Assembly (NCBI RefSeq): GCF_000755245.1
Contig: NZ_BBMP01000007.1
Coordinates: forward strand, 124,001 to 188,000
Reading direction: 5' to 3'
DNA length: 64,000 bases
Source: Halococcus sediminicola
Lineage (GTDB): Archaea > Halobacteriota > Halobacteria > Halobacteriales > Halococcaceae
Below are positions 1 to 64,000 of the stretch, piece after piece (position 1 is the first letter of the stretch; every line of letters starts with the position of its first letter). A model generated the notes under the pieces. The model was not told the origin of the DNA, did not search any database, and worked only from the letters and a program-made list of their open reading frames with translations. Made by a program: the position numbers and the translations under genes.

Positions 1-396
1 GCACCCGTCATCGAGGTCGAGTGCGGGTATCAGGGTTCGGAAGGGGCCACCGAGAACGCCAGCACCATCGCCAGGGAATTCCTCGCGGCGCTCGGCGCGC
101 TGCCGGGCGGCGAGCCACACAGCGAGGGCGTTCCGCTGTATCGTCTCACCCACCTGATTCCGAAGAGTAGGGCCGAAGCCTACGACGTGCCGGCGACGAA
201 CTTCGAGCGCGTCGCCGCGGGCGAGACCTACGCGACCGTCGACGGCGAGGCACTCGTCGCCGACGAGCCGTTCTATCCCGTCCTCATGTCGCCGTACGGC
301 TACGAAGACGAGTTCGGCTACAGCGCGGAACCCGCCGGACGGCTCGGCGGAACGAACGCCGGCGACGAGCGCGACCGCTCGGGATACCCCGGCTAG
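1..396 (+). CDS. Succinylglutamate desuccinylase/aspartoacylase family protein, C-terminal part
   Basis: The reading frame is open from the first base and ends at a TAG at 394-396, so only the last 131 residues are visible and the start lies outside the window. The segment PVIEVECGYQGSEGATENA matches the end of the zinc carboxypeptidase-like fold of the AstE/AspA family, where the Glu in 'VECG' is the catalytic acid. These enzymes hydrolyse N-acyl amino acids or related amides in the cytoplasm. The substrate cannot be told from this fragment. The C-terminal tail is acidic and Gly-rich, as in other haloarchaeal members. Confidence 0.75.
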   Translation, partial: APVIEVECGYQGSEGATENASTIAREFLAALGALPGGEPHSEGVPLYRLTHLIPKSRAEAYDVPATNFERVAAGETYATVDGEALVADEPFYPVLMSPYGYEDEFGYSAEPAGRLGGTNAGDERDRSGYPG

Positions 397-405
397 GTGA
401 GGGAA

Positions 406-855
406 TCACTCCTCGGCCGCTGCGAACTCCACCAGCGACAGTTCGCGGTCGAGGTGGCAGTAGTCGTGTGGTGGGTCGCCGATGACCTCCCGAATCCGGT
501 ACTCGGTGTCGAACTCCGCACCCGCCGGCTCGCAGTATTCGTGGCTCGGACAGCCGGTGTGCGGACACGGCCCTTCTAGGCTGGCTTTGCTCCCCGCGTA
601 GGCGCTCTTCGGCGAGACGTTTGCCATCACGGGTGCGGGTTCGACCTCGACGGCGCGCACCCCGGTGTCGTGGACGCCGCATTCGAGGGTCTGGGCGTTC
701 TCGCGCACGTCCGTAACGCGGTATTTCGTGCCCTCGGAGAGGTTGAGACACTGCTCGCGGTAGGGACAGCCCTCACAGGCGCTGGCCTCGCCCTCGTAGG
801 TGAATTCGGTGCCGACCTCCGCGAGGCGCGTGCCGATGAGCGTGACCTGTGACAT
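406..855 (-). CDS. UPF0179 family cysteine-rich protein
   Basis: This 149-residue protein matches the archaeal UPF0179 family from its start MSQVTLIGTRLAEVGTEF. It carries two cysteine clusters: CEGCPYREQC near residue 30 and CPHTGCPSHEYC near residue 100, with further Cys and His between them. These look able to bind a metal or an iron-sulfur cluster; that is inference, as the family has no firm function known to me. I chose the ATG at 855 rather than an in-frame one at 897 because a TATA-like TTTTTAT (minus strand, 880-886) sits 25-31 bases upstream, and because the family begins here. Confidence 0.8.
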   Translation of the reverse strand: MSQVTLIGTRLAEVGTEFTYEGEASACEGCPYREQCLNLSEGTKYRVTDVRENAQTLECGVHDTGVRAVEVEPAPVMANVSPKSAYAGSKASLEGPCPHTGCPSHEYCEPAGAEFDTEYRIREVIGDPPHDYCHLDRELSLVEFAAAEE

Positions 856-879
856 GGTGGGAGATAGGCGCGAGCGTGA

Positions 880-886
880 ATAAAAA
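880..886 (-). promoter_or_regulatory. TATA-like box for the UPF0179 gene
   Basis: TTTTTAT on the minus strand lies 25-31 bases before the ATG at 855, the spacing of a leaderless haloarchaeal promoter. This supports the internal start over the longer frame. Confidence 0.5.
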
Positions 887-893
887 CCACGTC

Positions 894-1280
894 TCACCCA
901 CCGGTGAGTTCGTCGAGCTTCGCGAAGTAGTCCTCGCGGGGCACCTGATACAGCGCCCGATAGTCCACCGCACCGTCGGCGAAGCGTTCGGCGAGGGTTA
1001 CGGTGCCCGCGATGGCTGCCTCCCGAGAGTCGAAGCGCTCGGCGTCACGATCGACTTCGGGTTCCAAAAACAGTGTGACGTACCACGGGTCGGAGGGGGC
1101 GGGGTCGCGTTCGCTGCCGGGACGGCGCGAGCGCCGACCGTGGGTCAGATAGATGGTCGGCAGGCAGGCTGCGGGGAACTCGTGGCTGTCGAAGACGTCG
1201 GGTCGATAGACGAGGATACACCGGTCGCCGCCCTCGTTCCAGACGGTCCACGAATCGGGCAGGTCCTCGAACTCGCTCAT
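894..1280 (-). CDS. Haloarchaeal conserved hypothetical protein (possibly DUF5820)
   Basis: The 128-residue protein starts MSEFEDLPDSWTVWNEGGDR and is rich in acidic and aromatic residues, with no membrane segment or signal peptide. It resembles a small haloarchaea-restricted family I recall as DUF5820, but I cannot confirm this. No catalytic motif is visible. It is on the same strand as and just upstream of the UPF0179 gene, whose own TATA-like box lies within about 20 bases of this gene's stop, so the two need not be co-transcribed. Confidence 0.55.
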   Translation of the reverse strand: MSEFEDLPDSWTVWNEGGDRCILVYRPDVFDSHEFPAACLPTIYLTHGRRSRRPGSERDPAPSDPWYVTLFLEPEVDRDAERFDSREAAIAGTVTLAERFADGAVDYRALYQVPREDYFAKLDELTGG

Positions 1281-1536
1281 AGACGTGCTCGGTGGCGGGC
1301 GCTCAAGTCCTCGGCGGTCAGGTGAGGCGACGAGCGGAGTATGGTCGAAGTAGGGACAACAGTTATAGGTGTGAATCCTCTTTCATCTACTAGTATTGGT
1401 GGGTTGCGCTACCACGGTATGCCGCCACGAAGCGCTCTCCAGTGTGACCCCCGATATCGACCGTGCCGCCCGATCGAACGGACGACCACCCACGGCGACC
1501 CCGACCGGCGCGGCGGGTCCCGTGAGAGATACAACA
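1281..1536. promoter_or_regulatory. Intergenic promoter and long leader of the prkA operon
   Basis: This 256-base gap separates divergent genes. The best TATA-like element is GTTATA at 1362-1367. It would place a transcript start near 1391 and leave a leader of about 145 bases before the ATG at 1537. A second AT-rich patch, TACTAGTATT, lies at 1388-1397. The reading frame is open from 1396, but the conserved PrkA sequence begins only at 1537. No clear palindromic operator or known riboswitch is visible. Confidence 0.4.
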
Positions 1537-3609
1537 ATGTCAGGCGATACCAACACGCTCGAAGCGCTCAGCGAGGAGTACCGTGCATCGATCCCGACCG
1601 ACCTCCGCACGGCCCGGCCGTTCCAGTGGTATCTGGACGAACTCCGCGCCGAGCCGGCCATCGCCCGCAACGCCCACCAGCGCGTCGCGGACATGTTCGA
1701 CTTCTACGGCTCCGAGTACGACGACGAAACCGGCGTGGTCGAGTACCACCTCGCCACCGAGGACCCCCTCGGCGAGGGCGAGAACACCTTTTATGGGAGA
1801 GAGATCCACGAAGCCATCCACGAGTTCGTCAACAAGGCCAAATCCGGTGCGCGCGGACTGGGTCCCGAACGCCGCATCAAACTTCTCTTGGGGCCTGTGG
1901 GGTCGGGCAAATCGGATTTCGACAGACAGGTGCGAAAATACTTCGAAGACTACACGATGCGCGAGGAGGGGCGGATGTACACCTTCCGCTGGACGAATCT
2001 CGGCGACGTGATCGCCGACCAGGACCCCGCCGACGACACCGTGCGCAGCCCGATGAATCAGGATCCCCTGGTTCTGCTGCCGCTCGACCAGCGCAAACGG
2101 ATCGTCGAGGAGTTGAACGAGCGCCTCGACGCGCCCTACACCATCCAGAACGAGCAGTCGCTCGACCCCGCCAGCGAGTTCTACATGGATTCGCTGCTTG
2201 GCTACTACGACGACGACCTCCAGCAAGTCGTCGAGAATCACATCGAAATCATTCGTCTGACCGCCGACGAGAACAAGCGACAGACCATCGAGACCTTCGA
2301 GCCGAAGGACAAGAAGAACCAAGACGAAACCGAGTTGACGGGTGACGTCAACTACTCTAAAATCGCTATCTACGGGGAGAGCGACCCACGAGCCTTCGAT
2401 TACTCGGGAGCCTTTTGTAACGCCAATCGAGGCATCTTCTCGGGCGAGGAGCTGCTAAAGCTCCAGCGGGAATTTTTGTACGATTTCCTGCACGCCACCC
2501 AAGAGATGACCATCAAACCGAAGAGCAACCCGCGGATGGACATCGACCAAGTGATCGTCGGCCGGACGAACATGCCCGAGTACAAGGAGAAAAAGGGCGA
2601 CGAGAAGATGGAAGCGTTCAACGACCGGACCAAGCGCATCGACTTTCCCTACGTCCTCCAGTACGACGAGGAGGCGAACATCTACCGGAAGATGCTCGCG
2701 AACGCCGACGTGCCCGACATCCACGTCGAACCGCATACCCTCGAGATGGCCGGCCTCTTTGGGGTACTAACCCGCATCGAGGAACCCGACTCCGGTACTG
2801 TCGATCTGCTCCAGAAGGCCAAAGCCTACAACGGCGAGATCGACGAGGCCGAGGACGTCGACGTCAAAAAGCTGCGCGAAGAGGCGACCGAGACCGCCGA
2901 AATCGGCGAGGGGATGGAGGGCGTTTCGCCGCGGTTCATCGGCGACGAGATCGCCGAGGCGATCATGGACTCGATGCACCGGGAACGGGGATTCCTCTCG
3001 GCGCTGACGACGTTCAACCATCTGGAGGGGAACCTCGAAAACCACGGCTCGATCGCCGAGGACCTCTTCGACACCTACTACCGGTATCTCGAACTCGTGC
3101 GCGAGGAGTACCGCGAGCGCGCCATCGAGGACGTCCGCCACGCGCTCGCCTACGACCTCGACGAGATCCAGCGCCAGGGCGAGAAGTACATGGACCACGT
3201 GATGGCGTACATCGACGACGACACTGTCGAGGACGAACTCACCGGGCGCGAACAGGGTCCCGACGAGACCTTCCTTCGCTCTGTGGAGGAGAAACTCGAC
3301 GTACCCGAGGACCGGAAGGATGACTTCCGTCAGGAGGTCTCGAACTGGGTGTCGCGGCGCGCGCGCGAGGGCGACACGTTCAACCCACAGGACAACGACC
3401 GACTGCGCCGGGCCTTGGAGCGCAAGCTCTGGGAGGACAAGAAACACAACATCAACTTCTCGGCGCTCGTGTCGTCGGGCGAGATGGACGACGAGGAGCG
3501 CAGCGCGTGGATCGACGCACTGCGCGAACAGGGCTACTCCCGGGGCGGGGCCAAGGAGGTGCTCGAATTCGCCGGTGCGGAGGTCGCAAAGGCAGAGATG
3601 GAAGAATGA
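1537..3609 (+). CDS. prkA: PrkA-family serine protein kinase, first copy
   Basis: The 690-residue protein starts MSGDTNTLEALSEEY and shows the PrkA plan: an AAA-like ATPase domain with Walker A GPVGSGKS at residues 119-126, then a C-terminal PrkA kinase-like domain. PrkA/YeaG proteins are atypical Ser kinases tied in bacteria to sporulation and starvation survival. Here it leads an operon: its stop overlaps the start of a second PrkA gene by four bases (ATGA). The length is near the usual 630-690 residues. The start at 1537 is preferred over an in-frame one at 1396, whose added residues are Arg/Pro-rich and unlike PrkA. Its substrate in haloarchaea is unknown. Confidence 0.9.
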   Translation: MSGDTNTLEALSEEYRASIPTDLRTARPFQWYLDELRAEPAIARNAHQRVADMFDFYGSEYDDETGVVEYHLATEDPLGEGENTFYGREIHEAIHEFVNKAKSGARGLGPERRIKLLLGPVGSGKSDFDRQVRKYFEDYTMREEGRMYTFRWTNLGDVIADQDPADDTVRSPMNQDPLVLLPLDQRKRIVEELNERLDAPYTIQNEQSLDPASEFYMDSLLGYYDDDLQQVVENHIEIIRLTADENKRQTIETFEPKDKKNQDETELTGDVNYSKIAIYGESDPRAFDYSGAFCNANRGIFSGEELLKLQREFLYDFLHATQEMTIKPKSNPRMDIDQVIVGRTNMPEYKEKKGDEKMEAFNDRTKRIDFPYVLQYDEEANIYRKMLANADVPDIHVEPHTLEMAGLFGVLTRIEEPDSGTVDLLQKAKAYNGEIDEAEDVDVKKLREEATETAEIGEGMEGVSPRFIGDEIAEAIMDSMHRERGFLSALTTFNHLEGNLENHGSIAEDLFDTYYRYLELVREEYRERAIEDVRHALAYDLDEIQRQGEKYMDHVMAYIDDDTVEDELTGREQGPDETFLRSVEEKLDVPEDRKDDFRQEVSNWVSRRAREGDTFNPQDNDRLRRALERKLWEDKKHNINFSALVSSGEMDDEERSAWIDALREQGYSRGGAKEVLEFAGAEVAKAEMEE

Positions 3610-5900
3610 GCGAACATACCGGCGAATCGGGCGAGGAGTACGTCACGGCGGCCGATCGCGCACTGCGGGCGACCTACGAGGACCCGATGAGCCTCGCCGA
3701 GTACGTCGACGCGGCGCTCACGGAGCCACGAATCGCCGCTCACGCCTCGAAGTATCTCGTCGCGGCCATCGAGGCCGCCGGAACGAGAAGCGTGATCGAG
3801 GAGGGCGAGGAGACCGAGCGCTATCGCTTCTTCGACGACCCGCACAACGACGGCGAGCACGCGATCCTCGGCAACACCGAGGTCCTGAACGCCTTCGTCG
3901 ACGACCTGCGCTCGATCGCCGCCCAGCGTGGGAAAGACGAGAAGATCATCTGGCTCGCCGGTCCCACGGCAACTGGTAAGTCCGAACTCAAGCGCTGTCT
4001 CATCAACGGGCTACGCGAGTTCTCGAAGACCGACGCCGGCCGGCGCTATACGGTGGAGTGGAACGTCGCGGGCGTCGGCGAGGCTCCCGGGCTGACCTAC
4101 GGCGGCGAGTACCGCGACGACGAGGACGACTGGTACGCGAGTCCGGTCCAGTCCCATCCCCTCACGGTGTTCCCGCCGGAGGTGCGCGCCGACATCGTCG
4201 ATGCGCTCAACGCGCGCAGCGACGATCACGTCCCAATCACCGTCGAGGGACGTCTCGACCCGTTCTGTCGGGAAGCGTACGACTACCTCGAAGAGCGCTA
4301 TCGCCGTGAGGGCGTTCGGGACCTGTTCTCGGCGGTGACGGACCGGCGACACCTCCGAGTGAAGAACTACGTGGTGGACGTCGGACAGGGCATCGGCGTG
4401 TTGCATTCGGAGGACGACGGCTCGCCCAAAGAGCGCCTCGTCGGTTCGTGGATGGCCGGGATGGTGCGCGAACTCGACTCCCGGGGCAGAAAGAACCCGC
4501 AGGCCTTTTCGTACGATGGCGTGCTCTCGCAGGGTAACGGACTCCTGACGATCGTCGAGGACGCCGCCCAGCACGCGGACCTCCTCCGGAAACTGCTCAA
4601 CGTCCCCGACGAGGGGTCGGTGAAGCTGGACAAGGGCATCGGAATGGACCTCGACACCCAACTGGTGATCATCTCGAACCCCGACCTCGAAGCGCAACTG
4701 AACCAGCACGCCGAACGCGACGGCCGCGATCCGCTGAAGGCGCTCAAACGTCGCCTCGATAGGCGGGAGTTCGACTATCTGACGAACGTCTCGCTCGAAG
4801 CCGAGTTGATCCGGCGCGAACTCACCAACGAGACCACGGTCTGGCGCGCAGAGAGCTACGAGGAGCTAGAGGGGACGATCGCCGAGCCGATCACGATGAC
4901 GGTCGGCAGCGGTCGCGACGTCACGGACATCGAACTCGCGCCGCACGCGGTCGGGACGGCGGCGCTCTACAGCGTCGTCACGCGGCTCGACGATACCGAC
5001 CTCCCGACGGGCATGGACCTCGTGGACAAGGCGCTGCTGTTCGATCAGGGCTACCTCCAGCACGGCGACGAACGCACCGAGCGCGAGGCATACGACTTCG
5101 ATGGGGAGGGTGCCGACGGCGAGAGCGGGATTCCCGTCACCTACACTCGTGACGTCATCGCCGACCTCCTCTATGCCGACCGCGAGCGCCACCACCCCGA
5201 CCTCCCCGTCGAGGACGTCGTCATGCCACAGGACGTGTTGAACGCGATGGCGGCCGGGCTGGCCGAGGCCCCCGTCTTCTCGACGGGCGAGCGCGGCGAG
5301 TTCGAGAGCCGCGTCGTACAGGTGAAAAACCAGCTGTTCGAGCGCCAGCGCGCGGACGTGCTCGAAGCCATGCTCCATGACAAGCGCGTCGACGAGGCGA
5401 CCGTCGCCGAGTACGTCGAGCACGTCTACGCGTGGGCGACGGACGAGAACGTCGAGAACGACCGCGGCGAGCGCGAAGAGCCGGACCCACTGGTGATGAA
5501 GGTCTTCGAGACCGAACATCTCGGACGGTTCGGTCCCGAGAGCTACGACGGCAACCAGCCCTCGCCGGCGGTCAGACAGTTCCGCACGGAGAAGATCATC
5601 ACCGCCCTGAATCGGCACGCGTGGCACAGCCGCGACGACGAATTTCGTGCGAGTGACGTCGCGCTGACTGAGATCCCCGTCGTCGACACAGTGTTAGGAA
5701 GCTACGACTGGGACGACGTCCGGCGGGCCTACGAGGACTTCGACCCGCGCCAGTGGGAGGACCCGCCGAGCGGAACGGAGACGGCGCGACTCAAGGAACA
5801 AACTATCGCGAAGATGGTCGAACTGTTCGAGTACAGCGAGGCTTCTGCCGAACTGACCAGCCGGCACGTCATGGGACAGGTGAGCTACCGATGGGACTGA
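3606..5900 (+). CDS. PrkA-family serine protein kinase, second copy
   Basis: This 764-residue protein starts [20 protein letters not shown] and is a divergent paralogue of the gene before it. Walker A is GPTATGKS at residues 119-126, the same position as in the first copy, so the two share an architecture. The extra length lies mainly in the C-terminal half. The ATG overlaps the previous stop, and the next gene starts inside the end of this one, so translation is very likely coupled. Two different PrkA subunits may form a hetero-complex or phosphorylate each other; that is inference. Confidence 0.87.
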
Positions 5901-7201
5901 GGGAGGACCTCGAACGCTACCGCGAGGTCGGCGAGGAGCGCCGCGAGGACCTCGCGGAGTTCATTCAATATGGGGACCTCGGCGGCAGCCGCCCCGATTC
6001 GGTGCGCGTCCCCATCAAGATCGTCGACCTGCCGGGCTTCGAGTACGACAAGCGCGACCAGGGTGGCGTCGGGCAGGGTGACGGCGATACACCCGAACCG
6101 GGCCAGCAGGTGGGTCAGCCCCAGCCCGGCGACGACGAGGGCGAGGCCGGCGAGGAGGGCGGCGAGCACGAATACTACGAGATGAATCCCGAAGAATTCG
6201 CTCAGGAACTCGACAAGCGGCTGGGGCTCGACCTCGAACCCAAAGGCAAGCAAGTAATCGAGGAGATCGAGGGCGATTACACCGACGTCAGTCGGACGGG
6301 CCCCAATAGCACGCTCGATTTCGAGCGGATGTTCAAGGAGGGTCTCAAGCGCAAACTGGCGATGGACTTCGACCGCGAGTACGTCCGCGAGGCGCTCAGG
6401 GTCGATGGAATGGGCCCCGAGTCGGTCTTCGAGTGGGCACGCGGCAAACACCTCCCGGTCTCGCGGGCGTGGCTCGACGACGAGTACGCGAAACTCGCGC
6501 CCGGCGAGCGCACGCACTGGCCGTCCATCGAGGCGATGGAGGCGAACGTCGAGGAGACCGATACCGTCGCCCGCATCCGCAAGGAGGGCATCGACCACGT
6601 GCCCTTCCGTCGCGAGGACGAGCGCTATCGCTACCCCGAGATCGTCGAGGAGCGCGAGAAAAACGTGGTCGTCGTGAACATCCGCGACGTCTCGGGGTCG
6701 ATGCGCGAACAGAAGCGCGAACTCGTCGAGCGGACGTTCACGCCGCTCGATTGGTACTTGACTGGGAAGTACGACCACGCGGAGTTCGTCTATATCGCCC
6801 ACGACGCCGAGGCGTGGCGCGTCGAGCGCGAGGAGTTCTTCGGCATCCGCTCCGGCGGGGGGACCAAGATTTCGAGCGCGTACGACCTCGCGGCGGCAAT
6901 CTTGGACGAGGAGTACCCGTGGAACGACTGGAACAGGTACGTCTTCGCCGCGGGTGACTCCGAGAATTCGAGCAATGACACCGAAGAGAACGTGATCCCG
7001 CTGATGGAGGGAATCCCCGCGAATCTCCACGCCTACGTCGAGACCCAGCCGTCGGGCAACGCCATCAACGCGACTCACGCCGAGGAGATCGAACGCCACT
7101 TCCACGAGACGGAGAACGTCGCCGTCGCCTACGTCAACGGGCCGGGCGACGTCGTAGGTGCCATCGAGACCATCCTGAACACCGAGGACGACAATGAGTG
7201 A
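5891..7201 (+). CDS. YhbH/YeaH family protein (DUF444) with a vWA-type domain
   Basis: The 436-residue protein starts [20 protein letters not shown] and matches DUF444, the YeaH/YhbH partner of PrkA in bacteria. A long Gly/Glu/Asp-rich linker spans about residues 57-95. A MIDAS-like motif DVSGS at residues 266-270 marks a von Willebrand factor A-like metal site used for protein contacts. Its start lies 10 bases inside the second prkA gene, and its end overlaps the spoVR start. Bacterial yeaG-yeaH-ycgB has the same order, which supports joint function with the kinases and SpoVR. Its biochemical role is not known. Confidence 0.88.
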
Positions 7202-9185
7202 CCGCATCACCGCACGGCGAGTGGCCGACAGCCTCGAAGAGCCAGTGAGCGAGGCCGCGAACCTCGCCCGGAAACTGGGACTCGAACCCTACCGGGTGAA
7301 CTACTGGATCGTCGATTACGACGAGATGAACGAACTCATCGCCTACGATGGCTTTCAAACTCGCTATCCACATTGGCGCTGGGGGATGAAGTACGACCGC
7401 CAGCAAAAACAGAACCAGTTTCTGGGGGGCAAGGCCTTCGAAATCGTCAACAACGACGACCCGGCCCACGCCTTCCTCCAGGAGTCGAACTCCCTGGCGG
7501 ATCAGAAGGCCGTCATCACTCACGTCGAGGCCCACGCCGACTTCTTCGCGCACAACCAGTGGTTCGGGCTGTTCTCGGGCGGCGGGACGCCGAACGCCGC
7601 CGCAATGCTCGCCCGCCACGCCGACACCATCTCAGAGTTCATGCGCGACCCGGACATCGAGCGCGAGGCCGTCGAGCGCTGGATCGACACCATCCAATGT
7701 CTCGATACCAACATCGACCGTCATCGGGCCTTTGCGAGCGCGAGCGCCGAGAAAAGCGAGGACATCGAACTCGACGACATCGCCGATCGGCTCGCGGACC
7801 TCGACCTCGGGGCCGACGTGGTGAGCGAGGTCTTCGACGAGGAATGGCTCGAATCGCAGCGCGAGGAGGACGTGTCGGGGACGATTCCCGAAGAACCCGA
7901 ACCCGACTTGCTCGCCTTCTTCTACCGCCACGGGATGGCCTACGACGACGAGAGCGGGAAGGCCGTCGAGATGGAGGAGTGGCAGCGCACGATTTTGGAA
8001 CTCCTCCGGCGGGAGGCCTACTACTTCGCCGCCCAGCGGATGACGAAAGTGATGAACGAGGGCTGGGCGGCCTACTGGGAGTCGATGATGATGGGCGAGG
8101 AGAATTTTGCGGGTACTGACGAGTTTCTGAGCTACGCCGACCATCAGGCTCGCGTGCTCGCCTCCCCAGGGTTAAATCCCTACAAACTCGGCAAGGAACT
8201 CTGGGAGTACATCGAAAACTCGGTGAATCGCCGCGAGGTCTGCGAACGACTCCTCAGGGTGGAGGGCATCACGTGGCGCAACTTCCACGACGTGGTCGAT
8301 TTCGAGACGGTAGCGGCGGCGCTCGCACCCGATTCGACGGTCGACCGGATTTCGAGCGAGCGGCTGGCAGCGCTCGACGCCGACGACCCACGAATCGACA
8401 GTGAGGGACTCGCGGCGGCGAAAGAGGGTGCGATCGACGTCGAGCGATACCCGTGGAAGCTGCTCACCTACGAAGGGATGGCCGAACGCCACTACTCGCT
8501 CGCCAAACCCCAGAATCGGGGCTTCCTCCGGCGCACGAGTCGGGAGGAACTCGAACGGATTTCGAGGTATCTGTTCGACGGTTCGCGCTATGGCGACATC
8601 GACGAGGCGCTCGCCGACGTCGAGTACGCCGCGGGCTGGGATCGCCTGTTCGAGATTCGGGAGAGTCACAACGACGTGACTTTCTTGGACGAGTTCCTCA
8701 CACAGGAGTTCGTCGACGACAACGACTACTTCACCTACGAGTACACCCAAGCCACCGGCGACTACCGGGCGACCTCGACGGACTACGAGGACGTCAAGAA
8801 AAAACTACTCCTGCAGTTCACGAACTTCGGCAAACCGACTATCACTGTGCACGACGGCAACTACAACAACCGCAACGAACTGTTGTTGGCCCACCATTAC
8901 AATGGCGTGATGCTCGACGTCGAGCAGGCGAGACAGACCCTAAAGAGGGTGTTCGCCCTCTGGGGGCGGCCGGTGAACCTCAAGACGATCGTGAAGGAAC
9001 TCGGCGAGCACGACCTCGAAGTCGCAAAGCGCCGCGAGCGCGAACCCGACCCCGACGAACGCGGGAAACTCATCCGCTACGACGGCAACGAGTTCACCGT
9101 CGAGGACCTCCCGTGGAGCGACGTCGAGAGTATCGCCGCCACGGACGTCGATTACGACACGAAACCCGACGAGTGGCTCGCGTGA
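7194..9185 (+). CDS. SpoVR family protein
   Basis: This 663-residue protein has the SpoVR/YcgB signature, including [20 protein letters not shown] near residues 38-57, [10 protein letters not shown]-like His-rich sequence near residue 110 and [11 protein letters not shown] in the C-terminal half. SpoVR is needed for spore cortex formation in Bacillus and is part of the stationary-phase YeaG-YeaH-YcgB group in enterobacteria; its reaction is unknown. Haloarchaea do not form spores, so the role here is probably in starvation or stress. The ATG overlaps the end of the DUF444 gene by eight bases, closing a four-gene coupled operon. It is longer than the roughly 500-residue bacterial forms. Confidence 0.88.
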
Positions 9186-9273
9186 GGGTTCGGAAGCCGT
9201 CCCCGAATCTGCACCATCCGAAAAGGCTATCGGCCGAACCCGTATCGTCAACCGTGATGATGGGGCGAGCGCC

Positions 9274-9921
9274 ATGAGGTACTTCGAGTTCACCATCAAA
9301 CCCGACGACGGGGCGATGCACCCCGTCGACAAGGTGATTCTGGAGACACCGGGCGTGACGCGCGAGGCGCTCGTCCACGTCAACGCGCTCGCCAACGGCA
9401 CGGGCGTGATGCTCTATCGCCTCCGCGGCGACCCCGAGGTACTCACCGAGCGCCTCGACGGCCATCCCCAGTTGCTCTCGTGTTCGTCGATCGCCGTCGA
9501 GGGCGGAACCTTTCACTTCTACGTCCACGTCGAGCCGGGCCAGCCCGCCGGCCGACTGATGTCGGTCGCCCAGAAGTACGCCCTGATGATCGTCCCGCCG
9601 CTGCCGTTCGTCGCGGGCGGGCTACGCATCACGATCGTCGGTACTCACGAGATGCTCCAGCAGGCGCTCGAAGAGCTACCCGAGGAGACGCACATTTCCG
9701 TCGAACAGGTCGGCGAGTACTCGCCGGACGACAGAAACGTGCTCTCGCTGCTGACCGACCGCCAGCTCGAGGTGTTCGAGATGGCCGTCGAACACGGCTA
9801 CTACGAAATCCCGCGGCGGGCGACCCACGAGGACATCGCCGACGAACTCGGCTGTGCACCGAGCACGGTCGACGAACACCTCCGCAAGGCCGAATCGCGG
9901 ATCCTCACGTCGCTCGTCTGA
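9274..9921 (+). CDS. Bat-type helix-turn-helix transcriptional regulator
   Basis: The 215-residue protein has an N-terminal sensor-like region of the bacterio-opsin-activator type and a C-terminal HTH_10 domain over the last 57 residues, beginning LLTDRQLEVFEMAVEHGYY and containing HEDIADELGCAPSTVDEHL as the helix-turn-helix. Such regulators are abundant in haloarchaea. It lies 88 bases downstream of spoVR on the same strand and may regulate, or be read with, the PrkA operon; that is inference from position. A six-codon frame (9257-9277) ends in ATGA over its start. Confidence 0.85.
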   Translation: MRYFEFTIKPDDGAMHPVDKVILETPGVTREALVHVNALANGTGVMLYRLRGDPEVLTERLDGHPQLLSCSSIAVEGGTFHFYVHVEPGQPAGRLMSVAQKYALMIVPPLPFVAGGLRITIVGTHEMLQQALEELPEETHISVEQVGEYSPDDRNVLSLLTDRQLEVFEMAVEHGYYEIPRRATHEDIADELGCAPSTVDEHLRKAESRILTSLV

Positions 9922-9953
9922 GAGACCGCGAACGCCGATTCGCACTACCCGAT

Positions 9954-11552
9954 TCAGCCCTGTCCGACCAGTCGTTCTTCCTCCTCCCAGTACTCCTCGC
10001 GGAGTTCGTACTTCTGGACCTTGCCGGTCGCCGTCTCGGGAAGGTCGTCGACGAACTCGACCGTCTTCGGGACTTTGTAGCGCGCGAGATGCTCGCCGGC
10101 GAACTCGCGGACGGCCTCGCCCGTGAGGTCGGCGTCGGGTTTCGCCACCACGAGCGCCGTCACTGCCTCGCCCCACTCGTCGCTCGGAGTGGGGATCACG
10201 GCCGCCTTGGCGATGTCTGGGTGGTCGTAGAGGACGTCCTCGACGGCGATCGACGAGACGTTCTCGCCGCCGGAGATGATGATGTCCTTTTCTCTATCTT
10301 GAATCGCCACCATCCCGTCCTCGTCCATCGTCGCGAGGTCGCCGGTGTGGAAGTAGCCCGGCAGTCTGGCGTTGAACGCCTCCTCGGTCGCCTCGGGCTT
10401 GTTGAGATACCGATCCATCACCTGATTGCCCTTGACGACGATCTCGCCCAGCGTCGAGCCGTCGCGGGGGACGTCGGTGCCGTCCTCGTCCACGACCCGA
10501 ACGTCGGTGGCGAGCACCTCGCTGCCCTGTTTCACCTTCAGATCGCGCCCGTGCTCGGCGAGTCGGCGCGGCGAGTTCGAGGAAGTGATCAGCGGCGCGG
10601 TCTCGGTCAGTCCGTAGAGATGGATGATCCGCCAGCCGATGTCGTCTTCAATACTGGAGAGGGTGGCCGTCGCGGGCGCGCTGCCGGCGGTGGCGATGCG
10701 CACGTCGCGCTCGCCGGTCGTCACGACGTCGGGATTCTCGTCGTAGTGGGCGATGAGCCGGTTTAGAACTGTTGGAGCGCCACACATGTAGGAGACGTCG
10801 TGTTCGCGCACCCGTTCGAGGGTTCCTTCGGCGTCGAACGTGCGCTGGCAGACGTGGGTCGCGCCCGTCCCGGTGATGGCGTAGGTGTGACCCCAGCCGT
10901 TGCAGTGGAACATCGGTAGCGTCCAGAGGTAGGTGTCGTCGTCGCGGATCTCCTTGTGATGATTCAACACGAGCGCGTGCCAGTGTTCGGTCCGGTGTGT
11001 GCGAACGACGCCCTTCGGGTCGCCGGTCGTTCCCGAGGTGTAGTTGATCGAGGCGTCGTCCTCTTCGGCAATCTCGGGCCGCTCGGGCGACTCGGTCGGC
11101 TGGGCGGCGAGCCAGTCCTCGTAATCCTCCCAGTCCCCGTCGATGTCGTCGGCCTGATAGCCGACGAACGACTCGGCCGGTACGGAATCGCGGACCGCCT
11201 CGACGTTTGCGGCGTACTCGTAGTCGGCGATGACGATATCGGCGTCGCAGTCGTTCAGGATGTACTCGAAGTCGTCGGGCACCAGCAGGTAGTTCATCGG
11301 GACGAACACGGCCCCGATCTGGTTCGTTCCGTACAGCGTTTCGAGGAAGTAGTGCGTGTTCGGCGAGAGCAGCGCCACCCGATCGCCCTGCTCGACACCC
11401 ATCTCCCGGAGGGCATGCGAGACCTGATTGACGCGCTCTGCGAACTCGCCGTAGGTGTATTCGGTGCCGTCGTGGGCGATGACCCCGGTGACATCCGAAT
11501 AGAGATCGACCGCCCGATCGAGGAAATCCGTGGTTCGCATTTCGACCTTCAT
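9954..11552 (-). CDS. AMP-forming acyl-CoA synthetase
   Basis: This 532-residue protein belongs to the ANL adenylate-forming superfamily. The phosphate-binding signature is YTSGTTGDPKGVVRTH near residue 170. The family also shows LYGLTETAP, GEIVVKGNQV, YFHTGDLATMDEDG and the lysine motif ETATGKVQKYELRE near the C-terminus. It converts a carboxylic acid with ATP and CoA to an acyl-CoA. The chain length and identity of the acid cannot be told from motifs. It stands alone between the HTH regulator and a hairpin-rich non-coding island. Confidence 0.9.
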   Translation of the reverse strand: MKVEMRTTDFLDRAVDLYSDVTGVIAHDGTEYTYGEFAERVNQVSHALREMGVEQGDRVALLSPNTHYFLETLYGTNQIGAVFVPMNYLLVPDDFEYILNDCDADIVIADYEYAANVEAVRDSVPAESFVGYQADDIDGDWEDYEDWLAAQPTESPERPEIAEEDDASINYTSGTTGDPKGVVRTHRTEHWHALVLNHHKEIRDDDTYLWTLPMFHCNGWGHTYAITGTGATHVCQRTFDAEGTLERVREHDVSYMCGAPTVLNRLIAHYDENPDVVTTGERDVRIATAGSAPATATLSSIEDDIGWRIIHLYGLTETAPLITSSNSPRRLAEHGRDLKVKQGSEVLATDVRVVDEDGTDVPRDGSTLGEIVVKGNQVMDRYLNKPEATEEAFNARLPGYFHTGDLATMDEDGMVAIQDREKDIIISGGENVSSIAVEDVLYDHPDIAKAAVIPTPSDEWGEAVTALVVAKPDADLTGEAVREFAGEHLARYKVPKTVEFVDDLPETATGKVQKYELREEYWEEEERLVGQG

Positions 11553-11966
11553 GATCTATCGAATCACTTCGTGGGCGGCGACTAAGCCTTTTCGCCCACC
11601 TTTTTACTTCGGGGTGGTTCGAAAATCGCGGGGCGATTTTCGTCATCACGGAACGGCTTCGCCGTTCCGTACGACATCACGCGCCTGCGGCGCGCTCAAC
11701 CCTCTGCTCACGGGCGGTGAAGCCGCCCGTTCGCACGGTACGAGGGACCTCCGGTCCCTCGCTACTCGCAAAAATCTGGTCCAAAAACTCCCGCTCGCAA
11801 ACCGCGCGAGCGGCGAACCGCGCTCACTTCGTTCGCACGGACAGAATGACCTCCCGCCACCGCACAGCACCGTAGAACCCCTCACTCGCTCACTGCGTTC
11901 GCTCGTTCGCCCTTCATCCACCAGAAACCGCACCGCCGACCGCTGGCCGCCTCGACAGCAGCCAAT
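11553..11966. repeat. Non-coding island of consecutive perfect inverted repeats (island A)
   Basis: No credible gene fills this 414-base gap. It holds a row of inverted repeats with very short loops: 11620-11642 (10-base arms, loop GGG), 11648-11670 (10-base arms, loop TTC), 11680-11694 (6-base arms, loop TGC), 11710-11730 (8-base arms, loop TGAAG), 11741-11761 (9-base arms, loop TCC) and 11791-11813 (8-base arms, 7-base loop). A further stretch at about 11870-11945 resembles the second island near 16023-16160. The open frames that cross it code low-complexity Ser/Glu/Arg-rich peptides and look spurious. Confidence 0.75.
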
Positions 11967-14588
11967 TCAGGGGAAGACGAGCACCGTCGCGCCATCGACG
12001 TCGAGCACCTCGACGGTCTCGCCGGCCGCACGCTGCTCGTGACGGATTTCGACCGCGTCACCGCCGAGCACGACGACCTCTCCGTTGGTGTCGAGTTCGA
12101 TTTCACCCTGTCCGCGCTTCTGTGCGGCGATGTCGGCGGGGTCGGCGCTTTCGAGTGCGCCGACGACAGCACCGGCCTGCTCGCGGAACTCAGGCCCGAT
12201 CGTGCTGTGGTCCGGGTCGACGTCCACCGGGACCATCTCGATGTCTGGCTCGCCCGCTTCGATCTCGATCGGGGCGTTGACCGTCGCGCGCAGGTCGCCG
12301 GTGTCGAACTCCTCAGTACCGTCGTCGGGATAGATCTCGACGCGATCGAGGTCGGCGTTGAGCGCCATCCCGGCCTCCGACTTCCACGCCCGGACCGCGC
12401 TCGCTACCGCCGCGATGCGCTCGCCACGAGCCTCCCGGCTCTCGTCCTCGGCATCGAGTTCGGGCCACCCGGCCGCGTGAACGCTTCCCGAGGTTCCGGG
12501 CAGGTGGCGATAGGTCTCCTCGGCGAGGAACGGCGAGAAGGGTGCGAGCATGCGGATCGACGCCGACAAAACTGTGGAGAGCGTTTGCCGGGCCGCGGCT
12601 TGCTCTTCGGGACTCCCCTCGTAGAGCCGCCCCTTGATCAGTTCGAGGTAGTCGTCGGCGAGATCGTGCCAGACGAACTCTCGAACCGTCCTGAGCGCTC
12701 GATCGAACCGATGCTCGTCCATGTCGGCGGCCACGTCGTCGGCGATGCGCGCACAGTTCGAGCGGATCCAGCGGTCGGTGTCGGTGTATGCGGGTTCCGT
12801 TCCGTCGGCATCGTCGAGGTGGTCGCTCGCGAAGCGCGTGATGTTCCAGAGCTTCGTGAGGAACCGCGAGGCGCTCGTCACCTCCTTGTGCTGGAACTGG
12901 ATGTCCGAGCCGGGCTGGCCGCCGAGTGCGATCGCCTGCCGGAAGGCATCGGCTGACTGCTCCTCGACGACGTCGATCGGCGCGACCGAGTTGTCCTTCG
13001 ACTTGCTCATCTTGTTGCCATCGGTCCCCAGGACCATCCCGTTGATCAGCGCCTCCTCCCACGGCTTCTCGTCTTCGAGCGCCGCCGTTCGGAGGATCGT
13101 GTAGAACGCCCACGTCCGGATGATGTCGTGGCCCTGCTCGCGGAGCTGGACCGGCTCGAAGGGTTCGTCGGGCCAGCCAGCCGCGTGGAGCGCCGAGATC
13201 GACGAGTCCATCCAGGTGTCCATCACGTCGGTCTCGCCGGTCCACTCGCTCGCGCCACACTCCGGACAGTCGATGGCGGGGTCGTCCTCGGTCGGCTCCA
13301 CGGGTAGCTCGTCGGGGGTGGCGACGTGCCAGTGGCCGCAGTCGTCGCACGACCACGCCGGGATCGGGGTGGCGAACACGCGCTGGCGCGAGATCACCCA
13401 GTCCCAGTCCATCCCCTCGGTCCACTCCTCCAGCCGGCCGTACATGTGCTCGGGGATCCACTCGATCTCGCGGGCCTTCGAGAGGATCTCCTCCTGGTCG
13501 ACGCGGACGAACCACTGCTCCTTCGAGAGGATCTCGATGGGTGTGTCACACCGCCAGCACGCCCCCACCGACTGCTCGATCGGCTCCTCACCCTCGAGAT
13601 AACCCTCTTTCTGGAGTGCAGTGGTGATCTCCGCCTTCGCCTCGTCGAGGTCGAGTCCGCCGAACTCCGGGACGCTCTCGTCGAGGCGGCCGTCCTCGGT
13701 CACTACAGGTCGCAGATCGAGGTCGTACTCGGCCCACCAATCGACGTCCTGCTTGTCGCCGAAGGTGCAGATCATCACCGCCCCCGTTCCGAACTCGCCG
13801 TCGACGGCCTCGTCGGCGATCAGTTCGACCTCCTGCTCGAAGAGTGGCACCTCGAAACTGTCGCCGATGCGGTCGGCGTAGCGCTCGTCGTCGGGATCGA
13901 CCGCCATGCCGACGCAGGCCGCGAGCAGTTCCGGTCGCGTGGTAGCGATTTCGATGTCGTCGTTTTCGATACCAGGAAATCGAACGGTCGCGAGCGTCCC
14001 CTGGCTATCGACGTTCTCGACTTCGGCGTCGGCGATGGCCGTCTCGCAGCGCGGACACCAGTTGACGGGGTGCTCGTCGCGGTGGACGTAGCCCTTGTCG
14101 GCCATCTCGACGAACGAACGCTGGGTCTTCGCCCAGTAGTCGGGGTCCATCGTCCGGAACTCCTGTTCCCAGTCCTGAGAGAAGCCCAGACGCTGCATCG
14201 TCTCCTTCATCGCGTCGATCTGGCCCTCGGTGTGCTCGATGCAGAGCTCCCGGAACTCCTCACGCGAGACGTCCGTCCGCCGGATGCCTTGGTTCTCCTC
14301 GACCTTCACCTCGGTGGGGAGCCCGTGGCAGTCCCAGCCCTGTGGGAAGGAGACGTTCTCGCCCCGCAGGCGGTGATACCGGGCGGCGAAGTCCATGTAA
14401 CACCAGCCGAGCGCGTTCCCGATGTGGAAATCTCCCGTGGGATACGGCGGCGGCGTGTCGATGACGTACTGCGTGTCACTATCGCTGGTTTCGTCGTCAT
14501 CGTAGCGGTACAGCTCGGAATCGGCCCACTCCTCGCGCCACTTGGCCTCGAGGGTGGTTGGGTCGTAGCTCTCGGATAGCTCTGTCAT
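11967..14588 (-). CDS. valS: Valyl-tRNA synthetase
   Basis: The 873-residue class I synthetase charges tRNA-Val. The HIGH signature appears as FHIGNALGW near residue 55 and the KMSKS loop as [10 protein letters not shown]. The sequence between, [16 protein letters not shown], belongs to the editing domain that removes misacylated Thr. Zinc-ribbon cysteines (WCPRCE, CWRCDTP, CDDCGHW, CPECGAS) are present, as in archaeal ValRS. The length is normal for the archaeal family. It begins [20 protein letters not shown] with no better upstream start. The adjacent small membrane gene is divergent. Confidence 0.97.
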
Positions 14589-14786
14589 GGTGAGAATGCC
14601 TGCGGCCGGTCAAGTAACGGTGTCGAAACGACGAGTCGATCAGCGACGTACTACCGCTGCCATCGCGTCCATAACCCATGCACGCGAGTCGGTCGGATAA
14701 ACGTTCGCGTTCCTTGGACCTCACCGAGGCCGCGACCATCTCGCCGGAACCGTCAACGACATGTTTGTCAAACGCTATCAATAGTT
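14589..14786. promoter_or_regulatory. Divergent promoter region between valS and a small membrane gene
   Basis: The 198-base gap serves two divergent starts. A perfect 11-base palindrome, GTTTGTCAAAC, lies at 14763-14773, 14-24 bases before the ATG at 14787. A seven-codon frame (14761-14784) ends two bases before that ATG. No strong TATA box stands out for either gene. Confidence 0.35.
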
Positions 14787-15071
14787 ATGAATTTACTCTT
14801 TCGCGTGCTGGTCGGCGCGTTCGTCTGTGTCGCGCCGTCGCTGCTGTTCTTGGGGCTCTGGCACGGCCTTCAGCGCATGCAGGACGGCGAGTTCGTCGAA
14901 CGGGTCGCGGGCCATCACGGAACGACCGTCGAGGACCTGTTGCCGACCACCCGGAGAAGCCACGAACTCGATTCCGCCGAACGGCGCAGGCTGCAGCGCA
15001 TGGCCGTCGAGGGCGACGCTGCACTCGGATTCGACGACTCGTTCGCGCCGGACGACGAACCGCCCGGATAG
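14787..15071 (+). CDS. Small haloarchaeal protein with one N-terminal membrane segment
   Basis: This 94-residue protein starts with a hydrophobic helix at about residues 3-25, followed by a charged cytoplasmic-type tail with a short acidic end. The helix has no lipobox or Tat motif, so it is probably a membrane anchor. No known domain is recognisable. It is followed 42 bases later by gnd on the same strand, but gnd has its own Shine-Dalgarno-like GGAGG, so co-transcription is possible and unproven. Confidence 0.6.
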   Translation: MNLLFRVLVGAFVCVAPSLLFLGLWHGLQRMQDGEFVERVAGHHGTTVEDLLPTTRRSHELDSAERRRLQRMAVEGDAALGFDDSFAPDDEPPG

Positions 15072-15113
15072 CGGAACCACAACCCCTACCTGCGCGCCCG
15101 CGGAGGGAGGGGT

Positions 15114-16010
15114 ATGCAACTGGGCGTCGTCGGACTCGGACGGATGGGGCGGATCGTCGCCGGGCGCGCACTCGATGCCGGTCACGAGGTGGTCGCCTTC
15201 GACACGGACGAGCAAGCGGTCGCGGCCGCCGCCGAGGTCGGTGCCGAACCGGCCGACTCCGTGCCGGAGCTCGCCGAAAAACTCGGCGAGCACAAGCGGA
15301 TCTGGCTGATGGTGCCCGCCGGCGACGCCATCGATGCCGTGCTCGCCGATCTCGAACCCCACCTCGACGGCGACGATGTCGTGGTCGACGGCGGCAACTC
15401 TCACTTCGAGGCGTCTGTCCGTCGGGCCGAATCGACTCCGGCGGCGTATCTCGACTGCGGGACCTCGGGTGGACCGGCGGGCGCGGAGGTCGGTTTCTCG
15501 CTGATGATCGGCGGGCCCGAGTGGGCCTATGGGGAACTCTCGCCGGTGTTCGACGCCGTAGCGACTGGACCAGCAGGCCACGACAGGATGGGTCCCGCAG
15601 GGTCGGGCCACTACGTGAAGATGATCCACAACGGCGTCGAGTACGCGCTGATGGCGGCCTACGGTGAGGGGTTCGAACTACTTCACAATGGTCGATACGA
15701 TCTCGACCTCGAATCGGTCGCGCGCACGTGGAACAACGGAGCGGTGATCCGCTCGTGGCTGCTCGAACTCTGCGAGGAGGCCTTCGCCGAGGAGGGCACC
15801 GACCTGGATACCGTCGCCGACCACGTCGCGGGCGGTTCGACGGGGACGTGGACCGTCCAGGAAGCGCTCTCCCAAGAGATTCCCGTCCCGCTCATCTACA
15901 CCGCGCTCGCCGAACGGTTCGGATCCCGCTCGAACGGCCGCTTCGCCCGCCGGCTCGCCAACCGCCTGCGCTACGGCTTCGGTCGTCACGAGGTCGCCCG
16001 CGAGGAATAA
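15114..16010 (+). CDS. gnd: 6-phosphogluconate dehydrogenase, decarboxylating (short GndA type)
   Basis: The 298-residue protein oxidises 6-phosphogluconate to ribulose 5-phosphate with release of CO2. The NAD(P) fold is shown by GVVGLGRMG at residues 4-12. The substrate and catalytic signatures are DGGNSHFEAS near residue 93, GTSGGPAG near 115 and HYVKMIHNGVEYALM with the catalytic Lys near 160. It is the short form of about 300 residues found in haloarchaea and some bacteria, rather than the 470-residue form. A GGAGG at 15102-15106 supports this start. It likely feeds pentoses in the haloarchaeal oxidative pentose phosphate route. Confidence 0.93.
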   Translation: MQLGVVGLGRMGRIVAGRALDAGHEVVAFDTDEQAVAAAAEVGAEPADSVPELAEKLGEHKRIWLMVPAGDAIDAVLADLEPHLDGDDVVVDGGNSHFEASVRRAESTPAAYLDCGTSGGPAGAEVGFSLMIGGPEWAYGELSPVFDAVATGPAGHDRMGPAGSGHYVKMIHNGVEYALMAAYGEGFELLHNGRYDLDLESVARTWNNGAVIRSWLLELCEEAFAEEGTDLDTVADHVAGGSTGTWTVQEALSQEIPVPLIYTALAERFGSRSNGRFARRLANRLRYGFGRHEVAREE

Positions 16011-16176
16011 ACGCAACACAGCAGCACCGCCGAAGCCCTCAACCACTCACTGCGTTCGTGGTTTCGCCCTTCATCCTCCAGGAGAGCACGGCTCTCCTGA
16101 GCCTGCGGTCGCGAAGCGATCGCAGACGCCAGGAAACCGCGACCGCCACCGCAGCCGTCCGCTGCCGCAGCCGCCT
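16011..16176. repeat. Second hairpin island (island B) between convergent genes
   Basis: Two near-perfect inverted repeats follow each other: 16079-16099 (9-base arms, loop ACG) and 16103-16125 (10-base arms with one G-T pair, loop GAA). Flanking sequence at 16023-16078 and 16131-16160 resembles island A at 11870-11945, sharing CACTGCGTTCG, TTCGCCCTTCATCC and GAAACCGC in the same order. The two hairpins sit like an insertion between the last two shared blocks. An AACCAC/GTGGTT pair spans the first shared block. Its place between convergent genes would also suit a terminator. Confidence 0.65.
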
Positions 16177-17544
16177 TCAGTCACGCCGGCCGCCGTCACC
16201 GACGGCCGTGGCCGCTTGGCGCTGTTCGAGTTCGTCTTTTTCAGCGATGCGGTCGGCACAGGCGAAGCCGGCGCGGATCCCGCCGTTCAGGCTTCGTTCG
16301 GGGTACTGGGCGCGACTCGCCATTCCAGCGTAGTAGACCCCGTCGGCGACATCGTCAGCGAGATCGTAGGGGATCACCATGTCGAGATAGCCGCGCTCGT
16401 AGACCGGCGCAGTGCGGGGGTTTCTGGCCGTTTCGATCCAGTTGACGCTGCTGCGATCGAAGTCGGGAAAGAAACTCTCGATGCCCGCGAGCCAGGTCGC
16501 CTCGACGGCTTCGTCGCTCATCCGCCATACCTCTTCTTCGGGATCCTGAACGTAGCTCACCGCGTAGAGCAGGTGTTCGCCGCCGTAGCGCGTCGCGGGC
16601 ACGAAGCTCGTGTGTTCGATGAGCGCGCCGAAAGGGGCCTCGTCGGCGATGTTGAGCCAGTAGGTGTCCATCAGCGACTCGGAGAGCGAGATCACCGAGC
16701 AGACCGTGCCCTGGAAGTCGATTTCACAGGAATAGCCCGTGAGGTCCTCCAGCACGTTGGGCATCGCCGCGACGACGACCTCGTCGACCGCGTGGGTTTC
16801 GGTTCCCGCGTCGGTCGTGACCGTGAGTGATTCGACCTCGCCACCAGTCGTATCGAGGTCCGTGACGCGCGCACCGGTTTGAATGTTCTCGCGGTCGACC
16901 GCGGCGACGAGCGCGTCGATGAGTCGATGAAAGCCGCCGTCGAAGTAGCCCAAAATCTCGCCCCGGAGGAGGTCGCGTTCGCCGCGGAACTTGATGCGTC
17001 CGAGCAGCCACGCCGCGCTCACGTCGTCTTTTCGCGAGCCGAACTTCGCTTCGAGCAGGGGTTCGAAGAACTTCTCGTAGACGCCGCGCGTGGTGTGGTC
17101 AAGGACGAACTGCTTGATCGGGACGTCTTCGAAATCTCGAAGGTCCTCGTAGCTGTCGAACTTCGGCACGCCGCCGCGCACATCGATGTCGAGGGTCAAC
17201 ATTCCGAGGCGGAACGTATCGTAGAGACTCAGATGCGGATAGGCGAGGATCTGCCACGGCGTGTCCATCGGATGAAGGGTGCCATCGACGTAGTAGCCAT
17301 TTTTGCCGACGCGCCATTCGAGCGCGTCGCCGAGACCCAGCTCCTCGGCGAGTTCGACGATCGTCTCCTCTGATTTCGAGAGGTGGTGATAGAACTTCTC
17401 GATGCGATCGCCCGCTGTTTCGTAGGTCGCGGCGAGACCACCGATGTCCTCGCTGGCCTCGAAAATCCTGACTTCGTGGCCCTCCTGCTGAAGGCGATAG
17501 GCCGCGGCGAGTCCCGCGATGCCGCCGCCGACGATGCCGATCAT
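16177..17544 (-). CDS. FAD-dependent oxidoreductase of the amine oxidase/protoporphyrinogen oxidase type
   Basis: The 455-residue protein begins MIGIVGGGIAGLAAAYRLQQ, the dinucleotide-binding GxGxxG with FAD contact, followed by FEASEDIGGLAAT. The C-terminal end has GVYYAGMASRAQYPERSLNGG, the second FAD-binding segment of the NAD(P)-binding_8/amine oxidase clan. Similar haloarchaeal proteins are annotated as protoporphyrinogen oxidase-like or UDP-galactopyranose mutase-like. The internal motif KFYHHLSKSEE fits neither clearly, so the substrate is unknown. The frame stays open upstream to 18225, but the conserved Rossmann start fixes the ATG at 17544. Confidence 0.83.
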   Translation of the reverse strand: MIGIVGGGIAGLAAAYRLQQEGHEVRIFEASEDIGGLAATYETAGDRIEKFYHHLSKSEETIVELAEELGLGDALEWRVGKNGYYVDGTLHPMDTPWQILAYPHLSLYDTFRLGMLTLDIDVRGGVPKFDSYEDLRDFEDVPIKQFVLDHTTRGVYEKFFEPLLEAKFGSRKDDVSAAWLLGRIKFRGERDLLRGEILGYFDGGFHRLIDALVAAVDRENIQTGARVTDLDTTGGEVESLTVTTDAGTETHAVDEVVVAAMPNVLEDLTGYSCEIDFQGTVCSVISLSESLMDTYWLNIADEAPFGALIEHTSFVPATRYGGEHLLYAVSYVQDPEEEVWRMSDEAVEATWLAGIESFFPDFDRSSVNWIETARNPRTAPVYERGYLDMVIPYDLADDVADGVYYAGMASRAQYPERSLNGGIRAGFACADRIAEKDELEQRQAATAVGDGGRRD

Positions 17545-17628
17545 GGCGCAAATTTCCGGCCGAGGCGAATGTAGCTTGTGTTCGTCGGCGGCCCACAGCG
17601 TTAGGTGGGTGGCTCCCCTCGATCCACC

Positions 17629-17943
17629 ATGACCGTCGTTGCACTGCTCAGTGTTGCGCCCGTACGGGAAGGGAGCATGGCCGGCGAGGTCGCCAAAGCC
17701 GTCGGCGCGCTCGACGAGTTCGACGTGCGCTACGAGACGAACCCGATGGGCACGGTAATCGAGGCCGACGAACCGAGCGAACTCTTTGGCGCTGCACAGG
17801 CCGCCCACGAGGCCGTCGACGGCGACCGGGTGAGCACCGTTCTGAAAATCGACGACAAGCGCGCGAGCGACGATGCGGCGGACGAGAAAGTCACCGCCGT
17901 CGAGGACGAACTCGGCCGGGAAGCGAGCAGCAATCACGAGTGA
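17629..17943 (+). CDS. Thiamine-binding protein of the MTH1187/YkoF family
   Basis: This 104-residue protein matches the MTH1187/UPF0045 fold: TVVALLSVAPVREGSMAGEVAKAV at the start, then a YETNPMGTVIEAD segment that in the family helps hold a small ligand. Related proteins bind thiamine or a pyrimidine. It acts in the cytoplasm, probably as a dimer. I chose the ATG at 17629 since the eight residues from an upstream GTG at 17605 are not family-like. It is followed by mch 40 bases later. Confidence 0.75.
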   Translation: MTVVALLSVAPVREGSMAGEVAKAVGALDEFDVRYETNPMGTVIEADEPSELFGAAQAAHEAVDGDRVSTVLKIDDKRASDDAADEKVTAVEDELGREASSNHE

Positions 17944-17983
17944 CGAACCGACGGACCGTTTACCGACCGCACGAATCACAGCC

Positions 17984-18916
17984 ATGGACAGTCTCAATCG
18001 GATGGCGCTCGAACTGATCGAGGAGGCCATCGACTTCACCGACGAACTCGCGATCGACGTCCGGGAACTCGACAACGGAGCCACGGTGCTCGATTTCGGG
18101 CATCGCGTGCCGGGCGGCGTCGAGGCGGGCCTGCTGCTGGCCGAAATCCAGACCGCGGGGCTCGCGACCGTCCAGACGCGGATGGATACGGTCGCCGACG
18201 CCCCCATCCCCCAGGTGGAACTCACGACCGACCGCCCGGCGCTCGCGCTGCTCTGCTCGCAGACGGCCGACTGGGAGATTCAAAGGGAGGAGTTCGAGGG
18301 ACTGGGCGGCGGCCCTGCGCGGGCGCTGGCCGCCGAGATGGAGATCTTCTCGCGGGTGGGCTACGCCGACGAGTTCGACTTCGGCGTGCTGGCCGTTGAG
18401 GCCGACGAGTCACCCACCGAAGCGGCCGCCGCCGAGATCGCCGACCGGGCCGGTATCGAGCCGAATTCACTATTCCTGCCGACGACACCGACCGCGAGCC
18501 TCGCGGGCAGCCTCACCGTCGCCGCGCGGGCGGGCGAACTCGCGGCCGTGCGACTGACCGATCTGGGCTACGACCCGCTCGACATCCGCTCTGTGAGCGC
18601 GAGCGCACCGCTCGCCCCGGTGGGCGAGAGCGAGGCGAGTGCGCTGGGCCGGACGAACGACGCGCTCGCCTACGGCGGACGGGTCCACATGACCGTCGCC
18701 GAGGAGTTCGATCGTTTCGACGAGCTACCGTCGACCGCGACCGACGAGTACGGCACGCCCTTCGAGCAGATCTTCGAAAGCGTCGGCTGGTCGCTCACGG
18801 ACCTTCCCAGCGAACTCTTCGCGCCGGCCCAGCTCACCGTCGACGTCGTGGGCGGGTCGACGCACGTCCTCGGCGAGACGAACGAGGGACTGCTCGCCGA
18901 CTCGTTCGACCTGTGA
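17984..18916 (+). CDS. mch: Methenyltetrahydromethanopterin cyclohydrolase
   Basis: The 310-residue protein interconverts N5,N10-methenyl- and 5-formyl-tetrahydropterins. The Mch family is recognised from MDSLNRMALELIEEA at the start, the LDFGHRVPGGVEAGLLLAEI block, and GRTNDALAYGGRVHMTV near residues 225-240. Mch is best known from methanogens, but haloarchaea carry it for C1 metabolism with a reduced pterin. The protein length fits the family at about 310-320. Its TGA overlaps the GTG start of the next gene, so that unknown gene is coupled to it. TTTA at 17959-17962 may be its promoter. Confidence 0.9.
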   Translation: MDSLNRMALELIEEAIDFTDELAIDVRELDNGATVLDFGHRVPGGVEAGLLLAEIQTAGLATVQTRMDTVADAPIPQVELTTDRPALALLCSQTADWEIQREEFEGLGGGPARALAAEMEIFSRVGYADEFDFGVLAVEADESPTEAAAAEIADRAGIEPNSLFLPTTPTASLAGSLTVAARAGELAAVRLTDLGYDPLDIRSVSASAPLAPVGESEASALGRTNDALAYGGRVHMTVAEEFDRFDELPSTATDEYGTPFEQIFESVGWSLTDLPSELFAPAQLTVDVVGGSTHVLGETNEGLLADSFDL

Positions 18917-19392
18917 AGCTCAAAGCCGTTCCCGAACCCCGAGGGATAGAATTTCTCGACGAGGCCCAGCGCGCACTGCCGCTGGTTCCCGGGAGCGAAA
19001 ACGACTGCTGTGCGCGCCTGCTCGACCGAACGGACCTCGCCGCGCGCGACGACGCCCGTGAGTGGATCACGTTCCTCCGGGCGCTCGGCCTCGCTGCGGA
19101 GACCGATTCGGGCTACCGGCGACTGCGGCGCGACCCCAATCGAGAGGAACTCGCGACGGCGTTTCGTGAGGGTGTCTTCGGGGCCGACACGCTGCTCGAT
19201 GGTCTCCCGGATGACGAACCGCTTGACGAAACGGAAGCCTTCGAAGGATTTCGGAGCCACATACCGAACTGGGAGCGCCATCGGCGGCCAGACTGGGAGG
19301 ATCACTGGCGCGAGCGCGTCCGGCGACTGCTCGGCTGGTTAGTGCTGTTCGATCTCGCCGAGCGGGTCGATGACGGATACCGTGTCGTCTGA
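18913..19392 (+). CDS. Unknown haloarchaeal protein translationally coupled to mch
   Basis: The 159-residue protein starts at a GTG that overlaps the mch stop by four bases. It is soluble and begins MKLKAVPEPRGIEFLDEAQR. A repeated pattern of helix-strand segments around LLDRTDLAARDDAREWITFLRALGLAAET and the end LGWLVLFDLAERVDDGYRVV looks like winged-helix or MarR-type folding. A central Asp/Glu segment, LDGLPDDEPLDETEAF, is typical of haloarchaea. I do not recognise the family. Its context suggests a part in C1-pterin metabolism or in control of mch. Confidence 0.6.
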   Translation: MKLKAVPEPRGIEFLDEAQRALPLVPGSENDCCARLLDRTDLAARDDAREWITFLRALGLAAETDSGYRRLRRDPNREELATAFREGVFGADTLLDGLPDDEPLDETEAFEGFRSHIPNWERHRRPDWEDHWRERVRRLLGWLVLFDLAERVDDGYRVV

Positions 19393-19422
19393 CTTTTGGT
19401 CCCGTAGCACCTTCATCGCTTA

Positions 19423-20097
19423 ATGACAGATTCAGTCGAGACAGTGTTGTTCGACATCGACGACACGCTCTGTGAGTACCGCCGATCGGGCGACGAACTG
19501 CTCGCGCTCGCGTTCGAAGGGCACGGCGTGGAACCGTTTTTCACCATCGAGGACTACTACGCCCGCTACGCCGAGTTCGCCGAAACCACCGACTCCATCG
19601 ACGACCTCCGCACGGAGTGTTTCGCCGCCATCGCCGACGGGCAGGGCCGCGACCCGAACCTCGGTCGCGCGCTCGCAAATGCCTACACCGCCGAGCGCGA
19701 CCACCGGAACGTCCGCGCGCTGCCCGGTGCGCGTGAGGCGGTCGCGGCGCTCTCTGACGACCATCGGGTGGGCGTGGTGACGAACGGCCCACCGGAGATG
19801 CAATCGCAAAAGCTCGCCGCACTCGGTCTCGACGACGCTTTCGAGACCGTGATCCACGCGGGCTACGACGCCCCCGCAAAGCCCGACCCCGCACCGTTCT
19901 ACCGGGCGCTGGACGTGCTCGGCGGGCGACCGGAATCAGCCGTCCACATCGGCAACTCGCTTTCCTCCGATGTCGCCGGCGCGCAGGCGGCCGGTCTCAA
20001 AAGTGTGTGGCTCGACGACGGCTCAACGCCGGACCCGGTACCCGACCATACTTTGAAAACGATGGAGGAGTTGGCGACACCGCCGTGGCGAAGCTGA
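19423..20097 (+). CDS. HAD-superfamily hydrolase
   Basis: The 224-residue protein has the haloacid dehalogenase motifs in order: LFDIDDTL (nucleophile Asp) near residue 9, VVTNGPPEMQSQKL (motif II) near 120, KPDPAPFYRALD (motif III Lys) near 150 and HIGNSLSSDVAGAQAAGLK (motif IV). It is a class I HAD with a helical cap after motif I, like phosphoglycolate phosphatase or a nucleotide phosphatase. The substrate cannot be told. It begins 30 bases after the unknown gene on the same strand, perhaps in the mch operon. Confidence 0.87.
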   Translation: MTDSVETVLFDIDDTLCEYRRSGDELLALAFEGHGVEPFFTIEDYYARYAEFAETTDSIDDLRTECFAAIADGQGRDPNLGRALANAYTAERDHRNVRALPGAREAVAALSDDHRVGVVTNGPPEMQSQKLAALGLDDAFETVIHAGYDAPAKPDPAPFYRALDVLGGRPESAVHIGNSLSSDVAGAQAAGLKSVWLDDGSTPDPVPDHTLKTMEELATPPWRS

Positions 20098-20290
20098 GGG
20101 ATCGGGAATAGCGTTCTAAGTTGTGTATCTCTCTTCCGGCGACCGTCAGAAGCACCTGACGAGAGACAGGGCGTATATCGGTCACCGACACCGGGTATAA
20201 CTCGATGCATACATCGAATCTACCCATTCGAACCACTCCGCCACCGATGGTCCCAGCAACCATCCGACGACCGTATCAGGTCACGTGATT

Positions 20291-21631
20291 CTACAACGAT
20301 CCCTGAGATTCACCTAATCCACCGCGGTACGGGTTCGTCGACTCCCCTTCCGAGACCTGTTCTTCGATGAAGCCAACGCGGACCACGACCCCTCGGCCCA
20401 ACTGCCCAGTGAGGCGATCATCGAGTTGTTGTGCGAGGTTAGACGGTACTGTTCGGTCGCGTGGGGTTCCGACCAGAACGCTGACTTCCGGTTCGTTGCC
20501 GAGGAGTATGTCGACTGGTTCGTAATCGACGGTCGTTTTGACCAACTCGACGTCTTCGAAGTCCGCTTGGGTGAACTGTTGGTGGAGTTCCTCCTTCGTC
20601 TGCTGTTCGAACGATTGCGTCTGGAAGGTCGTCCAGGTGACGGCACCGAGGACGATAGAGAGGACCGCGATTCCGATGGCGATGACGACGATACGGGAGA
20701 CCACGGATGCTTTGACGCCCTCGAACTTGCCGGCGTCGAGGGGCTTGAACCCGGACAGGTAAAACAGAATGAGCGCAGAGAGGTTGATGGCGAGCAGGTT
20801 CACGAGAACGAGCACGGCGGCGGCGATGGCGACGCCCGGAAGTCCGAAAGCGAGACCGAGACCCGACGTCGCTGCCGGCGGGATGAGTGCCACGGCGATA
20901 GCTACGCCCACGAGTGCCGACCCAGCCCCTCGCATGATGCTGATAGCCCCCGCGAGACCGGACCCGAGGGCGAGAAAGAGCGAGAGGAAGTTCGGACTCG
21001 TCCGTTCGGCGACCTGCGGAATCGTCCGGATGTCGAGATCGGGGGCGATGAGGATGGTCTGTTGCAGCAACCAGCCCATGACCGCGGCGGTAGCGATGGC
21101 AGCGAGCAGTCCGGTCACCTGAAGCGCAACACCGCGGGAAGTCATCCGTTGGTCGTCGAGAATCGTCCCGACACTCGCCGAGATGGCTGGTCCCATCAAC
21201 GGTGCAACGACCATCGCGCCGATGATGGTGGCGGCCGAGTCGAGCAACAGTCCCGTGGTCGCGATGATCGTGCTCAAGAGGAGAAACGCGAAGAAGGTGG
21301 AGTTCGCTGGCGCGAGATCCTGCGCACGTGCGTACAGTTCCTCGCGCGAGATGCGGAGTCCGGGGAACCGCTCGACCAGTGCGGAGAGACGCTGTGAGAC
21401 GACGGTTTCGGTCGGTAAGACGATGGTATACGAGTCGCCTTCTATTCCCGCATCCGTCAGTGTCTCGAGTATCGGTTCGACGCCGCTCGGCGGAACGGGG
21501 AACTGGACCATCGCCTCGAAGTCACCCCGCCCGATTTCGTCGAACACCGCGTAGTCGATTCCCTGTGTGTCCAACGTCGCAAGGACGCCTTCTTTCTGAC
21601 CCTCCGGAATCAGTACCTGTACGAGACGCAT
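20291..21631 (-). CDS. TIGR00341/DUF389 family multi-pass membrane protein
   Basis: The 446-residue protein has a soluble N-terminal domain (residues 1-110, starting MRLVQVLIPEGQKEGVLATL) and about six hydrophobic segments between roughly residues 120 and 340, including TGLLLDSAATIIGAMVVAPLM, the most conserved part of DUF389. The soluble C-terminal part has a short strand-rich domain. No transport substrate is established. A frame to 21784 is open, but the family start and a TTTATC box (minus strand, 21655-21660) place the start at 21631. Confidence 0.85.
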   Translation of the reverse strand: MRLVQVLIPEGQKEGVLATLDTQGIDYAVFDEIGRGDFEAMVQFPVPPSGVEPILETLTDAGIEGDSYTIVLPTETVVSQRLSALVERFPGLRISREELYARAQDLAPANSTFFAFLLLSTIIATTGLLLDSAATIIGAMVVAPLMGPAISASVGTILDDQRMTSRGVALQVTGLLAAIATAAVMGWLLQQTILIAPDLDIRTIPQVAERTSPNFLSLFLALGSGLAGAISIMRGAGSALVGVAIAVALIPPAATSGLGLAFGLPGVAIAAAVLVLVNLLAINLSALILFYLSGFKPLDAGKFEGVKASVVSRIVVIAIGIAVLSIVLGAVTWTTFQTQSFEQQTKEELHQQFTQADFEDVELVKTTVDYEPVDILLGNEPEVSVLVGTPRDRTVPSNLAQQLDDRLTGQLGRGVVVRVGFIEEQVSEGESTNPYRGGLGESQGSL

Positions 21632-21654
21632 ATGTGGCTCAGGAGATATGACAC

Positions 21655-21660
21655 GATAAA
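21655..21660 (-). promoter_or_regulatory. TATA-like box of the DUF389 gene
   Basis: TTTATC on the minus strand lies 24-29 bases before the ATG at 21631, as expected for a leaderless transcript. Confidence 0.5.
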
Positions 21661-21857
21661 CTAGATGGGTGAAATCGACGGACTCAGTGGCTCCTCGGGA
21701 GATATCGGACGCCGCAGGGAGTAAGCGACGAACAGCGCGACGATAGCGACGAGCGTTCTTGCTAATAGAACAGCTCTGCAACACGCCGGTTTCAGTGGTT
21801 TCGATGAGCAGGAAGCTCGTGACGTCGGCGCAACGACGATTTCACTGGTTTCGGTAG

Positions 21858-23456
21858 CTATCCCGTGGGTGTCACGCTCGTTACGGTGCCGACACCTTTG
21901 GACCGGCCCTCGCGGAAGACGAACCGCTGACCCTCCTCGACGAGATAGGGTCGGAACTTGAATCGGACTCTCGTCTTTCCGGTGTCGCCCGGCAGCAACT
22001 GGCCGCCCTCGGGGTGGAAGGCGGCAGCCTCGCTCACGGTTTCGAGGTGGACGACCGGTTCGTAGCCGTCGTCGATTCTGGTGGGATGATTGAGCACCAT
22101 CACCTCGGCGTCGAACTCCCTGACTGGTGTGGGGTTGGCCTCCCGCGGCAGGAGCACCATCCCGCGCTCCAGATCGGCCTCCCGAACGCCTTTCAGCGCG
22201 ATGCCCACGATGCGCCCGGCTTTCGCGCGGTCGACGCGGTGGTAGTGCATCTCGATCGATCGCGCTTCGACCTCGTGGAAGGTGCCATCGCGGAACGGGC
22301 CGAGGAGGAGTTCGTCGCCCGCTTCGACGGTTCCGGAGCGAATAGTACCGGAGGCGACCGCGCCGACGCCGGTGACCTTGTAGCTGCGGTCGACATACAT
22401 CGAGAACTCGCCCTGCTCGGTGCTGGTCTTCGGCAGGCGCTCGAACAGTTCGTCGAGGGCGTCCAACCCACGCATCGTGACCGCGCTCGTGCGCAAAATC
22501 GGCACCACGGTGTCGCCGATCTCGTCGATGGCCGCCTCGACGCCGTGGCGGTCGATGCGAAGCGGCGTCTTGCCGACGTCCCGCAGGAGGCGCTCGACCT
22601 CGCTTTCGACCTCCGCGACGCGCTCGTCGTCGACCATGTCGGTCTTGGTGATGGCGACGACCGTCGGGAGGTCAGTGGCGAGCAGCACGCCGAGATGTTC
22701 GCGGGTGGTCTTGGTGGGACCGTCGTCGGCGGCCACAGTGAGGAGTCCGTAGTCGAGTTTCTGGCCGACCAGTCCGCGAATCGTGGTGCGCAGCCACGGC
22801 TCGTGGCCCACCGTATCGACGAACGAGACCAGCCTGTCGGCCTCCTCGACGACCTCCGCGCGGTCGGCCTTTCGATTGGGGTTGTGCGTGCGCACCGGTT
22901 CGCCGTCCCGAAAGCCATAGACGGCGTACGAAAGGTCAGCCGAGAGACCGCGCTCGATCTCGTGGGGCTGGACGTCCAGAAAGCTCCGCGTGCCGCCGTT
23001 GCCGTCGTCGGGCTGGCCGGTGACGAGCGACCCGACGAGCGTGCTCTTGCCGTGGTCGACGTGGCCGGCGGTGCCGACGACGATGTGGCCGTCGTCTTCC
23101 AACATCGCGCCCTCCCCGATGGTGGCGACGCCGACGAGGCCCTCCTCGATGCCCCACGTGTCGACCGCCTCGATGTGGGCGTCGGCCTCCTCGCACAGCA
23201 AGGAAAGGACGTCCATCGACTCGGAGAACTCGTCGGGAGAGATGCCCGCGAGCCCCCCATCATCGGTGACGCCGACGACGTAGGTGGCTTCGCCGTCGCC
23301 CGAGAGCACTCGGTGGCGGAGTTGGGCCGCGAGACTCTCTAATCTACCGTCGGCGAGATGGAGGTCTTCGGTGAGCCGTTCTTTGAACTCGACGCTGCCG
23401 CCCTCGCGCTCGCCCGCCGCGAGCGCCCGTTCGAGGACGGCCCGGTCAGCGACCAT
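21858..23456 (-). CDS. GTPBP1-like translational GTPase
   Basis: The 532-residue protein has an N-terminal extension (residues 1-130, with GVTDDGGLAGISPDEFSESM), then an EF-Tu type GTPase domain: G1 GTAGHVDHGKSTLVGS near residue 130, G3 as DTVGHEPW near 218 and G4 as ITKTDMVD near 275. Beta-barrel domains II and III follow. It is closest in organisation to archaeal and eukaryal GTPBP1/GTPBP2, which are linked to stalled ribosomes and mRNA turnover. It is a paralogue of EF-1 alpha but has a different N-terminus. The next minus-strand gene upstream, at 23563-24051, has its own promoter. Confidence 0.87.
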   Translation of the reverse strand: MVADRAVLERALAAGEREGGSVEFKERLTEDLHLADGRLESLAAQLRHRVLSGDGEATYVVGVTDDGGLAGISPDEFSESMDVLSLLCEEADAHIEAVDTWGIEEGLVGVATIGEGAMLEDDGHIVVGTAGHVDHGKSTLVGSLVTGQPDDGNGGTRSFLDVQPHEIERGLSADLSYAVYGFRDGEPVRTHNPNRKADRAEVVEEADRLVSFVDTVGHEPWLRTTIRGLVGQKLDYGLLTVAADDGPTKTTREHLGVLLATDLPTVVAITKTDMVDDERVAEVESEVERLLRDVGKTPLRIDRHGVEAAIDEIGDTVVPILRTSAVTMRGLDALDELFERLPKTSTEQGEFSMYVDRSYKVTGVGAVASGTIRSGTVEAGDELLLGPFRDGTFHEVEARSIEMHYHRVDRAKAGRIVGIALKGVREADLERGMVLLPREANPTPVREFDAEVMVLNHPTRIDDGYEPVVHLETVSEAAAFHPEGGQLLPGDTGKTRVRFKFRPYLVEEGQRFVFREGRSKGVGTVTSVTPTG

Positions 23457-23562
23457 GCCGAGTGGTGGCGTGCCGTGCGCAAAAACTTTCTCTCCCCGGC
23501 ATACCGCACGGTTTTCGAGTGTTCGTCGACTCCAACGATGCCGGATTTCGCCGACTCGACAC

Positions 23563-24051
23563 TCACTCCGAGAGGCGCTCGTAGGCCTCGTTCACCCGCT
23601 TGAACCGCCGTTCGGAGCCGTCTTCGGTGTCGGGATGGACCTCCTTCACCTTCTCGCGGTAGGCCCGTCTGATGGCGGACTCGTCGGCGTCGGGGTCGAG
23701 ACCGAGCGTTCGGTAGGCATCCCGTGCCGATGGGCCGGTCGTCCGTCGCGCACCGCGGCGCTGTCGTGTGTCCCGAAAACCGCCACCGCCCCGCGGGCCG
23801 GTCCAGTCCTCGCGCGGTCCCGCGCCGAACCCGCCGCGCTCGGTCGTGGTTCGCCGTCCGGCGCGGGCTTCTCGCCTGACGCGCTCGCGGAGCCGCCCGC
23901 TCGCGTGATACCAGAGCACGTAGGTCACGACACCGAAAGGAAGCGCGACGGCGAGCGCCACCGGACTGTGGACGAATCCGAGCACGGCGAGCACGACTGT
24001 CAGCCCGGCGAACACCGACGCGAGCGCGATGACGAGCTGCGACCGGGGCAC
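23563..24051 (-). CDS. Membrane-anchored J-domain protein
   Basis: This 162-residue protein starts at GTG and has two hydrophobic segments (about residues 5-27 and 30-48), then a basic linker and a C-terminal J domain: DAYRTLGLDPDADESAIRRAYREK with the HPD tripeptide in VKEVHPDTED. The J domain should stimulate an Hsp70 (DnaK) ATPase at the membrane surface. It lacks the Gly/Phe and zinc regions, so it is a DnaJ-like type III protein. The GTG start is supported by CCTAAA at 24075-24080, which reads TTTAGG on the minus strand about 25 bases before it. Confidence 0.85.
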   Translation of the reverse strand: MPRSQLVIALASVFAGLTVVLAVLGFVHSPVALAVALPFGVVTYVLWYHASGRLRERVRREARAGRRTTTERGGFGAGPREDWTGPRGGGGFRDTRQRRGARRTTGPSARDAYRTLGLDPDADESAIRRAYREKVKEVHPDTEDGSERRFKRVNEAYERLSE

Positions 24052-24123
24052 GGTCGTCGTTACGAGTCGAGCAGCCTAAACCCCTCGCCACACCTTGAAG
24101 TCCCTGCACGGCGAACGGCCACC

Positions 24124-24324
24124 ATGAGCGTCTCCGAACTGTGTCAGATCTGTGAGAGCCGTCCGGCCGACCGCACCTGCGAGCGTTGCGGCCGAACGGT
24201 CTGCTCGCAACACTACGACGACTCGTTCAGCCTCTGTCTGGACTGTTCGGACGGCTCCGGCTCCAGCCCCGACGAGCCGACGGATCCGGGCCGAGAGGAC
24301 ACGGGCGAGAACGTACGGTTTTAG
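24124..24324 (+). CDS. Small zinc-binding protein
   Basis: This 66-residue protein has CQICESRPADRTCERCGRTV followed by CSQH and CLDCS, a treble-clef or HIT-type zinc arrangement of eight Cys/His ligands. A short acidic disordered tail follows. It may serve in protein-protein contact or in RNA binding. It is encoded opposite to and 72 bases from the J-domain gene. The function is not known to me. Confidence 0.72.
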   Translation: MSVSELCQICESRPADRTCERCGRTVCSQHYDDSFSLCLDCSDGSGSSPDEPTDPGREDTGENVRF

Positions 24325-24325
24325 C

Positions 24326-25114
24326 TCACCGATACTCGTTCAATCGCCGCTTGAGTCGCTTCGCCGCCTCGCCGGCCGCCCCGGCGAACGACTCGCCCTC
24401 ACCGGCGAAGATGATTCCCCGCGAGGAGTTCACCAGCCCGACGCCACTCGCGAGTCCGTGCTCGATGGCCGCCTCGGCGTCGCCGCCCTGCGCGCCCACG
24501 CCGGGCACGAGAAACGGGAGATCGGGGGCGCGCTCGCGCACTTCCTCCAGTTCTTCGGGAGCCGTGGCCCCGACGACCAACCCGATATTTCCGTACTCGT
24601 TCCACTCGCGGGCGAGGTCGGCGACGCGCTCGTAGACCGTCTCTCCCGAGGCGAGCGCGGCGTTCTGAAGATCGACTCCTCCGGGGTTGGAGGTGCGACA
24701 GAGGACGAAAATCCCCTTCTCGTCCCGCGAGAGGAACGGTTCGAGCGCGTCGCGGCCGAGATAGGGGTTCACCGTGATGGCGTCCGCCGTGTCCAAGAGG
24801 GTCGCGTACTGGCGCGCGGTGTTGCCGATGTCGGCGCGTTTGGCGTCGAGCAGGACAGGTATGTTCTTGCCGTGGGCGTAGGCGATGGTCTCTTCGAGCG
24901 CGCGCCAGCCGTCCGCATCCTCGTAGAAGGCGGCGTTCGGCTTGTAGCAGGCGGCGTGCTCGTGGGTCGCGTCGATGATTCGGCGGTTGAACGCCCAGCG
25001 CGGCAGGTCGTGTTCGCGGAGGTGGTCGGGCAGTCGGTCGGGGTCGGGGTCGAGTCCCACCGAGAGCACGCTGTCGGCGGTGTCGATACGCTCGGCGAGG
25101 CGCTCGAAGAACAT
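24326..25114 (-). CDS. pyrF: Orotidine 5'-phosphate decarboxylase
   Basis: The 262-residue enzyme makes UMP from OMP in pyrimidine synthesis. The catalytic Lys-Asp array is shown by LDAKRADIGNT near residues 90-100, and the phosphate-binding end by FLVPGVGAQGGDAEA. These match the PyrF group 2 (subfamily 2) form of around 260-280 residues. The start MFFERLAERIDTADSVLSVG is typical. It lies two bases from the end of the zinc-protein gene and is convergent with it. carB at 62763 serves the same pathway, far away in the window. Confidence 0.94.
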   Translation of the reverse strand: MFFERLAERIDTADSVLSVGLDPDPDRLPDHLREHDLPRWAFNRRIIDATHEHAACYKPNAAFYEDADGWRALEETIAYAHGKNIPVLLDAKRADIGNTARQYATLLDTADAITVNPYLGRDALEPFLSRDEKGIFVLCRTSNPGGVDLQNAALASGETVYERVADLAREWNEYGNIGLVVGATAPEELEEVRERAPDLPFLVPGVGAQGGDAEAAIEHGLASGVGLVNSSRGIIFAGEGESFAGAAGEAAKRLKRRLNEYR

Positions 25115-25194
25115 GCCTCACTCTGTCGACGGTCGCCAAAGGGCGTTCGGGTTCGTCTCGCCACACTCATACCGGCGGAGTGCTTATCGATACC

Positions 25195-25839
25195 ATGCCC
25201 GTCTCGGCGGTCGCGTTCGACCTCGATTACACGCTCTGCGTTCCCGAGCGCGATCGCCAGACGCTGCTCGACGAGGCGACGGCGGCGGTCGGTGCGCCCC
25301 GGCTCTCGCGCGAGACGTATCTCGACGCCCATCGACGAAACCTCACGAACGAGACGCGCGAAGCCATCTTCACGGACCTGCTCGACGACGAGGGCGTCTC
25401 GCCCGCGGCGCTCGCCGACGCCTACCGCGATACTATCAGCGACGCACTCGTGCCGGTCGAGGGGGTCGAGGCGCTCGTCACGGACCTCCGCGAATCCTAT
25501 CGGATAGGACTGCTCACCGACGGCCCGGTGCGCGCCCAGCGGGCGAAACTCGACGCGCTCGGGTGGACGGAGCTGTTCGACGCGGTCGTGGTCACCGGTA
25601 CGCTCGACGCCGGCAAGCCCGACGAGCGCGCGTTTCGCGCGGTCATCGAGGAACTCTCGACGGCGGCCGAGGAGACCGTCTACGTCGGCGACCATCCGGA
25701 CATCGACATCGCGGGCGCACACGCCGCCGGTCTGCGGACGATTCAGGTCACCGACGACGAGCCGATCGCCGAAGCCGACGGGGCGGTCGAACGGAACGCG
25801 CTCACGGCGCACCTCCCGAACCTCATCGAGTCCCTCTAG
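25195..25839 (+). CDS. HAD-superfamily hydrolase
   Basis: This 214-residue protein shows AFDLDYTL (motif I), LLTDGPVRAQRAKLDALG (motif II), GKPDERAF (motif III) and VGDHPDIDIAGAHAAGL (motif IV). A helical cap lies between motifs I and II, as in class I HADs. It is probably a phosphatase for a small metabolite, though the substrate is unknown. I chose the ATG at 25195 over an in-frame ATG at 25180 because the homologous start is MPVSAVAFDLDYTL. Confidence 0.85.
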   Translation: MPVSAVAFDLDYTLCVPERDRQTLLDEATAAVGAPRLSRETYLDAHRRNLTNETREAIFTDLLDDEGVSPAALADAYRDTISDALVPVEGVEALVTDLRESYRIGLLTDGPVRAQRAKLDALGWTELFDAVVVTGTLDAGKPDERAFRAVIEELSTAAEETVYVGDHPDIDIAGAHAAGLRTIQVTDDEPIAEADGAVERNALTAHLPNLIESL

Positions 25840-25844
25840 TCCCT

Positions 25845-26291
25845 TTAGTCGCCGAGTTCGGCGAGCGCGCGCTCTGCGGCCTCGCTCACGTCGACGTCCC
25901 GCCGGCGGGCGTAGAGGACTGCGGCGGCCTCGATGGTAACGGCAAGAGACTGCTGGAGTTCGTTGATGTCGGCGACTGCCTCGCGCTTGTCGACGCCGTC
26001 GGCGACGAGCGCGTCGAGGACCTGTTCGAACGCCGAGCGCCGGCGCAGGAGTTCCTCGTCGGGGACGAACCCCTCGGGAATCGTCACGTCCGCAGGGTCG
26101 AACGTGGGGGTGAGTGTGTTCTCGGTGCGTTCGAGGAACCCCTCGCCGACGGCGACGTCGGCCAGCCGGGTCGCCTGCTCGGGCGAGAACCAATCCCTAT
26201 CGAGCGAGAGCGCGACGACGAACTCGCTTTCGGCCAGTTCACCCTCGCCACGACCCTGAAAGGGGGCGGCGACGGCGCTGCGAAGGCTCAC
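25845..26291 (-). CDS. DUF2240 family protein
   Basis: The 148-residue protein starts with GTG, and CTAAAT on the plus strand at 26316-26321 supports a TATA-like box 25-30 bases upstream. It begins MSLRSAVAAPFQGRGEGELA and has the DUF2240 pattern of a winged-helix-like N-half with LSLDRDWFSPEQATRLAD, followed by a helical C-half. The family is archaeal and of unknown function; the fold suggests nucleic-acid contact. It is divergent from the rps8e gene with an 82-base gap. Confidence 0.7.
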   Translation of the reverse strand: MSLRSAVAAPFQGRGEGELAESEFVVALSLDRDWFSPEQATRLADVAVGEGFLERTENTLTPTFDPADVTIPEGFVPDEELLRRRSAFEQVLDALVADGVDKREAVADINELQQSLAVTIEAAAVLYARRRDVDVSEAAERALAELGD

Positions 26292-26373
26292 GACGGAGGA
26301 GCGGGCGGCGGCGTGCTAAATCCGTCGATGGGCTATCGAGCGATTCAAGTAGCGCGCTCGCCCGCGTTTGGAT

Positions 26374-26745
26374 ATGAAAGACCAGGGACGCGCGCTCAAA
26401 AAGCGGACCGGCGGGCGACGCCGACGAACGACCAAGAAACGCAAACACCAGCTCGGCCGCGAACCGACCGAGACCCGCGTCGGCGACACGGTGTTGAAGA
26501 CCGTCGACACGCGCGGCAACACGCGGACGGTCCGTGCGATCTCGATCGACCACGCGAGCGTCGCCGTCGACGGCGAGACACGGAGTGCGGAGATCGAGGG
26601 CGTCGCCGAGAACCCCGCGAACCCGAACTACGTCCGCCGGAACATCATCACCAAGGGCGCACTCATCGAGACCAGCGAGGGCACGGCCAGAGTGACCTCC
26701 CGACCCGGACAGGACGGACAGGTCAACGCCGTTCTCGAAGAGTAG
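26374..26745 (+). CDS. rps8e: 30S ribosomal protein S8e
   Basis: This 123-residue protein has the S8e pattern: a basic start GRALKKRTGGRRRRTTKKRK followed by LGREPTETRVGDT, then ENPANPNYVRRNIITKGALI. The protein is a small-subunit component of archaeal and eukaryal ribosomes. An in-frame ATG six bases upstream (26368) exists, but the typical family start is MKDQGR. The protein is basic only in its N-terminal part, as in other halophiles. Confidence 0.95.
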   Translation: MKDQGRALKKRTGGRRRRTTKKRKHQLGREPTETRVGDTVLKTVDTRGNTRTVRAISIDHASVAVDGETRSAEIEGVAENPANPNYVRRNIITKGALIETSEGTARVTSRPGQDGQVNAVLEE

Positions 26746-26783
26746 CGAACTGAACACGCGGATAAAACGGTTCTGCAGTCGGT

Positions 26784-27845
26784 TCAGAAGCTATCGATGA
26801 CCGGGATCCCCATCGTCTCGAAGTCGTTCATCGCCGCCAGTTTCTCCGAGACGTCGTCGAGCGGGACGGTCTCGGAGACCACCGCGCTCGGGTCGAGTGT
26901 GCCGTCGGCGACCATCCGGAAGATCTCGTCGTAGTTGGTGGGGGCCATCCCGAGCGAGCCGATGAACTCGATCTCGCCCATCACCATCGCGTCCGTCGGT
27001 AGCGAGACCATCCCCTGTTCGTCCTGCGTCGAGAGACCGACCTGGATGTGCTGGCCGCGAGTCCCGAGGCTCAGCACCGAGTTTCGGCAGGTGGTCTCGA
27101 TGCCGAGTGCGTCCATCGAGACCGCCGCGCCGCCGTCCGCGATGGCTTTCACTTCGCCGGGCGTGTCCTCGACGTCGCTCGCGTTGACCGTCGCGCTCGC
27201 GCCGAGTTCTTTCGCTTTCTCCAACTTTTCGTCCTGCAAGTCGACGGCGATGACGTTGCCGCCGAGCGCGCTGGCGATGTGCACAGCGGAAAGTCCGACG
27301 CCGCCACAGCCGTGGATCGCCACCCAGTCGCCACCGCTGACGTCGGCGCGGTGGGCGAGCGCGTGAAACGAGGTCATGAACCGACATCCCAAGCCGGCCA
27401 TGTCGACCGACGAGACGCCGTCCGGTAGCGGAACGGTGTTGTGGTCGGCGGCCGGGACGTGGAGCTGTTCGGCGAACGCGCCGGGCACGGATTCGACGAA
27501 GCCGAGCGGCCGGATGTTCTCACAGGTGTTGCCGTGGCCGGTGCGACACTGCTTGCAGGTCCCGTCGCCGAGGTTGAACGGGACCGTGACCTGCTGGCCC
27601 TCGCTCAGATGTTCGACCTCGTCGCCGACCGCTACAACTGTGCCCGCCGGCTCGTGACCGAGGATCTGGCCCTGCTGGGGCTGGATGCCGAGCCAGTCCC
27701 AGTCGCCCTGCCAGCCGTGCCAGTCGCTCCGACAGATGCCACAGGCTTCCATTTCGACCACCGCACCCGTCGGATCGGGATCGGGTGCGTCCACGTCCTG
27801 GATGTCGAGCGGTTCGCCGTGTTCTTCGAGGACTGCTGCTCGCAT
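26784..27845 (-). CDS. Zinc-dependent alcohol dehydrogenase
   Basis: The 353-residue medium-chain dehydrogenase has the catalytic zinc Cys in EACGICRSD near residue 35, GHEPAGTVVAVGDEVEHL near 67 and the Rossmann GCGGVGLSAVHIASALGG near 180. The structural-zinc site has three cysteines (CKQCRTGHGNTC) with Asp where a first Cys is expected, an unusual but tolerable pattern. It oxidises an alcohol or reduces an aldehyde. The start at 27845 is preferred over the in-frame 27899 because MRAAVLEEHGEPL matches the family start. It is convergent with rps8e and divergent from the acyl-CoA dehydrogenase. Confidence 0.9.
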   Translation of the reverse strand: MRAAVLEEHGEPLDIQDVDAPDPDPTGAVVEMEACGICRSDWHGWQGDWDWLGIQPQQGQILGHEPAGTVVAVGDEVEHLSEGQQVTVPFNLGDGTCKQCRTGHGNTCENIRPLGFVESVPGAFAEQLHVPAADHNTVPLPDGVSSVDMAGLGCRFMTSFHALAHRADVSGGDWVAIHGCGGVGLSAVHIASALGGNVIAVDLQDEKLEKAKELGASATVNASDVEDTPGEVKAIADGGAAVSMDALGIETTCRNSVLSLGTRGQHIQVGLSTQDEQGMVSLPTDAMVMGEIEFIGSLGMAPTNYDEIFRMVADGTLDPSAVVSETVPLDDVSEKLAAMNDFETMGIPVIDSF

Positions 27846-27988
27846 AGCCCATGTCCCGTCACGCGCCACCGTGATAGTTGTTCCGTGTGAACATGTCACG
27901 TATCTCGAAGTCGCCCGTGGGCCGACTTCACTTTCCGTCGTTCACCATCGGCAGGAAGATACTTTTCGCTGGAAACCGATGGCCACCT

Positions 27989-29125
27989 ATGGCGTTCCAG
28001 CTATCGGGAGAACACGAGGCCATCCGCAAGGCCGTCCGCGAGTTCGCCGAGGACGAAATCAAACCCGTCGCGCGCGAGCACGACGAGTCGGGCGAGTACC
28101 CCGAAACACTCAGGCGCGAGGCCGCCGAGTACGACTTCGTCGCGCCGAACATCCCTGAGGCCTATGGAGGGGCGGGCATGGACGCGCTCGCGTCGTCGCT
28201 CGTGACCGAGGAACTCTGGCGTGCCGACCCCGGCATCGGCAGCGCGGTCGGCTCGGCGGGCTTCGGCAGCAACATGCTCATCGCCTACGGCGACGAGTGG
28301 ATGAAAGAGGAGTGGCTGCCGGAAATCGCCGCGGGCGAGGCGGTCTCGGCGAGCGCCATCTCCGAACCCGCCCACGGCTCGAACGTGGCGGGTATCGAGA
28401 CCCGCGCGGAGCGGGACGGTGACGAGTACGTCCTCGATGGCAACAAGATGTGGATCACCAATGGAACCGTGGCCGACATCGCCATCGTGATGGCCAAGAC
28501 CGACCCCGGCGCTGGCCATCGGGGCATCACGGCGTTTCTCGTGCCGACCGACACGGATGGATTCACGGCCGAGAAAATCGACAACAAGCTCGGGATTCGT
28601 GCCTCCGATCTCGCGGAATTACGCATCGACGACGTCAGAGTACCCGAGGAAAACGTCGTCGGCGAGGTCGACGAAGGGTTCTACCAGTTGATGAACTTCT
28701 TCGCCGCCGGGCGAGCGAGCGTCGCCGCCCAAGCGGTGGGGGCCGCACAGGGTGCGCTCGACGCCGCCCGCGAGTACGCCGGCGAGCGCGAGCAGTTCGA
28801 CCAGCCCATCAGCGAGTTCCAGGCTATCCGGCACAAACTCGCCGAGATGGCGACCAATACCGACGCCGCCCGCTCGCTGGCCTATCGAGCGGCGAGCGCG
28901 GTCGAAGACGATGCGGACGACGCGGTGCGGCTGGCGAGCATGGCGAAACTCTTTGCGAGCGAGCACGCCGTCGACGTCGCCGACGAAGCCATCCAGGTCT
29001 TCGGGGGTGCGGGCTACGTCACCGACCATCCCGCAGAACGGTACTACCGCGACGCGCGCATCACGAAGATCTACGAGGGCACGAGCGAGATCCAGAAGAA
29101 CATCATCGCCGACCGGTTGCTATGA
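27989..29125 (+). CDS. Acyl-CoA dehydrogenase
   Basis: This 378-residue flavoprotein carries the N-terminal, middle (SEPAHGSNVAGIETRAERDG) and C-terminal domains. The C-terminal FAD-binding and catalytic motif is GGAGYVTDHPAERYYRDARI then YEGTSEIQKNIIADRLL, with the Glu of YEGTSEIQ as the likely base. It dehydrogenates an acyl-CoA at the alpha and beta carbons, handing electrons to an ETF. The in-frame frame opens at 27878, but MAFQLSGEHEAIRKAVREFA at 27989 is the family start. Its stop overlaps the next ATG (ATGA), so the hydrolase is coupled to it. Confidence 0.93.
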   Translation: MAFQLSGEHEAIRKAVREFAEDEIKPVAREHDESGEYPETLRREAAEYDFVAPNIPEAYGGAGMDALASSLVTEELWRADPGIGSAVGSAGFGSNMLIAYGDEWMKEEWLPEIAAGEAVSASAISEPAHGSNVAGIETRAERDGDEYVLDGNKMWITNGTVADIAIVMAKTDPGAGHRGITAFLVPTDTDGFTAEKIDNKLGIRASDLAELRIDDVRVPEENVVGEVDEGFYQLMNFFAAGRASVAAQAVGAAQGALDAAREYAGEREQFDQPISEFQAIRHKLAEMATNTDAARSLAYRAASAVEDDADDAVRLASMAKLFASEHAVDVADEAIQVFGGAGYVTDHPAERYYRDARITKIYEGTSEIQKNIIADRLL

Positions 29126-29961
29126 ACCACGAGGAATGGGCCGCCGAACAGGAGGAAACGACCGTCACCGTCGACGGCCACGAGCTATCGGTGGCCTACC
29201 GCGACGACGGCGAGGCCGAGGACGAACCCCCGGTCGTCTTCCTGCACGGGATTCCAACGTGGTCGTTCCTCTGGCGCGACGTCGTCCCGCCGATCGCCGA
29301 GGACCGTCGAATCATCGCGCCCGACCTCGTGGGCTTTGGCAACTCCACCATGCACGACGGGTTCGATAGGTCCATTCGGGCACAGGAGGCGATGCTCGAC
29401 GACCTCCTCTCGCAGTTGGGCATCGAGCGCGTCTCGCTCGTGAGCCACGACATCGGCGGTGGAGTGGCACTTCGCTACGCTGCCCACAACCCCGATAGGG
29501 TCGAAAAGCTCGTCTGCTCGAACGCGGTCTGTTACGATTCGTGGCCCGTCGATTTCATCATGGATTTCGCGCTGCCCGAAATCACGGAGACGCCTATCGA
29601 CGACCTCGAAGAGCAGGTGAGCTCGGCGTTCAGACTCGGGGCTTACGGTGACCCCGACGAGGAGTTCGTCGAGGGGCTGACCGCGCCGTGGCTCACCGAA
29701 GAGGGGCGAACATCGCTCTCTCGGTGTGCAGTGGCGACCAACACGAATCACACGACCGAACTCGATTACGGGGCGATTGCGGCCGACGTATGCTGTCTGT
29801 GGGGTGCCGAGGATGCGTTCCAGCCAATCGAGTACGCCGAGCGCCTCGCCGAGGAGACCGGTGGCGAGGTGGTCGCGCTCGACGAGGCCTACCACTGGGT
29901 GATGGCCGACCGCACCGAGCGGTACATCGAGGAGCTTAGGAACTTCCTCGCAGAGGAGTGA
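29122..29961 (+). CDS. Alpha/beta hydrolase with an Asp nucleophile (dehalogenase/epoxide hydrolase-like)
   Basis: The 279-residue protein has HGIPTWSFLWRDVVP near residue 42, which fits haloalkane dehalogenase and epoxide hydrolase oxyanion-hole motifs. The nucleophile elbow is VSHDIGGGVA with Asp110 where a Ser would sit in esterases. An acid in LWGAEDAF (Asp231) and His258 in EAYHWV complete a triad. Such an enzyme may hydrolyse a haloalkane, epoxide or related ester. It starts in an ATGA overlap with the acyl-CoA dehydrogenase and is followed three bases later by a regulator, so it works in the same operon. Confidence 0.85.
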   Translation: MNHEEWAAEQEETTVTVDGHELSVAYRDDGEAEDEPPVVFLHGIPTWSFLWRDVVPPIAEDRRIIAPDLVGFGNSTMHDGFDRSIRAQEAMLDDLLSQLGIERVSLVSHDIGGGVALRYAAHNPDRVEKLVCSNAVCYDSWPVDFIMDFALPEITETPIDDLEEQVSSAFRLGAYGDPDEEFVEGLTAPWLTEEGRTSLSRCAVATNTNHTTELDYGAIAADVCCLWGAEDAFQPIEYAERLAEETGGEVVALDEAYHWVMADRTERYIEELRNFLAEE

Positions 29962-29964
29962 GCC

Positions 29965-30489
29965 ATGAGCGACGCACCCGAATGGGAGTTCACCGAGCGT
30001 GACGTGGTGATCTTGCGCGAACTCGCTGGCGATCCGCAGGTCTCCTCGCGCCAGCTCACCGACATCCTCGCCGAGAAGTACGACATCGACGTCTCGCACG
30101 TCACCGTGAGCGAGTCGATTCGACGGATGCGCGAGGAGGGTGTCTTCCGCGAAGCGGTCATCCCCAACGAGGACTTCTTCATCTTCGGACTGTTCGAGTT
30201 CAAGTTCAACGCCGAACACTTCGCCGCGGAGTGGCGCGCGGCGATGGAGTACATCCGCGACTCGCCAAACACCCTGTTCTATTTCCTCTCCGATGGGGAG
30301 TACCAGTGGAAGACGGTGATGATGTTTCCCACGCGCGAGGCCGAATCGCGCTGGATCCACGAGTTCTACAAGGAACACGGCAGCGTGGTCTCGAACATCC
30401 GCAACTCCGTCGTGACGAACGTCCTCAAATTTGGTACTGACCCCGAACTGCTCGAAAGCCTGAACGAGGGGCCACGAACTAGGGAGTGA
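29965..30489 (+). CDS. Winged-helix transcriptional regulator, Lrp/AsnC-like
   Basis: The 174-residue protein starts MSDAPEWEFTERDVVILREL and has a helix-turn-helix at about residues 23-60 (SSRQLTDILAEKYDIDVSHVTVSESIRRM), followed by a domain with phenylalanine-rich strands, DFFIFGLFEFKFN. It is not a full Lrp with a RAM effector domain. It follows the hydrolase by three bases and is probably an autogenous or local regulator of the acyl-CoA dehydrogenase operon. Confidence 0.75.
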   Translation: MSDAPEWEFTERDVVILRELAGDPQVSSRQLTDILAEKYDIDVSHVTVSESIRRMREEGVFREAVIPNEDFFIFGLFEFKFNAEHFAAEWRAAMEYIRDSPNTLFYFLSDGEYQWKTVMMFPTREAESRWIHEFYKEHGSVVSNIRNSVVTNVLKFGTDPELLESLNEGPRTRE

Positions 30490-30912
30490 CTACCCGATAA
30501 TCGTCACCGGGATCGAGACTTTGCGCGCGACCTCCTCGGCGACGCTGCCGAGCAGGAGGCGTCTGGTGCCCGAGCGGCCGTGGCTGCCGATGACGATGTG
30601 GTCGATATCGTTGTCGTCGGCGTACTGGGTGACGACGTCGCTCGGCACACCGCTCTCGGCCGCGGTCGTTATCTCGACGCCGGACTCCTCGGCCATCGCC
30701 CGTGCGCTCGACTGGACCTCCTCGCTCTTCTCGCGCGCTTCCTGCTGCCAGCGCTCGCCGAGGGTGTTGCCGGGCGCGCCGTAGCCCCAGTCGGCGGGGT
30801 CGATGGCGTGGATGACCGTGAGGTCGTCCTCCGAATGTTCGACGAGTGCGTATTCGAGCGCTTCGCGTGCCTGCTCGGAGTCGTCGAACGGCACCAGAAC
30901 CCGTTTGCTCAT
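30490..30912 (-). CDS. Universal stress protein UspA family
   Basis: This 140-residue single-domain Usp begins MSKRVLVPFDDSEQAREAL and has the ATP-binding pattern GSHGRSGTRRLLLGSVAEEV near residues 113-132, that is G-x2-G-x9-G(S). It is a cytoplasmic ATP-binding protein linked to stress tolerance in many haloarchaea. The stop touches the end of the adjacent regulator gene, with which it is convergent. Confidence 0.92.
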   Translation of the reverse strand: MSKRVLVPFDDSEQAREALEYALVEHSEDDLTVIHAIDPADWGYGAPGNTLGERWQQEAREKSEEVQSSARAMAEESGVEITTAAESGVPSDVVTQYADDNDIDHIVIGSHGRSGTRRLLLGSVAEEVARKVSIPVTIIG

Positions 30913-31053
30913 GGTCGCTCTTTCGCGGGGTCGCCAAAGAATCTACTGCCGGCTACACTGTCGGATGGAACTGTTTCAGCAGCCATCGTCACAAAAATAG
31001 ACCGAGAATCGGACCAACCGCGGCAATGACGCATGGAGTTCCGTCCGACAGTA

Positions 31054-31494
31054 TCAGCGCACCAGCGAGAGCAGCTCACAGGAGAGAACCGTCTCGCCGT
31101 CCTGATTCACCACTTCCGCACCGTATCTGACCGTTCCGTTCGCCCGCGGGTGGTCGCGTTCGACCGTTTCGAGCACCTCGGTTTCGACGTGGATGGTGTC
31201 GCCAATGAAGGTCGGCGCGGTGAACCTGAGTTCGTCCACGCCGTAGAACGCGATGACGGCGTCGCGCTCGTCCGGGGTTCGAGATTGCCAGAGCAGTCCC
31301 GTCATCGCCGAGAACACGAACGCACCGTGAACGATGCGCTCGCCATATTCGGTACCTTCCATCCGCACCTCGTCGGTATGGTGATGGTTGAAATCGCCGC
31401 TCACGCCGGCGAAGTTCGTCACGTCGGCTTCGGTTACCGTCCGTCGTGCCGTGGTCGAGGTCTCGCCCGCCTCGACCGATTCGAAGGTGCTCAT
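31054..31494 (-). CDS. MaoC-family acyl-CoA hydratase
   Basis: The 146-residue protein has the hot-dog fold R-hydratase signature GDFNHHHTDE near residues 33-42 and the IVHGAFVFSAMTG helix, typical of (R)-specific enoyl-CoA hydratases. It should add water to trans-2-enoyl-CoA, giving an (R)-3-hydroxyacyl-CoA, for beta-oxidation or polyhydroxyalkanoate supply. Its start overlaps the thioesterase stop by four bases, so both genes are part of the hydroxyacyl-CoA dehydrogenase operon. Confidence 0.88.
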   Translation of the reverse strand: MSTFESVEAGETSTTARRTVTEADVTNFAGVSGDFNHHHTDEVRMEGTEYGERIVHGAFVFSAMTGLLWQSRTPDERDAVIAFYGVDELRFTAPTFIGDTIHVETEVLETVERDHPRANGTVRYGAEVVNQDGETVLSCELLSLVR

Positions 31495-31943
31495 TGTCCC
31501 TCCCGGAAGAGCCGATAGCTGGTGCGGCCGACCGCCACAGGTTTTTCCTCGCCGTCCGGCGCGACGCTCGATACGGTCGCGTCGGTGACACCCATCGACT
31601 CGCCCGCGCGGACGACTTCTGCTTCGACAGTCAGATCGTCGGTCGCGGGACGGAGATAGGAGACGTTCAGGTCGGTGGTCGTGAGCGCCGCACCCTTGGG
31701 GTCCTCGAACGTCGACCGGAGCGCGAAGCCGCTCGCCGAGTCGACGAGCGTGGCCGCGACACCCCCATGCACGTTCGCCTCGCCGCCCGGCACGAGGTTG
31801 GTGAACTTCTCGTCGTAGGGTACGCGGAGCACGACCCGCCCGTGCTCGATGGCTTCGATTTCGAGACCGAGCCACGCGAACAGTCCGTGTTCGTCGACGA
31901 TCGCTTCGAGTCGGCTCCGCTCGGCGGTCGAAAGCTCCGTCAT
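31491..31943 (-). CDS. PaaI-family acyl-CoA thioesterase
   Basis: The 150-residue hot-dog protein contains NLVPGGEANVHGGVAATLVD near residue 48, matching the PaaI/YbgC-like hotdog motif with the conserved HGG, followed by TTDLNVSYLRPA. Such enzymes cleave short or aromatic acyl-CoA thioesters to release CoA. The start at 31943 overlaps the hydroxyacyl-CoA dehydrogenase stop by four bases. The likely role is to relieve dead-end CoA esters in fatty or aromatic acid catabolism. Confidence 0.86.
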   Translation of the reverse strand: MTELSTAERSRLEAIVDEHGLFAWLGLEIEAIEHGRVVLRVPYDEKFTNLVPGGEANVHGGVAATLVDSASGFALRSTFEDPKGAALTTTDLNVSYLRPATDDLTVEAEVVRAGESMGVTDATVSSVAPDGEEKPVAVGRTSYRLFREGQ

Positions 31944-33136
31944 CGGCTCTCGACCGGTTCGCCGTCCCCGTACTCGTGGAAGCCGGCCCCGCTCTCGACA
32001 CCGGTGTGGCCCGCCTCGACCAGTTCGACGAGGTAGTCGGCGGGTTCGAACCGCTCCTCGCCGGTTTCCTCCCGAAGGGATTCGAGCTTTTCGAGTACGG
32101 TATCGAGACCGATCTCGTCCCCTCGCCGGCAGGTTCCTTCGGGAAAACCGGTGCCGAGGCGCATGCCGGTGTCGATGGCTTCGGCGGTCGCCACGTCCTC
32201 GCCGACGAGTTTCGCGGCCTCGTTGACCATACACGCCTCCACGCGGAGGGTGTCGAACTCCTCGCCGTCGCCCTCCTCGTAGTCCGCACCGTCGCCCTCC
32301 TCGTAGTCGTAGTAGCCTTTCCCCGTTTTTCGGCCCAGTTCGCCGGCCTCGACCTTCTCCTCGATGAGCGGCGGGTTCTCGATACCGGCCTCCTCGCGCA
32401 CCGAGTGGCCGATGTCGATACCCGTCAGATCGCCGAGTTCGAACGGTCCCATCGGGTAGCCCCGCCGGTGGACCATCGCGGCGTCGACCTCCCGAACCGT
32501 GGCCTCGCCCGCTGAAACCATCCACGCGGGTTCGACCATGAACGGCCAGAGGACGCTGTTGACGACGAACCCGTTGACGTCCTTCCTGACGTAGATGGGC
32601 GTCTTGCCGACGGACTCGACGAACCCGTAGGCCGCTTCGGCGGTGTCGTCCGCGGTTCGTTCGCCGTAGATAACCTCCACGAGGTCCATCTTGACCGGTG
32701 GATTGAAGTAGTGCGTCCCGACCACCTGTTCTTCCCTGTCGGTAGCGCTCGCGATCTCGGTGATCGACAGCGAGGAGGTGTTCGAGGCGAGGATGGCGTC
32801 GTCGGGCGCGAGGTCGTCGAGGTCCGAATAGATCTCCTTCTTGAGGTCCATCCGCTCGGGCGCGGCCTCGATGACAAGGTCGACATCGCCGACCGCTTCG
32901 TCGAGGTCGGTCGTGATGTCGATGTGCGCGAGCACGTCGTCGGCATCGTCGACGTGCCCGCCCTCGGCGAGTTTATCGAGGCTCCACTCGATGTTCTCGT
33001 AGCCCGACTCGACGAACTCGTCTTTGACGTCGCGCATCGTCACGTCGTAGCCCGCGAGCGCGACGACTTCGGTGATGCCGTGGCCCATGTTGCCCGCGCC
33101 GAGCACCGCCACTCGTTCGATGTCGTCTGCCTCCAT
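31940..33136 (-). CDS. 3-hydroxyacyl-CoA dehydrogenase
   Basis: The 398-residue protein begins MEADDIERVAVLGAGNMGHG, the NAD-binding Rossmann motif. SNTSSLSITEIA and GTHYFNPPVKMDLVEV follow, and the C-terminal half shows FVVNSVLWPFMVEPAWM and a second conserved region, consistent with the two tandem C-terminal domains of haloarchaeal members. It oxidises (S)-3-hydroxyacyl-CoA to 3-ketoacyl-CoA. It is the first gene of an overlapping operon with the thioesterase and MaoC genes. A 24-base tandem duplication (32265-32308) codes a repeated DYEEGDG near the middle. Confidence 0.93.
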   Translation of the reverse strand: MEADDIERVAVLGAGNMGHGITEVVALAGYDVTMRDVKDEFVESGYENIEWSLDKLAEGGHVDDADDVLAHIDITTDLDEAVGDVDLVIEAAPERMDLKKEIYSDLDDLAPDDAILASNTSSLSITEIASATDREEQVVGTHYFNPPVKMDLVEVIYGERTADDTAEAAYGFVESVGKTPIYVRKDVNGFVVNSVLWPFMVEPAWMVSAGEATVREVDAAMVHRRGYPMGPFELGDLTGIDIGHSVREEAGIENPPLIEEKVEAGELGRKTGKGYYDYEEGDGADYEEGDGEEFDTLRVEACMVNEAAKLVGEDVATAEAIDTGMRLGTGFPEGTCRRGDEIGLDTVLEKLESLREETGEERFEPADYLVELVEAGHTGVESGAGFHEYGDGEPVESR

Positions 33137-33158
33137 ACCCGAATCGCGCCCGGCGCGG

Positions 33159-33165
33159 GTTTAAC
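33159..33165 (-). promoter_or_regulatory. TATA-like box of the hydroxyacyl-CoA dehydrogenase operon
   Basis: GTTTAAC on the plus strand (GTTAAAC on the minus strand) lies 23-29 bases before the ATG at 33136. It is the likely promoter for the three-gene overlapping operon. Confidence 0.5.
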
Positions 33166-33208
33166 TCCACCGGGGCGTGGCGCTTCGGTGGCCGTTTCGA
33201 CGAATTCG

Positions 33209-34771
33209 TTATCCTTCCGCGCGCTCGGCCGACTCCTCGTCGCGGAGTTCGAACTTCTTGACCTTGCCGCTCGGCGTCTTCGGCAGCGATTCGACTGGGT
33301 AGTACGCCCGCGGGCGCTTGAAGTCCGCGAGGTCGTCGCTTTCGAGACAGTGGGTGTCGAGGTCCGATTCGGAAACATCGCCGACGACGTAGGCGACCAC
33401 GCGCTCGCCCCACTCGTCGTCTGGCTCGCCGACGACCGCGGCCTCCTCGACGTCAGAGTGCGAAAAGAGGACGTTCTCGACCTCGGTGGGGTAGACGTTC
33501 TCACCACCCGAGATTATCATGTCGTCGGTCCGATCGACGACGTACAGGAATTCATCGGAATCGCGGTAGCCGAGGTCCCCGGTGTAGTACCAGGTTTTCC
33601 CATCCGCCTCCCGGAGTGATTCGGTCGTGGCGTCAGGCTGATTCCAGTATTCGCGCATCGTACACGGGCCCGCAAAGAGGATTTCCCCGATGTCGCCCTG
33701 CGTCACCTCGTCGTCGGGGTCGCTTTCGGGTTCGACGATACGGAGGTCGTGGTTGAGCGCCGGCACGCCCGCCGACCCCTGTTTGGAGAGCTGCTCGTCA
33801 GGATGTTGAAACGCTCCGCAGGGACCGATTTCCGTCATGCCGTAGGCCTGCAGGTAGTCCTCACAGAGCTGTTCCATACACGAATCGAGTACCTGCTTCG
33901 GCATCGGGGCCGCCCCGTAGAACCCCATCCGTAGCGACGACACGTCCATTCCGAGCTGTTCCTGTGTTTTCGCCAGCGCGTTCCACGCCGTCGGCGCGGC
34001 GAACAACTGCGTGACGTCGTGTTCCTCGATGGCTTCGAGCACTCCCTCGGGGTCGAACTCGTGATGGATGACGGTCGTCGCGCCGATCTGCACCCGCGGA
34101 AAGAGGTTCACGTGGAGTTCCGCACAGTGATACAGCGGCAGACATGAGAGACCCACATCCGTTTTCGAGAGGTCGCTCTCGGCGAGACAGATGAGCGAGT
34201 GCTCGACCATATCGCGGTGCTCGTGGACGACACCCTTCGGCCGGCCCGTCGTCCCCGAGGTGTACATCAGCGTGTAGATGTCGTTCTCGTCGACTTCGAC
34301 GGCGGGCCGCTCTCCGCTCCCCGACTCCACCAACCCCCAGAAATCGCGGGCGTATTCGGGGGTGTCCTCGTCGATGAAGACGTACTCCGGAACGTCGAGG
34401 TCGTTTCGAGCGGTCTCGACGGCCTCGCGGGTTGCTTCCTCGAAGAGCACGACTTCCGACCCAGCATCGTCGACGATAAACTCGATCTCGCCCGCCGGGA
34501 GCCGGAAGTTCAGGGGATTGAACGCCGCGCCGAGTCTCGCACACGCGAAGACCGTGAGCACGATTTCGGTGCCGTTGTAGAGCACAGTCGAAACGCGGTC
34601 ACCCTTCTCCACACCGAGTCCGGCGAGTGCGTTCGCCAGCCGATTCACCTGCGCGTCGAACTCGGCGTAGGTCAACCGCTGACCGCGTCGTGGATAGACG
34701 AGCGCGTCGCGGTCGGGATACTTCTTGGCAGTGAGTTCGAGCGTCTCGCCGAGTGTGGGATGCATACGCAT
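33209..34771 (-). CDS. AMP-forming acyl-CoA synthetase
   Basis: This 520-residue ANL enzyme has YTSGTTGRPKGVVHEH near residue 170, YGMTEIGPCGAFQHPDEQLS in the acyl pocket region, and YTGDLGYRDSDEFLYVVDRTDDM followed by the catalytic KTPSGKVKKFELRDEE. It activates a fatty or other carboxylic acid. An in-frame ATG at 34765 gives MHPTLGETLELTA, so two starts are possible; AT-rich bases near 34788-34795 favour the upstream one at 34771. It is the first of two adjacent minus-strand ligases. Confidence 0.9.
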   Translation of the reverse strand: MRMHPTLGETLELTAKKYPDRDALVYPRRGQRLTYAEFDAQVNRLANALAGLGVEKGDRVSTVLYNGTEIVLTVFACARLGAAFNPLNFRLPAGEIEFIVDDAGSEVVLFEEATREAVETARNDLDVPEYVFIDEDTPEYARDFWGLVESGSGERPAVEVDENDIYTLMYTSGTTGRPKGVVHEHRDMVEHSLICLAESDLSKTDVGLSCLPLYHCAELHVNLFPRVQIGATTVIHHEFDPEGVLEAIEEHDVTQLFAAPTAWNALAKTQEQLGMDVSSLRMGFYGAAPMPKQVLDSCMEQLCEDYLQAYGMTEIGPCGAFQHPDEQLSKQGSAGVPALNHDLRIVEPESDPDDEVTQGDIGEILFAGPCTMREYWNQPDATTESLREADGKTWYYTGDLGYRDSDEFLYVVDRTDDMIISGGENVYPTEVENVLFSHSDVEEAAVVGEPDDEWGERVVAYVVGDVSESDLDTHCLESDDLADFKRPRAYYPVESLPKTPSGKVKKFELRDEESAERAEG

Positions 34772-34816
34772 AGCCCGTGTCAGCGCGACTTATCGTTTCG
34801 GGTGATCACGCTCGTC

Positions 34817-36436
34817 TCACGGTTCGGCGTCGAGCACCACGTCCTCGGCTCGTTCGCGCAGCGCCATCTTGTCGAACTTCCCGGTCGAGGTGCGCGGGAT
34901 TCCGTCGACGAACTCGAAAGCATCTGGAAGCCACCAGTCGGGAAAGCGCTCGCCGAGATGCTCGCGGAGTTCGTCGGCGCTCGCCTCACCTGTACCGAAG
35001 ACGACGAACGCCAGCGGTCGCTCCTGGTATTTCTCGTGGGCAACACCTACTACTGTTGCCTCCGCGACGGCGTCGTGGGCCATCAGTTCGTTTTCGAGTT
35101 CCACACTCGATATCCACTCGCCGCCCGACTTGATGACGTCCTTCGTCCGGTCGACGATATCGACGTAGCCCTGTCCATCGCAGGTGGCGATGTCCCCCGT
35201 TCGCAACCACCCGTCCTCGGTGAACGACGTGCGGTTCGCTGCCGGGCGGTTGTGATAGGAATCGGCGACCCACGGCGCGCGCACCTGCAACTCGCCCATC
35301 GTCTCGCCGTCGGCGGGTACTTCCTCACCATCCTCGTCGACGATGCGCGTCCGGAAGCCGGGGACGGGCAGCCCGGCCGTCGCGCGGTAGGCGTACCGTT
35401 CCTCGGGGTCGCGCTCGGTCAATTCCTTGCGGAGCGTGCTCATCGTTCCGAGGGGGCTGGTCTCGGTCATGCCCCAGCCCTGGATGATGGGTGCGTCGTA
35501 GTCCTCGTCGTAGCGGCGGATCAGCGATTCGGGCGGCGCGGATCCGCCCACAGTCAATCTGTCGATATTGGAAATGTCCACGTCGGGGTTCTCATCGAGA
35601 TATTCCGCCATCTCCAGCCAGATGGTCGGGACGGCGGCCGACATCGTCACGCCCTCGTCGTCGATGAGTTCGGCGACGGAACCGGGGTCGGTGTGCACGC
35701 CGGGAAGGACCTGCTTCGCGCCGACGAACGTCGCGGCGTAGGGAACCCCCCAGCCGTTGGCGTGGAACATCGGAACGACTGGAAGAACGGTGTCGCGCTG
35801 ACTGATGCCGTTCGTGTCGGTGTGGCCGGACATCAGACTGTGGAGGTAGACCCCGCGATGGGAGTAGGTGACGCCCTTCGGTTTGCCGGTGGTCCCGGAG
35901 GTGTAACACATCCCGCACTCGTCGTCCTCCTCGATATCGGGCCAGTCGTACTCCGTTGGATGGCCATCGATGAACGCCTCGTAGGACGTAGCCGGCGAGA
36001 GCGAGGTGTCGGGTACGTCGTCTGCGAGAACGACATACTGCTCGACGGTTTCGAAGGCTTCGGCATTGTCCTCAACTTTTTCGAGAAACGCCGGGTCGAC
36101 GAACACGACGCGGTCTGCGGCGTCGTTGACGATGTACTGGAAGTGCTCGTCGGGCAGGCGCATGTTGCACATGTGGATCGACCGCCCGGAACACGGCGGC
36201 GCGAAGTACAGTTCGAGGTGGCGATAGTGGTTGAGCGCCACCGTCGCCACCCGGTCGCCCGATTCCAGTCCCAGTTCGTCGAGCGCGTGCGCCAACTGAC
36301 AGGTCCGCTCGTAGGCGTCGTGGTACGTGTAGCGATGGATCTCCCCATCGGATTGCTTGGTGACGATTTCGCGGTCGGGAAAGAGGTCCACCGCGCGGGC
36401 CAGCAGTTCGTCGAGGGTGAGTTGAACGTCCATCAT
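34817..36436 (-). CDS. AMP-forming long/medium-chain acyl-CoA synthetase
   Basis: The 539-residue enzyme starts MMDVQLTLDELLARAVDLFP. It holds the signature YTSGTTGKPKGVTYSHRG near residue 190, MFHANGWGVPYA near 250, and IIQGWGMTETSPLG near 340, plus WLRTGDIATCDGQGYVDIVDRTKD and the terminal KFDKMALRERAED Lys region. The HANGWG and QGWGMTETSP forms are typical of long-chain fatty acyl-CoA ligases. An in-frame ATG three bases further is an equal start. It overlaps none of its neighbours but lies beside the kinase gene and may share a promoter region with it. Confidence 0.9.
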   Translation of the reverse strand: MMDVQLTLDELLARAVDLFPDREIVTKQSDGEIHRYTYHDAYERTCQLAHALDELGLESGDRVATVALNHYRHLELYFAPPCSGRSIHMCNMRLPDEHFQYIVNDAADRVVFVDPAFLEKVEDNAEAFETVEQYVVLADDVPDTSLSPATSYEAFIDGHPTEYDWPDIEEDDECGMCYTSGTTGKPKGVTYSHRGVYLHSLMSGHTDTNGISQRDTVLPVVPMFHANGWGVPYAATFVGAKQVLPGVHTDPGSVAELIDDEGVTMSAAVPTIWLEMAEYLDENPDVDISNIDRLTVGGSAPPESLIRRYDEDYDAPIIQGWGMTETSPLGTMSTLRKELTERDPEERYAYRATAGLPVPGFRTRIVDEDGEEVPADGETMGELQVRAPWVADSYHNRPAANRTSFTEDGWLRTGDIATCDGQGYVDIVDRTKDVIKSGGEWISSVELENELMAHDAVAEATVVGVAHEKYQERPLAFVVFGTGEASADELREHLGERFPDWWLPDAFEFVDGIPRTSTGKFDKMALRERAEDVVLDAEP

Positions 36437-36496
36437 GGCCGTGCGCTGTGATGGCAGTCAATCATGATATGCTTTCTCCCACCACAACTGCCGTCC

Positions 36497-37564
36497 TTAG
36501 AGCGGCTCCTCGCCTTCGATGATGCGCACCGCGCGGTCGGCGAGTTCGGGAACCCCTGACTCCATCTTCGGGTAGAGCGGGTCGTCGGCGTTCCCTTCGA
36601 GGTAGCGCCGGAAGAACATCTCGCCCAGCCCCGCGAGTTTGTACACGGCGAGTGCACGATAGAAACGGTCGTTTTCGTACTCGATTCCCGTCCGCTCTTC
36701 GTAGCGTGCGACCAGATCCTGTCGAGTGGGATAGCCCTCACCGGTCATGAACGTCGCGTTGAGGGAGTCGGTGGCCTGGGGTGGCTCGGGATCGCCCGCG
36801 TCCCACCAGTACGAGAGCATCCAGCCGAGGTCCACGAGCGGGTTGCCGAGGGTACTCAGTTCCCAGTCGAAGACAGCGACGATTTCGGGCGGCGTTCCCG
36901 GCCCGTACATCACGTTGTCGAGCTTGTAATCGCCCTGCACGAGCGTGTGCGCCGGCGCGTCGGGTACGTTCTCGGTCAGCCACTCCATCACGTCGTAGAG
37001 TTCGGGCACTTCGCGTTCCTCGGTCGTGACGTCGAACGCCCACGTCAGTTGCTCCGACCAGCGCTCGACCTGCCGTGCGGTGAATCCTTCCGGGTGGCCG
37101 AACTCGCCGAGTCCCACGTCCTCGTACTCGACCGCATGGATCTCACAGAGACCGTCGACGAGTTCCTCACCGATGCGCTGTCGGTGTTCGGACGCGGCGA
37201 AGCGCTCGGGTTCGCTCTCGCGCAGGACGTCGCCTGCGACGCGCTCCATCACGTAGAAATCACACCCTAAAACCGAGTGGTCTTCACAGGCCAGTACGGT
37301 GGGCGGAACCCTCACATCGGTATCCTGCAAGGCGTCCATCACGCGATACTCCCGGAGCACGTCGTGGGCGGTGTCGGCCACCTCGCCCGGTGGCGGGCGG
37401 CGAACCACGAGGTCACGGTCGCCCCACTCGACGAACAGCGTCTCGTTCGAGTGACCTTCCTGATGGTGGTGCATCTCGTACTCCGCGACCGGACCGACCT
37501 CCCGCTCGAAGTAGTCCGCGAGCGACTCCTCGTCGACGATGCGCGCGAAATACTCGTCGCTCAT
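36497..37564 (-). CDS. APH-like kinase (ACAD10/ACAD11 kinase-domain type)
   Basis: The 355-residue protein has the APH/choline-kinase fold. The catalytic loop is QGDYKLDNVMYG at residues 210-221 and the metal-binding DWELSTLGNPLVDLGW near 233-248. These match the kinase domain of mammalian ACAD10/11 and plant IBR3 closely, in the family that phosphorylates 4-hydroxyacyl-CoAs before isomerisation. The canonical HGD is QGD here. It sits 241 bases from a divergent acyl-CoA dehydrogenase of the matching type. The substrate is inferred, not shown. Confidence 0.85.
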   Translation of the reverse strand: MSDEYFARIVDEESLADYFEREVGPVAEYEMHHHQEGHSNETLFVEWGDRDLVVRRPPPGEVADTAHDVLREYRVMDALQDTDVRVPPTVLACEDHSVLGCDFYVMERVAGDVLRESEPERFAASEHRQRIGEELVDGLCEIHAVEYEDVGLGEFGHPEGFTARQVERWSEQLTWAFDVTTEEREVPELYDVMEWLTENVPDAPAHTLVQGDYKLDNVMYGPGTPPEIVAVFDWELSTLGNPLVDLGWMLSYWWDAGDPEPPQATDSLNATFMTGEGYPTRQDLVARYEERTGIEYENDRFYRALAVYKLAGLGEMFFRRYLEGNADDPLYPKMESGVPELADRAVRIIEGEEPL

Positions 37565-37805
37565 CGGTGCTCCCGAACGGTCCGCGATGATTGCGTTACC
37601 ATTGGTAGATCGGTTGTATGCCCGGGTACGAATAACTGCTGGATAGTTCCAAATAAGACGATAGTTTCGGCGGTGATTTCGGCTTCTGTGGCCACGAGCA
37701 CCCGATGCCGGTGGCGTGGCGGCGATGGGGCGCGTTTCGCGCCCGCGCGGTCGAGCGACGCCATCGGCCCTATCGTTTTACAATGTAGTGTCGAGAAGGA
37801 TGTGC
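37565..37805. promoter_or_regulatory. Divergent promoter region between the kinase and the ACAD gene
   Basis: This 241-base gap carries several AT-rich patches, including one near 37626-37670. TTTTACA at 37776-37782 lies 24-30 bases before the ATG at 37806 and is the likely TATA box for the acyl-CoA dehydrogenase. No clear palindromic operator was seen. Confidence 0.45.
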
Positions 37806-39017
37806 ATGGAGTACAACGACTCGGCGACCGCGCGGGAACTGCGAGAGCGTGCCCACGCGTTCATGGAGGAGATCGTGTTGCCCGAGGAGCGCGCCCACGC
37901 GGCCGGTAGCATCGCTCACGATACCATCGACGACCTGCGCGAGCAGGCCCGCGAGTACGACGTCTATGCGCCCCAGATTTCCGAAGAGCACGGGGGAATG
38001 GGCATCGCGCTCCGGGACGTGTTGCCGCTGTTCGAGGAGGCAGGCCGGAGCCTGCTGGGCGCACCCGCGATGCGCGTCGATGCCCCCGACGAAGGGAACA
38101 TGCACACGCTCGAACTCGTCGGTACCGACTCCCAAAAGACAGAGTGGCTCGACCCGTTGGTGGCTGGCGACATCAACTCCGGCTTTGCGATGACCGAACC
38201 CGCTCCCGGCGGGGGGTCGGACCCAAAGATGCTGCGGACGACCGCTGAAAAGGAAGGGGACGAATGGGTCATCGACGGTCACAAGTGGTGGACCACGCAG
38301 GGCAGCGCGGCCGACGTCCTGCTCGTGATGGCCCGCACCGACGAGGAGGCCCACCCCTACGCCGGCTGTTCGATAATTTTGGTGCCAACCGACGCGGCGG
38401 GCGTCGAGATCGTCCGCGACATCCCCCATCTCGGTCAGGATCTCATGCCCGAGAGCCACGCCGAAATCCGGTTCGATGGGGTTCGCGTGCCCGAGGAGAA
38501 CCTCTTGGGGGAGGAAAACGAGGGCTTCACCGTCGCCCAGCAGCGCCTCGGTCCCGCCAGACTCACTCACTGCATGCGCTTTTCAGGGATGGCCGACCGC
38601 GCGCTCGACGTGGCGAAAGCCTACATGAGTGAACGAGAAGCGTTCGGCTCGTCGCTCGCCGACAAACAGGCCCAGCGCTTCGCCATCGCGGAGGCCGAAA
38701 CCCGCCTGCACGCCGCGCGGACGATGGTCAGGGACGCCGCCGCAAAACTCGACGCCGGCGGGGAGGCCAGAGTCGAAGTCTCGATGAGCAAGGTCTTCGC
38801 CGCGAACGTCGCCCAGGAGACCATCGACCTCGCCATCCAGTGCTGTGGCGGGGCCGGTATCAGTCGAGATCTGCCTCTGGCCGACTTCTACGACGCGGTG
38901 CGTGCCTTCCGCATCGTCGACGGGGCCGACGAGGTCCACAAGCGAACCATCGCGCGTGACGCCTTCGAGGACGTAAATCCCGAAGAAATCGAGGCGGTTC
39001 CGCGGTTCGGGGAGTAG
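37806..39017 (+). CDS. Acyl-CoA dehydrogenase, ACAD11/IBR3-like
   Basis: The 403-residue flavoprotein has SEEHGGMGIALRDVLPLFEE near the start, EPAPGGGSDPKMLRTTAEKE in the middle and GGAGISRDLPLADFYDAVRA then RIVDGADEVHKRTIARDAF at the end. The motif DGADEVHK, rather than YEGTSEIQ, is characteristic of the ACAD10/11/IBR3 subgroup. In that group the protein can act with a kinase to move a 4-hydroxyl to C3. The TTTTACA box at 37776-37782 fits the start at 37806 (an in-frame ATG at 37800 is possible). Confidence 0.88.
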   Translation: MEYNDSATARELRERAHAFMEEIVLPEERAHAAGSIAHDTIDDLREQAREYDVYAPQISEEHGGMGIALRDVLPLFEEAGRSLLGAPAMRVDAPDEGNMHTLELVGTDSQKTEWLDPLVAGDINSGFAMTEPAPGGGSDPKMLRTTAEKEGDEWVIDGHKWWTTQGSAADVLLVMARTDEEAHPYAGCSIILVPTDAAGVEIVRDIPHLGQDLMPESHAEIRFDGVRVPEENLLGEENEGFTVAQQRLGPARLTHCMRFSGMADRALDVAKAYMSEREAFGSSLADKQAQRFAIAEAETRLHAARTMVRDAAAKLDAGGEARVEVSMSKVFAANVAQETIDLAIQCCGGAGISRDLPLADFYDAVRAFRIVDGADEVHKRTIARDAFEDVNPEEIEAVPRFGE

Positions 39018-39054
39018 GCCGAGGAGTTTTGCACGCGCGTTGCTATCGGTTGGC

Positions 39055-39837
39055 ATGGACGAACACGAGGAGATTCGACTCGCTGCCGACGCCATCCGCG
39101 ACGCCGACAGCGTGGTGGCGCTGACCGGCGCGGGCGTCAGCACCGCCTCGGGCATCCCCGATTTCCGTGGCGAGGACGGTCTCTGGGAGACCCACGTCCC
39201 ATCGGATTTCCACATCGCGCGCTTCGAGCGCGCCCCGGGAGAGTTCTGGCGCGACCGTCTCGACCTTCGAGACTGTCTCCACGCGGCGGACCCCGAACCG
39301 AACGCCGCCCACGAGGCGCTCGCAACCCTCGAATCGATGGGTAAACTCGACGCGCTCGTCACCCAGAACATCGACGGGTTGCATCACGCCGCCGGCTCCG
39401 AGGATATCGTCGAGATTCACGGCTCGGGCGAGCGCGTCGTCTGTCGCGACTGCGGGCGGCGCATTTCGGCAGAGCCGGTCCGTGAGCGTGTCCGGAACGG
39501 CGACTGCCCGCCGCGCTGTGAGTGCAATGGGCTTCTCAAACCCGACGTCGTCCTCTTCGGCGAGCAACTCCCCGACCACGCGCTGCTGCGCTCGCACGCG
39601 CTCGCCGAGAAGAGTGATGTGTTTCTCGTCGCTGGCTCCTCGCTCGCCGTCGAACCGGTCGCCTCGCTGCCCCACACCGCCGCCGACACCGGTGCGACGA
39701 CCATCATCGTGAATCTGGAGCACACGCCGCTTTCCGAGCGCGCCGCCTACGACTTCCGGATGGACGTGACCGACGCGCTCCCGCGACTGGTGCGGGCGGT
39801 CGAGTCGACCTCTTCGCCCGCGTCGAACCGGGCATAG
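39055..39837 (+). CDS. Sir2-family NAD-dependent protein deacylase
   Basis: This 260-residue sirtuin has ALTGAGVSTASGIPDFRGED near residue 22 (NAD binding), TQNIDGLHHAAG near 103 (catalytic His) and zinc-binding cysteines CRDCGRR then CPPRCECNG. It removes acyl groups from lysines with NAD. It lies among acyl-CoA genes, where nonenzymatic lysine acylation could be substantial, so an anti-acylation role is plausible. The ATG at 39055 fits the family and a TTTTGC element at 39027-39032; an in-frame codon at 39040 is less likely. Confidence 0.93.
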   Translation: MDEHEEIRLAADAIRDADSVVALTGAGVSTASGIPDFRGEDGLWETHVPSDFHIARFERAPGEFWRDRLDLRDCLHAADPEPNAAHEALATLESMGKLDALVTQNIDGLHHAAGSEDIVEIHGSGERVVCRDCGRRISAEPVRERVRNGDCPPRCECNGLLKPDVVLFGEQLPDHALLRSHALAEKSDVFLVAGSSLAVEPVASLPHTAADTGATTIIVNLEHTPLSERAAYDFRMDVTDALPRLVRAVESTSSPASNRA

Positions 39838-39867
39838 ACTTTTGCGCCGGCCCCTCGTTTCGCCGTC

Positions 39868-40266
39868 ATGGACCACGGAATCGTTCAGACGGACGACGTG
39901 CGCGTGACGGACCTCTCGGACGTCGAGGAGATCCCGCCGGACCTCGACATCCGCTCGATAGACGAGGCGCTCGGCACCGACGAGATGAACGTCAAGCTCT
40001 GGTATTTCGACCCCGGCGAGGAGATCCAGTACCACGCCCACGCAGAACAGGAGGAACTCTACTACGTCCTCGAAGGCGAGTTCTCGGTCAAGATCGGTCC
40101 CTCCGGCGAGGAGGAATATCACGAAATCGGCCCCGGAACGTTCTACGCCGCCGGACCCGAGACCGGTCACGGCCACCGATACACCGGCGACGACCAGGGC
40201 ATCGTCCTCGCCATCGGCGCGCCGGCAGTCGAGGATCCCGGACTCGACCCACACGACCTCGACTGA
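39868..40266 (+). CDS. Cupin-domain protein
   Basis: The 132-residue protein carries a single cupin: motif 1 is HAHAEQEELYYVLEGEFSVKIG near residue 52 and motif 2 has GPETGHGHRYTGDDQG near 100. The His and Glu residues can bind a metal. Cupins of this size are often sugar-binding or dioxygenase-like; no substrate is known here. It follows sir2 by 30 bases on the same strand. Confidence 0.87.
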   Translation: MDHGIVQTDDVRVTDLSDVEEIPPDLDIRSIDEALGTDEMNVKLWYFDPGEEIQYHAHAEQEELYYVLEGEFSVKIGPSGEEEYHEIGPGTFYAAGPETGHGHRYTGDDQGIVLAIGAPAVEDPGLDPHDLD

Positions 40267-40280
40267 TTCGTACTATCCCG

Positions 40281-40745
40281 CTACTTCGAGACGACCTCTG
40301 CTTCGGGTGCGTTCTTCATTACGCTCCGCATCCCCTTCAGCGCGTTCTGTTTCGTGGTGTAGCCCTCGCCGCTGGTGGCGATGATGTTGCCGTTCCGGTG
40401 GACGAGTCGCCAGCGCCACTCGCTCGCCCTGTCCCGGAAGATCTCGAACCGTCCGAGACTCCGCACCTCGACCGGCGGTTCGTCGGCCACCGTACTCTCG
40501 ACGGTCGGCGACTCCTCACTCTCGTCCCATTCGAGTTCCAGTTCGAGGCTCAACTCGTCGCCCTCGCGCTCGACTTCGATCTCGAACGTCGGGGAGTTCG
40601 GCGGGTCGATCGCTATCGAGCGCGCCCCGTCTTCGAGCGTCACCGGGCCGTCGCTTTCGAGCGCCGTCGCCAGCGACCGGAGGACGGCGGCGATGTCCGC
40701 GCGGCTTCGTCGGCGCTCACTTTCGAACAGGGTCTCGTCTGCCAT
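40281..40745 (-). CDS. Amphi-Trp domain plus DUF1508 protein (HVO_2922 type)
   Basis: The 154-residue protein combines an N-terminal amphi-Trp-like domain (residues 1-95, starting ADETLFESERRRSRADIAAV) and a C-terminal DUF1508 segment, EIFRDRASEWRWRLVHRNGN then SGEGYTTKQNALKGMRSV. The same fusion is known from Haloferax (HVO_2922). DUF1508 proteins are linked to stress, but no reaction is known. GATAAAC on the plus strand at 40769-40775 gives a TATA-like box 24-30 bases upstream. Confidence 0.82.
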   Translation of the reverse strand: MADETLFESERRRSRADIAAVLRSLATALESDGPVTLEDGARSIAIDPPNSPTFEIEVEREGDELSLELELEWDESEESPTVESTVADEPPVEVRSLGRFEIFRDRASEWRWRLVHRNGNIIATSGEGYTTKQNALKGMRSVMKNAPEAEVVSK

Positions 40746-40792
40746 ACCGCTCCTTCGTTCGGCAAGACGATAAACGAGGCGTCGGAAGCGCC

Positions 40793-41038
40793 TCAGGCGG
40801 GTACGTACGAACGGTCGAGATGCTCGACGATGCGTTCGGACTCGCTCATCGTGATGCCGCGCTCGTCGTCGATGAGAACTGGGACGTCTCGCTGGCCCGA
40901 GACACGTTTTACCTCGTCACGTTTGGAGTGCAGTCCCTCGACCCAGATGCTCTCGAAATCGAGGTCCAGTTCGTCGAGGCGGTCGACGACGTACTCACAG
41001 TGGGGGCAGCCTTCGAGCCGATAGAGGGTGAGTCCCAT
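40793..41038 (-). CDS. Glutaredoxin/GST N-terminal-like protein
   Basis: This 81-residue thioredoxin-fold protein has the CPHC active-site motif in RLEGCPHCEYVVDRL near residue 8, and the cis-Pro region RDVPVLIDDERGITMSESE. It is glutaredoxin-like or resembles the first domain of glutathione S-transferases. It may reduce disulfides with a thiol other than glutathione, since haloarchaea use gamma-glutamylcysteine. Divergent from the redoxin gene. Confidence 0.86.
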   Translation of the reverse strand: MGLTLYRLEGCPHCEYVVDRLDELDLDFESIWVEGLHSKRDEVKRVSGQRDVPVLIDDERGITMSESERIVEHLDRSYVPA

Positions 41039-41110
41039 ACCTGAACCCGGGCGGCCACGGGCAAAAACCCTCGCCGACGGGGTTTTGTGTCCGTCAATCC
41101 AGCATGAGGT

Positions 41111-41587
41111 ATGCCACCGAACGAGGGCGAGCACGCGCCCGATTTCGAGGCGCTGCTCTGTGACGGCGAGACCTTCCGCCCCACCCGACTCTCGGACGTA
41201 CTCGACGGCGGCTGCGTGGTCGTCTTCTACGGGTTCTCGTTCAGCGCCATCGCCGAGAACTGGTGGAAGCGCTACGACCGTGCGGGGTGGGCCGACTTCG
41301 ACGTCCCAGTAGTGGGCGTGAGCCGTGACGGTCCCTACGCCCAGAACGCCTTTCTCAGATATCTCGACAGCCCGTTTCGGCTGTTCAGCGACGTCGAGGG
41401 AACTGCCGCCGAGGCCTACGATTTGCTCATGACGCGCGAGGGGATGGGCGAGACGAAAACCGCCCGCCGTGCCGTCTTCGTCCTCGACGGCGACCGGCGC
41501 GTAACTCATCGGTGGCTCGGCGAGGATTGGATTTCGCCCGTGCCGCGCGAGGACATCGAGGCGGCGGTCGCGGAACTGTCCGCGTAG
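41111..41587 (+). CDS. Redoxin-domain protein lacking the peroxidatic cysteine
   Basis: The 158-residue protein looks like an AhpC/TSA or Bcp-type redoxin: EHAPDFEALLCDGETFRP at the start and VVVFYGFSFSAIAENWW where peroxiredoxins have a FYP-xxFTxxCT. The Cys of that motif is replaced by Ala (residue 48 by alignment). Only Cys17 and Cys35 remain. It is likely not a normal peroxidase. It is divergent from the glutaredoxin-like gene, 72 bases away, and precedes the BtrH-like gene. Confidence 0.8.
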   Translation: MPPNEGEHAPDFEALLCDGETFRPTRLSDVLDGGCVVVFYGFSFSAIAENWWKRYDRAGWADFDVPVVGVSRDGPYAQNAFLRYLDSPFRLFSDVEGTAAEAYDLLMTREGMGETKTARRAVFVLDGDRRVTHRWLGEDWISPVPREDIEAAVAELSA

Positions 41588-41634
41588 CCCGAGGGAGCCG
41601 ACACGGCTATGGCGCACACGGGCGAGGAGTCGCC

Positions 41635-42612
41635 ATGACGGTCACCGACTACCCACACCGGCCGGGCGCACACTGTGGGTCGGCCTCGCTGCGCAACCTC
41701 TCCGCACACTACGGCTGGGGTTTCGACGAACCGCTCTGTTTCGGTCTCGGGGCGGGCATCGGCTTCGGCTACCACGAGGCGGGACCCGCCAGCCGCACCA
41801 TCATGGGCCGGACTTCGTGGCTCGAATCGATCTTCTTCGAGACGCTCGCCATCCCGTTCGCGGAGGGCGATGGCGAGGGGTGGGGAACGGCGTGGGAGGC
41901 TGTCGAGACGCGACTCGCCGACGGAACTCCGGTCATGCTGTTCGCCGACCTCTACTACCTCGACTACTACGGGACGGACACCCACTTCGGGCCGCATACG
42001 CTCGTCTGCGTCGGCAGCGACGGCGAGGAAGTAGTGCTTTCGGACAGCGAGTTCGACGCCATCCAGCGACTCCCGACCGAGCGCCTCCGGCGGGCGTGGG
42101 GGTCCGAACACGGGTTCGTCGGGCCGCTGTCGAACCGTTGGCTCGCCGTCGACGGCGAGCAGCCAGCCCCGGACGCGACGGTCGAGAGCGCGGCGCGGCA
42201 GGCGATCGGGCGGGCGGCCGACGGCATGCTCGGCGACGACGAGCGCGGTGCGTGGGGCACGCAGGGCGTCGCGGGGATTCGCCGGTTCGCCCGCGAACTG
42301 CCCAATTGGGGCGAGTTGGAGGACGCCTCGTGGACCGCACGCTTCGCCTACCAGAACGTCGAGCGGCGCGGTACTGGTGGTGGTGCGTTTCGGCGGCTCT
42401 ACGCCGACTTTCTCGCCCAACTCGGCTTCCTCGACGATGAGTACACTGAGCGAACGCGAGGAATCGCCGACGATTGGAGCGCGCTTGGCGAGACGCTTCG
42501 GGAAGGGAGCGAGACACCGTCCGAGGACGTTTTCGAGCGGGCGGGCGAGCAGGCCGGAGCGATTGCCGACCGCGAGGAAGCGCTGTTCGCCGACCTCCGT
42601 GACGAAATCTGA
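41635..42612 (+). CDS. BtrH N-terminal domain/DUF4872 protein
   Basis: The 325-residue protein matches BtrH-type proteins: RPGAHCGSASLRNLSAHYG with Cys14, GAGIGFGYHEAGP near residue 39, and FGPHTLVCVGSDGEEV with His121. Cys and His fit the cysteine-protease-like fold. BtrH transfers an acyl group from a carrier protein to an aminoglycoside in butirosin synthesis; haloarchaeal substrates are unknown. The C-terminal half is the DUF4872 part. A nine-codon frame (41609-41638) ends with ATGA over this start. Confidence 0.75.
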   Translation: MTVTDYPHRPGAHCGSASLRNLSAHYGWGFDEPLCFGLGAGIGFGYHEAGPASRTIMGRTSWLESIFFETLAIPFAEGDGEGWGTAWEAVETRLADGTPVMLFADLYYLDYYGTDTHFGPHTLVCVGSDGEEVVLSDSEFDAIQRLPTERLRRAWGSEHGFVGPLSNRWLAVDGEQPAPDATVESAARQAIGRAADGMLGDDERGAWGTQGVAGIRRFARELPNWGELEDASWTARFAYQNVERRGTGGGAFRRLYADFLAQLGFLDDEYTERTRGIADDWSALGETLREGSETPSEDVFERAGEQAGAIADREEALFADLRDEI

Positions 42613-42655
42613 GGCCGACGCGAAGCGTTATGGCTCGACCGCCGGAGGATGGGGT

Positions 42656-43828
42656 ATGCAACTCGACGGCGTTCGCGTGCTCGACCTCACACGCTACCTG
42701 CCCGGCCCGTACGCCACCCAACTGCTCGCCGACGCCGGTGCGGAGATCGTCAAAATCGAGGACACATCCACTGGGGACCCGACCCGCTGGATGAGTTTCG
42801 AGAGCGACGAGAGCGACGGAACGCTGTTCGAGGCGGTCAACCGCGGCAAGCGAAGCGTCGCGCTCGATCTGAAATCCGCGGCGGGGCGCGAAGCGTTCTT
42901 CGACCTCGCACGCGACGCCGACGCGCTCATCGAGGGGTTCAGACCGGGCGTCACCGAGCGCCTCGGCGTCGATTACGATTCGCTCTGCGAGCACACCCCT
43001 GACATCGTCTACTGCTCGCTGTCGGGCTACGGCGGGACGGGACCGTACCGCACCCGCGCGGGCCACGACCTGAACTACGCCGCCTTCTCGGGGCTGCTCG
43101 ACATGACCCGTGCTGACGAGGGTTCGAAACCCCAGATACCGGGCGTTCCGGTCGGCGACATGGCCGGCGGTCTCTTCGCGGCCTTCTCGCTCGTGGGCGC
43201 GCTCTGCTCGCGCGAACTCGGCAACACCGGCGGGGAGTACCTCGACGTGGCGATGACCGACGTGTTGATCTCCTTTTCGCAGGCACTCGCGCCCGACGCG
43301 CTCGGCAATGAGACGCCACGCCCCGGAGAGACGGCCCTGACTGGCGACTTGCCGTGGTACGGCGTCTACGAGACCGCCGACGGCGAGTACGTCACCATCG
43401 CGGCGCTCGAACCGCCATTCTGGCGAGCGTTCTGTGAGACCGTCGGGCGCGAGGACCTCGTCGATATGCACACGATCACGGACGACGCGACCCGCGCGGC
43501 GCTACGCGAGGAGTTGATCGAGATATTCGCCGCGAGGACCCGCGAGGAGTGGGAGCAGGTATTCGAAAACAGCGACGCGACCGTCGAACCCGTTCGCACC
43601 CTTCCGGAGGCGCTCGATCACCCACAGACCGATTCCCGAGGGTTGGTTGAACGGAATTTGGAGCCGGCGCGCATCGGCTTTCCGGCCCGTTCCTCGAACC
43701 ACGCCGACCCCGCTTCGGGCGTGCCGGCACACGGTGAACACACAGCGCAGGTACTCCGCGAGGCGGGCTACACGGATGGTGACCTCGACGAACTGCGCGA
43801 GACGGGGGCTGCGGCCTTCGGCGAGTAA
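42656..43828 (+). CDS. CaiB/BaiF family (class III) CoA-transferase
   Basis: This 390-residue enzyme starts MQLDGVRVLDLTRYLPGPYA and has VKIEDTSTGDPTRWM, SLSGYGGTGPYRTRAGHDLN near residue 120 and GVPVGDMAGGLFAAFS with the catalytic Asp. It moves CoA between organic acids without an energy cost. Substrate specificity (carnitine, oxalate, 2-hydroxyacids or racemisation of 2-methylacyl-CoA) cannot be decided. The stop abuts the convergent 2-hydroxyacid oxidase gene with no gap. It likely supports the neighbouring acyl-CoA catabolism. Confidence 0.9.
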   Translation: MQLDGVRVLDLTRYLPGPYATQLLADAGAEIVKIEDTSTGDPTRWMSFESDESDGTLFEAVNRGKRSVALDLKSAAGREAFFDLARDADALIEGFRPGVTERLGVDYDSLCEHTPDIVYCSLSGYGGTGPYRTRAGHDLNYAAFSGLLDMTRADEGSKPQIPGVPVGDMAGGLFAAFSLVGALCSRELGNTGGEYLDVAMTDVLISFSQALAPDALGNETPRPGETALTGDLPWYGVYETADGEYVTIAALEPPFWRAFCETVGREDLVDMHTITDDATRAALREELIEIFAARTREEWEQVFENSDATVEPVRTLPEALDHPQTDSRGLVERNLEPARIGFPARSSNHADPASGVPAHGEHTAQVLREAGYTDGDLDELRETGAAAFGE

Positions 43829-45031
43829 TCAGGGATCGTTCACGCTCGCCGGTCGGCGGTCGAGGAGGACGGTTCTATCGAGGTCGTCGAAGTTCGTGTG
43901 GCCGGCGAGCGCGAGTGTCAGATCGAGGTCGGCACGGAAGTTTTCGAGGACGCTTTTGACGCCTGCCTCGCCGTCGAGCGCCAGCCCGTAAGCGTAGGGC
44001 CGTCCCAGCAGGACGGCGTCGGCCCCGAGCGCGATGGCTTTCACCGCGTCCGCACCACCGCGAATTCCGCTGTCGAAGAGCACGGGCGTGTCCTCGACGG
44101 TGTCGACGATGCCCGGGAGCGCGGTGAGCGCGCCGATTGCTCCGTCCACCTGCCGGCCGCCGTGGTTCGAGACGATGACGCCATCCGCGCCGCACTCGAC
44201 GGCCCACTCGGCGTCGTCCGGGTGGAGCACACCCTTGACTATCAGCGGGAGATCGGTCTCCCCGCGCAGGTCCGCGAGGTCTTCCCACGTCAAGGACGGG
44301 TCGCCGAACACGTCGACGAACTCCATGACGGCCGAGCCCTCGTTCTCTTCGGGCGGGGCGTCGAGGCGCTCGCGGAAGGCCGGGTCGGAGAAGTAGTTCG
44401 CCACGCCCTCACCGTCGAGGAAGGGCAGATAGCCCTGTTCGATGTCGCGCTCGCGCCATCCCAAGAGGGGCGTATCGAGCGTGACGACGATTGCGTCGTA
44501 GCCGGCGTCCTCGGCGCGGTCGACGAAACTGCTCGCAATATCGGGGTCGGCCGACCAGTAGAGCTGAAACCACTTCGCAGTGTCGCCCAACTCCTCGGCG
44601 ACTGCCTCCATCGTGTGCGACGAGGCCGAACTGAGCACCATCGGAATATCGAGTTCCGCGGCGGCGCGTGCGACGGCGAGTTCACCCTCCTCGTGGACGA
44701 CCGAAAGCACGCCGAGCGGCGCGAGAAGAACGGGGAGTTCGAACTCGGTGTCGAAGAGGGACACTTGGAGGTCCCGTTCGGCGACGTCACGGAGCATACG
44801 CGGAACGATGCGCCAATCGGCGAACGCGCGGCGGTTCTCGCTGATGGTGTCCTCAGTTCCGGCCCCGCCGGCGACGTAGGCCGCCGCCTCGTCGCTCATC
44901 GCGGCCATCGCTTGGCGTTCGAGTTCCTCATAACGAACCGGGTGCTCGGGCGAGTCGTCGGCGAGCATTCCCGACGCGTAGACGTTCTGCTGGCGGTTCT
45001 CTCCATAGGGTTCCGATGGCTCCTCGCTCAT
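43829..45031 (-). CDS. FMN-dependent alpha-hydroxy-acid oxidase/dehydrogenase
   Basis: The 400-residue protein has the family signature SNHGGRQVDGAIGALTALPG near residues 290-310 and SGIRGGADAVKAIALGADAV with the FMN phosphate contacts. It is close to L-lactate 2-monooxygenase and related oxidases of glycolate, lactate or mandelate. It oxidises an L-2-hydroxyacid to the 2-ketoacid. The start at 45031 is chosen over the in-frame 45058; a GTTACTTG-type element precedes it. The neighbouring CoA-transferase ends exactly at its terminus. Confidence 0.87.
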   Translation of the reverse strand: MSEEPSEPYGENRQQNVYASGMLADDSPEHPVRYEELERQAMAAMSDEAAAYVAGGAGTEDTISENRRAFADWRIVPRMLRDVAERDLQVSLFDTEFELPVLLAPLGVLSVVHEEGELAVARAAAELDIPMVLSSASSHTMEAVAEELGDTAKWFQLYWSADPDIASSFVDRAEDAGYDAIVVTLDTPLLGWRERDIEQGYLPFLDGEGVANYFSDPAFRERLDAPPEENEGSAVMEFVDVFGDPSLTWEDLADLRGETDLPLIVKGVLHPDDAEWAVECGADGVIVSNHGGRQVDGAIGALTALPGIVDTVEDTPVLFDSGIRGGADAVKAIALGADAVLLGRPYAYGLALDGEAGVKSVLENFRADLDLTLALAGHTNFDDLDRTVLLDRRPASVNDP

Positions 45032-45064
45032 GGGAACCCGTGCGCCCGGTCGGCACAAGTAACT

Positions 45065-45772
45065 TCACCCGTCGCGTTCGACGCCAACGAGATCGCAGAT
45101 TTCGAACGGGTCCTCGATACGGTACGTGACGGTCGGGTCGTCGGGATCGGCCTCGCTCGCGCTCCCGCCGAAGGCAGCGGTGTCGATGCCCATCCGCGCC
45201 GCGCCCTCCATGTCGTTTTCGTAGCGGTCGCCGACCATCAGCGCCCGTGCGGGGTCGATACCTGCCTTGTCGAGCGCCGTCTCGAACATCGCCGGGTCGG
45301 GTTTCGTTCGGCCGACCTCCTCGGAGGTCGTCACGGCGTTGAGATGCTCGCGCACGCCGAACTGCTCCAACAGGCGCTCACCCTCCCACGTGTCGATGTC
45401 GCTGACGACGCCCTGATGCACGTGGCCATCGAGTCGGCGGATGGCCACGACCGTTTCGCTCACGGGTTCGAGGTTCTCGTGGGTCGCGCGCTCGAAGACC
45501 GGCAGCCACTCCTCCTCGGGGAGTTCGCGGCCGACCATCGCGGCGACCGCCCGCTGGTAGCCGACCCGCGCGCTGCGGAATTCGGTGCCATCGCGGGTCG
45601 TGAAGTGAGTTCCCAACTCCTCGCGCCACGTTGCGAGCGCTTTCTCCATGTCGAGATCGTGTTCCTCGGCGAGCGCTCCGACGAATGACCGGTGACCCGC
45701 CCGGACCGATTCGAGGTCGAGGATGACGCCGCCGATGTCCCAGAAGATTGCCTCGTACTGTGAATCATTCAT
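45065..45772 (-). CDS. HAD-superfamily hydrolase
   Basis: This 235-residue protein has motif I as FWDIGGVILDLES, so the second Asp is Gly, as in YihX-like HAD-IA members. Motif II is VVSDIDTWEGERLL, with Lys in GRTKPDPAMFETALDKAG, and motif IV is MVGDRYENDMEGAARMG. It is probably a phosphatase. The ATG at 45772 fits MNDSQYEAIFWDIGG; the in-frame codon 36 bases upstream lies inside the preceding unknown gene. It begins seven bases after that gene's stop. Confidence 0.85.
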   Translation of the reverse strand: MNDSQYEAIFWDIGGVILDLESVRAGHRSFVGALAEEHDLDMEKALATWREELGTHFTTRDGTEFRSARVGYQRAVAAMVGRELPEEEWLPVFERATHENLEPVSETVVAIRRLDGHVHQGVVSDIDTWEGERLLEQFGVREHLNAVTTSEEVGRTKPDPAMFETALDKAGIDPARALMVGDRYENDMEGAARMGIDTAAFGGSASEADPDDPTVTYRIEDPFEICDLVGVERDG

Positions 45773-45779
45773 ATGTTGT

Positions 45780-46229
45780 CTACAACTTTTTCTTCGTGCT
45801 CTGTTCAAGTTCTTCAGCAGATTTGTTTGCGGCCTTGATTTCTGAACTGATGCCGACTGCGTGCAGTTCAGTATTTGCCCGGGTTACTTCTCTGCATTTC
45901 TTTGCTGTCTCTTCAACTAGCGTGAGTGTAGAGTCGTCAACATTTAGATGCTCTCCCCGGGCACGGTGAGAGGACAGATCCTCGGCTATGGCTTTTATCT
46001 TTCTTTGTGTCTCAGAGTGTTGTGGGATGCTTCGCTCCTTCCAATTCTTCTTCATCCGTTGGACGCGCTGAGCGTATTCAATGGTGTCAACATACCAGTT
46101 CTTGATATTTTCTTGAGTTTCTGCGGTCTGTTGGTCTCGGTTCGTGTACCAATGAAGAACTATTCCGACGAACAACCCGCTTATGATGGCCAATATGAAT
46201 TCTAAACTGTAGCTAAGCCATTCAACCAT
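45780..46229 (-). CDS. Orphan membrane-anchored protein in AT-rich DNA
   Basis: The 149-residue protein begins MVEWLSYSLEFILAIISGLF, a single hydrophobic segment, followed by a hydrophilic helical part rich in Lys, Glu and Gln (KKNWKERSIPQHSETQRKIK) with coiled-coil character. The DNA is much more AT-rich than the flanks: 60-base lines I counted (45781, 45841, 46021) hold 24, 30 and 31 G/C bases. Lys and Asn are unusually common for a halophile. I do not recognise the family. It looks acquired by transfer. The HAD gene lies seven bases downstream of it. Confidence 0.6.
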   Translation of the reverse strand: MVEWLSYSLEFILAIISGLFVGIVLHWYTNRDQQTAETQENIKNWYVDTIEYAQRVQRMKKNWKERSIPQHSETQRKIKAIAEDLSSHRARGEHLNVDDSTLTLVEETAKKCREVTRANTELHAVGISSEIKAANKSAEELEQSTKKKL

Positions 46230-46438
46230 ACGAATCTATCAAGTCTGAATCACGTAATTGTTGTGGGTTCATCTCCAACAGGCAGCCGAAGATTTGTTGA
46301 TATCATGAGTCTTTGCGATCCGGGATTATTACCGGTGGTAAATAAATAAATATCTATTGTCATTGATGGTAGCGGCGGGATTTATTAGCGTGCCATCGGT
46401 AACGGCGGTGTGATGGAATCCACCACGCGGAGGGCGCG
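46230..46438. promoter_or_regulatory. AT-rich intergenic region and SDR promoter
   Basis: This 209-base gap continues the AT-rich patch. TTTATTA at 46381-46387 is a strong TATA-like box. About 27 bases after it, at 46413, a nine-codon frame (MESTTRRAR) begins and ends as ATGA over the SDR start at 46439. If the transcript starts near 46413, this small frame would be the first translated unit. Confidence 0.45.
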
Positions 46439-47209
46439 ATGACGACCGAGCAGTTCAGCGTCGACGGCGACACCGCGCTCGTCACGGGCGCATCGAGCGG
46501 CATCGGGCGGGAAATCGCGGAACGATTCGCCGACGACGGGGCCGAGGTCGTGGTCTGCTCGCGCGAACAGGACAACGTCGACCCCGTGGCGGACGGAATC
46601 GAGGACGCCGGCGGCTCGGCGCTCGCCGTCGAGTGCGACGTGCGCGAGCGCGAGTCGGTCGAGGCACTGGTCGAGGCAACAGTCGAGGAGTTCGGCGATC
46701 TCGACACGCTCGTGAACAACGCGGGCGCGAGTTTCATGGCGAACTTCGAAGGCATCTCCGAGAACGGCTGGAAGACCATCGTTGACATCAATTTACATGG
46801 TACCTACCACTGCACGCAGGCCGCCGGCGAGGTGATGCGCGAGGCCGGCGGGGGAACCATCGTGAACTTCGCCAGCGTCGCCGGCCAGGAGGGCGCACCG
46901 TACATGAGCCACTACGCCGCCGCCAAAGCGGGTGTGGTGAACCTCACCTCGACGCTTGCCTACGAGTGGGCCGACGACGGGGTGCGGGTCAACTGCATCG
47001 CACCGGGATTCGTCGCCACACCGGGCGTGGCGAGCCAGATGGGCGTCACCGCCGATGACATCGATCGAGAGGAAGTCGACAGAAAGATCGGCACGAGCGA
47101 GGAGATCGCCGACGTGACCCAGTTTCTGGCCTCGCCCGCCGCGTCGTATCTCACGGGCGAGACCATCACCGCACGCGGCGTGCCCGACATCATGGAATCG
47201 CCCGAATGA
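46439..47209 (+). CDS. Short-chain dehydrogenase/reductase
   Basis: This 256-residue SDR has the cofactor motif VTGASSGIGREIA near residue 15, NNAGA near 91, and the catalytic YXXXK as YAAAKAG near 160. The C-terminal segment GVRVNCIAPGFVATPGV is family-typical. It reduces or oxidises a keto or hydroxy group with NAD(P). It overlaps the following F420-type oxidoreductase gene by four bases, so both are likely parts of one pathway, perhaps for a keto acyl compound. Confidence 0.92.
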   Translation: MTTEQFSVDGDTALVTGASSGIGREIAERFADDGAEVVVCSREQDNVDPVADGIEDAGGSALAVECDVRERESVEALVEATVEEFGDLDTLVNNAGASFMANFEGISENGWKTIVDINLHGTYHCTQAAGEVMREAGGGTIVNFASVAGQEGAPYMSHYAAAKAGVVNLTSTLAYEWADDGVRVNCIAPGFVATPGVASQMGVTADDIDREEVDRKIGTSEEIADVTQFLASPAASYLTGETITARGVPDIMESPE

Positions 47210-48216
47210 GTCCCGCAGCCGACCGCGACGTGTTCTTGCCCGTGGGCGCACAGCCGAGCATCGACGCGCTCTGTGCGCAGGCCGAGCGCGCCGAGGAACT
47301 AGGCTACAATCGCGTATGGCTGCCCGAGACGTGGGGTCGCGACGCGGTGACGGTGCTCACCTCGATTGCCCATCGAACGGACGAGGTCGGCATCGGCACC
47401 TCGATTCTGCCCATCTACTCGCGTTCCCCAGTTTTGATCGGCCAGACCGCCGCCACCCTTCAGGAGGTCTCGGACGGACGTTTTCGGCTGGGTCTCGGTC
47501 CGTCGGGACCGATCGTCATCGAGAACTGGCACGGCGTCAAGTACGGCAACCCGCTCCGCCGAACGCGCGAGACCGTCGAGATAGTGAAGCAAGTGCTCGC
47601 CGGCGAGGAGGTCGACTACGACGGCGACTACTTCGATCTCTCGGGCTTTCGGCTGCGATGTGACCCACCCGAAACCCCACCGAACGTGGACGCGGCCGGC
47701 ATGGGACCGAAAAGCGTGGAACTCGCCGGGCGTTTCGCCGACGGCTGGCATGCGCTCATGCTCACTCGTGAGGGGATCCGCGACCGCCTCGACGACCTCT
47801 CCCGAGGCGCGGACCTCGCCGACCGCGACCCCGATGACGTGCGCGTGACGCTCTCGCTGACCTGTGCAGCCCTCGACGATGGTGAGCGTGCCCGCGAGTC
47901 CGTCCGCCAGCATCTCGCCTTCTACGTGGGCGGAATGGGTACGTTCTACCGCGACAGTCTCGCGCGCAGTGGCCACGAGGAAACCGCCGAAGCGATCTAC
48001 GAACACTGGCAGGCCGGCGAGCGCGAGGCGGCGATGGACGCCATCGACGACGACCTCCTCGACGCCATCGCGATCGCCGGCACCCCCGAGCAAGCTCGCG
48101 GGCGCTTCGAAAAATTCGCCGCCATCGACGGCGTCGACGGGATTTCGGTGTCGTTCCCGCGCGACGCGACGCTCGACGAGATCGAAGCGACGACCGCGGC
48201 GCTGGCCCCGAACTGA
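47206..48216 (+). CDS. LLM-class F420-dependent oxidoreductase (NP1902A/TIGR04024 type)
   Basis: The 336-residue protein has the luciferase-like TIM-barrel motifs: YNRVWLPETWGRDAVTVL near residue 35, GIGTSILPIYSRSPVLIGQT and DGRFRLGLGPSGPIVIENWHG near 90, which is typical for haloarchaeal TIGR04024 members. Haloarchaea make coenzyme F420, so reduction by F420H2 is likely. The start overlaps the SDR stop. The substrate is unknown. Confidence 0.86.
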   Translation: MSPAADRDVFLPVGAQPSIDALCAQAERAEELGYNRVWLPETWGRDAVTVLTSIAHRTDEVGIGTSILPIYSRSPVLIGQTAATLQEVSDGRFRLGLGPSGPIVIENWHGVKYGNPLRRTRETVEIVKQVLAGEEVDYDGDYFDLSGFRLRCDPPETPPNVDAAGMGPKSVELAGRFADGWHALMLTREGIRDRLDDLSRGADLADRDPDDVRVTLSLTCAALDDGERARESVRQHLAFYVGGMGTFYRDSLARSGHEETAEAIYEHWQAGEREAAMDAIDDDLLDAIAIAGTPEQARGRFEKFAAIDGVDGISVSFPRDATLDEIEATTAALAPN

Positions 48217-48230
48217 CGAGTCCGCAGAGC

Positions 48231-49268
48231 TTAGTCGGCTTCGAGCGGTTCGTGGACGGCGCGGTAGCCGTTCGCCGTCTCGGCGACGGTCTCGACGGTG
48301 TAGAGTCGCATCGATCGCTCCTGTTTCGTGGTGACGGGAAACCCGTATCGGTCGGCCTCGTACGCGAAGCGCTTCGCGCCACGCTCGGCGACGAACGCGC
48401 GATGGTCGGCGAGTCGCTGGTGACCGACGGTTCGGGAGATCGAAGGAACGTCGGCGACGCGGTCGTCGAAGGCGCGTGTGAACGCCGCGTCGCGTTCGTA
48501 GCCGATGGAGTCGCGAGCGGCGGCCATCGCGGCGAGAGTCGTCGTCCCCGTACCCCAGAAGGGGTCGAGAACCGTGTCACCATAGGCGCTGAACATGTTG
48601 ACGAGTCGGTAGGGGATCGCGAGTGGGTAGGCTCCCGAGCGCTCCCGCAGGTCCGCACCGTCGAGCGCCTGGAGTTCGCCCCCGACGTCCGTCCAGAGGT
48701 CCGAGAACCATCGGTTGCGCTCCTCCCAGAAATACGCCGACTCGTAGCGGCGTTCGGCGTGTGGCTCGAACTCCCGTTTCTCCCCGTTACGAAAAACCAG
48801 TATATACTCGTGTTCGAGCGTGACGTAGGCGTTCGGCGGGAGCATGCCGCTGCCCATGAACTTCGTGCCCGAGTTGGCCGGTTTGCGCCAGAGGATCTCG
48901 GGGAGCGGCTCGAACCCACGCTGCTCGAAAGCATCGACGATGCGGGAGTGATTCCCCCAGACGCGAAAGCTGTCACCGACGGTCCGGGTCGCATCGCCGA
49001 CGTTGATGCAGGCGATGCCGCCGTCGACGAGGACGCGGCCGAGTTCGTCCCAGACCGCATCGAGCTGGTCGTGCATCGACTCGAACGCTTCCCGTCCCTC
49101 GCCCGCGTCGAGATGGTCCGCGACCGCGTCATCGAGGTCGGCGAACAGGTCGTCCCACATCTCGATCATCGGATACGGCGGCGAGGTGACGACGAGTTCG
49201 ACGCTGTCGTCGTCGACCCGGTCGAGTCGCCGGGAGTCGCCGACGACGACGCGATGGTCGGTCTCCAT
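48231..49268 (-). CDS. Site-specific DNA methyltransferase, orphan (possibly CTAG-specific Zim type)
   Basis: The 345-residue protein has the catalytic TSPPYPMIEMWDD near residue 27, which is the S/D-PP-Y form of amino-methyltransferases, and the SAM-binding DPFWGTGTTTLAAMAAARDS near residue 220. The motif order (catalytic before SAM) marks a beta-class N4-cytosine or N6-adenine enzyme. The closest known group by recollection is the haloarchaeal orphan HVO_0794/Zim, described as methylating CTAG. No restriction nuclease is adjacent. The assignment to CTAG is inference. Confidence 0.8.
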   Translation of the reverse strand: METDHRVVVGDSRRLDRVDDDSVELVVTSPPYPMIEMWDDLFADLDDAVADHLDAGEGREAFESMHDQLDAVWDELGRVLVDGGIACINVGDATRTVGDSFRVWGNHSRIVDAFEQRGFEPLPEILWRKPANSGTKFMGSGMLPPNAYVTLEHEYILVFRNGEKREFEPHAERRYESAYFWEERNRWFSDLWTDVGGELQALDGADLRERSGAYPLAIPYRLVNMFSAYGDTVLDPFWGTGTTTLAAMAAARDSIGYERDAAFTRAFDDRVADVPSISRTVGHQRLADHRAFVAERGAKRFAYEADRYGFPVTTKQERSMRLYTVETVAETANGYRAVHEPLEAD

Positions 49269-49326
49269 TGGAGACTTTCACCACGTCACCGCTGAAAACA
49301 CCCGCGAAGAGGGTTCGGGTCCGGTG

Positions 49327-49869
49327 TCAGGCCGCGAGTTTCTCGGCGAACTTCTCGCGCACCTTTTCGATTTTCGGTTGGGCGTGGAAGGTGCAGTAGG
49401 CGTCGTCGGGGTTCTTCTCGTAGTAGTTCTGGTGTTCCTCGCTCGCTTCGTAGAACGTGTCGAGCGGTTCAACCTCGGTCACGACGTCATCCTCGTAGCC
49501 ACCCTCCGCGTCGAGCGCGTCGACGTAGGTTTCGGCCTTTTCCTGTTGATCGTCGCTGTGGGTGAAGATCGCCGAACGGTACTGGCTGCCGACGTCTGGA
49601 CCCTGCCGATTCAGTTGGGTCGGATCGTGGACGGTGAAAAAGACGTCCAGGAGGTCCTCGTAGGCGATGCGCTCCGGGTCGTATTCGACCTGGATGACCT
49701 CCGCGTGGCCGGTAGTGCCCGAGCAGACCTCGCGGTAGGTCGGGTTCTCCGTGTGGCCGCCCGCGTAGCCCGAGGTCACGTCCTGCACGCCGTCGAGTTC
49801 CTCCATCGGGGCCTCGATACACCAGAAACAGCCGCCGGCGAGCGTCGCACGTTCGGTTTCGGTTGCCAT
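49327..49869 (-). CDS. msrA: Peptide methionine sulfoxide reductase A
   Basis: The 180-residue enzyme reduces Met-S-sulfoxide in proteins. GGCFWCIEAP near residue 12 contains the catalytic Cys, and GYAGGHTENPTYREVCSGTT and HDPTQLNRQGPDVGSQYRSA are diagnostic. The frame extends upstream to 49929, but MATETERATLAGGCFWC matches the family start. It is divergent from the TPP enzyme. Confidence 0.96.
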   Translation of the reverse strand: MATETERATLAGGCFWCIEAPMEELDGVQDVTSGYAGGHTENPTYREVCSGTTGHAEVIQVEYDPERIAYEDLLDVFFTVHDPTQLNRQGPDVGSQYRSAIFTHSDDQQEKAETYVDALDAEGGYEDDVVTEVEPLDTFYEASEEHQNYYEKNPDDAYCTFHAQPKIEKVREKFAEKLAA

Positions 49870-49951
49870 AGCAATAGAAAGAGCCGCTCGGGGGAAAACC
49901 CATCGACCCATCGGAGTGAGGTATTTCACGGCGGGCCACGATGGAACGACG

Positions 49952-51631
49952 ATGACAGACTACACCGGCGCGGAGCTGTTCGTCGATGCGCTCGCCGACT
50001 ACGGCGTCACGCACGTCTTCGGCAACCCCGGAACGACCGAACTCCCGGTGGTCCACGCCATCGCCGACAGCGACATCGAGTACGTCCTCGGCCTCCACGA
50101 GGACATCGCGGTCGGGATGGCCGGTGGCTACGCCCAAACCCGCAGATACCACTCCCACCGCGACGACGAAATCACTCCGCTCGGCGTTGCGAACCTCCAT
50201 CTCGCGCCGGGGCTGGCTCACGGATTGGGGAATCTCTACGCCGCGAAGGTCGCCGGCGCGCCGCTGCTGGTGACGGCCGGCAACCACAGTCTTGATTTCC
50301 GCCACGAGGAACCGATCCTCTCGGGCAACCTGCTCAGGATGACCCGGCAGTTCTGCAAGAGTAGTCACGAGGTTCTCGACGTCGAGGCGGTGCCGACGAT
50401 GGTCCGCCGGGCGGTGCGGACGGCGCTCACGCCACCCACGGGACCCGTCTTCTTGGGATTGCCACTAGACACGATGCTCGCCGAAACCGATGCCAGCCCC
50501 GAGCGGCTCGGGCCGATTCAGACGGGAGGAGGCGGCGACGCCGCGAGCATCGAGCGCGCGACCGACCTGTTGGTCGAGGCCGATGCGCCGGTGCTGGTCG
50601 TCGGCGACCACGTGGCACGGGCAGACGCGGTCGCGGCGGCGGTCGACCTGGCCGAGGCGAGCGGCGCGCGCGTCCACGGCGAGATCCTCCTCTCGGAGGT
50701 CGACTTCCCGATGGACCACGAGCAGTGGGTCTCGCCGATTCCACCCGACGAGGACCTCGCGCGAACGCTGTTGAGCGCCGACACCGTGATCTTCGCGGGC
50801 TGCTCGACGAACACGACGCTGACGCGCCACGAGGGCGAACTCGTCGCCAGCGATACGACCTGTATCCATCTGAGCGACGCGGTCCACGAGATCGGGAAGA
50901 ACCAGCCCGCCGACGCGGCCGTCGTCGGCGACCCCGGCGACGTGATGGGCGATCTCGCCACCCGACTGCGCGAGCGCCTCGGCGACGAACAGCGGGACGA
51001 ACGGCTCGAAGCCGTGCGCTCGGTGAAGGAGATGATCGAAGGGCAACTGGCTGCGATGGGTCACGGCGACGAGGACGACAAGCGCGCCTCGAAGGCCGAA
51101 CTCGTCGACGCTCTCCGGGAGAGCGCCCCGGACGCCTACATCGTCGACGAGGGCATCACGTCGAAATACGCGATGTTGACGCGCTGGCCGCTCCAGCCCG
51201 AACAGTATATCTCGAACAAGGGCGGCGGATTGGGCTACGGACTCCCGGCATCGGTGGGTGCGGCGCTCGCCGAGAGCCAGCACGAGGAGCCACGGGACGT
51301 CGTGGGATTCGTCGGCGACGGCTCGTATCTCTACTATCCCCATTCGCTCTACACCGCCGCCCGGTACGACCTCGATCTCACGGTCGTGATCCCCGACAAC
51401 AGAAATTATCGCATCCTGAAGGACAACACCCTCGACGTCATGGGTGGCGAGGAAGACGAGTACAACTGGCAGGACATGGAGTTCGACCCACCGGTCGACA
51501 TCCCGACGAACGCCGCAAGCCACGGCGCGCGCGGGGAGTTAGTCGAATCGCCCGACGACATCGCGCCCGCTGTCGAGGATGCACTCGACAGGGCTGGCCC
51601 GGACGTGCTCGACGTGCTGGTTCACGACTGA
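49952..51631 (+). CDS. Thiamine diphosphate-dependent decarboxylase, benzoylformate decarboxylase-like
   Basis: The 559-residue enzyme starts MTDYTGAELFVDALADYGVT. VFGNPGTTELPVVHAIAD and LHEDIAVGMAGGYAQ near residue 48 bear the TPP-activating Glu. GDGSYLYYPHSLYTAARYDL, followed by DNRNYRIL, is the TPP-magnesium motif. It resembles MdlC (benzoylformate decarboxylase) most closely, and could also be a 2-hydroxyacyl-CoA lyase-type enzyme. It would turn a 2-ketoacid into an aldehyde and CO2. A GTATTTC element at 49921-49927 precedes the start by about 27 bases. Confidence 0.85.
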   Translation: MTDYTGAELFVDALADYGVTHVFGNPGTTELPVVHAIADSDIEYVLGLHEDIAVGMAGGYAQTRRYHSHRDDEITPLGVANLHLAPGLAHGLGNLYAAKVAGAPLLVTAGNHSLDFRHEEPILSGNLLRMTRQFCKSSHEVLDVEAVPTMVRRAVRTALTPPTGPVFLGLPLDTMLAETDASPERLGPIQTGGGGDAASIERATDLLVEADAPVLVVGDHVARADAVAAAVDLAEASGARVHGEILLSEVDFPMDHEQWVSPIPPDEDLARTLLSADTVIFAGCSTNTTLTRHEGELVASDTTCIHLSDAVHEIGKNQPADAAVVGDPGDVMGDLATRLRERLGDEQRDERLEAVRSVKEMIEGQLAAMGHGDEDDKRASKAELVDALRESAPDAYIVDEGITSKYAMLTRWPLQPEQYISNKGGGLGYGLPASVGAALAESQHEEPRDVVGFVGDGSYLYYPHSLYTAARYDLDLTVVIPDNRNYRILKDNTLDVMGGEEDEYNWQDMEFDPPVDIPTNAASHGARGELVESPDDIAPAVEDALDRAGPDVLDVLVHD

Positions 51632-51673
51632 CTCGACAGAAAGTATTTGTCGGCCGTCGTACCATCGTGATCA

Positions 51674-52540
51674 ATGCGGAAGGCGATTCTCGTCGTACTC
51701 TGCGCGGCGGTCGTTCTCGCCGGCTGTAACGGGTTTGCGCCCGGTGACGACGAGACCCCGGCTCGGACGGTGACGCCGGCGGACGTGCCCACCGACCGGC
51801 CGACCCCAACGCCCGTGCCACAGCTCGCACCGGGCCTCACCGAAGGGGGTGTGACCGACGCGTTCGCGCTCGGCGAGGCCCACGCGGCCGCTCTCGATGA
51901 CACATCCTACACCCTGCACGAGGACTTCATTGTCGAATACGCGAACGGAACCGCTTACAACCGGGGTTCGACCGACGCCCGACTCGCGGCCAACGACAGC
52001 CGGTACTTCGTCCGGCAGAACGCCTCCGGACTGCTCTTCGACGGCGGTGCGTTCGCCAGGGTGATCTGGTCGAACGGCGAGCGCGTCCTCGTAGCCGACA
52101 CGGCGAACGATAGCACGTCGTACAACTCTCCGCGGGACGTCGAGGGCGAGTCGGTACCACCCCGCGAGGCACTCGTGATCGATCCGACGAAGCGCCAACA
52201 ACTGTACTCTTACCTCGGCTCGGTCGAGACCCGTGTGACCGGAACCGAGACGCGAAACGGAACGACGCTCCACCGCGTCGAGTCGACGGGCGTGACTAAT
52301 CCAGCCGCCTTCGAGGTCCAGTGGAGGGATCCACGGGATCTCTCGCTCGTCGCGTTCGTCGATTCGCGCGGGTTCGTCCACGAGTACCGACTCGACTACA
52401 CGGCATCGCTCGACGGCACTCCCGTCGCCGTTCGCCGGCACGTGCACTACACGAACCTCGGAAACACCACCGTCGAGCGTCCCTCCTGGTACGATGCGGC
52501 CATCGCAAACGTTTCGACCGCTACGATGACTACTGATTGA
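51674..52540 (+). CDS. Haloarchaeal lipoprotein (possibly DUF7537)
   Basis: The 288-residue protein has a signal peptide with lipobox LAGC (Cys18 in MRKAILVVLCAAVVLAGC), so it is probably lipid-anchored on the outer face of the membrane. A Pro/Thr-rich linker (residues 30-50) separates it from a strand-rich globular domain (from about residue 60, ALGEAHAAALDDTSYTLHED). It resembles haloarchaeal lipoproteins recalled as DUF7537. The function is unknown. It follows the TPP gene by 42 bases. Confidence 0.7.
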   Translation: MRKAILVVLCAAVVLAGCNGFAPGDDETPARTVTPADVPTDRPTPTPVPQLAPGLTEGGVTDAFALGEAHAAALDDTSYTLHEDFIVEYANGTAYNRGSTDARLAANDSRYFVRQNASGLLFDGGAFARVIWSNGERVLVADTANDSTSYNSPRDVEGESVPPREALVIDPTKRQQLYSYLGSVETRVTGTETRNGTTLHRVESTGVTNPAAFEVQWRDPRDLSLVAFVDSRGFVHEYRLDYTASLDGTPVAVRRHVHYTNLGNTTVERPSWYDAAIANVSTATMTTD

Positions 52541-52543
52541 GAT

Positions 52544-53953
52544 TCAATCGACCCGCAGGCGCTCGCCGTCGGCGGTTTCGGGAAAGATCTTGCCGGGGTT
52601 CAGAGTATCCTTCGGGTCGAGTGCGCGCTTGATGGCACGCATCGTCTCTACACCGTTCTCACCGTGCTCTTCGACCATGTACTCACGCTTTCCCTGGCCG
52701 ACGCCGTGCTCGCCGGTCGCCGTGCCACCGAGTTCGATGGCTCGCCGGACGACGTCGTCCGAAATCTCTCGGCCGGCCGCGAGTTCCTCCTCGTCGTTGG
52801 GGTCGACCAACACGTTGTAGTGGACGTTACCGTCGCCGGCGTGGCCGAACGTCGTCACGTCCAAGCTGTATTCGTCGCCGCGCGCTTTTGCGTAGCGGAC
52901 GATTTCGGGGAAGTGGCTGATGGGCACAGTAACGTCGCCGGGTTTGGCCGGCCGGCGTGGCGGGTCGTAGGCGAGCATGGCGTTCGCAAGATTTCGTCTG
53001 GCTTCCCACAACTCCTCCATCTCGTCGCCGGCAGCCATCGCGAAGCGCTCGGCTCCGTGATCTTCGAAGACTGCGCGGCAGGTCTCGATTTCGTCCTCGA
53101 CGTGGTGGTTAGCGTGGAATTCGAGGAAGACTGTGGGAACGTTCGGGAGATCGGTTCCGGAGTAAGCGTTGGCGATTTTCGTGCTCAGCGGGTCGATGAG
53201 TTCGATGGTGGCCACGTCGACGCCGGTCTGCATCGCCGCCGCTATCGCCTCGGCCGCCGCATCGAGGTCGGGGAAGGTCGCCCGGCCCCCACGAATTTGT
53301 TTCGGCCGGCGGGCGAGTTCGACGGTCACGCGCGTGACGACTGCAAGGGTGCCCTCGCTGCCCACGATGAGATCCGTCAGGTTGTAGCCGCTCGACGTTT
53401 TGACCGCCCGGCCACCCGTTTCGATGACTGTGCCGTCAGCGAGCACCGCTTCGAGACCGAGCACCCAGTCGTCCACCTCGCCGTACTTCACGGTTTTCGC
53501 GCCGCTTGCGTCGTTGGCGACCATTCCACCCACGGTCGAGATGTCGCCCGACTGGGGTAGCGGCGGCAAGAAGAGGTCGTGCTCGGCGACCGCGTCGTTC
53601 ACCGCCGACCCCATGACGCCCGGTTCGACGTCGATCTGGAAGTCGTCCGGTCGAATCTCGATCACCTCGTCCATCCGCGTGCAGTCCATGCTGATACCTT
53701 CGAAAGCGGGCAGCGCGTTGCCCTCCAGCCCCGTGCCCGCCGCGTAGGGCGTCACCGGCACTCCCCGTTCGTTGGCCGCGGCGAGCACCGCGCTCACCTC
53801 CGCGGTGGATTCCGGCCAACAGACTGCCTCGGGGCGCACGCGCTCGTCCTCAGGGGTTCCCCAGTCGCCGGCGTGGCCGTCACGGTCGTCGGCGTCCAAC
53901 GATACCTGCTCGTCGGCGAGGTGGTCGGCGAGAAATCCACAGTCGTGTGGCAT
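52544..53953 (-). CDS. FAD-binding oxidoreductase, GlcD/D-lactate dehydrogenase type
   Basis: The 469-residue protein contains the PCMH-type FAD-binding domain (TPYAAGTGLEGNALPAFEGI near residue 70, and SGDISTVGGMVANDASG) and the FAD oxidase C-terminal domain with HAGDGNVHYNVLVD and GEHGVGQGKREYM. It oxidises a D-2-hydroxyacid such as D-lactate or glycolate to a ketoacid. GTTAAT (minus strand, around 53978-53983) lies about 28 bases before the start. It is convergent with the lipoprotein gene. Confidence 0.9.
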   Translation of the reverse strand: MPHDCGFLADHLADEQVSLDADDRDGHAGDWGTPEDERVRPEAVCWPESTAEVSAVLAAANERGVPVTPYAAGTGLEGNALPAFEGISMDCTRMDEVIEIRPDDFQIDVEPGVMGSAVNDAVAEHDLFLPPLPQSGDISTVGGMVANDASGAKTVKYGEVDDWVLGLEAVLADGTVIETGGRAVKTSSGYNLTDLIVGSEGTLAVVTRVTVELARRPKQIRGGRATFPDLDAAAEAIAAAMQTGVDVATIELIDPLSTKIANAYSGTDLPNVPTVFLEFHANHHVEDEIETCRAVFEDHGAERFAMAAGDEMEELWEARRNLANAMLAYDPPRRPAKPGDVTVPISHFPEIVRYAKARGDEYSLDVTTFGHAGDGNVHYNVLVDPNDEEELAAGREISDDVVRRAIELGGTATGEHGVGQGKREYMVEEHGENGVETMRAIKRALDPKDTLNPGKIFPETADGERLRVD

Positions 53954-54196
53954 GCGTCCGCTTCACGCGCGCCGGAGATTAACCCTCCGCCCGACGACCG
54001 GCCGTCGAGTGTAGGCGAGTCCGTTCTCCGCCCGGACCGTGCACTTCGGATCGTATTCACTACGTGAATTATTTCCCAATAATATCTGTGTGCTACTTGC
54101 AAGGTAAAGGAATGGTTTATTACCATTGCGAGCGAATATGATGTTGCGGTCGTTCGCGGATGCGAGACGCTACCGTGTAAACGACCCGTAAGAACC
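53954..54196. promoter_or_regulatory. Divergent intergenic region with a TATA-spanning inverted repeat
   Basis: The 243-base gap contains an AT-rich part at 54050-54130. An inverted repeat AATGGT-TTATT-ACCATT lies at 54111-54127, and its centre holds the TTTATTA TATA-like box (54116-54122). The transcript would start near 54146 and leave a leader of some 50 bases. The repeat could be an operator for the membrane protein gene. Confidence 0.45.
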
Positions 54197-55297
54197 ATGA
54201 TTCATGCACACACGATCGGAAGTACAGCACTACAGATACAGGTCCCACAGTTCCTCCAGGAGACCGTCGCGGGCATCATCGCGTTCCTGCCGGTGCTTCT
54301 CAGCGGCATCGTCGTCCTGCTCATCGGGTGGGTGCTCGGCCGGGTGCTCGGTGCCGTCGTCACCCGCGTCGTCGAGGGCATCGGCCTCTCGAAGTACACA
54401 CAGGGGACGCCACTCGAAAGCGACAGGAGCGGTGATGGCGGCATCGCCGGCGCGCTCGGAAAACTCGTCAAGTACATCGTCTATTTCTACGCCGCACTCG
54501 CGGCATCGGACATCCTCGGCATCGCGATCCTCTCACAGTTGCTCTCTGACATCGGCACGTTCTTGCCGGTCGTCCTCTCGGCGGTCGTCGTTCTCGTCAT
54601 CGGGTTCGTCGTCGGCCGGGCCGTCGGCGACATCGTCGCGGACGTCGTCGGTGGGTTCAACCTCGGGAGCTACTTCCACGACACGCCGCTCGAACGAGTC
54701 ACGAGGACGGCCGGCGGCATCGGCGGCATCGTCGGCGCGCTCGTCGAGTACTACATCTACTTCCTCACGCTCCTCACCGCGGCGGGCATCCTCCAGATTC
54801 CCGCGCTCTCGCGGCTGTTGAACGACTTCGCCGGGTTCGTCCCGGCGCTCATCGGCGGCGTCGCAGTCCTGATCGTCGGCGCGCTCGCCGCGGAGTTCAT
54901 CGAGGACATCGTCGCCAGCACCGACCGGAGTCGGCTGACGAGCCTCGTCGGGCTCGGGGTGAAGCTGTTCGTCTACTACCTCGCCATCACCATCGCGCTC
55001 GACACGATGGGCTTCGACGCAACCGTGCTCACGACGCTGTTCACCTCGTTCGTGACGGCCTTCTTCGGCGCGCTCGCGGTCGCCCTCGCCCTCGCCATCG
55101 GCATCGGTCTCGGCTGGGGGAGCAAGGACTACGTCGCCGACAATATCGACGACTGGATGGGCAGTGCGCGCGACAGCGCCGGCGACCTCACCGACGAGAG
55201 CGCCGGTCACGGCTCATCCGACGAGTTCGGCTCATCCGGTCCCGACGACGGCCCGGGTGGTTCCGGCCCGAGCGGCACGGGCGGCTCCGACATCTGA
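54197..55297 (+). CDS. Conserved-TM-helix (MscS-TM/CmpX-like) membrane protein
   Basis: The 366-residue protein has a repeated pattern of transmembrane helices of the PF05552 'conserved TM helix' type: hydrophobic segments near residues 25-50, 85-112, 118-150, 165-190, 200-225, 245-270 and 275-305. It is related to small-conductance mechanosensitive channels but lacks a clear MscS beta domain. The C-terminal tail is Gly/Ser/Asp-rich (GGSGPSGTGGSDI). It probably acts in osmotic or membrane stress. Its promoter has an inverted repeat around the TATA box. Confidence 0.82.
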   Translation: MIHAHTIGSTALQIQVPQFLQETVAGIIAFLPVLLSGIVVLLIGWVLGRVLGAVVTRVVEGIGLSKYTQGTPLESDRSGDGGIAGALGKLVKYIVYFYAALAASDILGIAILSQLLSDIGTFLPVVLSAVVVLVIGFVVGRAVGDIVADVVGGFNLGSYFHDTPLERVTRTAGGIGGIVGALVEYYIYFLTLLTAAGILQIPALSRLLNDFAGFVPALIGGVAVLIVGALAAEFIEDIVASTDRSRLTSLVGLGVKLFVYYLAITIALDTMGFDATVLTTLFTSFVTAFFGALAVALALAIGIGLGWGSKDYVADNIDDWMGSARDSAGDLTDESAGHGSSDEFGSSGPDDGPGGSGPSGTGGSDI

Positions 55298-55315
55298 ACA
55301 CGCTCGCACAACGAC

Positions 55316-55322
55316 TTTTTAT
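55316..55322 (+). promoter_or_regulatory. TATA-like box of the AI-2E transporter-family gene
   Basis: TTTTTAT ends 23 bases before the ATG at 55345, giving the spacing of a leaderless haloarchaeal transcript. Confidence 0.5.
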
Positions 55323-55344
55323 CCGTTCCGCTGCTGTTCGCGTC

Positions 55345-56616
55345 ATGGCTAGCCTCCTCGGCGACTACGACCGCTCGCGCATCCCGATATGGGGCATGGC
55401 GGTCGTGTTCGGTCTCGCGCTCGCGTTCATCGTCTGGCGGTACGTCGGGACGTTCGTCCTCGGACTGTTCGTCTACTACATCACGCGCCCGATCCACCGC
55501 CGGCTCGCCGACCGCGTGCCGACGTCGAGCCTCGCGGCAGCGGTCTCGCTGTCGACGGTCGCGCTGCCGATCATCCTGCTCATCGGCTACACCCTCTACG
55601 TCGGCGTCTTTCAACTCGCCGACGTCGCCGAGAGTGCAAATCTCCAGCCGGTGCTCGACGCGCTCGAACCGTACGTCGGCGATGCCGGCGTCGGCACCGA
55701 ACCACAGGCGATCATCGATTCGGCCATCGCGGACCCACAGCAGTTCCTGAGCGGCGGCGTGGTCGACGCGATTACTGAGGCCACGACGCCGCTGTTCGCG
55801 TATCTCGGCGCGTTCGGCAACGCGCTCATCCACCTGTTCGTCGTGCTCGCGCTTGCGTTCTACCTCCTGCGCGACGATCACAAGCTCGCGGCGTGGTTTC
55901 GCCGCCAGCTCGCCGGCGAGGGCACGCCCGTCTACGCCTACCTCGACGCGGTCGACCGCAACCTGAAGACCATCTACTTCGGCAACATCCTGAACGCCTT
56001 CTCGACGGCGATCCTCGCGGCGGTCTCGTACAACGCTCTCAACGCGATCAGCCCGGCCGGCGTCGCCGTGCCCTCGCCTACATTGCTGGGTCTGCTCACC
56101 GGCGTCGGCAGCCTCGTGCCCGTGATCGGGATGAAGATCGTCTACGTCCCGGTCGCGCTGTTGCTCGGCGTCGAGGCCGTGCTCGTCAGCCCCGCACTGC
56201 TCTGGTTCCCGCTCGTCTTCGCCGCCGTCTCGCTGGTCATCGTCGATACGATCCCCGACCTCGTGCTCCGACCCTACGTCTCCGGTCGGGACCTGCATAC
56301 CGGGTCGGTGATGATCGCCTACATCGTCGGTCCGTTACTGTTCGGCTGGTACGGACTCTTCCTCGGACCGCTCTTGCTCGTGCTGTTCGTCCACTTCGCG
56401 CGCATCCTGCTGCCCGAACTCGTCCGTGGCGAACCGCTCACCGCGCAGGCAACGGCGGGCAACCCGCTCCACCCGGCCAGCGATATCGCCGTCCCCGAAC
56501 CCGAACCGGTCGAGACGGCGGACGAATCGAGCACCGAGAGCGTCGATGAGACAGCGGAATCGGCATCCGATGACGCCGCTCGACGCTCTTCCGAGGGCTC
56601 CGATACCGACGATTGA
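55345..56616 (+). CDS. AI-2E family transporter
   Basis: The 423-residue protein has about eight hydrophobic segments, the family core being LGLLTGVGSLVPVIGMKIVY near residue 250 and DLVLRPYVSGRDLHTGSVM. The family includes TqsA and YdiK, some of which export small molecules; in haloarchaea it may handle sodium or autoinducer-like compounds. The C-terminal 45 residues are Glu/Ser/Asp-rich and disordered. A TTTTTAT box precedes it. Downstream is an NADPH-quinone reductase gene with its own TATA box. Confidence 0.88.
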   Translation: MASLLGDYDRSRIPIWGMAVVFGLALAFIVWRYVGTFVLGLFVYYITRPIHRRLADRVPTSSLAAAVSLSTVALPIILLIGYTLYVGVFQLADVAESANLQPVLDALEPYVGDAGVGTEPQAIIDSAIADPQQFLSGGVVDAITEATTPLFAYLGAFGNALIHLFVVLALAFYLLRDDHKLAAWFRRQLAGEGTPVYAYLDAVDRNLKTIYFGNILNAFSTAILAAVSYNALNAISPAGVAVPSPTLLGLLTGVGSLVPVIGMKIVYVPVALLLGVEAVLVSPALLWFPLVFAAVSLVIVDTIPDLVLRPYVSGRDLHTGSVMIAYIVGPLLFGWYGLFLGPLLLVLFVHFARILLPELVRGEPLTAQATAGNPLHPASDIAVPEPEPVETADESSTESVDETAESASDDAARRSSEGSDTDD

Positions 56617-56631
56617 ACAACGGACGGATGG

Positions 56632-56637
56632 TTTATC
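56632..56637 (+). promoter_or_regulatory. TATA-like box of the quinone oxidoreductase gene
   Basis: TTTATC lies 25-30 bases before the ATG at 56662. It supports that start over a GTG three bases earlier, though both are near. Confidence 0.45.
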
Positions 56638-56661
56638 CGCCCGGCGCGAGAACCATCGGTG

Positions 56662-57630
56662 ATGCAGGCGATCGAAATCACTGAGTTCGGCGACAGCGGC
56701 GTCATCGAGAGTACCGAGCGCGACAGACCGGAGCCAAGCGACGGCGAGGTGCGCATCGCCGTCGAGGCCGTCGGAGTGAACTTCGCGGACATCATGCAGC
56801 GCCGCGGCCACTACGTCGGCGGGCCGGAACCGCCCTACGTACCGGGCATGGAGGTCGCGGGCACCGTCGACGCGGTCGGGGAGGGCGTCGACCGCGAGGT
56901 CGGCGAGCGCGTGGTCGCCATGACCGACGAGGGCTACGCCGAGTACGCCACCGCAAACGCTGCCGGACTGTTCGACGTCCCCGAGTCGATGAGCTTCCCG
57001 GAGGCGGCGGGCTTTCCCGTCCAATTCCTGACTGCCCACAACACGCTATTCGAGTGGGGTGAACTGGAGGAAGGCGAGCGCGTGCTGGTCCACGCCGCCG
57101 CGGGCGGCGTCGGCACGGCCGCGACCCAACTCGCCAACGAGGCCGGCGCGGAGGTCTTCGGCACCGCGAGTACCGAGGAGAAACTCGCTCTCGCCGAGCG
57201 CCTCGGTCTCGACCATCCCATCGACTACACCGAGACCGACTTCGCCGAGGAAGTCAACGAGCAGACCGACGGCGAGGGTGTCGACCTCGTTCTCGACGGG
57301 ATCGGCGGCGAAACCACCACCGAGAGCCTCGACTGCCTCACCCACTTCGGTCGGATGGTCTCCTATGGAGCGGCGAGCGGCGAACCTGGCTATCCCGACA
57401 CGAGCACGCTGCTGTTCAACAATTTCACAATCCAGGGCTACCATCTCGGCCAGTCGATGCAGCGCGACCCCGAGCGCGTGCTCGATGCCGTCCCGCATCT
57501 GACCGAACTGCTCACGAGCGGCGAGCTCGAAGTGATCGTCGGCGAGACGTTCCCGCTGGCCGAGGCTGCCGACGCCCACGAGTACATCGAGAATCGCCAG
57601 TCGAGCGGAAAGGTCGTCCTCGAACCCTAA
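56662..57630 (+). CDS. NADPH:quinone oxidoreductase, zinc-free MDR type
   Basis: This 322-residue medium-chain reductase has VGVNFADIMQRRGHYVGGPE near residue 34, GMEVAGTVDAVGEGVDREV and a Rossmann motif HAAAGGVGTAATQLANEAGA near 147. It lacks the zinc-binding Cys of alcohol dehydrogenases, as in zeta-crystallin-type quinone reductases. It likely reduces quinones or enones with NADPH. The stop overlaps the convergent MptE-like gene by four bases. Confidence 0.89.
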   Translation: MQAIEITEFGDSGVIESTERDRPEPSDGEVRIAVEAVGVNFADIMQRRGHYVGGPEPPYVPGMEVAGTVDAVGEGVDREVGERVVAMTDEGYAEYATANAAGLFDVPESMSFPEAAGFPVQFLTAHNTLFEWGELEEGERVLVHAAAGGVGTAATQLANEAGAEVFGTASTEEKLALAERLGLDHPIDYTETDFAEEVNEQTDGEGVDLVLDGIGGETTTESLDCLTHFGRMVSYGAASGEPGYPDTSTLLFNNFTIQGYHLGQSMQRDPERVLDAVPHLTELLTSGELEVIVGETFPLAEAADAHEYIENRQSSGKVVLEP

Positions 57631-58319
57631 TCGACCGGCAGCGCGCTCGTGTCGATTCCGTCGCGCCGTCCATCGAGAACGGAAAACCGCTCGTCACGTC
57701 GGCGTTCGAGCCAGTAGAGCAGTCGTTCGGCCCACACGAGTTTTCGTCGTTTCATCGCACCTACCGAATCGTCCTCGAAATCCCAGCCGACGAACTCTAA
57801 ACTACTCGCCCCGCAGTGATCGGCCAGAAAGGCCGCACGATCTCCGTCGGTGAATCCGCCGAGGTTCATCACCGGATCGGCGGGCGCTGCCTGGGTCGTG
57901 GCGAGCACGTGCTCGATCTCGAGGGTTGGCACCACCTCCTCGACCAGCGGCCCGTTGTCGCCGTGGGCGTGGACCGCGACTGGCGTGCCCGAGTCGGTGA
58001 GTCTTCGTACAGTTTCGGGATTTTTGTCCAAATCGGTCACCATGCAGTCGACGGCGATGCCAGTCTCCTGGAGACGGTCGACGGCGGTCGAGGCGGCGAA
58101 CACGCTGCTGTCCGCTGTGTCGAGCCCGTCGAGATCGGTTCCGAGAGACGGGCCGGCCCCGGCGATCACGACCGTCTCGCCCGTCACGTCGAGCCTATCG
58201 AGGTCGAACGGGCGGGTGAGGTCGGCGAGGTGGTCACGGGCGCGCTCGTCGCTCGTGCGGTCGAAACCGAAGTCGGCGAGAATCGCCTCGTAGATCGGTT
58301 CCCACGTGGCGAAGTTCAT
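57627..58319 (-). CDS. mptE: 6-hydroxymethyl-7,8-dihydropterin diphosphokinase, MptE-like
   Basis: The 230-residue protein has VIAGAGPSLGTDLDGLD near residue 52 and VTDLDKNPETVRRL near 95, the archaeal MptE signature (formerly DUF115). It transfers pyrophosphate from ATP to 6-hydroxymethyl-dihydropterin. It is unrelated in fold to bacterial FolK. Its ATG overlaps the folP stop by four bases, so both enzymes make the pterin half of the folate-like cofactor. Convergent with the quinone reductase. Confidence 0.88.
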   Translation of the reverse strand: MNFATWEPIYEAILADFGFDRTSDERARDHLADLTRPFDLDRLDVTGETVVIAGAGPSLGTDLDGLDTADSSVFAASTAVDRLQETGIAVDCMVTDLDKNPETVRRLTDSGTPVAVHAHGDNGPLVEEVVPTLEIEHVLATTQAAPADPVMNLGGFTDGDRAAFLADHCGASSLEFVGWDFEDDSVGAMKRRKLVWAERLLYWLERRRDERFSVLDGRRDGIDTSALPVD

Positions 58320-59134
58320 CGCAGTGCGGCTCTGTCGCCGAGTGCATCGCCGATCAGGGCTGCATCGCGGGTTGCGGCCACGTCGTGGGTGCGAATCACG
58401 TCCGCGCCACGCTCGACGGCCAGCGCCGTCGCGGCGAGGCTCGCGGGCAGTCGGTCGTCCGTTTCGCGGCCGACGACATCACCCAAGAAGTTCTTCCGGT
58501 TGATGGAGACCAACATCGGGTGGCCGATCGCGCGGAACTCGGAAAGCCGCCGGAACGTCTCGCGGTCGTCTTCGAGGGTCTTGTCCTCGCTCCAACCCCC
58601 GAAGGCGGGGTCGATGATCGTCTTGTCGGTGAGATCTTCGGCGAGCGCGTCGTAGATCTCGTCAACGTCCGCGAGCGCGCCGGGTCGTTCGAGATCCGGC
58701 GGGCTGGCCATCTTCACGACCGCCGCGTCGCGCGCCTCGCAGACTTGCGGCAGTTCGGGGTCGGCGAAGCCACAGACGTCGTTCACCATGTCGAAGTTCG
58801 CGTCGAGGGCCGCCGCCGCGACCTCGTGGTATCTGGTCTCGATCGAAAAGACCGCCTCGCCTTCGACTCGTTCGACGGTCTCGATGGCCGTGTCGAGTCG
58901 CTCGCGTTCCTCGTCGGCCGAGAGCACCGCGAAGCGCTTGTTCGCCGATTCGAGACCGATATCGACGATGTCCGCGTCCTCGGCGATGAGGTCGTCGACG
59001 TAGGCGGCGGCGTCGGTGGCATCGGCGAACACGCTCGGCTCGTAGGGCGACTCGTCGCTGACGTTGAGCACGCCCATGATGCGCGATGGGTACTCGTCGC
59101 CGATGGGGAGACCGGCGGCCTCGACGGTCTGCAT
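58316..59134 (-). CDS. folP: Dihydropteroate synthase-like protein (atypical motifs)
   Basis: The 272-residue protein joins the pterin diphosphate to an aminobenzoyl compound. Family marks are GVLNVSDESPYEPSVFADAT near residue 20, VDIGLESANKRFAVLS, DMVNDVCGFADPELPQ, DPAFGGWSEDKT and LVSINRKNFLGDVVGR. Several differ from bacterial FolP, where the corresponding motifs are NDVSGG-like, DPGIGFGKT and GxSRK. It may use a larger aminobenzoyl substrate, as in methanopterin synthesis. The start is set at MQTVEAAGLPIGDEYP; a longer frame to 59350 is not family-like. It is the first gene of a two-gene operon with mptE. Confidence 0.82.
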   Translation of the reverse strand: MQTVEAAGLPIGDEYPSRIMGVLNVSDESPYEPSVFADATDAAAYVDDLIAEDADIVDIGLESANKRFAVLSADEERERLDTAIETVERVEGEAVFSIETRYHEVAAAALDANFDMVNDVCGFADPELPQVCEARDAAVVKMASPPDLERPGALADVDEIYDALAEDLTDKTIIDPAFGGWSEDKTLEDDRETFRRLSEFRAIGHPMLVSINRKNFLGDVVGRETDDRLPASLAATALAVERGADVIRTHDVAATRDAALIGDALGDRAALR

Positions 59135-59213
59135 GCCCCGAAATTGGTGCACAGCGCCAAAAGCGGCGCGTTCGAGCGACGCGACTTTCAGGGACCGGCA
59201 CCCTCTCTCTGTT

Positions 59214-59708
59214 ATGGGCAAGGTCAATATCGCGCTTCGCGGCTGGCGCTTCGACGAGTCGGCGGTGTTCACCGACGACGGCGACGTCAAACCGATCGAC
59301 GAGATGGACCCGACGACCAGAGAGCGCGTCGTCAGGCTCCGCCAACTCATCGACTCGCCATGTCACGCCTGCTGGCTCGTTCACGGCGACAGCAACTTGG
59401 ACGACTGTAACGACGCGGCGGCAGTCTACGGTGAACCCCTGAGCGAAGTCGTCCTCTGTGAAGCACACGAACCCGACTTCCTCTACTGGTTCCGCGAGCG
59501 GGGCGGAGCCGACTACCGGGGCGACCCCGAACTCCAGGACGCCTTCCACGAGTGGTTCGCCGACGGTGGGCGCGCGCCCGATGGATACGAGAGAGTCGAA
59601 CACGTCGACACCGACCAAGCGGGAGTGCCGTCGGTGTCGGGCACGGAGTCGCCCGCCGAGGCCGAACAGGAGGCTCAGAGCGTGGATCTCGACAACCTCG
59701 ACATCTGA
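59214..59708 (+). CDS. Unknown haloarchaeal protein with Cys/His cluster
   Basis: The 164-residue protein begins MGKVNIALRGWRFDESAVFT and has SPCHACWLVHGDSNLDDCND and VVLCEAHEPDFLYWF, with four Cys and two His able to form a zinc site. The tail is Glu/Asp/Gln-rich and disordered. I do not recognise the family. The TGA overlaps the ATG of the TrmJ-like methyltransferase by one base (TGATG), so translation is probably coupled and the two may act together on RNA; that is inference. Confidence 0.6.
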   Translation: MGKVNIALRGWRFDESAVFTDDGDVKPIDEMDPTTRERVVRLRQLIDSPCHACWLVHGDSNLDDCNDAAAVYGEPLSEVVLCEAHEPDFLYWFRERGGADYRGDPELQDAFHEWFADGGRAPDGYERVEHVDTDQAGVPSVSGTESPAEAEQEAQSVDLDNLDI

Positions 59709-60439
59709 TGGAGGTCGCCGTCGCCGTCGTCGATGCACACACGCCGGGCAACGTGGGCACCATCGCGCGGGCGATGAAGAACTTCGGGTTCAGTGAGTTG
59801 AAACTGGTCGATCCCCCAGAACTGGACCCCGACGGCGAGGCCTACGGCTTCGCCGGCCACGCCCGCGAGGACGTTCTCCCGAACCACGACGTGCTCACCT
59901 TCGAGGAACTGGTCTCGGAGTTCTATACGGTGGGTTTCACCGCCATGACGGGCCGCGACGAGGGGAGACACGTCAGATACCCGTTTAGAACACCTGCCGA
60001 ACTCAGCGAGCACCTCGCCGGCGTCGAGAGCGACGTCGCGCTCGTCTTCGGCCGTGAGGGTACTGGACTCTCGAACGAGGAGTTCGCCCGTATCGACGAG
60101 GTGTGTTCGATTCCGGCCAACCCCGATTATCCAGTTCTCAATCTCGGGCAGGCGGCCACGGTCGCCCTCTACGAACTTCGGGACCTCACCCTTGGGGAGA
60201 CCCACCAACCCGTGCGCCACGACCGCGCCGACGAGCGCGCGCTCGAAGGACTGTACGAGCAGTTTGCGTCGTTTCTCGTGGCCATCGACCGGCCAGCCGA
60301 AAAGCGCGCGAAGACCGAGCGCATGCTCCGGCGCGTGCTCGGGCGGGCTCACCCCACCGGACGGGAGGTCACGACGCTGCGCGGGCTGTTCCGGCGTGCG
60401 GAGATGCAGATCGAGCGCGCACGGAACAAGGAGTCGTAG
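59708..60439 (+). CDS. TrmJ-like SpoU-class RNA 2'-O-methyltransferase
   Basis: The 243-residue protein has HTPGNVGTIARAMKNFGF near residue 11, ALVFGREGTGLSNEEFARID near 115 and IPANPDYPVLNLGQAATVALY near 140, the three SpoU/TrmD motifs of the SPOUT knot. It methylates a 2'-hydroxyl in RNA using SAM; TrmJ acts on tRNA position 32. A C-terminal extension (about residues 170-243) is as in archaeal TrmJ. It is coupled to the preceding gene. Confidence 0.9.
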   Translation: MEVAVAVVDAHTPGNVGTIARAMKNFGFSELKLVDPPELDPDGEAYGFAGHAREDVLPNHDVLTFEELVSEFYTVGFTAMTGRDEGRHVRYPFRTPAELSEHLAGVESDVALVFGREGTGLSNEEFARIDEVCSIPANPDYPVLNLGQAATVALYELRDLTLGETHQPVRHDRADERALEGLYEQFASFLVAIDRPAEKRAKTERMLRRVLGRAHPTGREVTTLRGLFRRAEMQIERARNKES

Positions 60440-60453
60440 GCGGTTCGGGTCCC

Positions 60454-61140
60454 TTACAGTTTCGGCGTCGCCGGCGATTCGGTCTCTTCGCTCTCCTCGT
60501 CGACGATGAGCGTGTTGGCGATGAGGTTGCCGTGTGCGCGCCGGAAGCGCTCCGAGAGCGCCTGATGGGAGATGTCGAGCTCCTCGGCGAGGTCGGCGAC
60601 CGAGAAATCGCGGGGCACCTCGTAGTAGCCGTGTTCGAAGGCCGCCTCCAGCGCCTCAGCCTGCCCCTCGGTAAGCCCGAAGCGGGCGTGGCGCTCGTTC
60701 TCCATCGAGTAGATGGCCTGGACGTCGATGTCGATATCGTGTTCGCGACAGAACTCGTAGGCGCGCGAGAGCGAATCACGGTCGGGAAAGAGCAGTCTGA
60801 GGTTCCAGTGGCCGTTCTCGCTTTCGGCGTTCAAGACGGTAGCCTCCTCCTCGACGAGTGCGTGGACGACGAACTGAACGTGTGAGATCCAGTCCATCCG
60901 GTAGAGCCACTCGCCGTCGAGGTCCGAGAGACACTCGACGTTTTCGACGCTCGGGTCGACCTCGAAGGCAGCCTCGAGTTCGTCGCGATCGGGTGCGCTC
61001 GCCCAGACGAACGGCATGACCCGCTCGGCGTCGTGGGCGACGACGCGCTCGACGTCGAACGTCGCCTCCGGCACCGCTTCGAGCGTCTCGCCGAGCGCGA
61101 ACGTCGCGGCCGCGATCGACGCCTCACAGATGGTGGTCAT
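60454..61140 (-). CDS. Bat-type helix-turn-helix transcriptional regulator
   Basis: The 228-residue protein has the bacterioopsin-activator organisation: an N-terminal sensor-like region and an HTH_10 at about residues 158-212, starting GLTEGQAEALEAAFEHGYYE and with FSVADLAEELDISHQAL as the helix-turn-helix. It starts MTTICEASIAAATFALGETL. A GGTTATGC element (minus strand) at 61167-61174 lies about 27 bases upstream. It is divergent from dnaJ and convergent with the TrmJ-like gene. Confidence 0.87.
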   Translation of the reverse strand: MTTICEASIAAATFALGETLEAVPEATFDVERVVAHDAERVMPFVWASAPDRDELEAAFEVDPSVENVECLSDLDGEWLYRMDWISHVQFVVHALVEEEATVLNAESENGHWNLRLLFPDRDSLSRAYEFCREHDIDIDVQAIYSMENERHARFGLTEGQAEALEAAFEHGYYEVPRDFSVADLAEELDISHQALSERFRRAHGNLIANTLIVDEESEETESPATPKL

Positions 61141-61249
61141 TCACCAACGTATGGGATACAACATGGCATAACCATTTCGCTACTTCGACAGGATGGCTCG
61201 AAACCACGAACCCGTTCTGTTGAAGTGTCCGAAGCCAATATGGACGGCA

Positions 61250-62446
61250 ATGAGCGAGGACTTCTACTCGGTGCTCGGCGTCTCGCGGGACGCGAGCGAC
61301 GAGGAGATCAAACAGGCCTACCGGAAGAAGGCCGCCGAGTACCATCCCGACGTCTCCGACGACCCGAACGCCGATGAGAAGTTCAAACAGGCCAAGAAGG
61401 CCAAAGAGGTGCTCTCGGACGACCAGAAGCGCCAAGCCTACGACCAGATGGGCCACGAGCGCTTCGAACAGGCCGAAAAGCGCGGCGGGTTCGACGGTGG
61501 CGGTGCGGGCGGCCGGGGGGGTATGGGGGGAATGGGCGGCATGGGTGGTGCCGGCGGCGACCCCTTTGGAGGAATGGGTGGCGGCATGGGCGGTGGCGGT
61601 CTCGGCGACATCTTCGAGCAGTTCTTCAACGGGGGTGGCGGTCGCGGCGGCGGGCAGAGCGGTCGGCGACAGGGATCGGACCTCCGAACCGACCTCACCA
61701 TCGAACTGGAGGAGGCCGCAAAGGGGGCCGAAAAACAGTTCACCGTCGCCCGCCCGGAAACCTGTCCCGACTGCGATGGGGCGGGCCATCCCGACAGCGC
61801 TGACGCCGAGACCTGCCCGCAGTGTGATGGGCGCGGCCAGACGACACAGGTCCAGCAGACCTCGCTCGGACGGGTCCAGCAGACCCAGACTTGCCGGCGC
61901 TGTGGCGGCGACGGCACGCTCTATTCGGAGGACTGTTCGACCTGCGGCGGCGACGGTCAGGTCCGCACCGAGGCCAGCCTCTCGGTCGAGGTGCCACCCG
62001 GCATCCGCGACGGTCAGACCCTCCGGATGGAGCGGGAAGGCGCACCCGGCGAGAACGGCGGCCCGAACGGTGATTTGCTCATCGAGATCAGCGTCCGCAA
62101 ACATCCCGACTTCGATCGCGAGGGCGACGACCTCGCCCACCGCGCGGCCATCTCCTTCCCGCAGGCGACCTTCGGCGCGACCATCGAGGTGCCCACCCTC
62201 GACGGCACGGTGGAGATGGACGTGCCAGCGGGCACACAGAGCGGCGAAACGTTCCGCCTCGAAGGCAAGGGCATGCCCCGCTTACGCCGTCGCGGCACCG
62301 GCGACCTGTTCGTCCGGACGCAAGTCGTCACCCCAGAGGAGATGAACGACGAGCAGCGCGAGGCGCTCGAAGCGTTCGCCGAGGCCGGCGGCGAGGAAAT
62401 CGAGGTCGAGGAAGGCTTTTTCGAGAAGATCAAGAACTCGCTCTGA
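61250..62446 (+). CDS. dnaJ: Chaperone protein DnaJ
   Basis: The 398-residue type I DnaJ has the J domain (residues 1-70) with YHPDVSDD, a Gly/Met-rich linker (about 95-150), a zinc-binding domain with four CxxCxGxG repeats (CPDCDGAG, CPQCDGRG, CRRCGGDG, CSTCGGDG) and the C-terminal substrate-binding half. It stimulates DnaK. No dnaK or grpE gene lies next to it in this window. The frame opens at 61193, but MSEDFYSVLGVSRDASDEEI is the family start. Confidence 0.96.
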   Translation: MSEDFYSVLGVSRDASDEEIKQAYRKKAAEYHPDVSDDPNADEKFKQAKKAKEVLSDDQKRQAYDQMGHERFEQAEKRGGFDGGGAGGRGGMGGMGGMGGAGGDPFGGMGGGMGGGGLGDIFEQFFNGGGGRGGGQSGRRQGSDLRTDLTIELEEAAKGAEKQFTVARPETCPDCDGAGHPDSADAETCPQCDGRGQTTQVQQTSLGRVQQTQTCRRCGGDGTLYSEDCSTCGGDGQVRTEASLSVEVPPGIRDGQTLRMEREGAPGENGGPNGDLLIEISVRKHPDFDREGDDLAHRAAISFPQATFGATIEVPTLDGTVEMDVPAGTQSGETFRLEGKGMPRLRRRGTGDLFVRTQVVTPEEMNDEQREALEAFAEAGGEEIEVEEGFFEKIKNSL

Positions 62447-62762
62447 GAGCGATCGTCCACGTACCGAGGCAACAAAGCCGTCTCGGGGTTCGGACGGATA
62501 GTGATGGTCCGACGAGTGATCGAACCCCACCCGTGTTCTGCAGACGAGTGGACGAGCCGTCTCGAATCACGGCCGCTGCGTTTCGCCCGCCATTCCTCGC
62601 ACTCGAACGTTCCACACGATCAGCGAGTGGTCGCGTCCCGGTCGACCTCATACGCCGACAGTACACAGTCCAGCGATCGGCCGGCTTTCGAAAATCGAAA
62701 CTCAACTACGCATCTCGCAGACTATCGCCGGGCTTATTACGATGTGCGAATTGGCGTGGGTA
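62447..62762. promoter_or_regulatory. Long intergenic region with carB promoter
   Basis: No credible gene fills these 316 bases. The promoter of carB is probably TTATTA at 62734-62739, about 24-29 bases before the ATG at 62763. Upstream lies an inverted repeat TTTCGA-AAA-TCGAAA at 62686-62700, a possible operator. Open frames across the gap code Arg/Ser-rich peptides and look like noise. Confidence 0.4.

Positions 62763-64000
<1,238 letters not shown>

Follow-up and report, generated by a model that had tools for sequence, protein, structure and literature searches.

Examination of a 64,000-nucleotide segment of the haloarchaeal genome of Halococcus sediminicola (hereafter the window) reveals a kinase gene and an acyl-CoA dehydrogenase (ACAD) gene that are divergent neighbours with 241 bp between them (Table 1) and that, judged from their sequences, very probably constitute a two-gene module bringing 4-hydroxyacyl-CoAs into β-oxidation. 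A phosphorylation route for 4-hydroxy acids has been worked out in Pseudomonas and mammals, and its kinase and phosphate-removal chemistry is established for ACAD10/11 and LvaA/LvaC. It is from these characterised relatives that we infer the chemistry and the substrate class of the haloarchaeal pair. Archaea are not mentioned in two papers on the mammalian proteins (PMC12440821, PMC11342911). Both open reading frames lie where an earlier note on this DNA had placed them, as separate, divergent genes, and the two kinase motifs that it quoted, QGDYKLDN and DWELSTLG, are found; the motif with which it had the dehydrogenase end, DGADEVHK, is present, but near the C-terminus and not at it. The longest reading frame of the ACAD gene begins with a GTG at 37716, and alignment of orthologs favours the ATG at 37806 as the start.

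Table 1. Features of the window discussed in the text
Feature	Coordinates	Strand	Remarks
Predicted 4-hydroxyacyl-CoA kinase (ACAD10/11-type, APH-fold)	36497..37564	-	355 aa; Pfam APH 4e-43; ACAD11 chain match; catalytic and CoA-contacting residues
Predicted 4-phosphoacyl-CoA-processing ACAD (product 2-enoyl-CoA)	37806..39017	+	403 aa; ACAD11 match; R626, R631, HCMR and D753 equivalents; tree
Divergent promoter region	37565..37805	.	Palindrome TACCATTGGTA at 37597-37607
HAD-family protein, motif I D-x-G (WDIGGV)	45065..45772	-	Predicted regulator or phosphatase of the kinase step; co-occurrence, motif
SDR oxidoreductase	46439..47209	+	Candidate 4-oxoacyl-CoA reductase or hydroxyacyl-CoA dehydrogenase
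AMP-forming acyl-CoA ligase A	34817..36436	-	Directly downstream of kinase; AMP-binding 1e-76
AMP-forming acyl-CoA ligase B	33209..34771	-	AMP-binding 6e-91
3-hydroxyacyl-CoA dehydrogenase	31940..33136	-	3HCDH_N 2e-63
PaaI-type hotdog thioesterase	31491..31943	-	4HBT 2.5e-13; TIGR00369 above its cut-off
MaoC-type enoyl-CoA hydratase	31054..31494	-	MaoC_dehydratas 8e-24
Winged-helix (Lrp/AsnC-like) regulator	29965..30489	+	No Pfam match; relatives annotated Lrp/AsnC or winged-helix
Ordinary acyl-CoA dehydrogenase (internal negative control)	27989..29125	+	Pfam ACAD domains; catalytic E in YEGTSE; no HCMR
Zn alcohol dehydrogenase			Beyond the MaoC gene, with the Lrp-like regulator and the ordinary ACAD

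The matches of both proteins to ACAD11 structures are far beyond chance. Among the best matches of the kinase to solved structures are 9o56 (5e-59), 3dxp and the ACAD11 chain 8v3v (E=1.5e-47), while the ACAD, which contains three ACAD Pfam domains, retrieves 4hr3 and ACAD11 (8v3u, E=7.5e-65, and 2wbi, 2e-63), with ordinary ACADs next at 4e-48. In the kinase portion of mouse ACAD11, D220 has been tested by mutation, and N225 and the CoA-contacting R176 are known from modelling (PMC12440821). Alignment places equivalents of D220 and N225 in the QGDYKLDN motif of the window kinase, which also has both CoA-contacting arginines, namely the R176 equivalent and the one beside the αC glutamate (R86 in PMC12440821, placed at 84 by the chain numbering used here). 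Arginine occupies the R176 position in all kinase orthologs; the other haloarchaeal APH proteins have A, E, D, W, L or I there. Together these features support classification of the protein, by function class, as an ACAD10/11-type 4-hydroxyacyl-CoA kinase. Separately, one group of haloarchaeal APH proteins (L089-L095), 36-42% identical to the kinase, has A or E at the CoA-contacting arginine position and comes mostly from genomes without the ACAD.

In the ACAD domain of mouse ACAD11, R626, H634, R637 and D753 have been mutated and the HCMR motif is essential; in the accompanying model, Arg/His/Arg residues touch the phosphate on C4 (PMC12440821). Equivalents of R626, R631, His634-Cys-Met-Arg637 and D753 are all seen in the window ACAD (segment RLGPARLTHCMR). 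All haloarchaeal orthologs examined have the pattern R....R..HCMR, which the ordinary ACADs of the same loci all lack, and the catalytic position is D in the DGADEVH of the window protein against E in most well-aligned ordinary ACADs. The tested ACAD11 residues occur in every ortholog compared, and neither ordinary ACADs nor other APH proteins have them as a set (four ACAD rows from the same genome, L226, L229, L230 and L235, were out of frame and were left out of this residue comparison). These residues support an ACAD10/11-LvaC-type enzyme that is predicted to process 4-phosphoacyl-CoAs.

The substrate may nevertheless differ from that of the characterised enzymes, for identity to ACAD11 is 37% over the aligned domain, while LvaC shares 56-62% with human ACAD11/10 (PMC11342911). 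A proline that has been associated with an enlarged cavity (human ACAD11 Pro463; PMC11342911) is Ala in the window ACAD, variable in haloarchaea and replaced in some kinase-linked bacterial members. As it varies among bacterial members too, we dropped it as a mark of the family; its absence here is the reason why we call the ACAD a sister branch and not an ortholog of ACAD11 or LvaC. It is conceivable that the same chemistry acts on another substrate, with the hydroxyl elsewhere or on an unusual acyl chain (a branched, cyclic or diacid CoA ester), and that simple 4-hydroxy fatty acids are not physiological. The separate branch formed by the haloarchaeal ACADs, the unconserved proline and the variation between genomes in the ligases near the pair all speak for such a substrate, as does the lack of ordinary fatty-acyl membrane lipids in haloarchaea. 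We nonetheless consider it improbable, given that neither the catalytic Asp nor any of the Arg/His/Arg residues that bind phosphate varies, and that these residues contact the C4 phosphate in the ACAD11 model (PMC12440821).

Phyletic profiles were compared across 145 Halobacteria genomes, with kinase orthologs defined at E<=1e-75 (next matches at 4e-50) and ACAD orthologs at E<=1e-85. The two genes occur in an identical set of 70 genomes from 28 genera with 0 mismatches (Fisher p=4e-43, from counts that ignore genome relatedness), and in the genera of mixed state (g5, g7, g13 and g21) they are either both present or both absent. When the closest kinase and ACAD genes are taken in each of the 70 genomes, 31 have them side by side (divergent in 29) and 15 have them within 15 kb, while in the other 24 the distance is greater or the genes are on different contigs. 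Outside Halobacteria, no genome sampled from this phylum had the kinase at E<=1e-20. The SDR gene, present in 65/70 pair genomes and near the kinase in many, also occurs in 17/75 others, and the winged-helix gene, often beside the pair, in 55/70 and 17/75 respectively; that these profiles are looser indicates that identity of profiles is not automatic. As their profiles overlap that of the pair and are not identical to it, both genes were rejected as strict members of the module.

These profiles bear on a further alternative, namely that an ordinary dehydrogenase merely happens to lie next to a phosphotransferase for antibiotics or other small molecules. The kinase does show a weak match to the NCBIfam APH(3') model, but its 34.8 bits fall far under the 205-bit cut-off of that model, and it has the CoA-contacting arginine that is missing from other haloarchaeal APHs. 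An antibiotic kinase was rejected on this score and on the active-site residues. With Asp in place of the catalytic Glu of ACADs, and with profiles that are identical even when unlinked genomes are included, the alternative as a whole is scarcely credible. The proposal of the earlier note that the pair matches the two halves of ACAD10/11 is instead strengthened by the tested catalytic and substrate-binding residues and by the shared phyletic profile.

In a phylogeny computed with IQ-TREE, the HCMR ACADs (the ACAD11/LvaC superclade) stand apart from ordinary ACADs with support of 100/100, and the haloarchaeal proteins form a branch of their own inside this superclade (100/100); this branch sides with LvaC-like and Thermus proteins (94/80) and not with the ACAD11 group. 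For the kinase the tree gives, with moderate support, a position apart from LvaA and nearer to ACAD11- and Bacillus-type kinases. On these positions, the pair is not simply LvaA/LvaC, nor is it an ACAD11 divided in two. The label "LvaA/LvaC-type" given earlier thus suits the ACAD, which is nearer LvaC, and does not suit the kinase, nor is LvaB present. The LvaC reference was taken from an lva-like Pseudomonas operon (L225) with the gene order regulator-kinase-DUF6285-phosphatase-ACAD-SDR. Another Pseudomonas ACAD (in L176) was rejected as LvaC, its neighbours being LysR-type regulators and CoA-transferase-like subunits, which mark it as a different, unlinked HCMR ACAD. Pseudomonas genomes (loci L168-L210) were also seen to have an HCMR-type ACAD with no linked kinase, an ACAD11-type kinase being found elsewhere in 10/10 of those searched.

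Comparison with known systems shows the following: 1) Mammalian ACAD11 (8v3u, 8v3v, 2wbi) and ACAD10 have the same two catalytic modules and the tested active-site residues, but the haloarchaeal modules are separate divergent genes and not a fusion, and do not keep the cavity proline. 2) The L225 operon likewise keeps its kinase and its HCMR-type ACAD as individual genes alongside acyl-CoA partners, and the haloarchaeal ACAD, 38% identical to the LvaC-like protein of this operon, falls nearer to it in the tree; however, the SDR is 30% identical to the LvaD-like SDR of L225 and the kinase, on another branch, 24% to its LvaA-like protein, and the haloarchaeal pair has neither DUF6285 nor an adjoining histidine phosphatase. 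3) The Thermus thermophilus HB8 pTT27 cluster (L127) has an ACAD 43% identical to ours and an adjoining kinase, together with an SDR, MaoC, a PaaI thioesterase and a ligase, but is a co-directional operon with DUF6285, a histidine phosphatase in place of the HAD, and a kinase on the LvaA branch. 4) The Haloferax mediterranei pHME132 cluster (L126), with kinase and ACAD both 69% identical to those of the window, also has the HAD, the SDR (78% identical), the 3-hydroxyacyl-CoA dehydrogenase and the winged-helix regulator; it differs in being more compact and plasmid-borne, with a 3HCDH-ECH fusion (654 aa) beside the kinase. A compact cluster of largely the same genes occurs in Haladaptatus, where the 3HCDH-ECH annotation is similar, and in bacterial relatives the pair occurs in operons with ligase, SDR, MaoC, ECH and thiolase genes.

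LvaB is a 12-kDa partner of LvaA. DUF6285, which with a histidine phosphatase follows the kinase both in L225 (5447-6522) and in the Thermus plasmid cluster L127 (9128-10128), is probably the LvaB family, to go by its size and its position in these two loci. A search of the H. sediminicola genome for DUF6285 gave no match, which argues that the locus is not an lva operon. A strict levulinate operon orthologous to lvaABCDE could account for an ACAD nearer LvaC than ACAD11 in the tree, for the SDR and ligases nearby and for the growth of H. mediterranei on levulinate described in PMC12455835. We hold it to be unlikely, however, in view of the missing DUF6285 at the LvaB position, a kinase that lies off the LvaA branch, the low identity of the SDR to its LvaD-like counterpart, and the fact that no sigma-54 regulator of the LvaR type was seen beside the pair.

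A third gene, coding for a HAD-family protein, is found in 51/145 genomes, all 51 of them among the 70 with the pair (p=1e-23, with relatedness ignored), and lies <=500 bp from the kinase or ACAD gene in 29 genomes and <=25 kb away in 42. Counting against the link, the window copy is 6 kb from the ACAD, with apparently unrelated genes in between. Motif I of this protein is D-x-G, with the first Asp only, in 21/21 relatives and in the window copy, while two other HADs of the window (19423-20097 and 25180-25839, identified by eye) keep D-x-D; its nearest solved structures are HADs of the PH0459/BH32 type. In ACAD10, HAD, kinase and ACAD modules are joined in one protein; the HAD domain, which keeps the first Asp only, has negligible activity as a phosphatase and holds the kinase in check (PMC11342911). 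The parallel drawn here with the archaeal HAD is one of architecture and of the incomplete DxD motif, within a shared superfamily. By this comparison, each of the three modules of ACAD10 seems to have a gene of its own in haloarchaea, and the co-inherited HAD would probably act, as the ACAD10 HAD domain does, to limit the kinase or to keep the 4-phosphoacyl intermediate from building up, a role that we propose less firmly than those of the pair itself. The fuller reading is that of a complete ACAD10 system in three genes, in which the HAD is a dedicated trans-acting regulator of the kinase or a phosphatase clearing the intermediate, and control by a phosphatase fold has been recruited more than once; this is tentative, and we would call it plausible yet somewhat short of probable. 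A histidine phosphatase is found beside the kinase in P. citronellolis (PMC6692424); if the reading of the HAD is true, the HAD of haloarchaea and of metazoan ACAD10 and the histidine phosphatase of the bacterial lva-like operons would be instances of this repeated recruitment.

The remaining neighbours bear out the acyl-CoA setting noticed earlier, with two ligases, an alcohol dehydrogenase, a 3-hydroxyacyl-CoA dehydrogenase, a thioesterase, a hydratase and a second ACAD; that survey caught the kinase/ACAD pair but not its HAD and SDR companions. In the pathway that these genes suggest, a CoA ligase would activate a 4-hydroxy acid or else a 4-oxo acid, the CoA ester of the latter being reduced by the SDR, and the kinase would then phosphorylate the 4-hydroxyl of the acyl-CoA. 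The FAD-containing ACAD would bind the 4-phosphate through its Arg/His/Arg cluster and, with Asp as base, expel phosphate with no net oxidation to yield a 2-enoyl-CoA, which the neighbouring MaoC hydratase and 3-hydroxyacyl-CoA dehydrogenase could take onward. Less weight is placed on the SDR as a putative 4-oxoacyl-CoA reductase and on levulinate as the growth substrate. The best NCBIfam models for ligase A are 3-(methylthio)propionyl-CoA ligase, below its cut-off, and long-chain ligases.

Several further observations concern the layout of the locus. Unlike its kinase-adjoining relatives in other haloarchaea, the 3-hydroxyacyl-CoA dehydrogenase has no enoyl-CoA hydratase half, and a separate MaoC gene lies close to this unfused enzyme in the window. 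Downstream of the ACAD, in the same orientation, comes a Sir2-type deacylase gene (39040-39837), which is found close to the pair in 9/56 loci compared; a link to protein acylation from acyl-CoAs is possible. A reading frame resembling luciferase-like (LLM) oxidoreductases (47206-48216, family assigned by eye) shares 4 bases with the end of the SDR gene, which suggests an SDR-LLM operon. The perfect palindrome TACCATTGGTA in the kinase/ACAD promoter, kept in congeneric genomes only (two to three) and not in other genera, is a possible operator. It has a relative with one mismatch at 46330, and an operator shared by the kinase/ACAD and SDR promoters was considered and dropped, as two congeners have no palindrome upstream of the SDR gene.

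Together, the sequence comparisons give good support to the view that the pair is a new archaeal version of the known ACAD10/11-LvaA/LvaC pathway, which the HAD partner would lift above a plain homolog, and about half of the sampled haloarchaeal genomes have a coherent version of the route for phosphorylating 4-hydroxy acids. H. mediterranei makes PHBV, and the route could supply 3-hydroxyvalerate precursors from levulinate, which is of interest for bioplastics. For H. mediterranei DSM 1411, growth on levulinic acid at 0.6 g/L in mineral medium is given as 0.097 per hour in PMC12455835, and the portions of that paper drawn on here name no genes for it. The pHME132 cluster is the obvious candidate, and candidate genes can now be named for levulinate growth observed in an archaeon. 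That an organism with the same cluster grows on levulinate makes plausible the original prediction of growth on gamma-hydroxy or levulinic-type acids. The corresponding parts of human ACAD10 and ACAD11 turn 4-hydroxy fatty acids into fat-burning intermediates, so that the pathway is now testable in a simple microbe, and the separate-gene system offers a chance to study the puzzling HAD module of ACAD10 alone.
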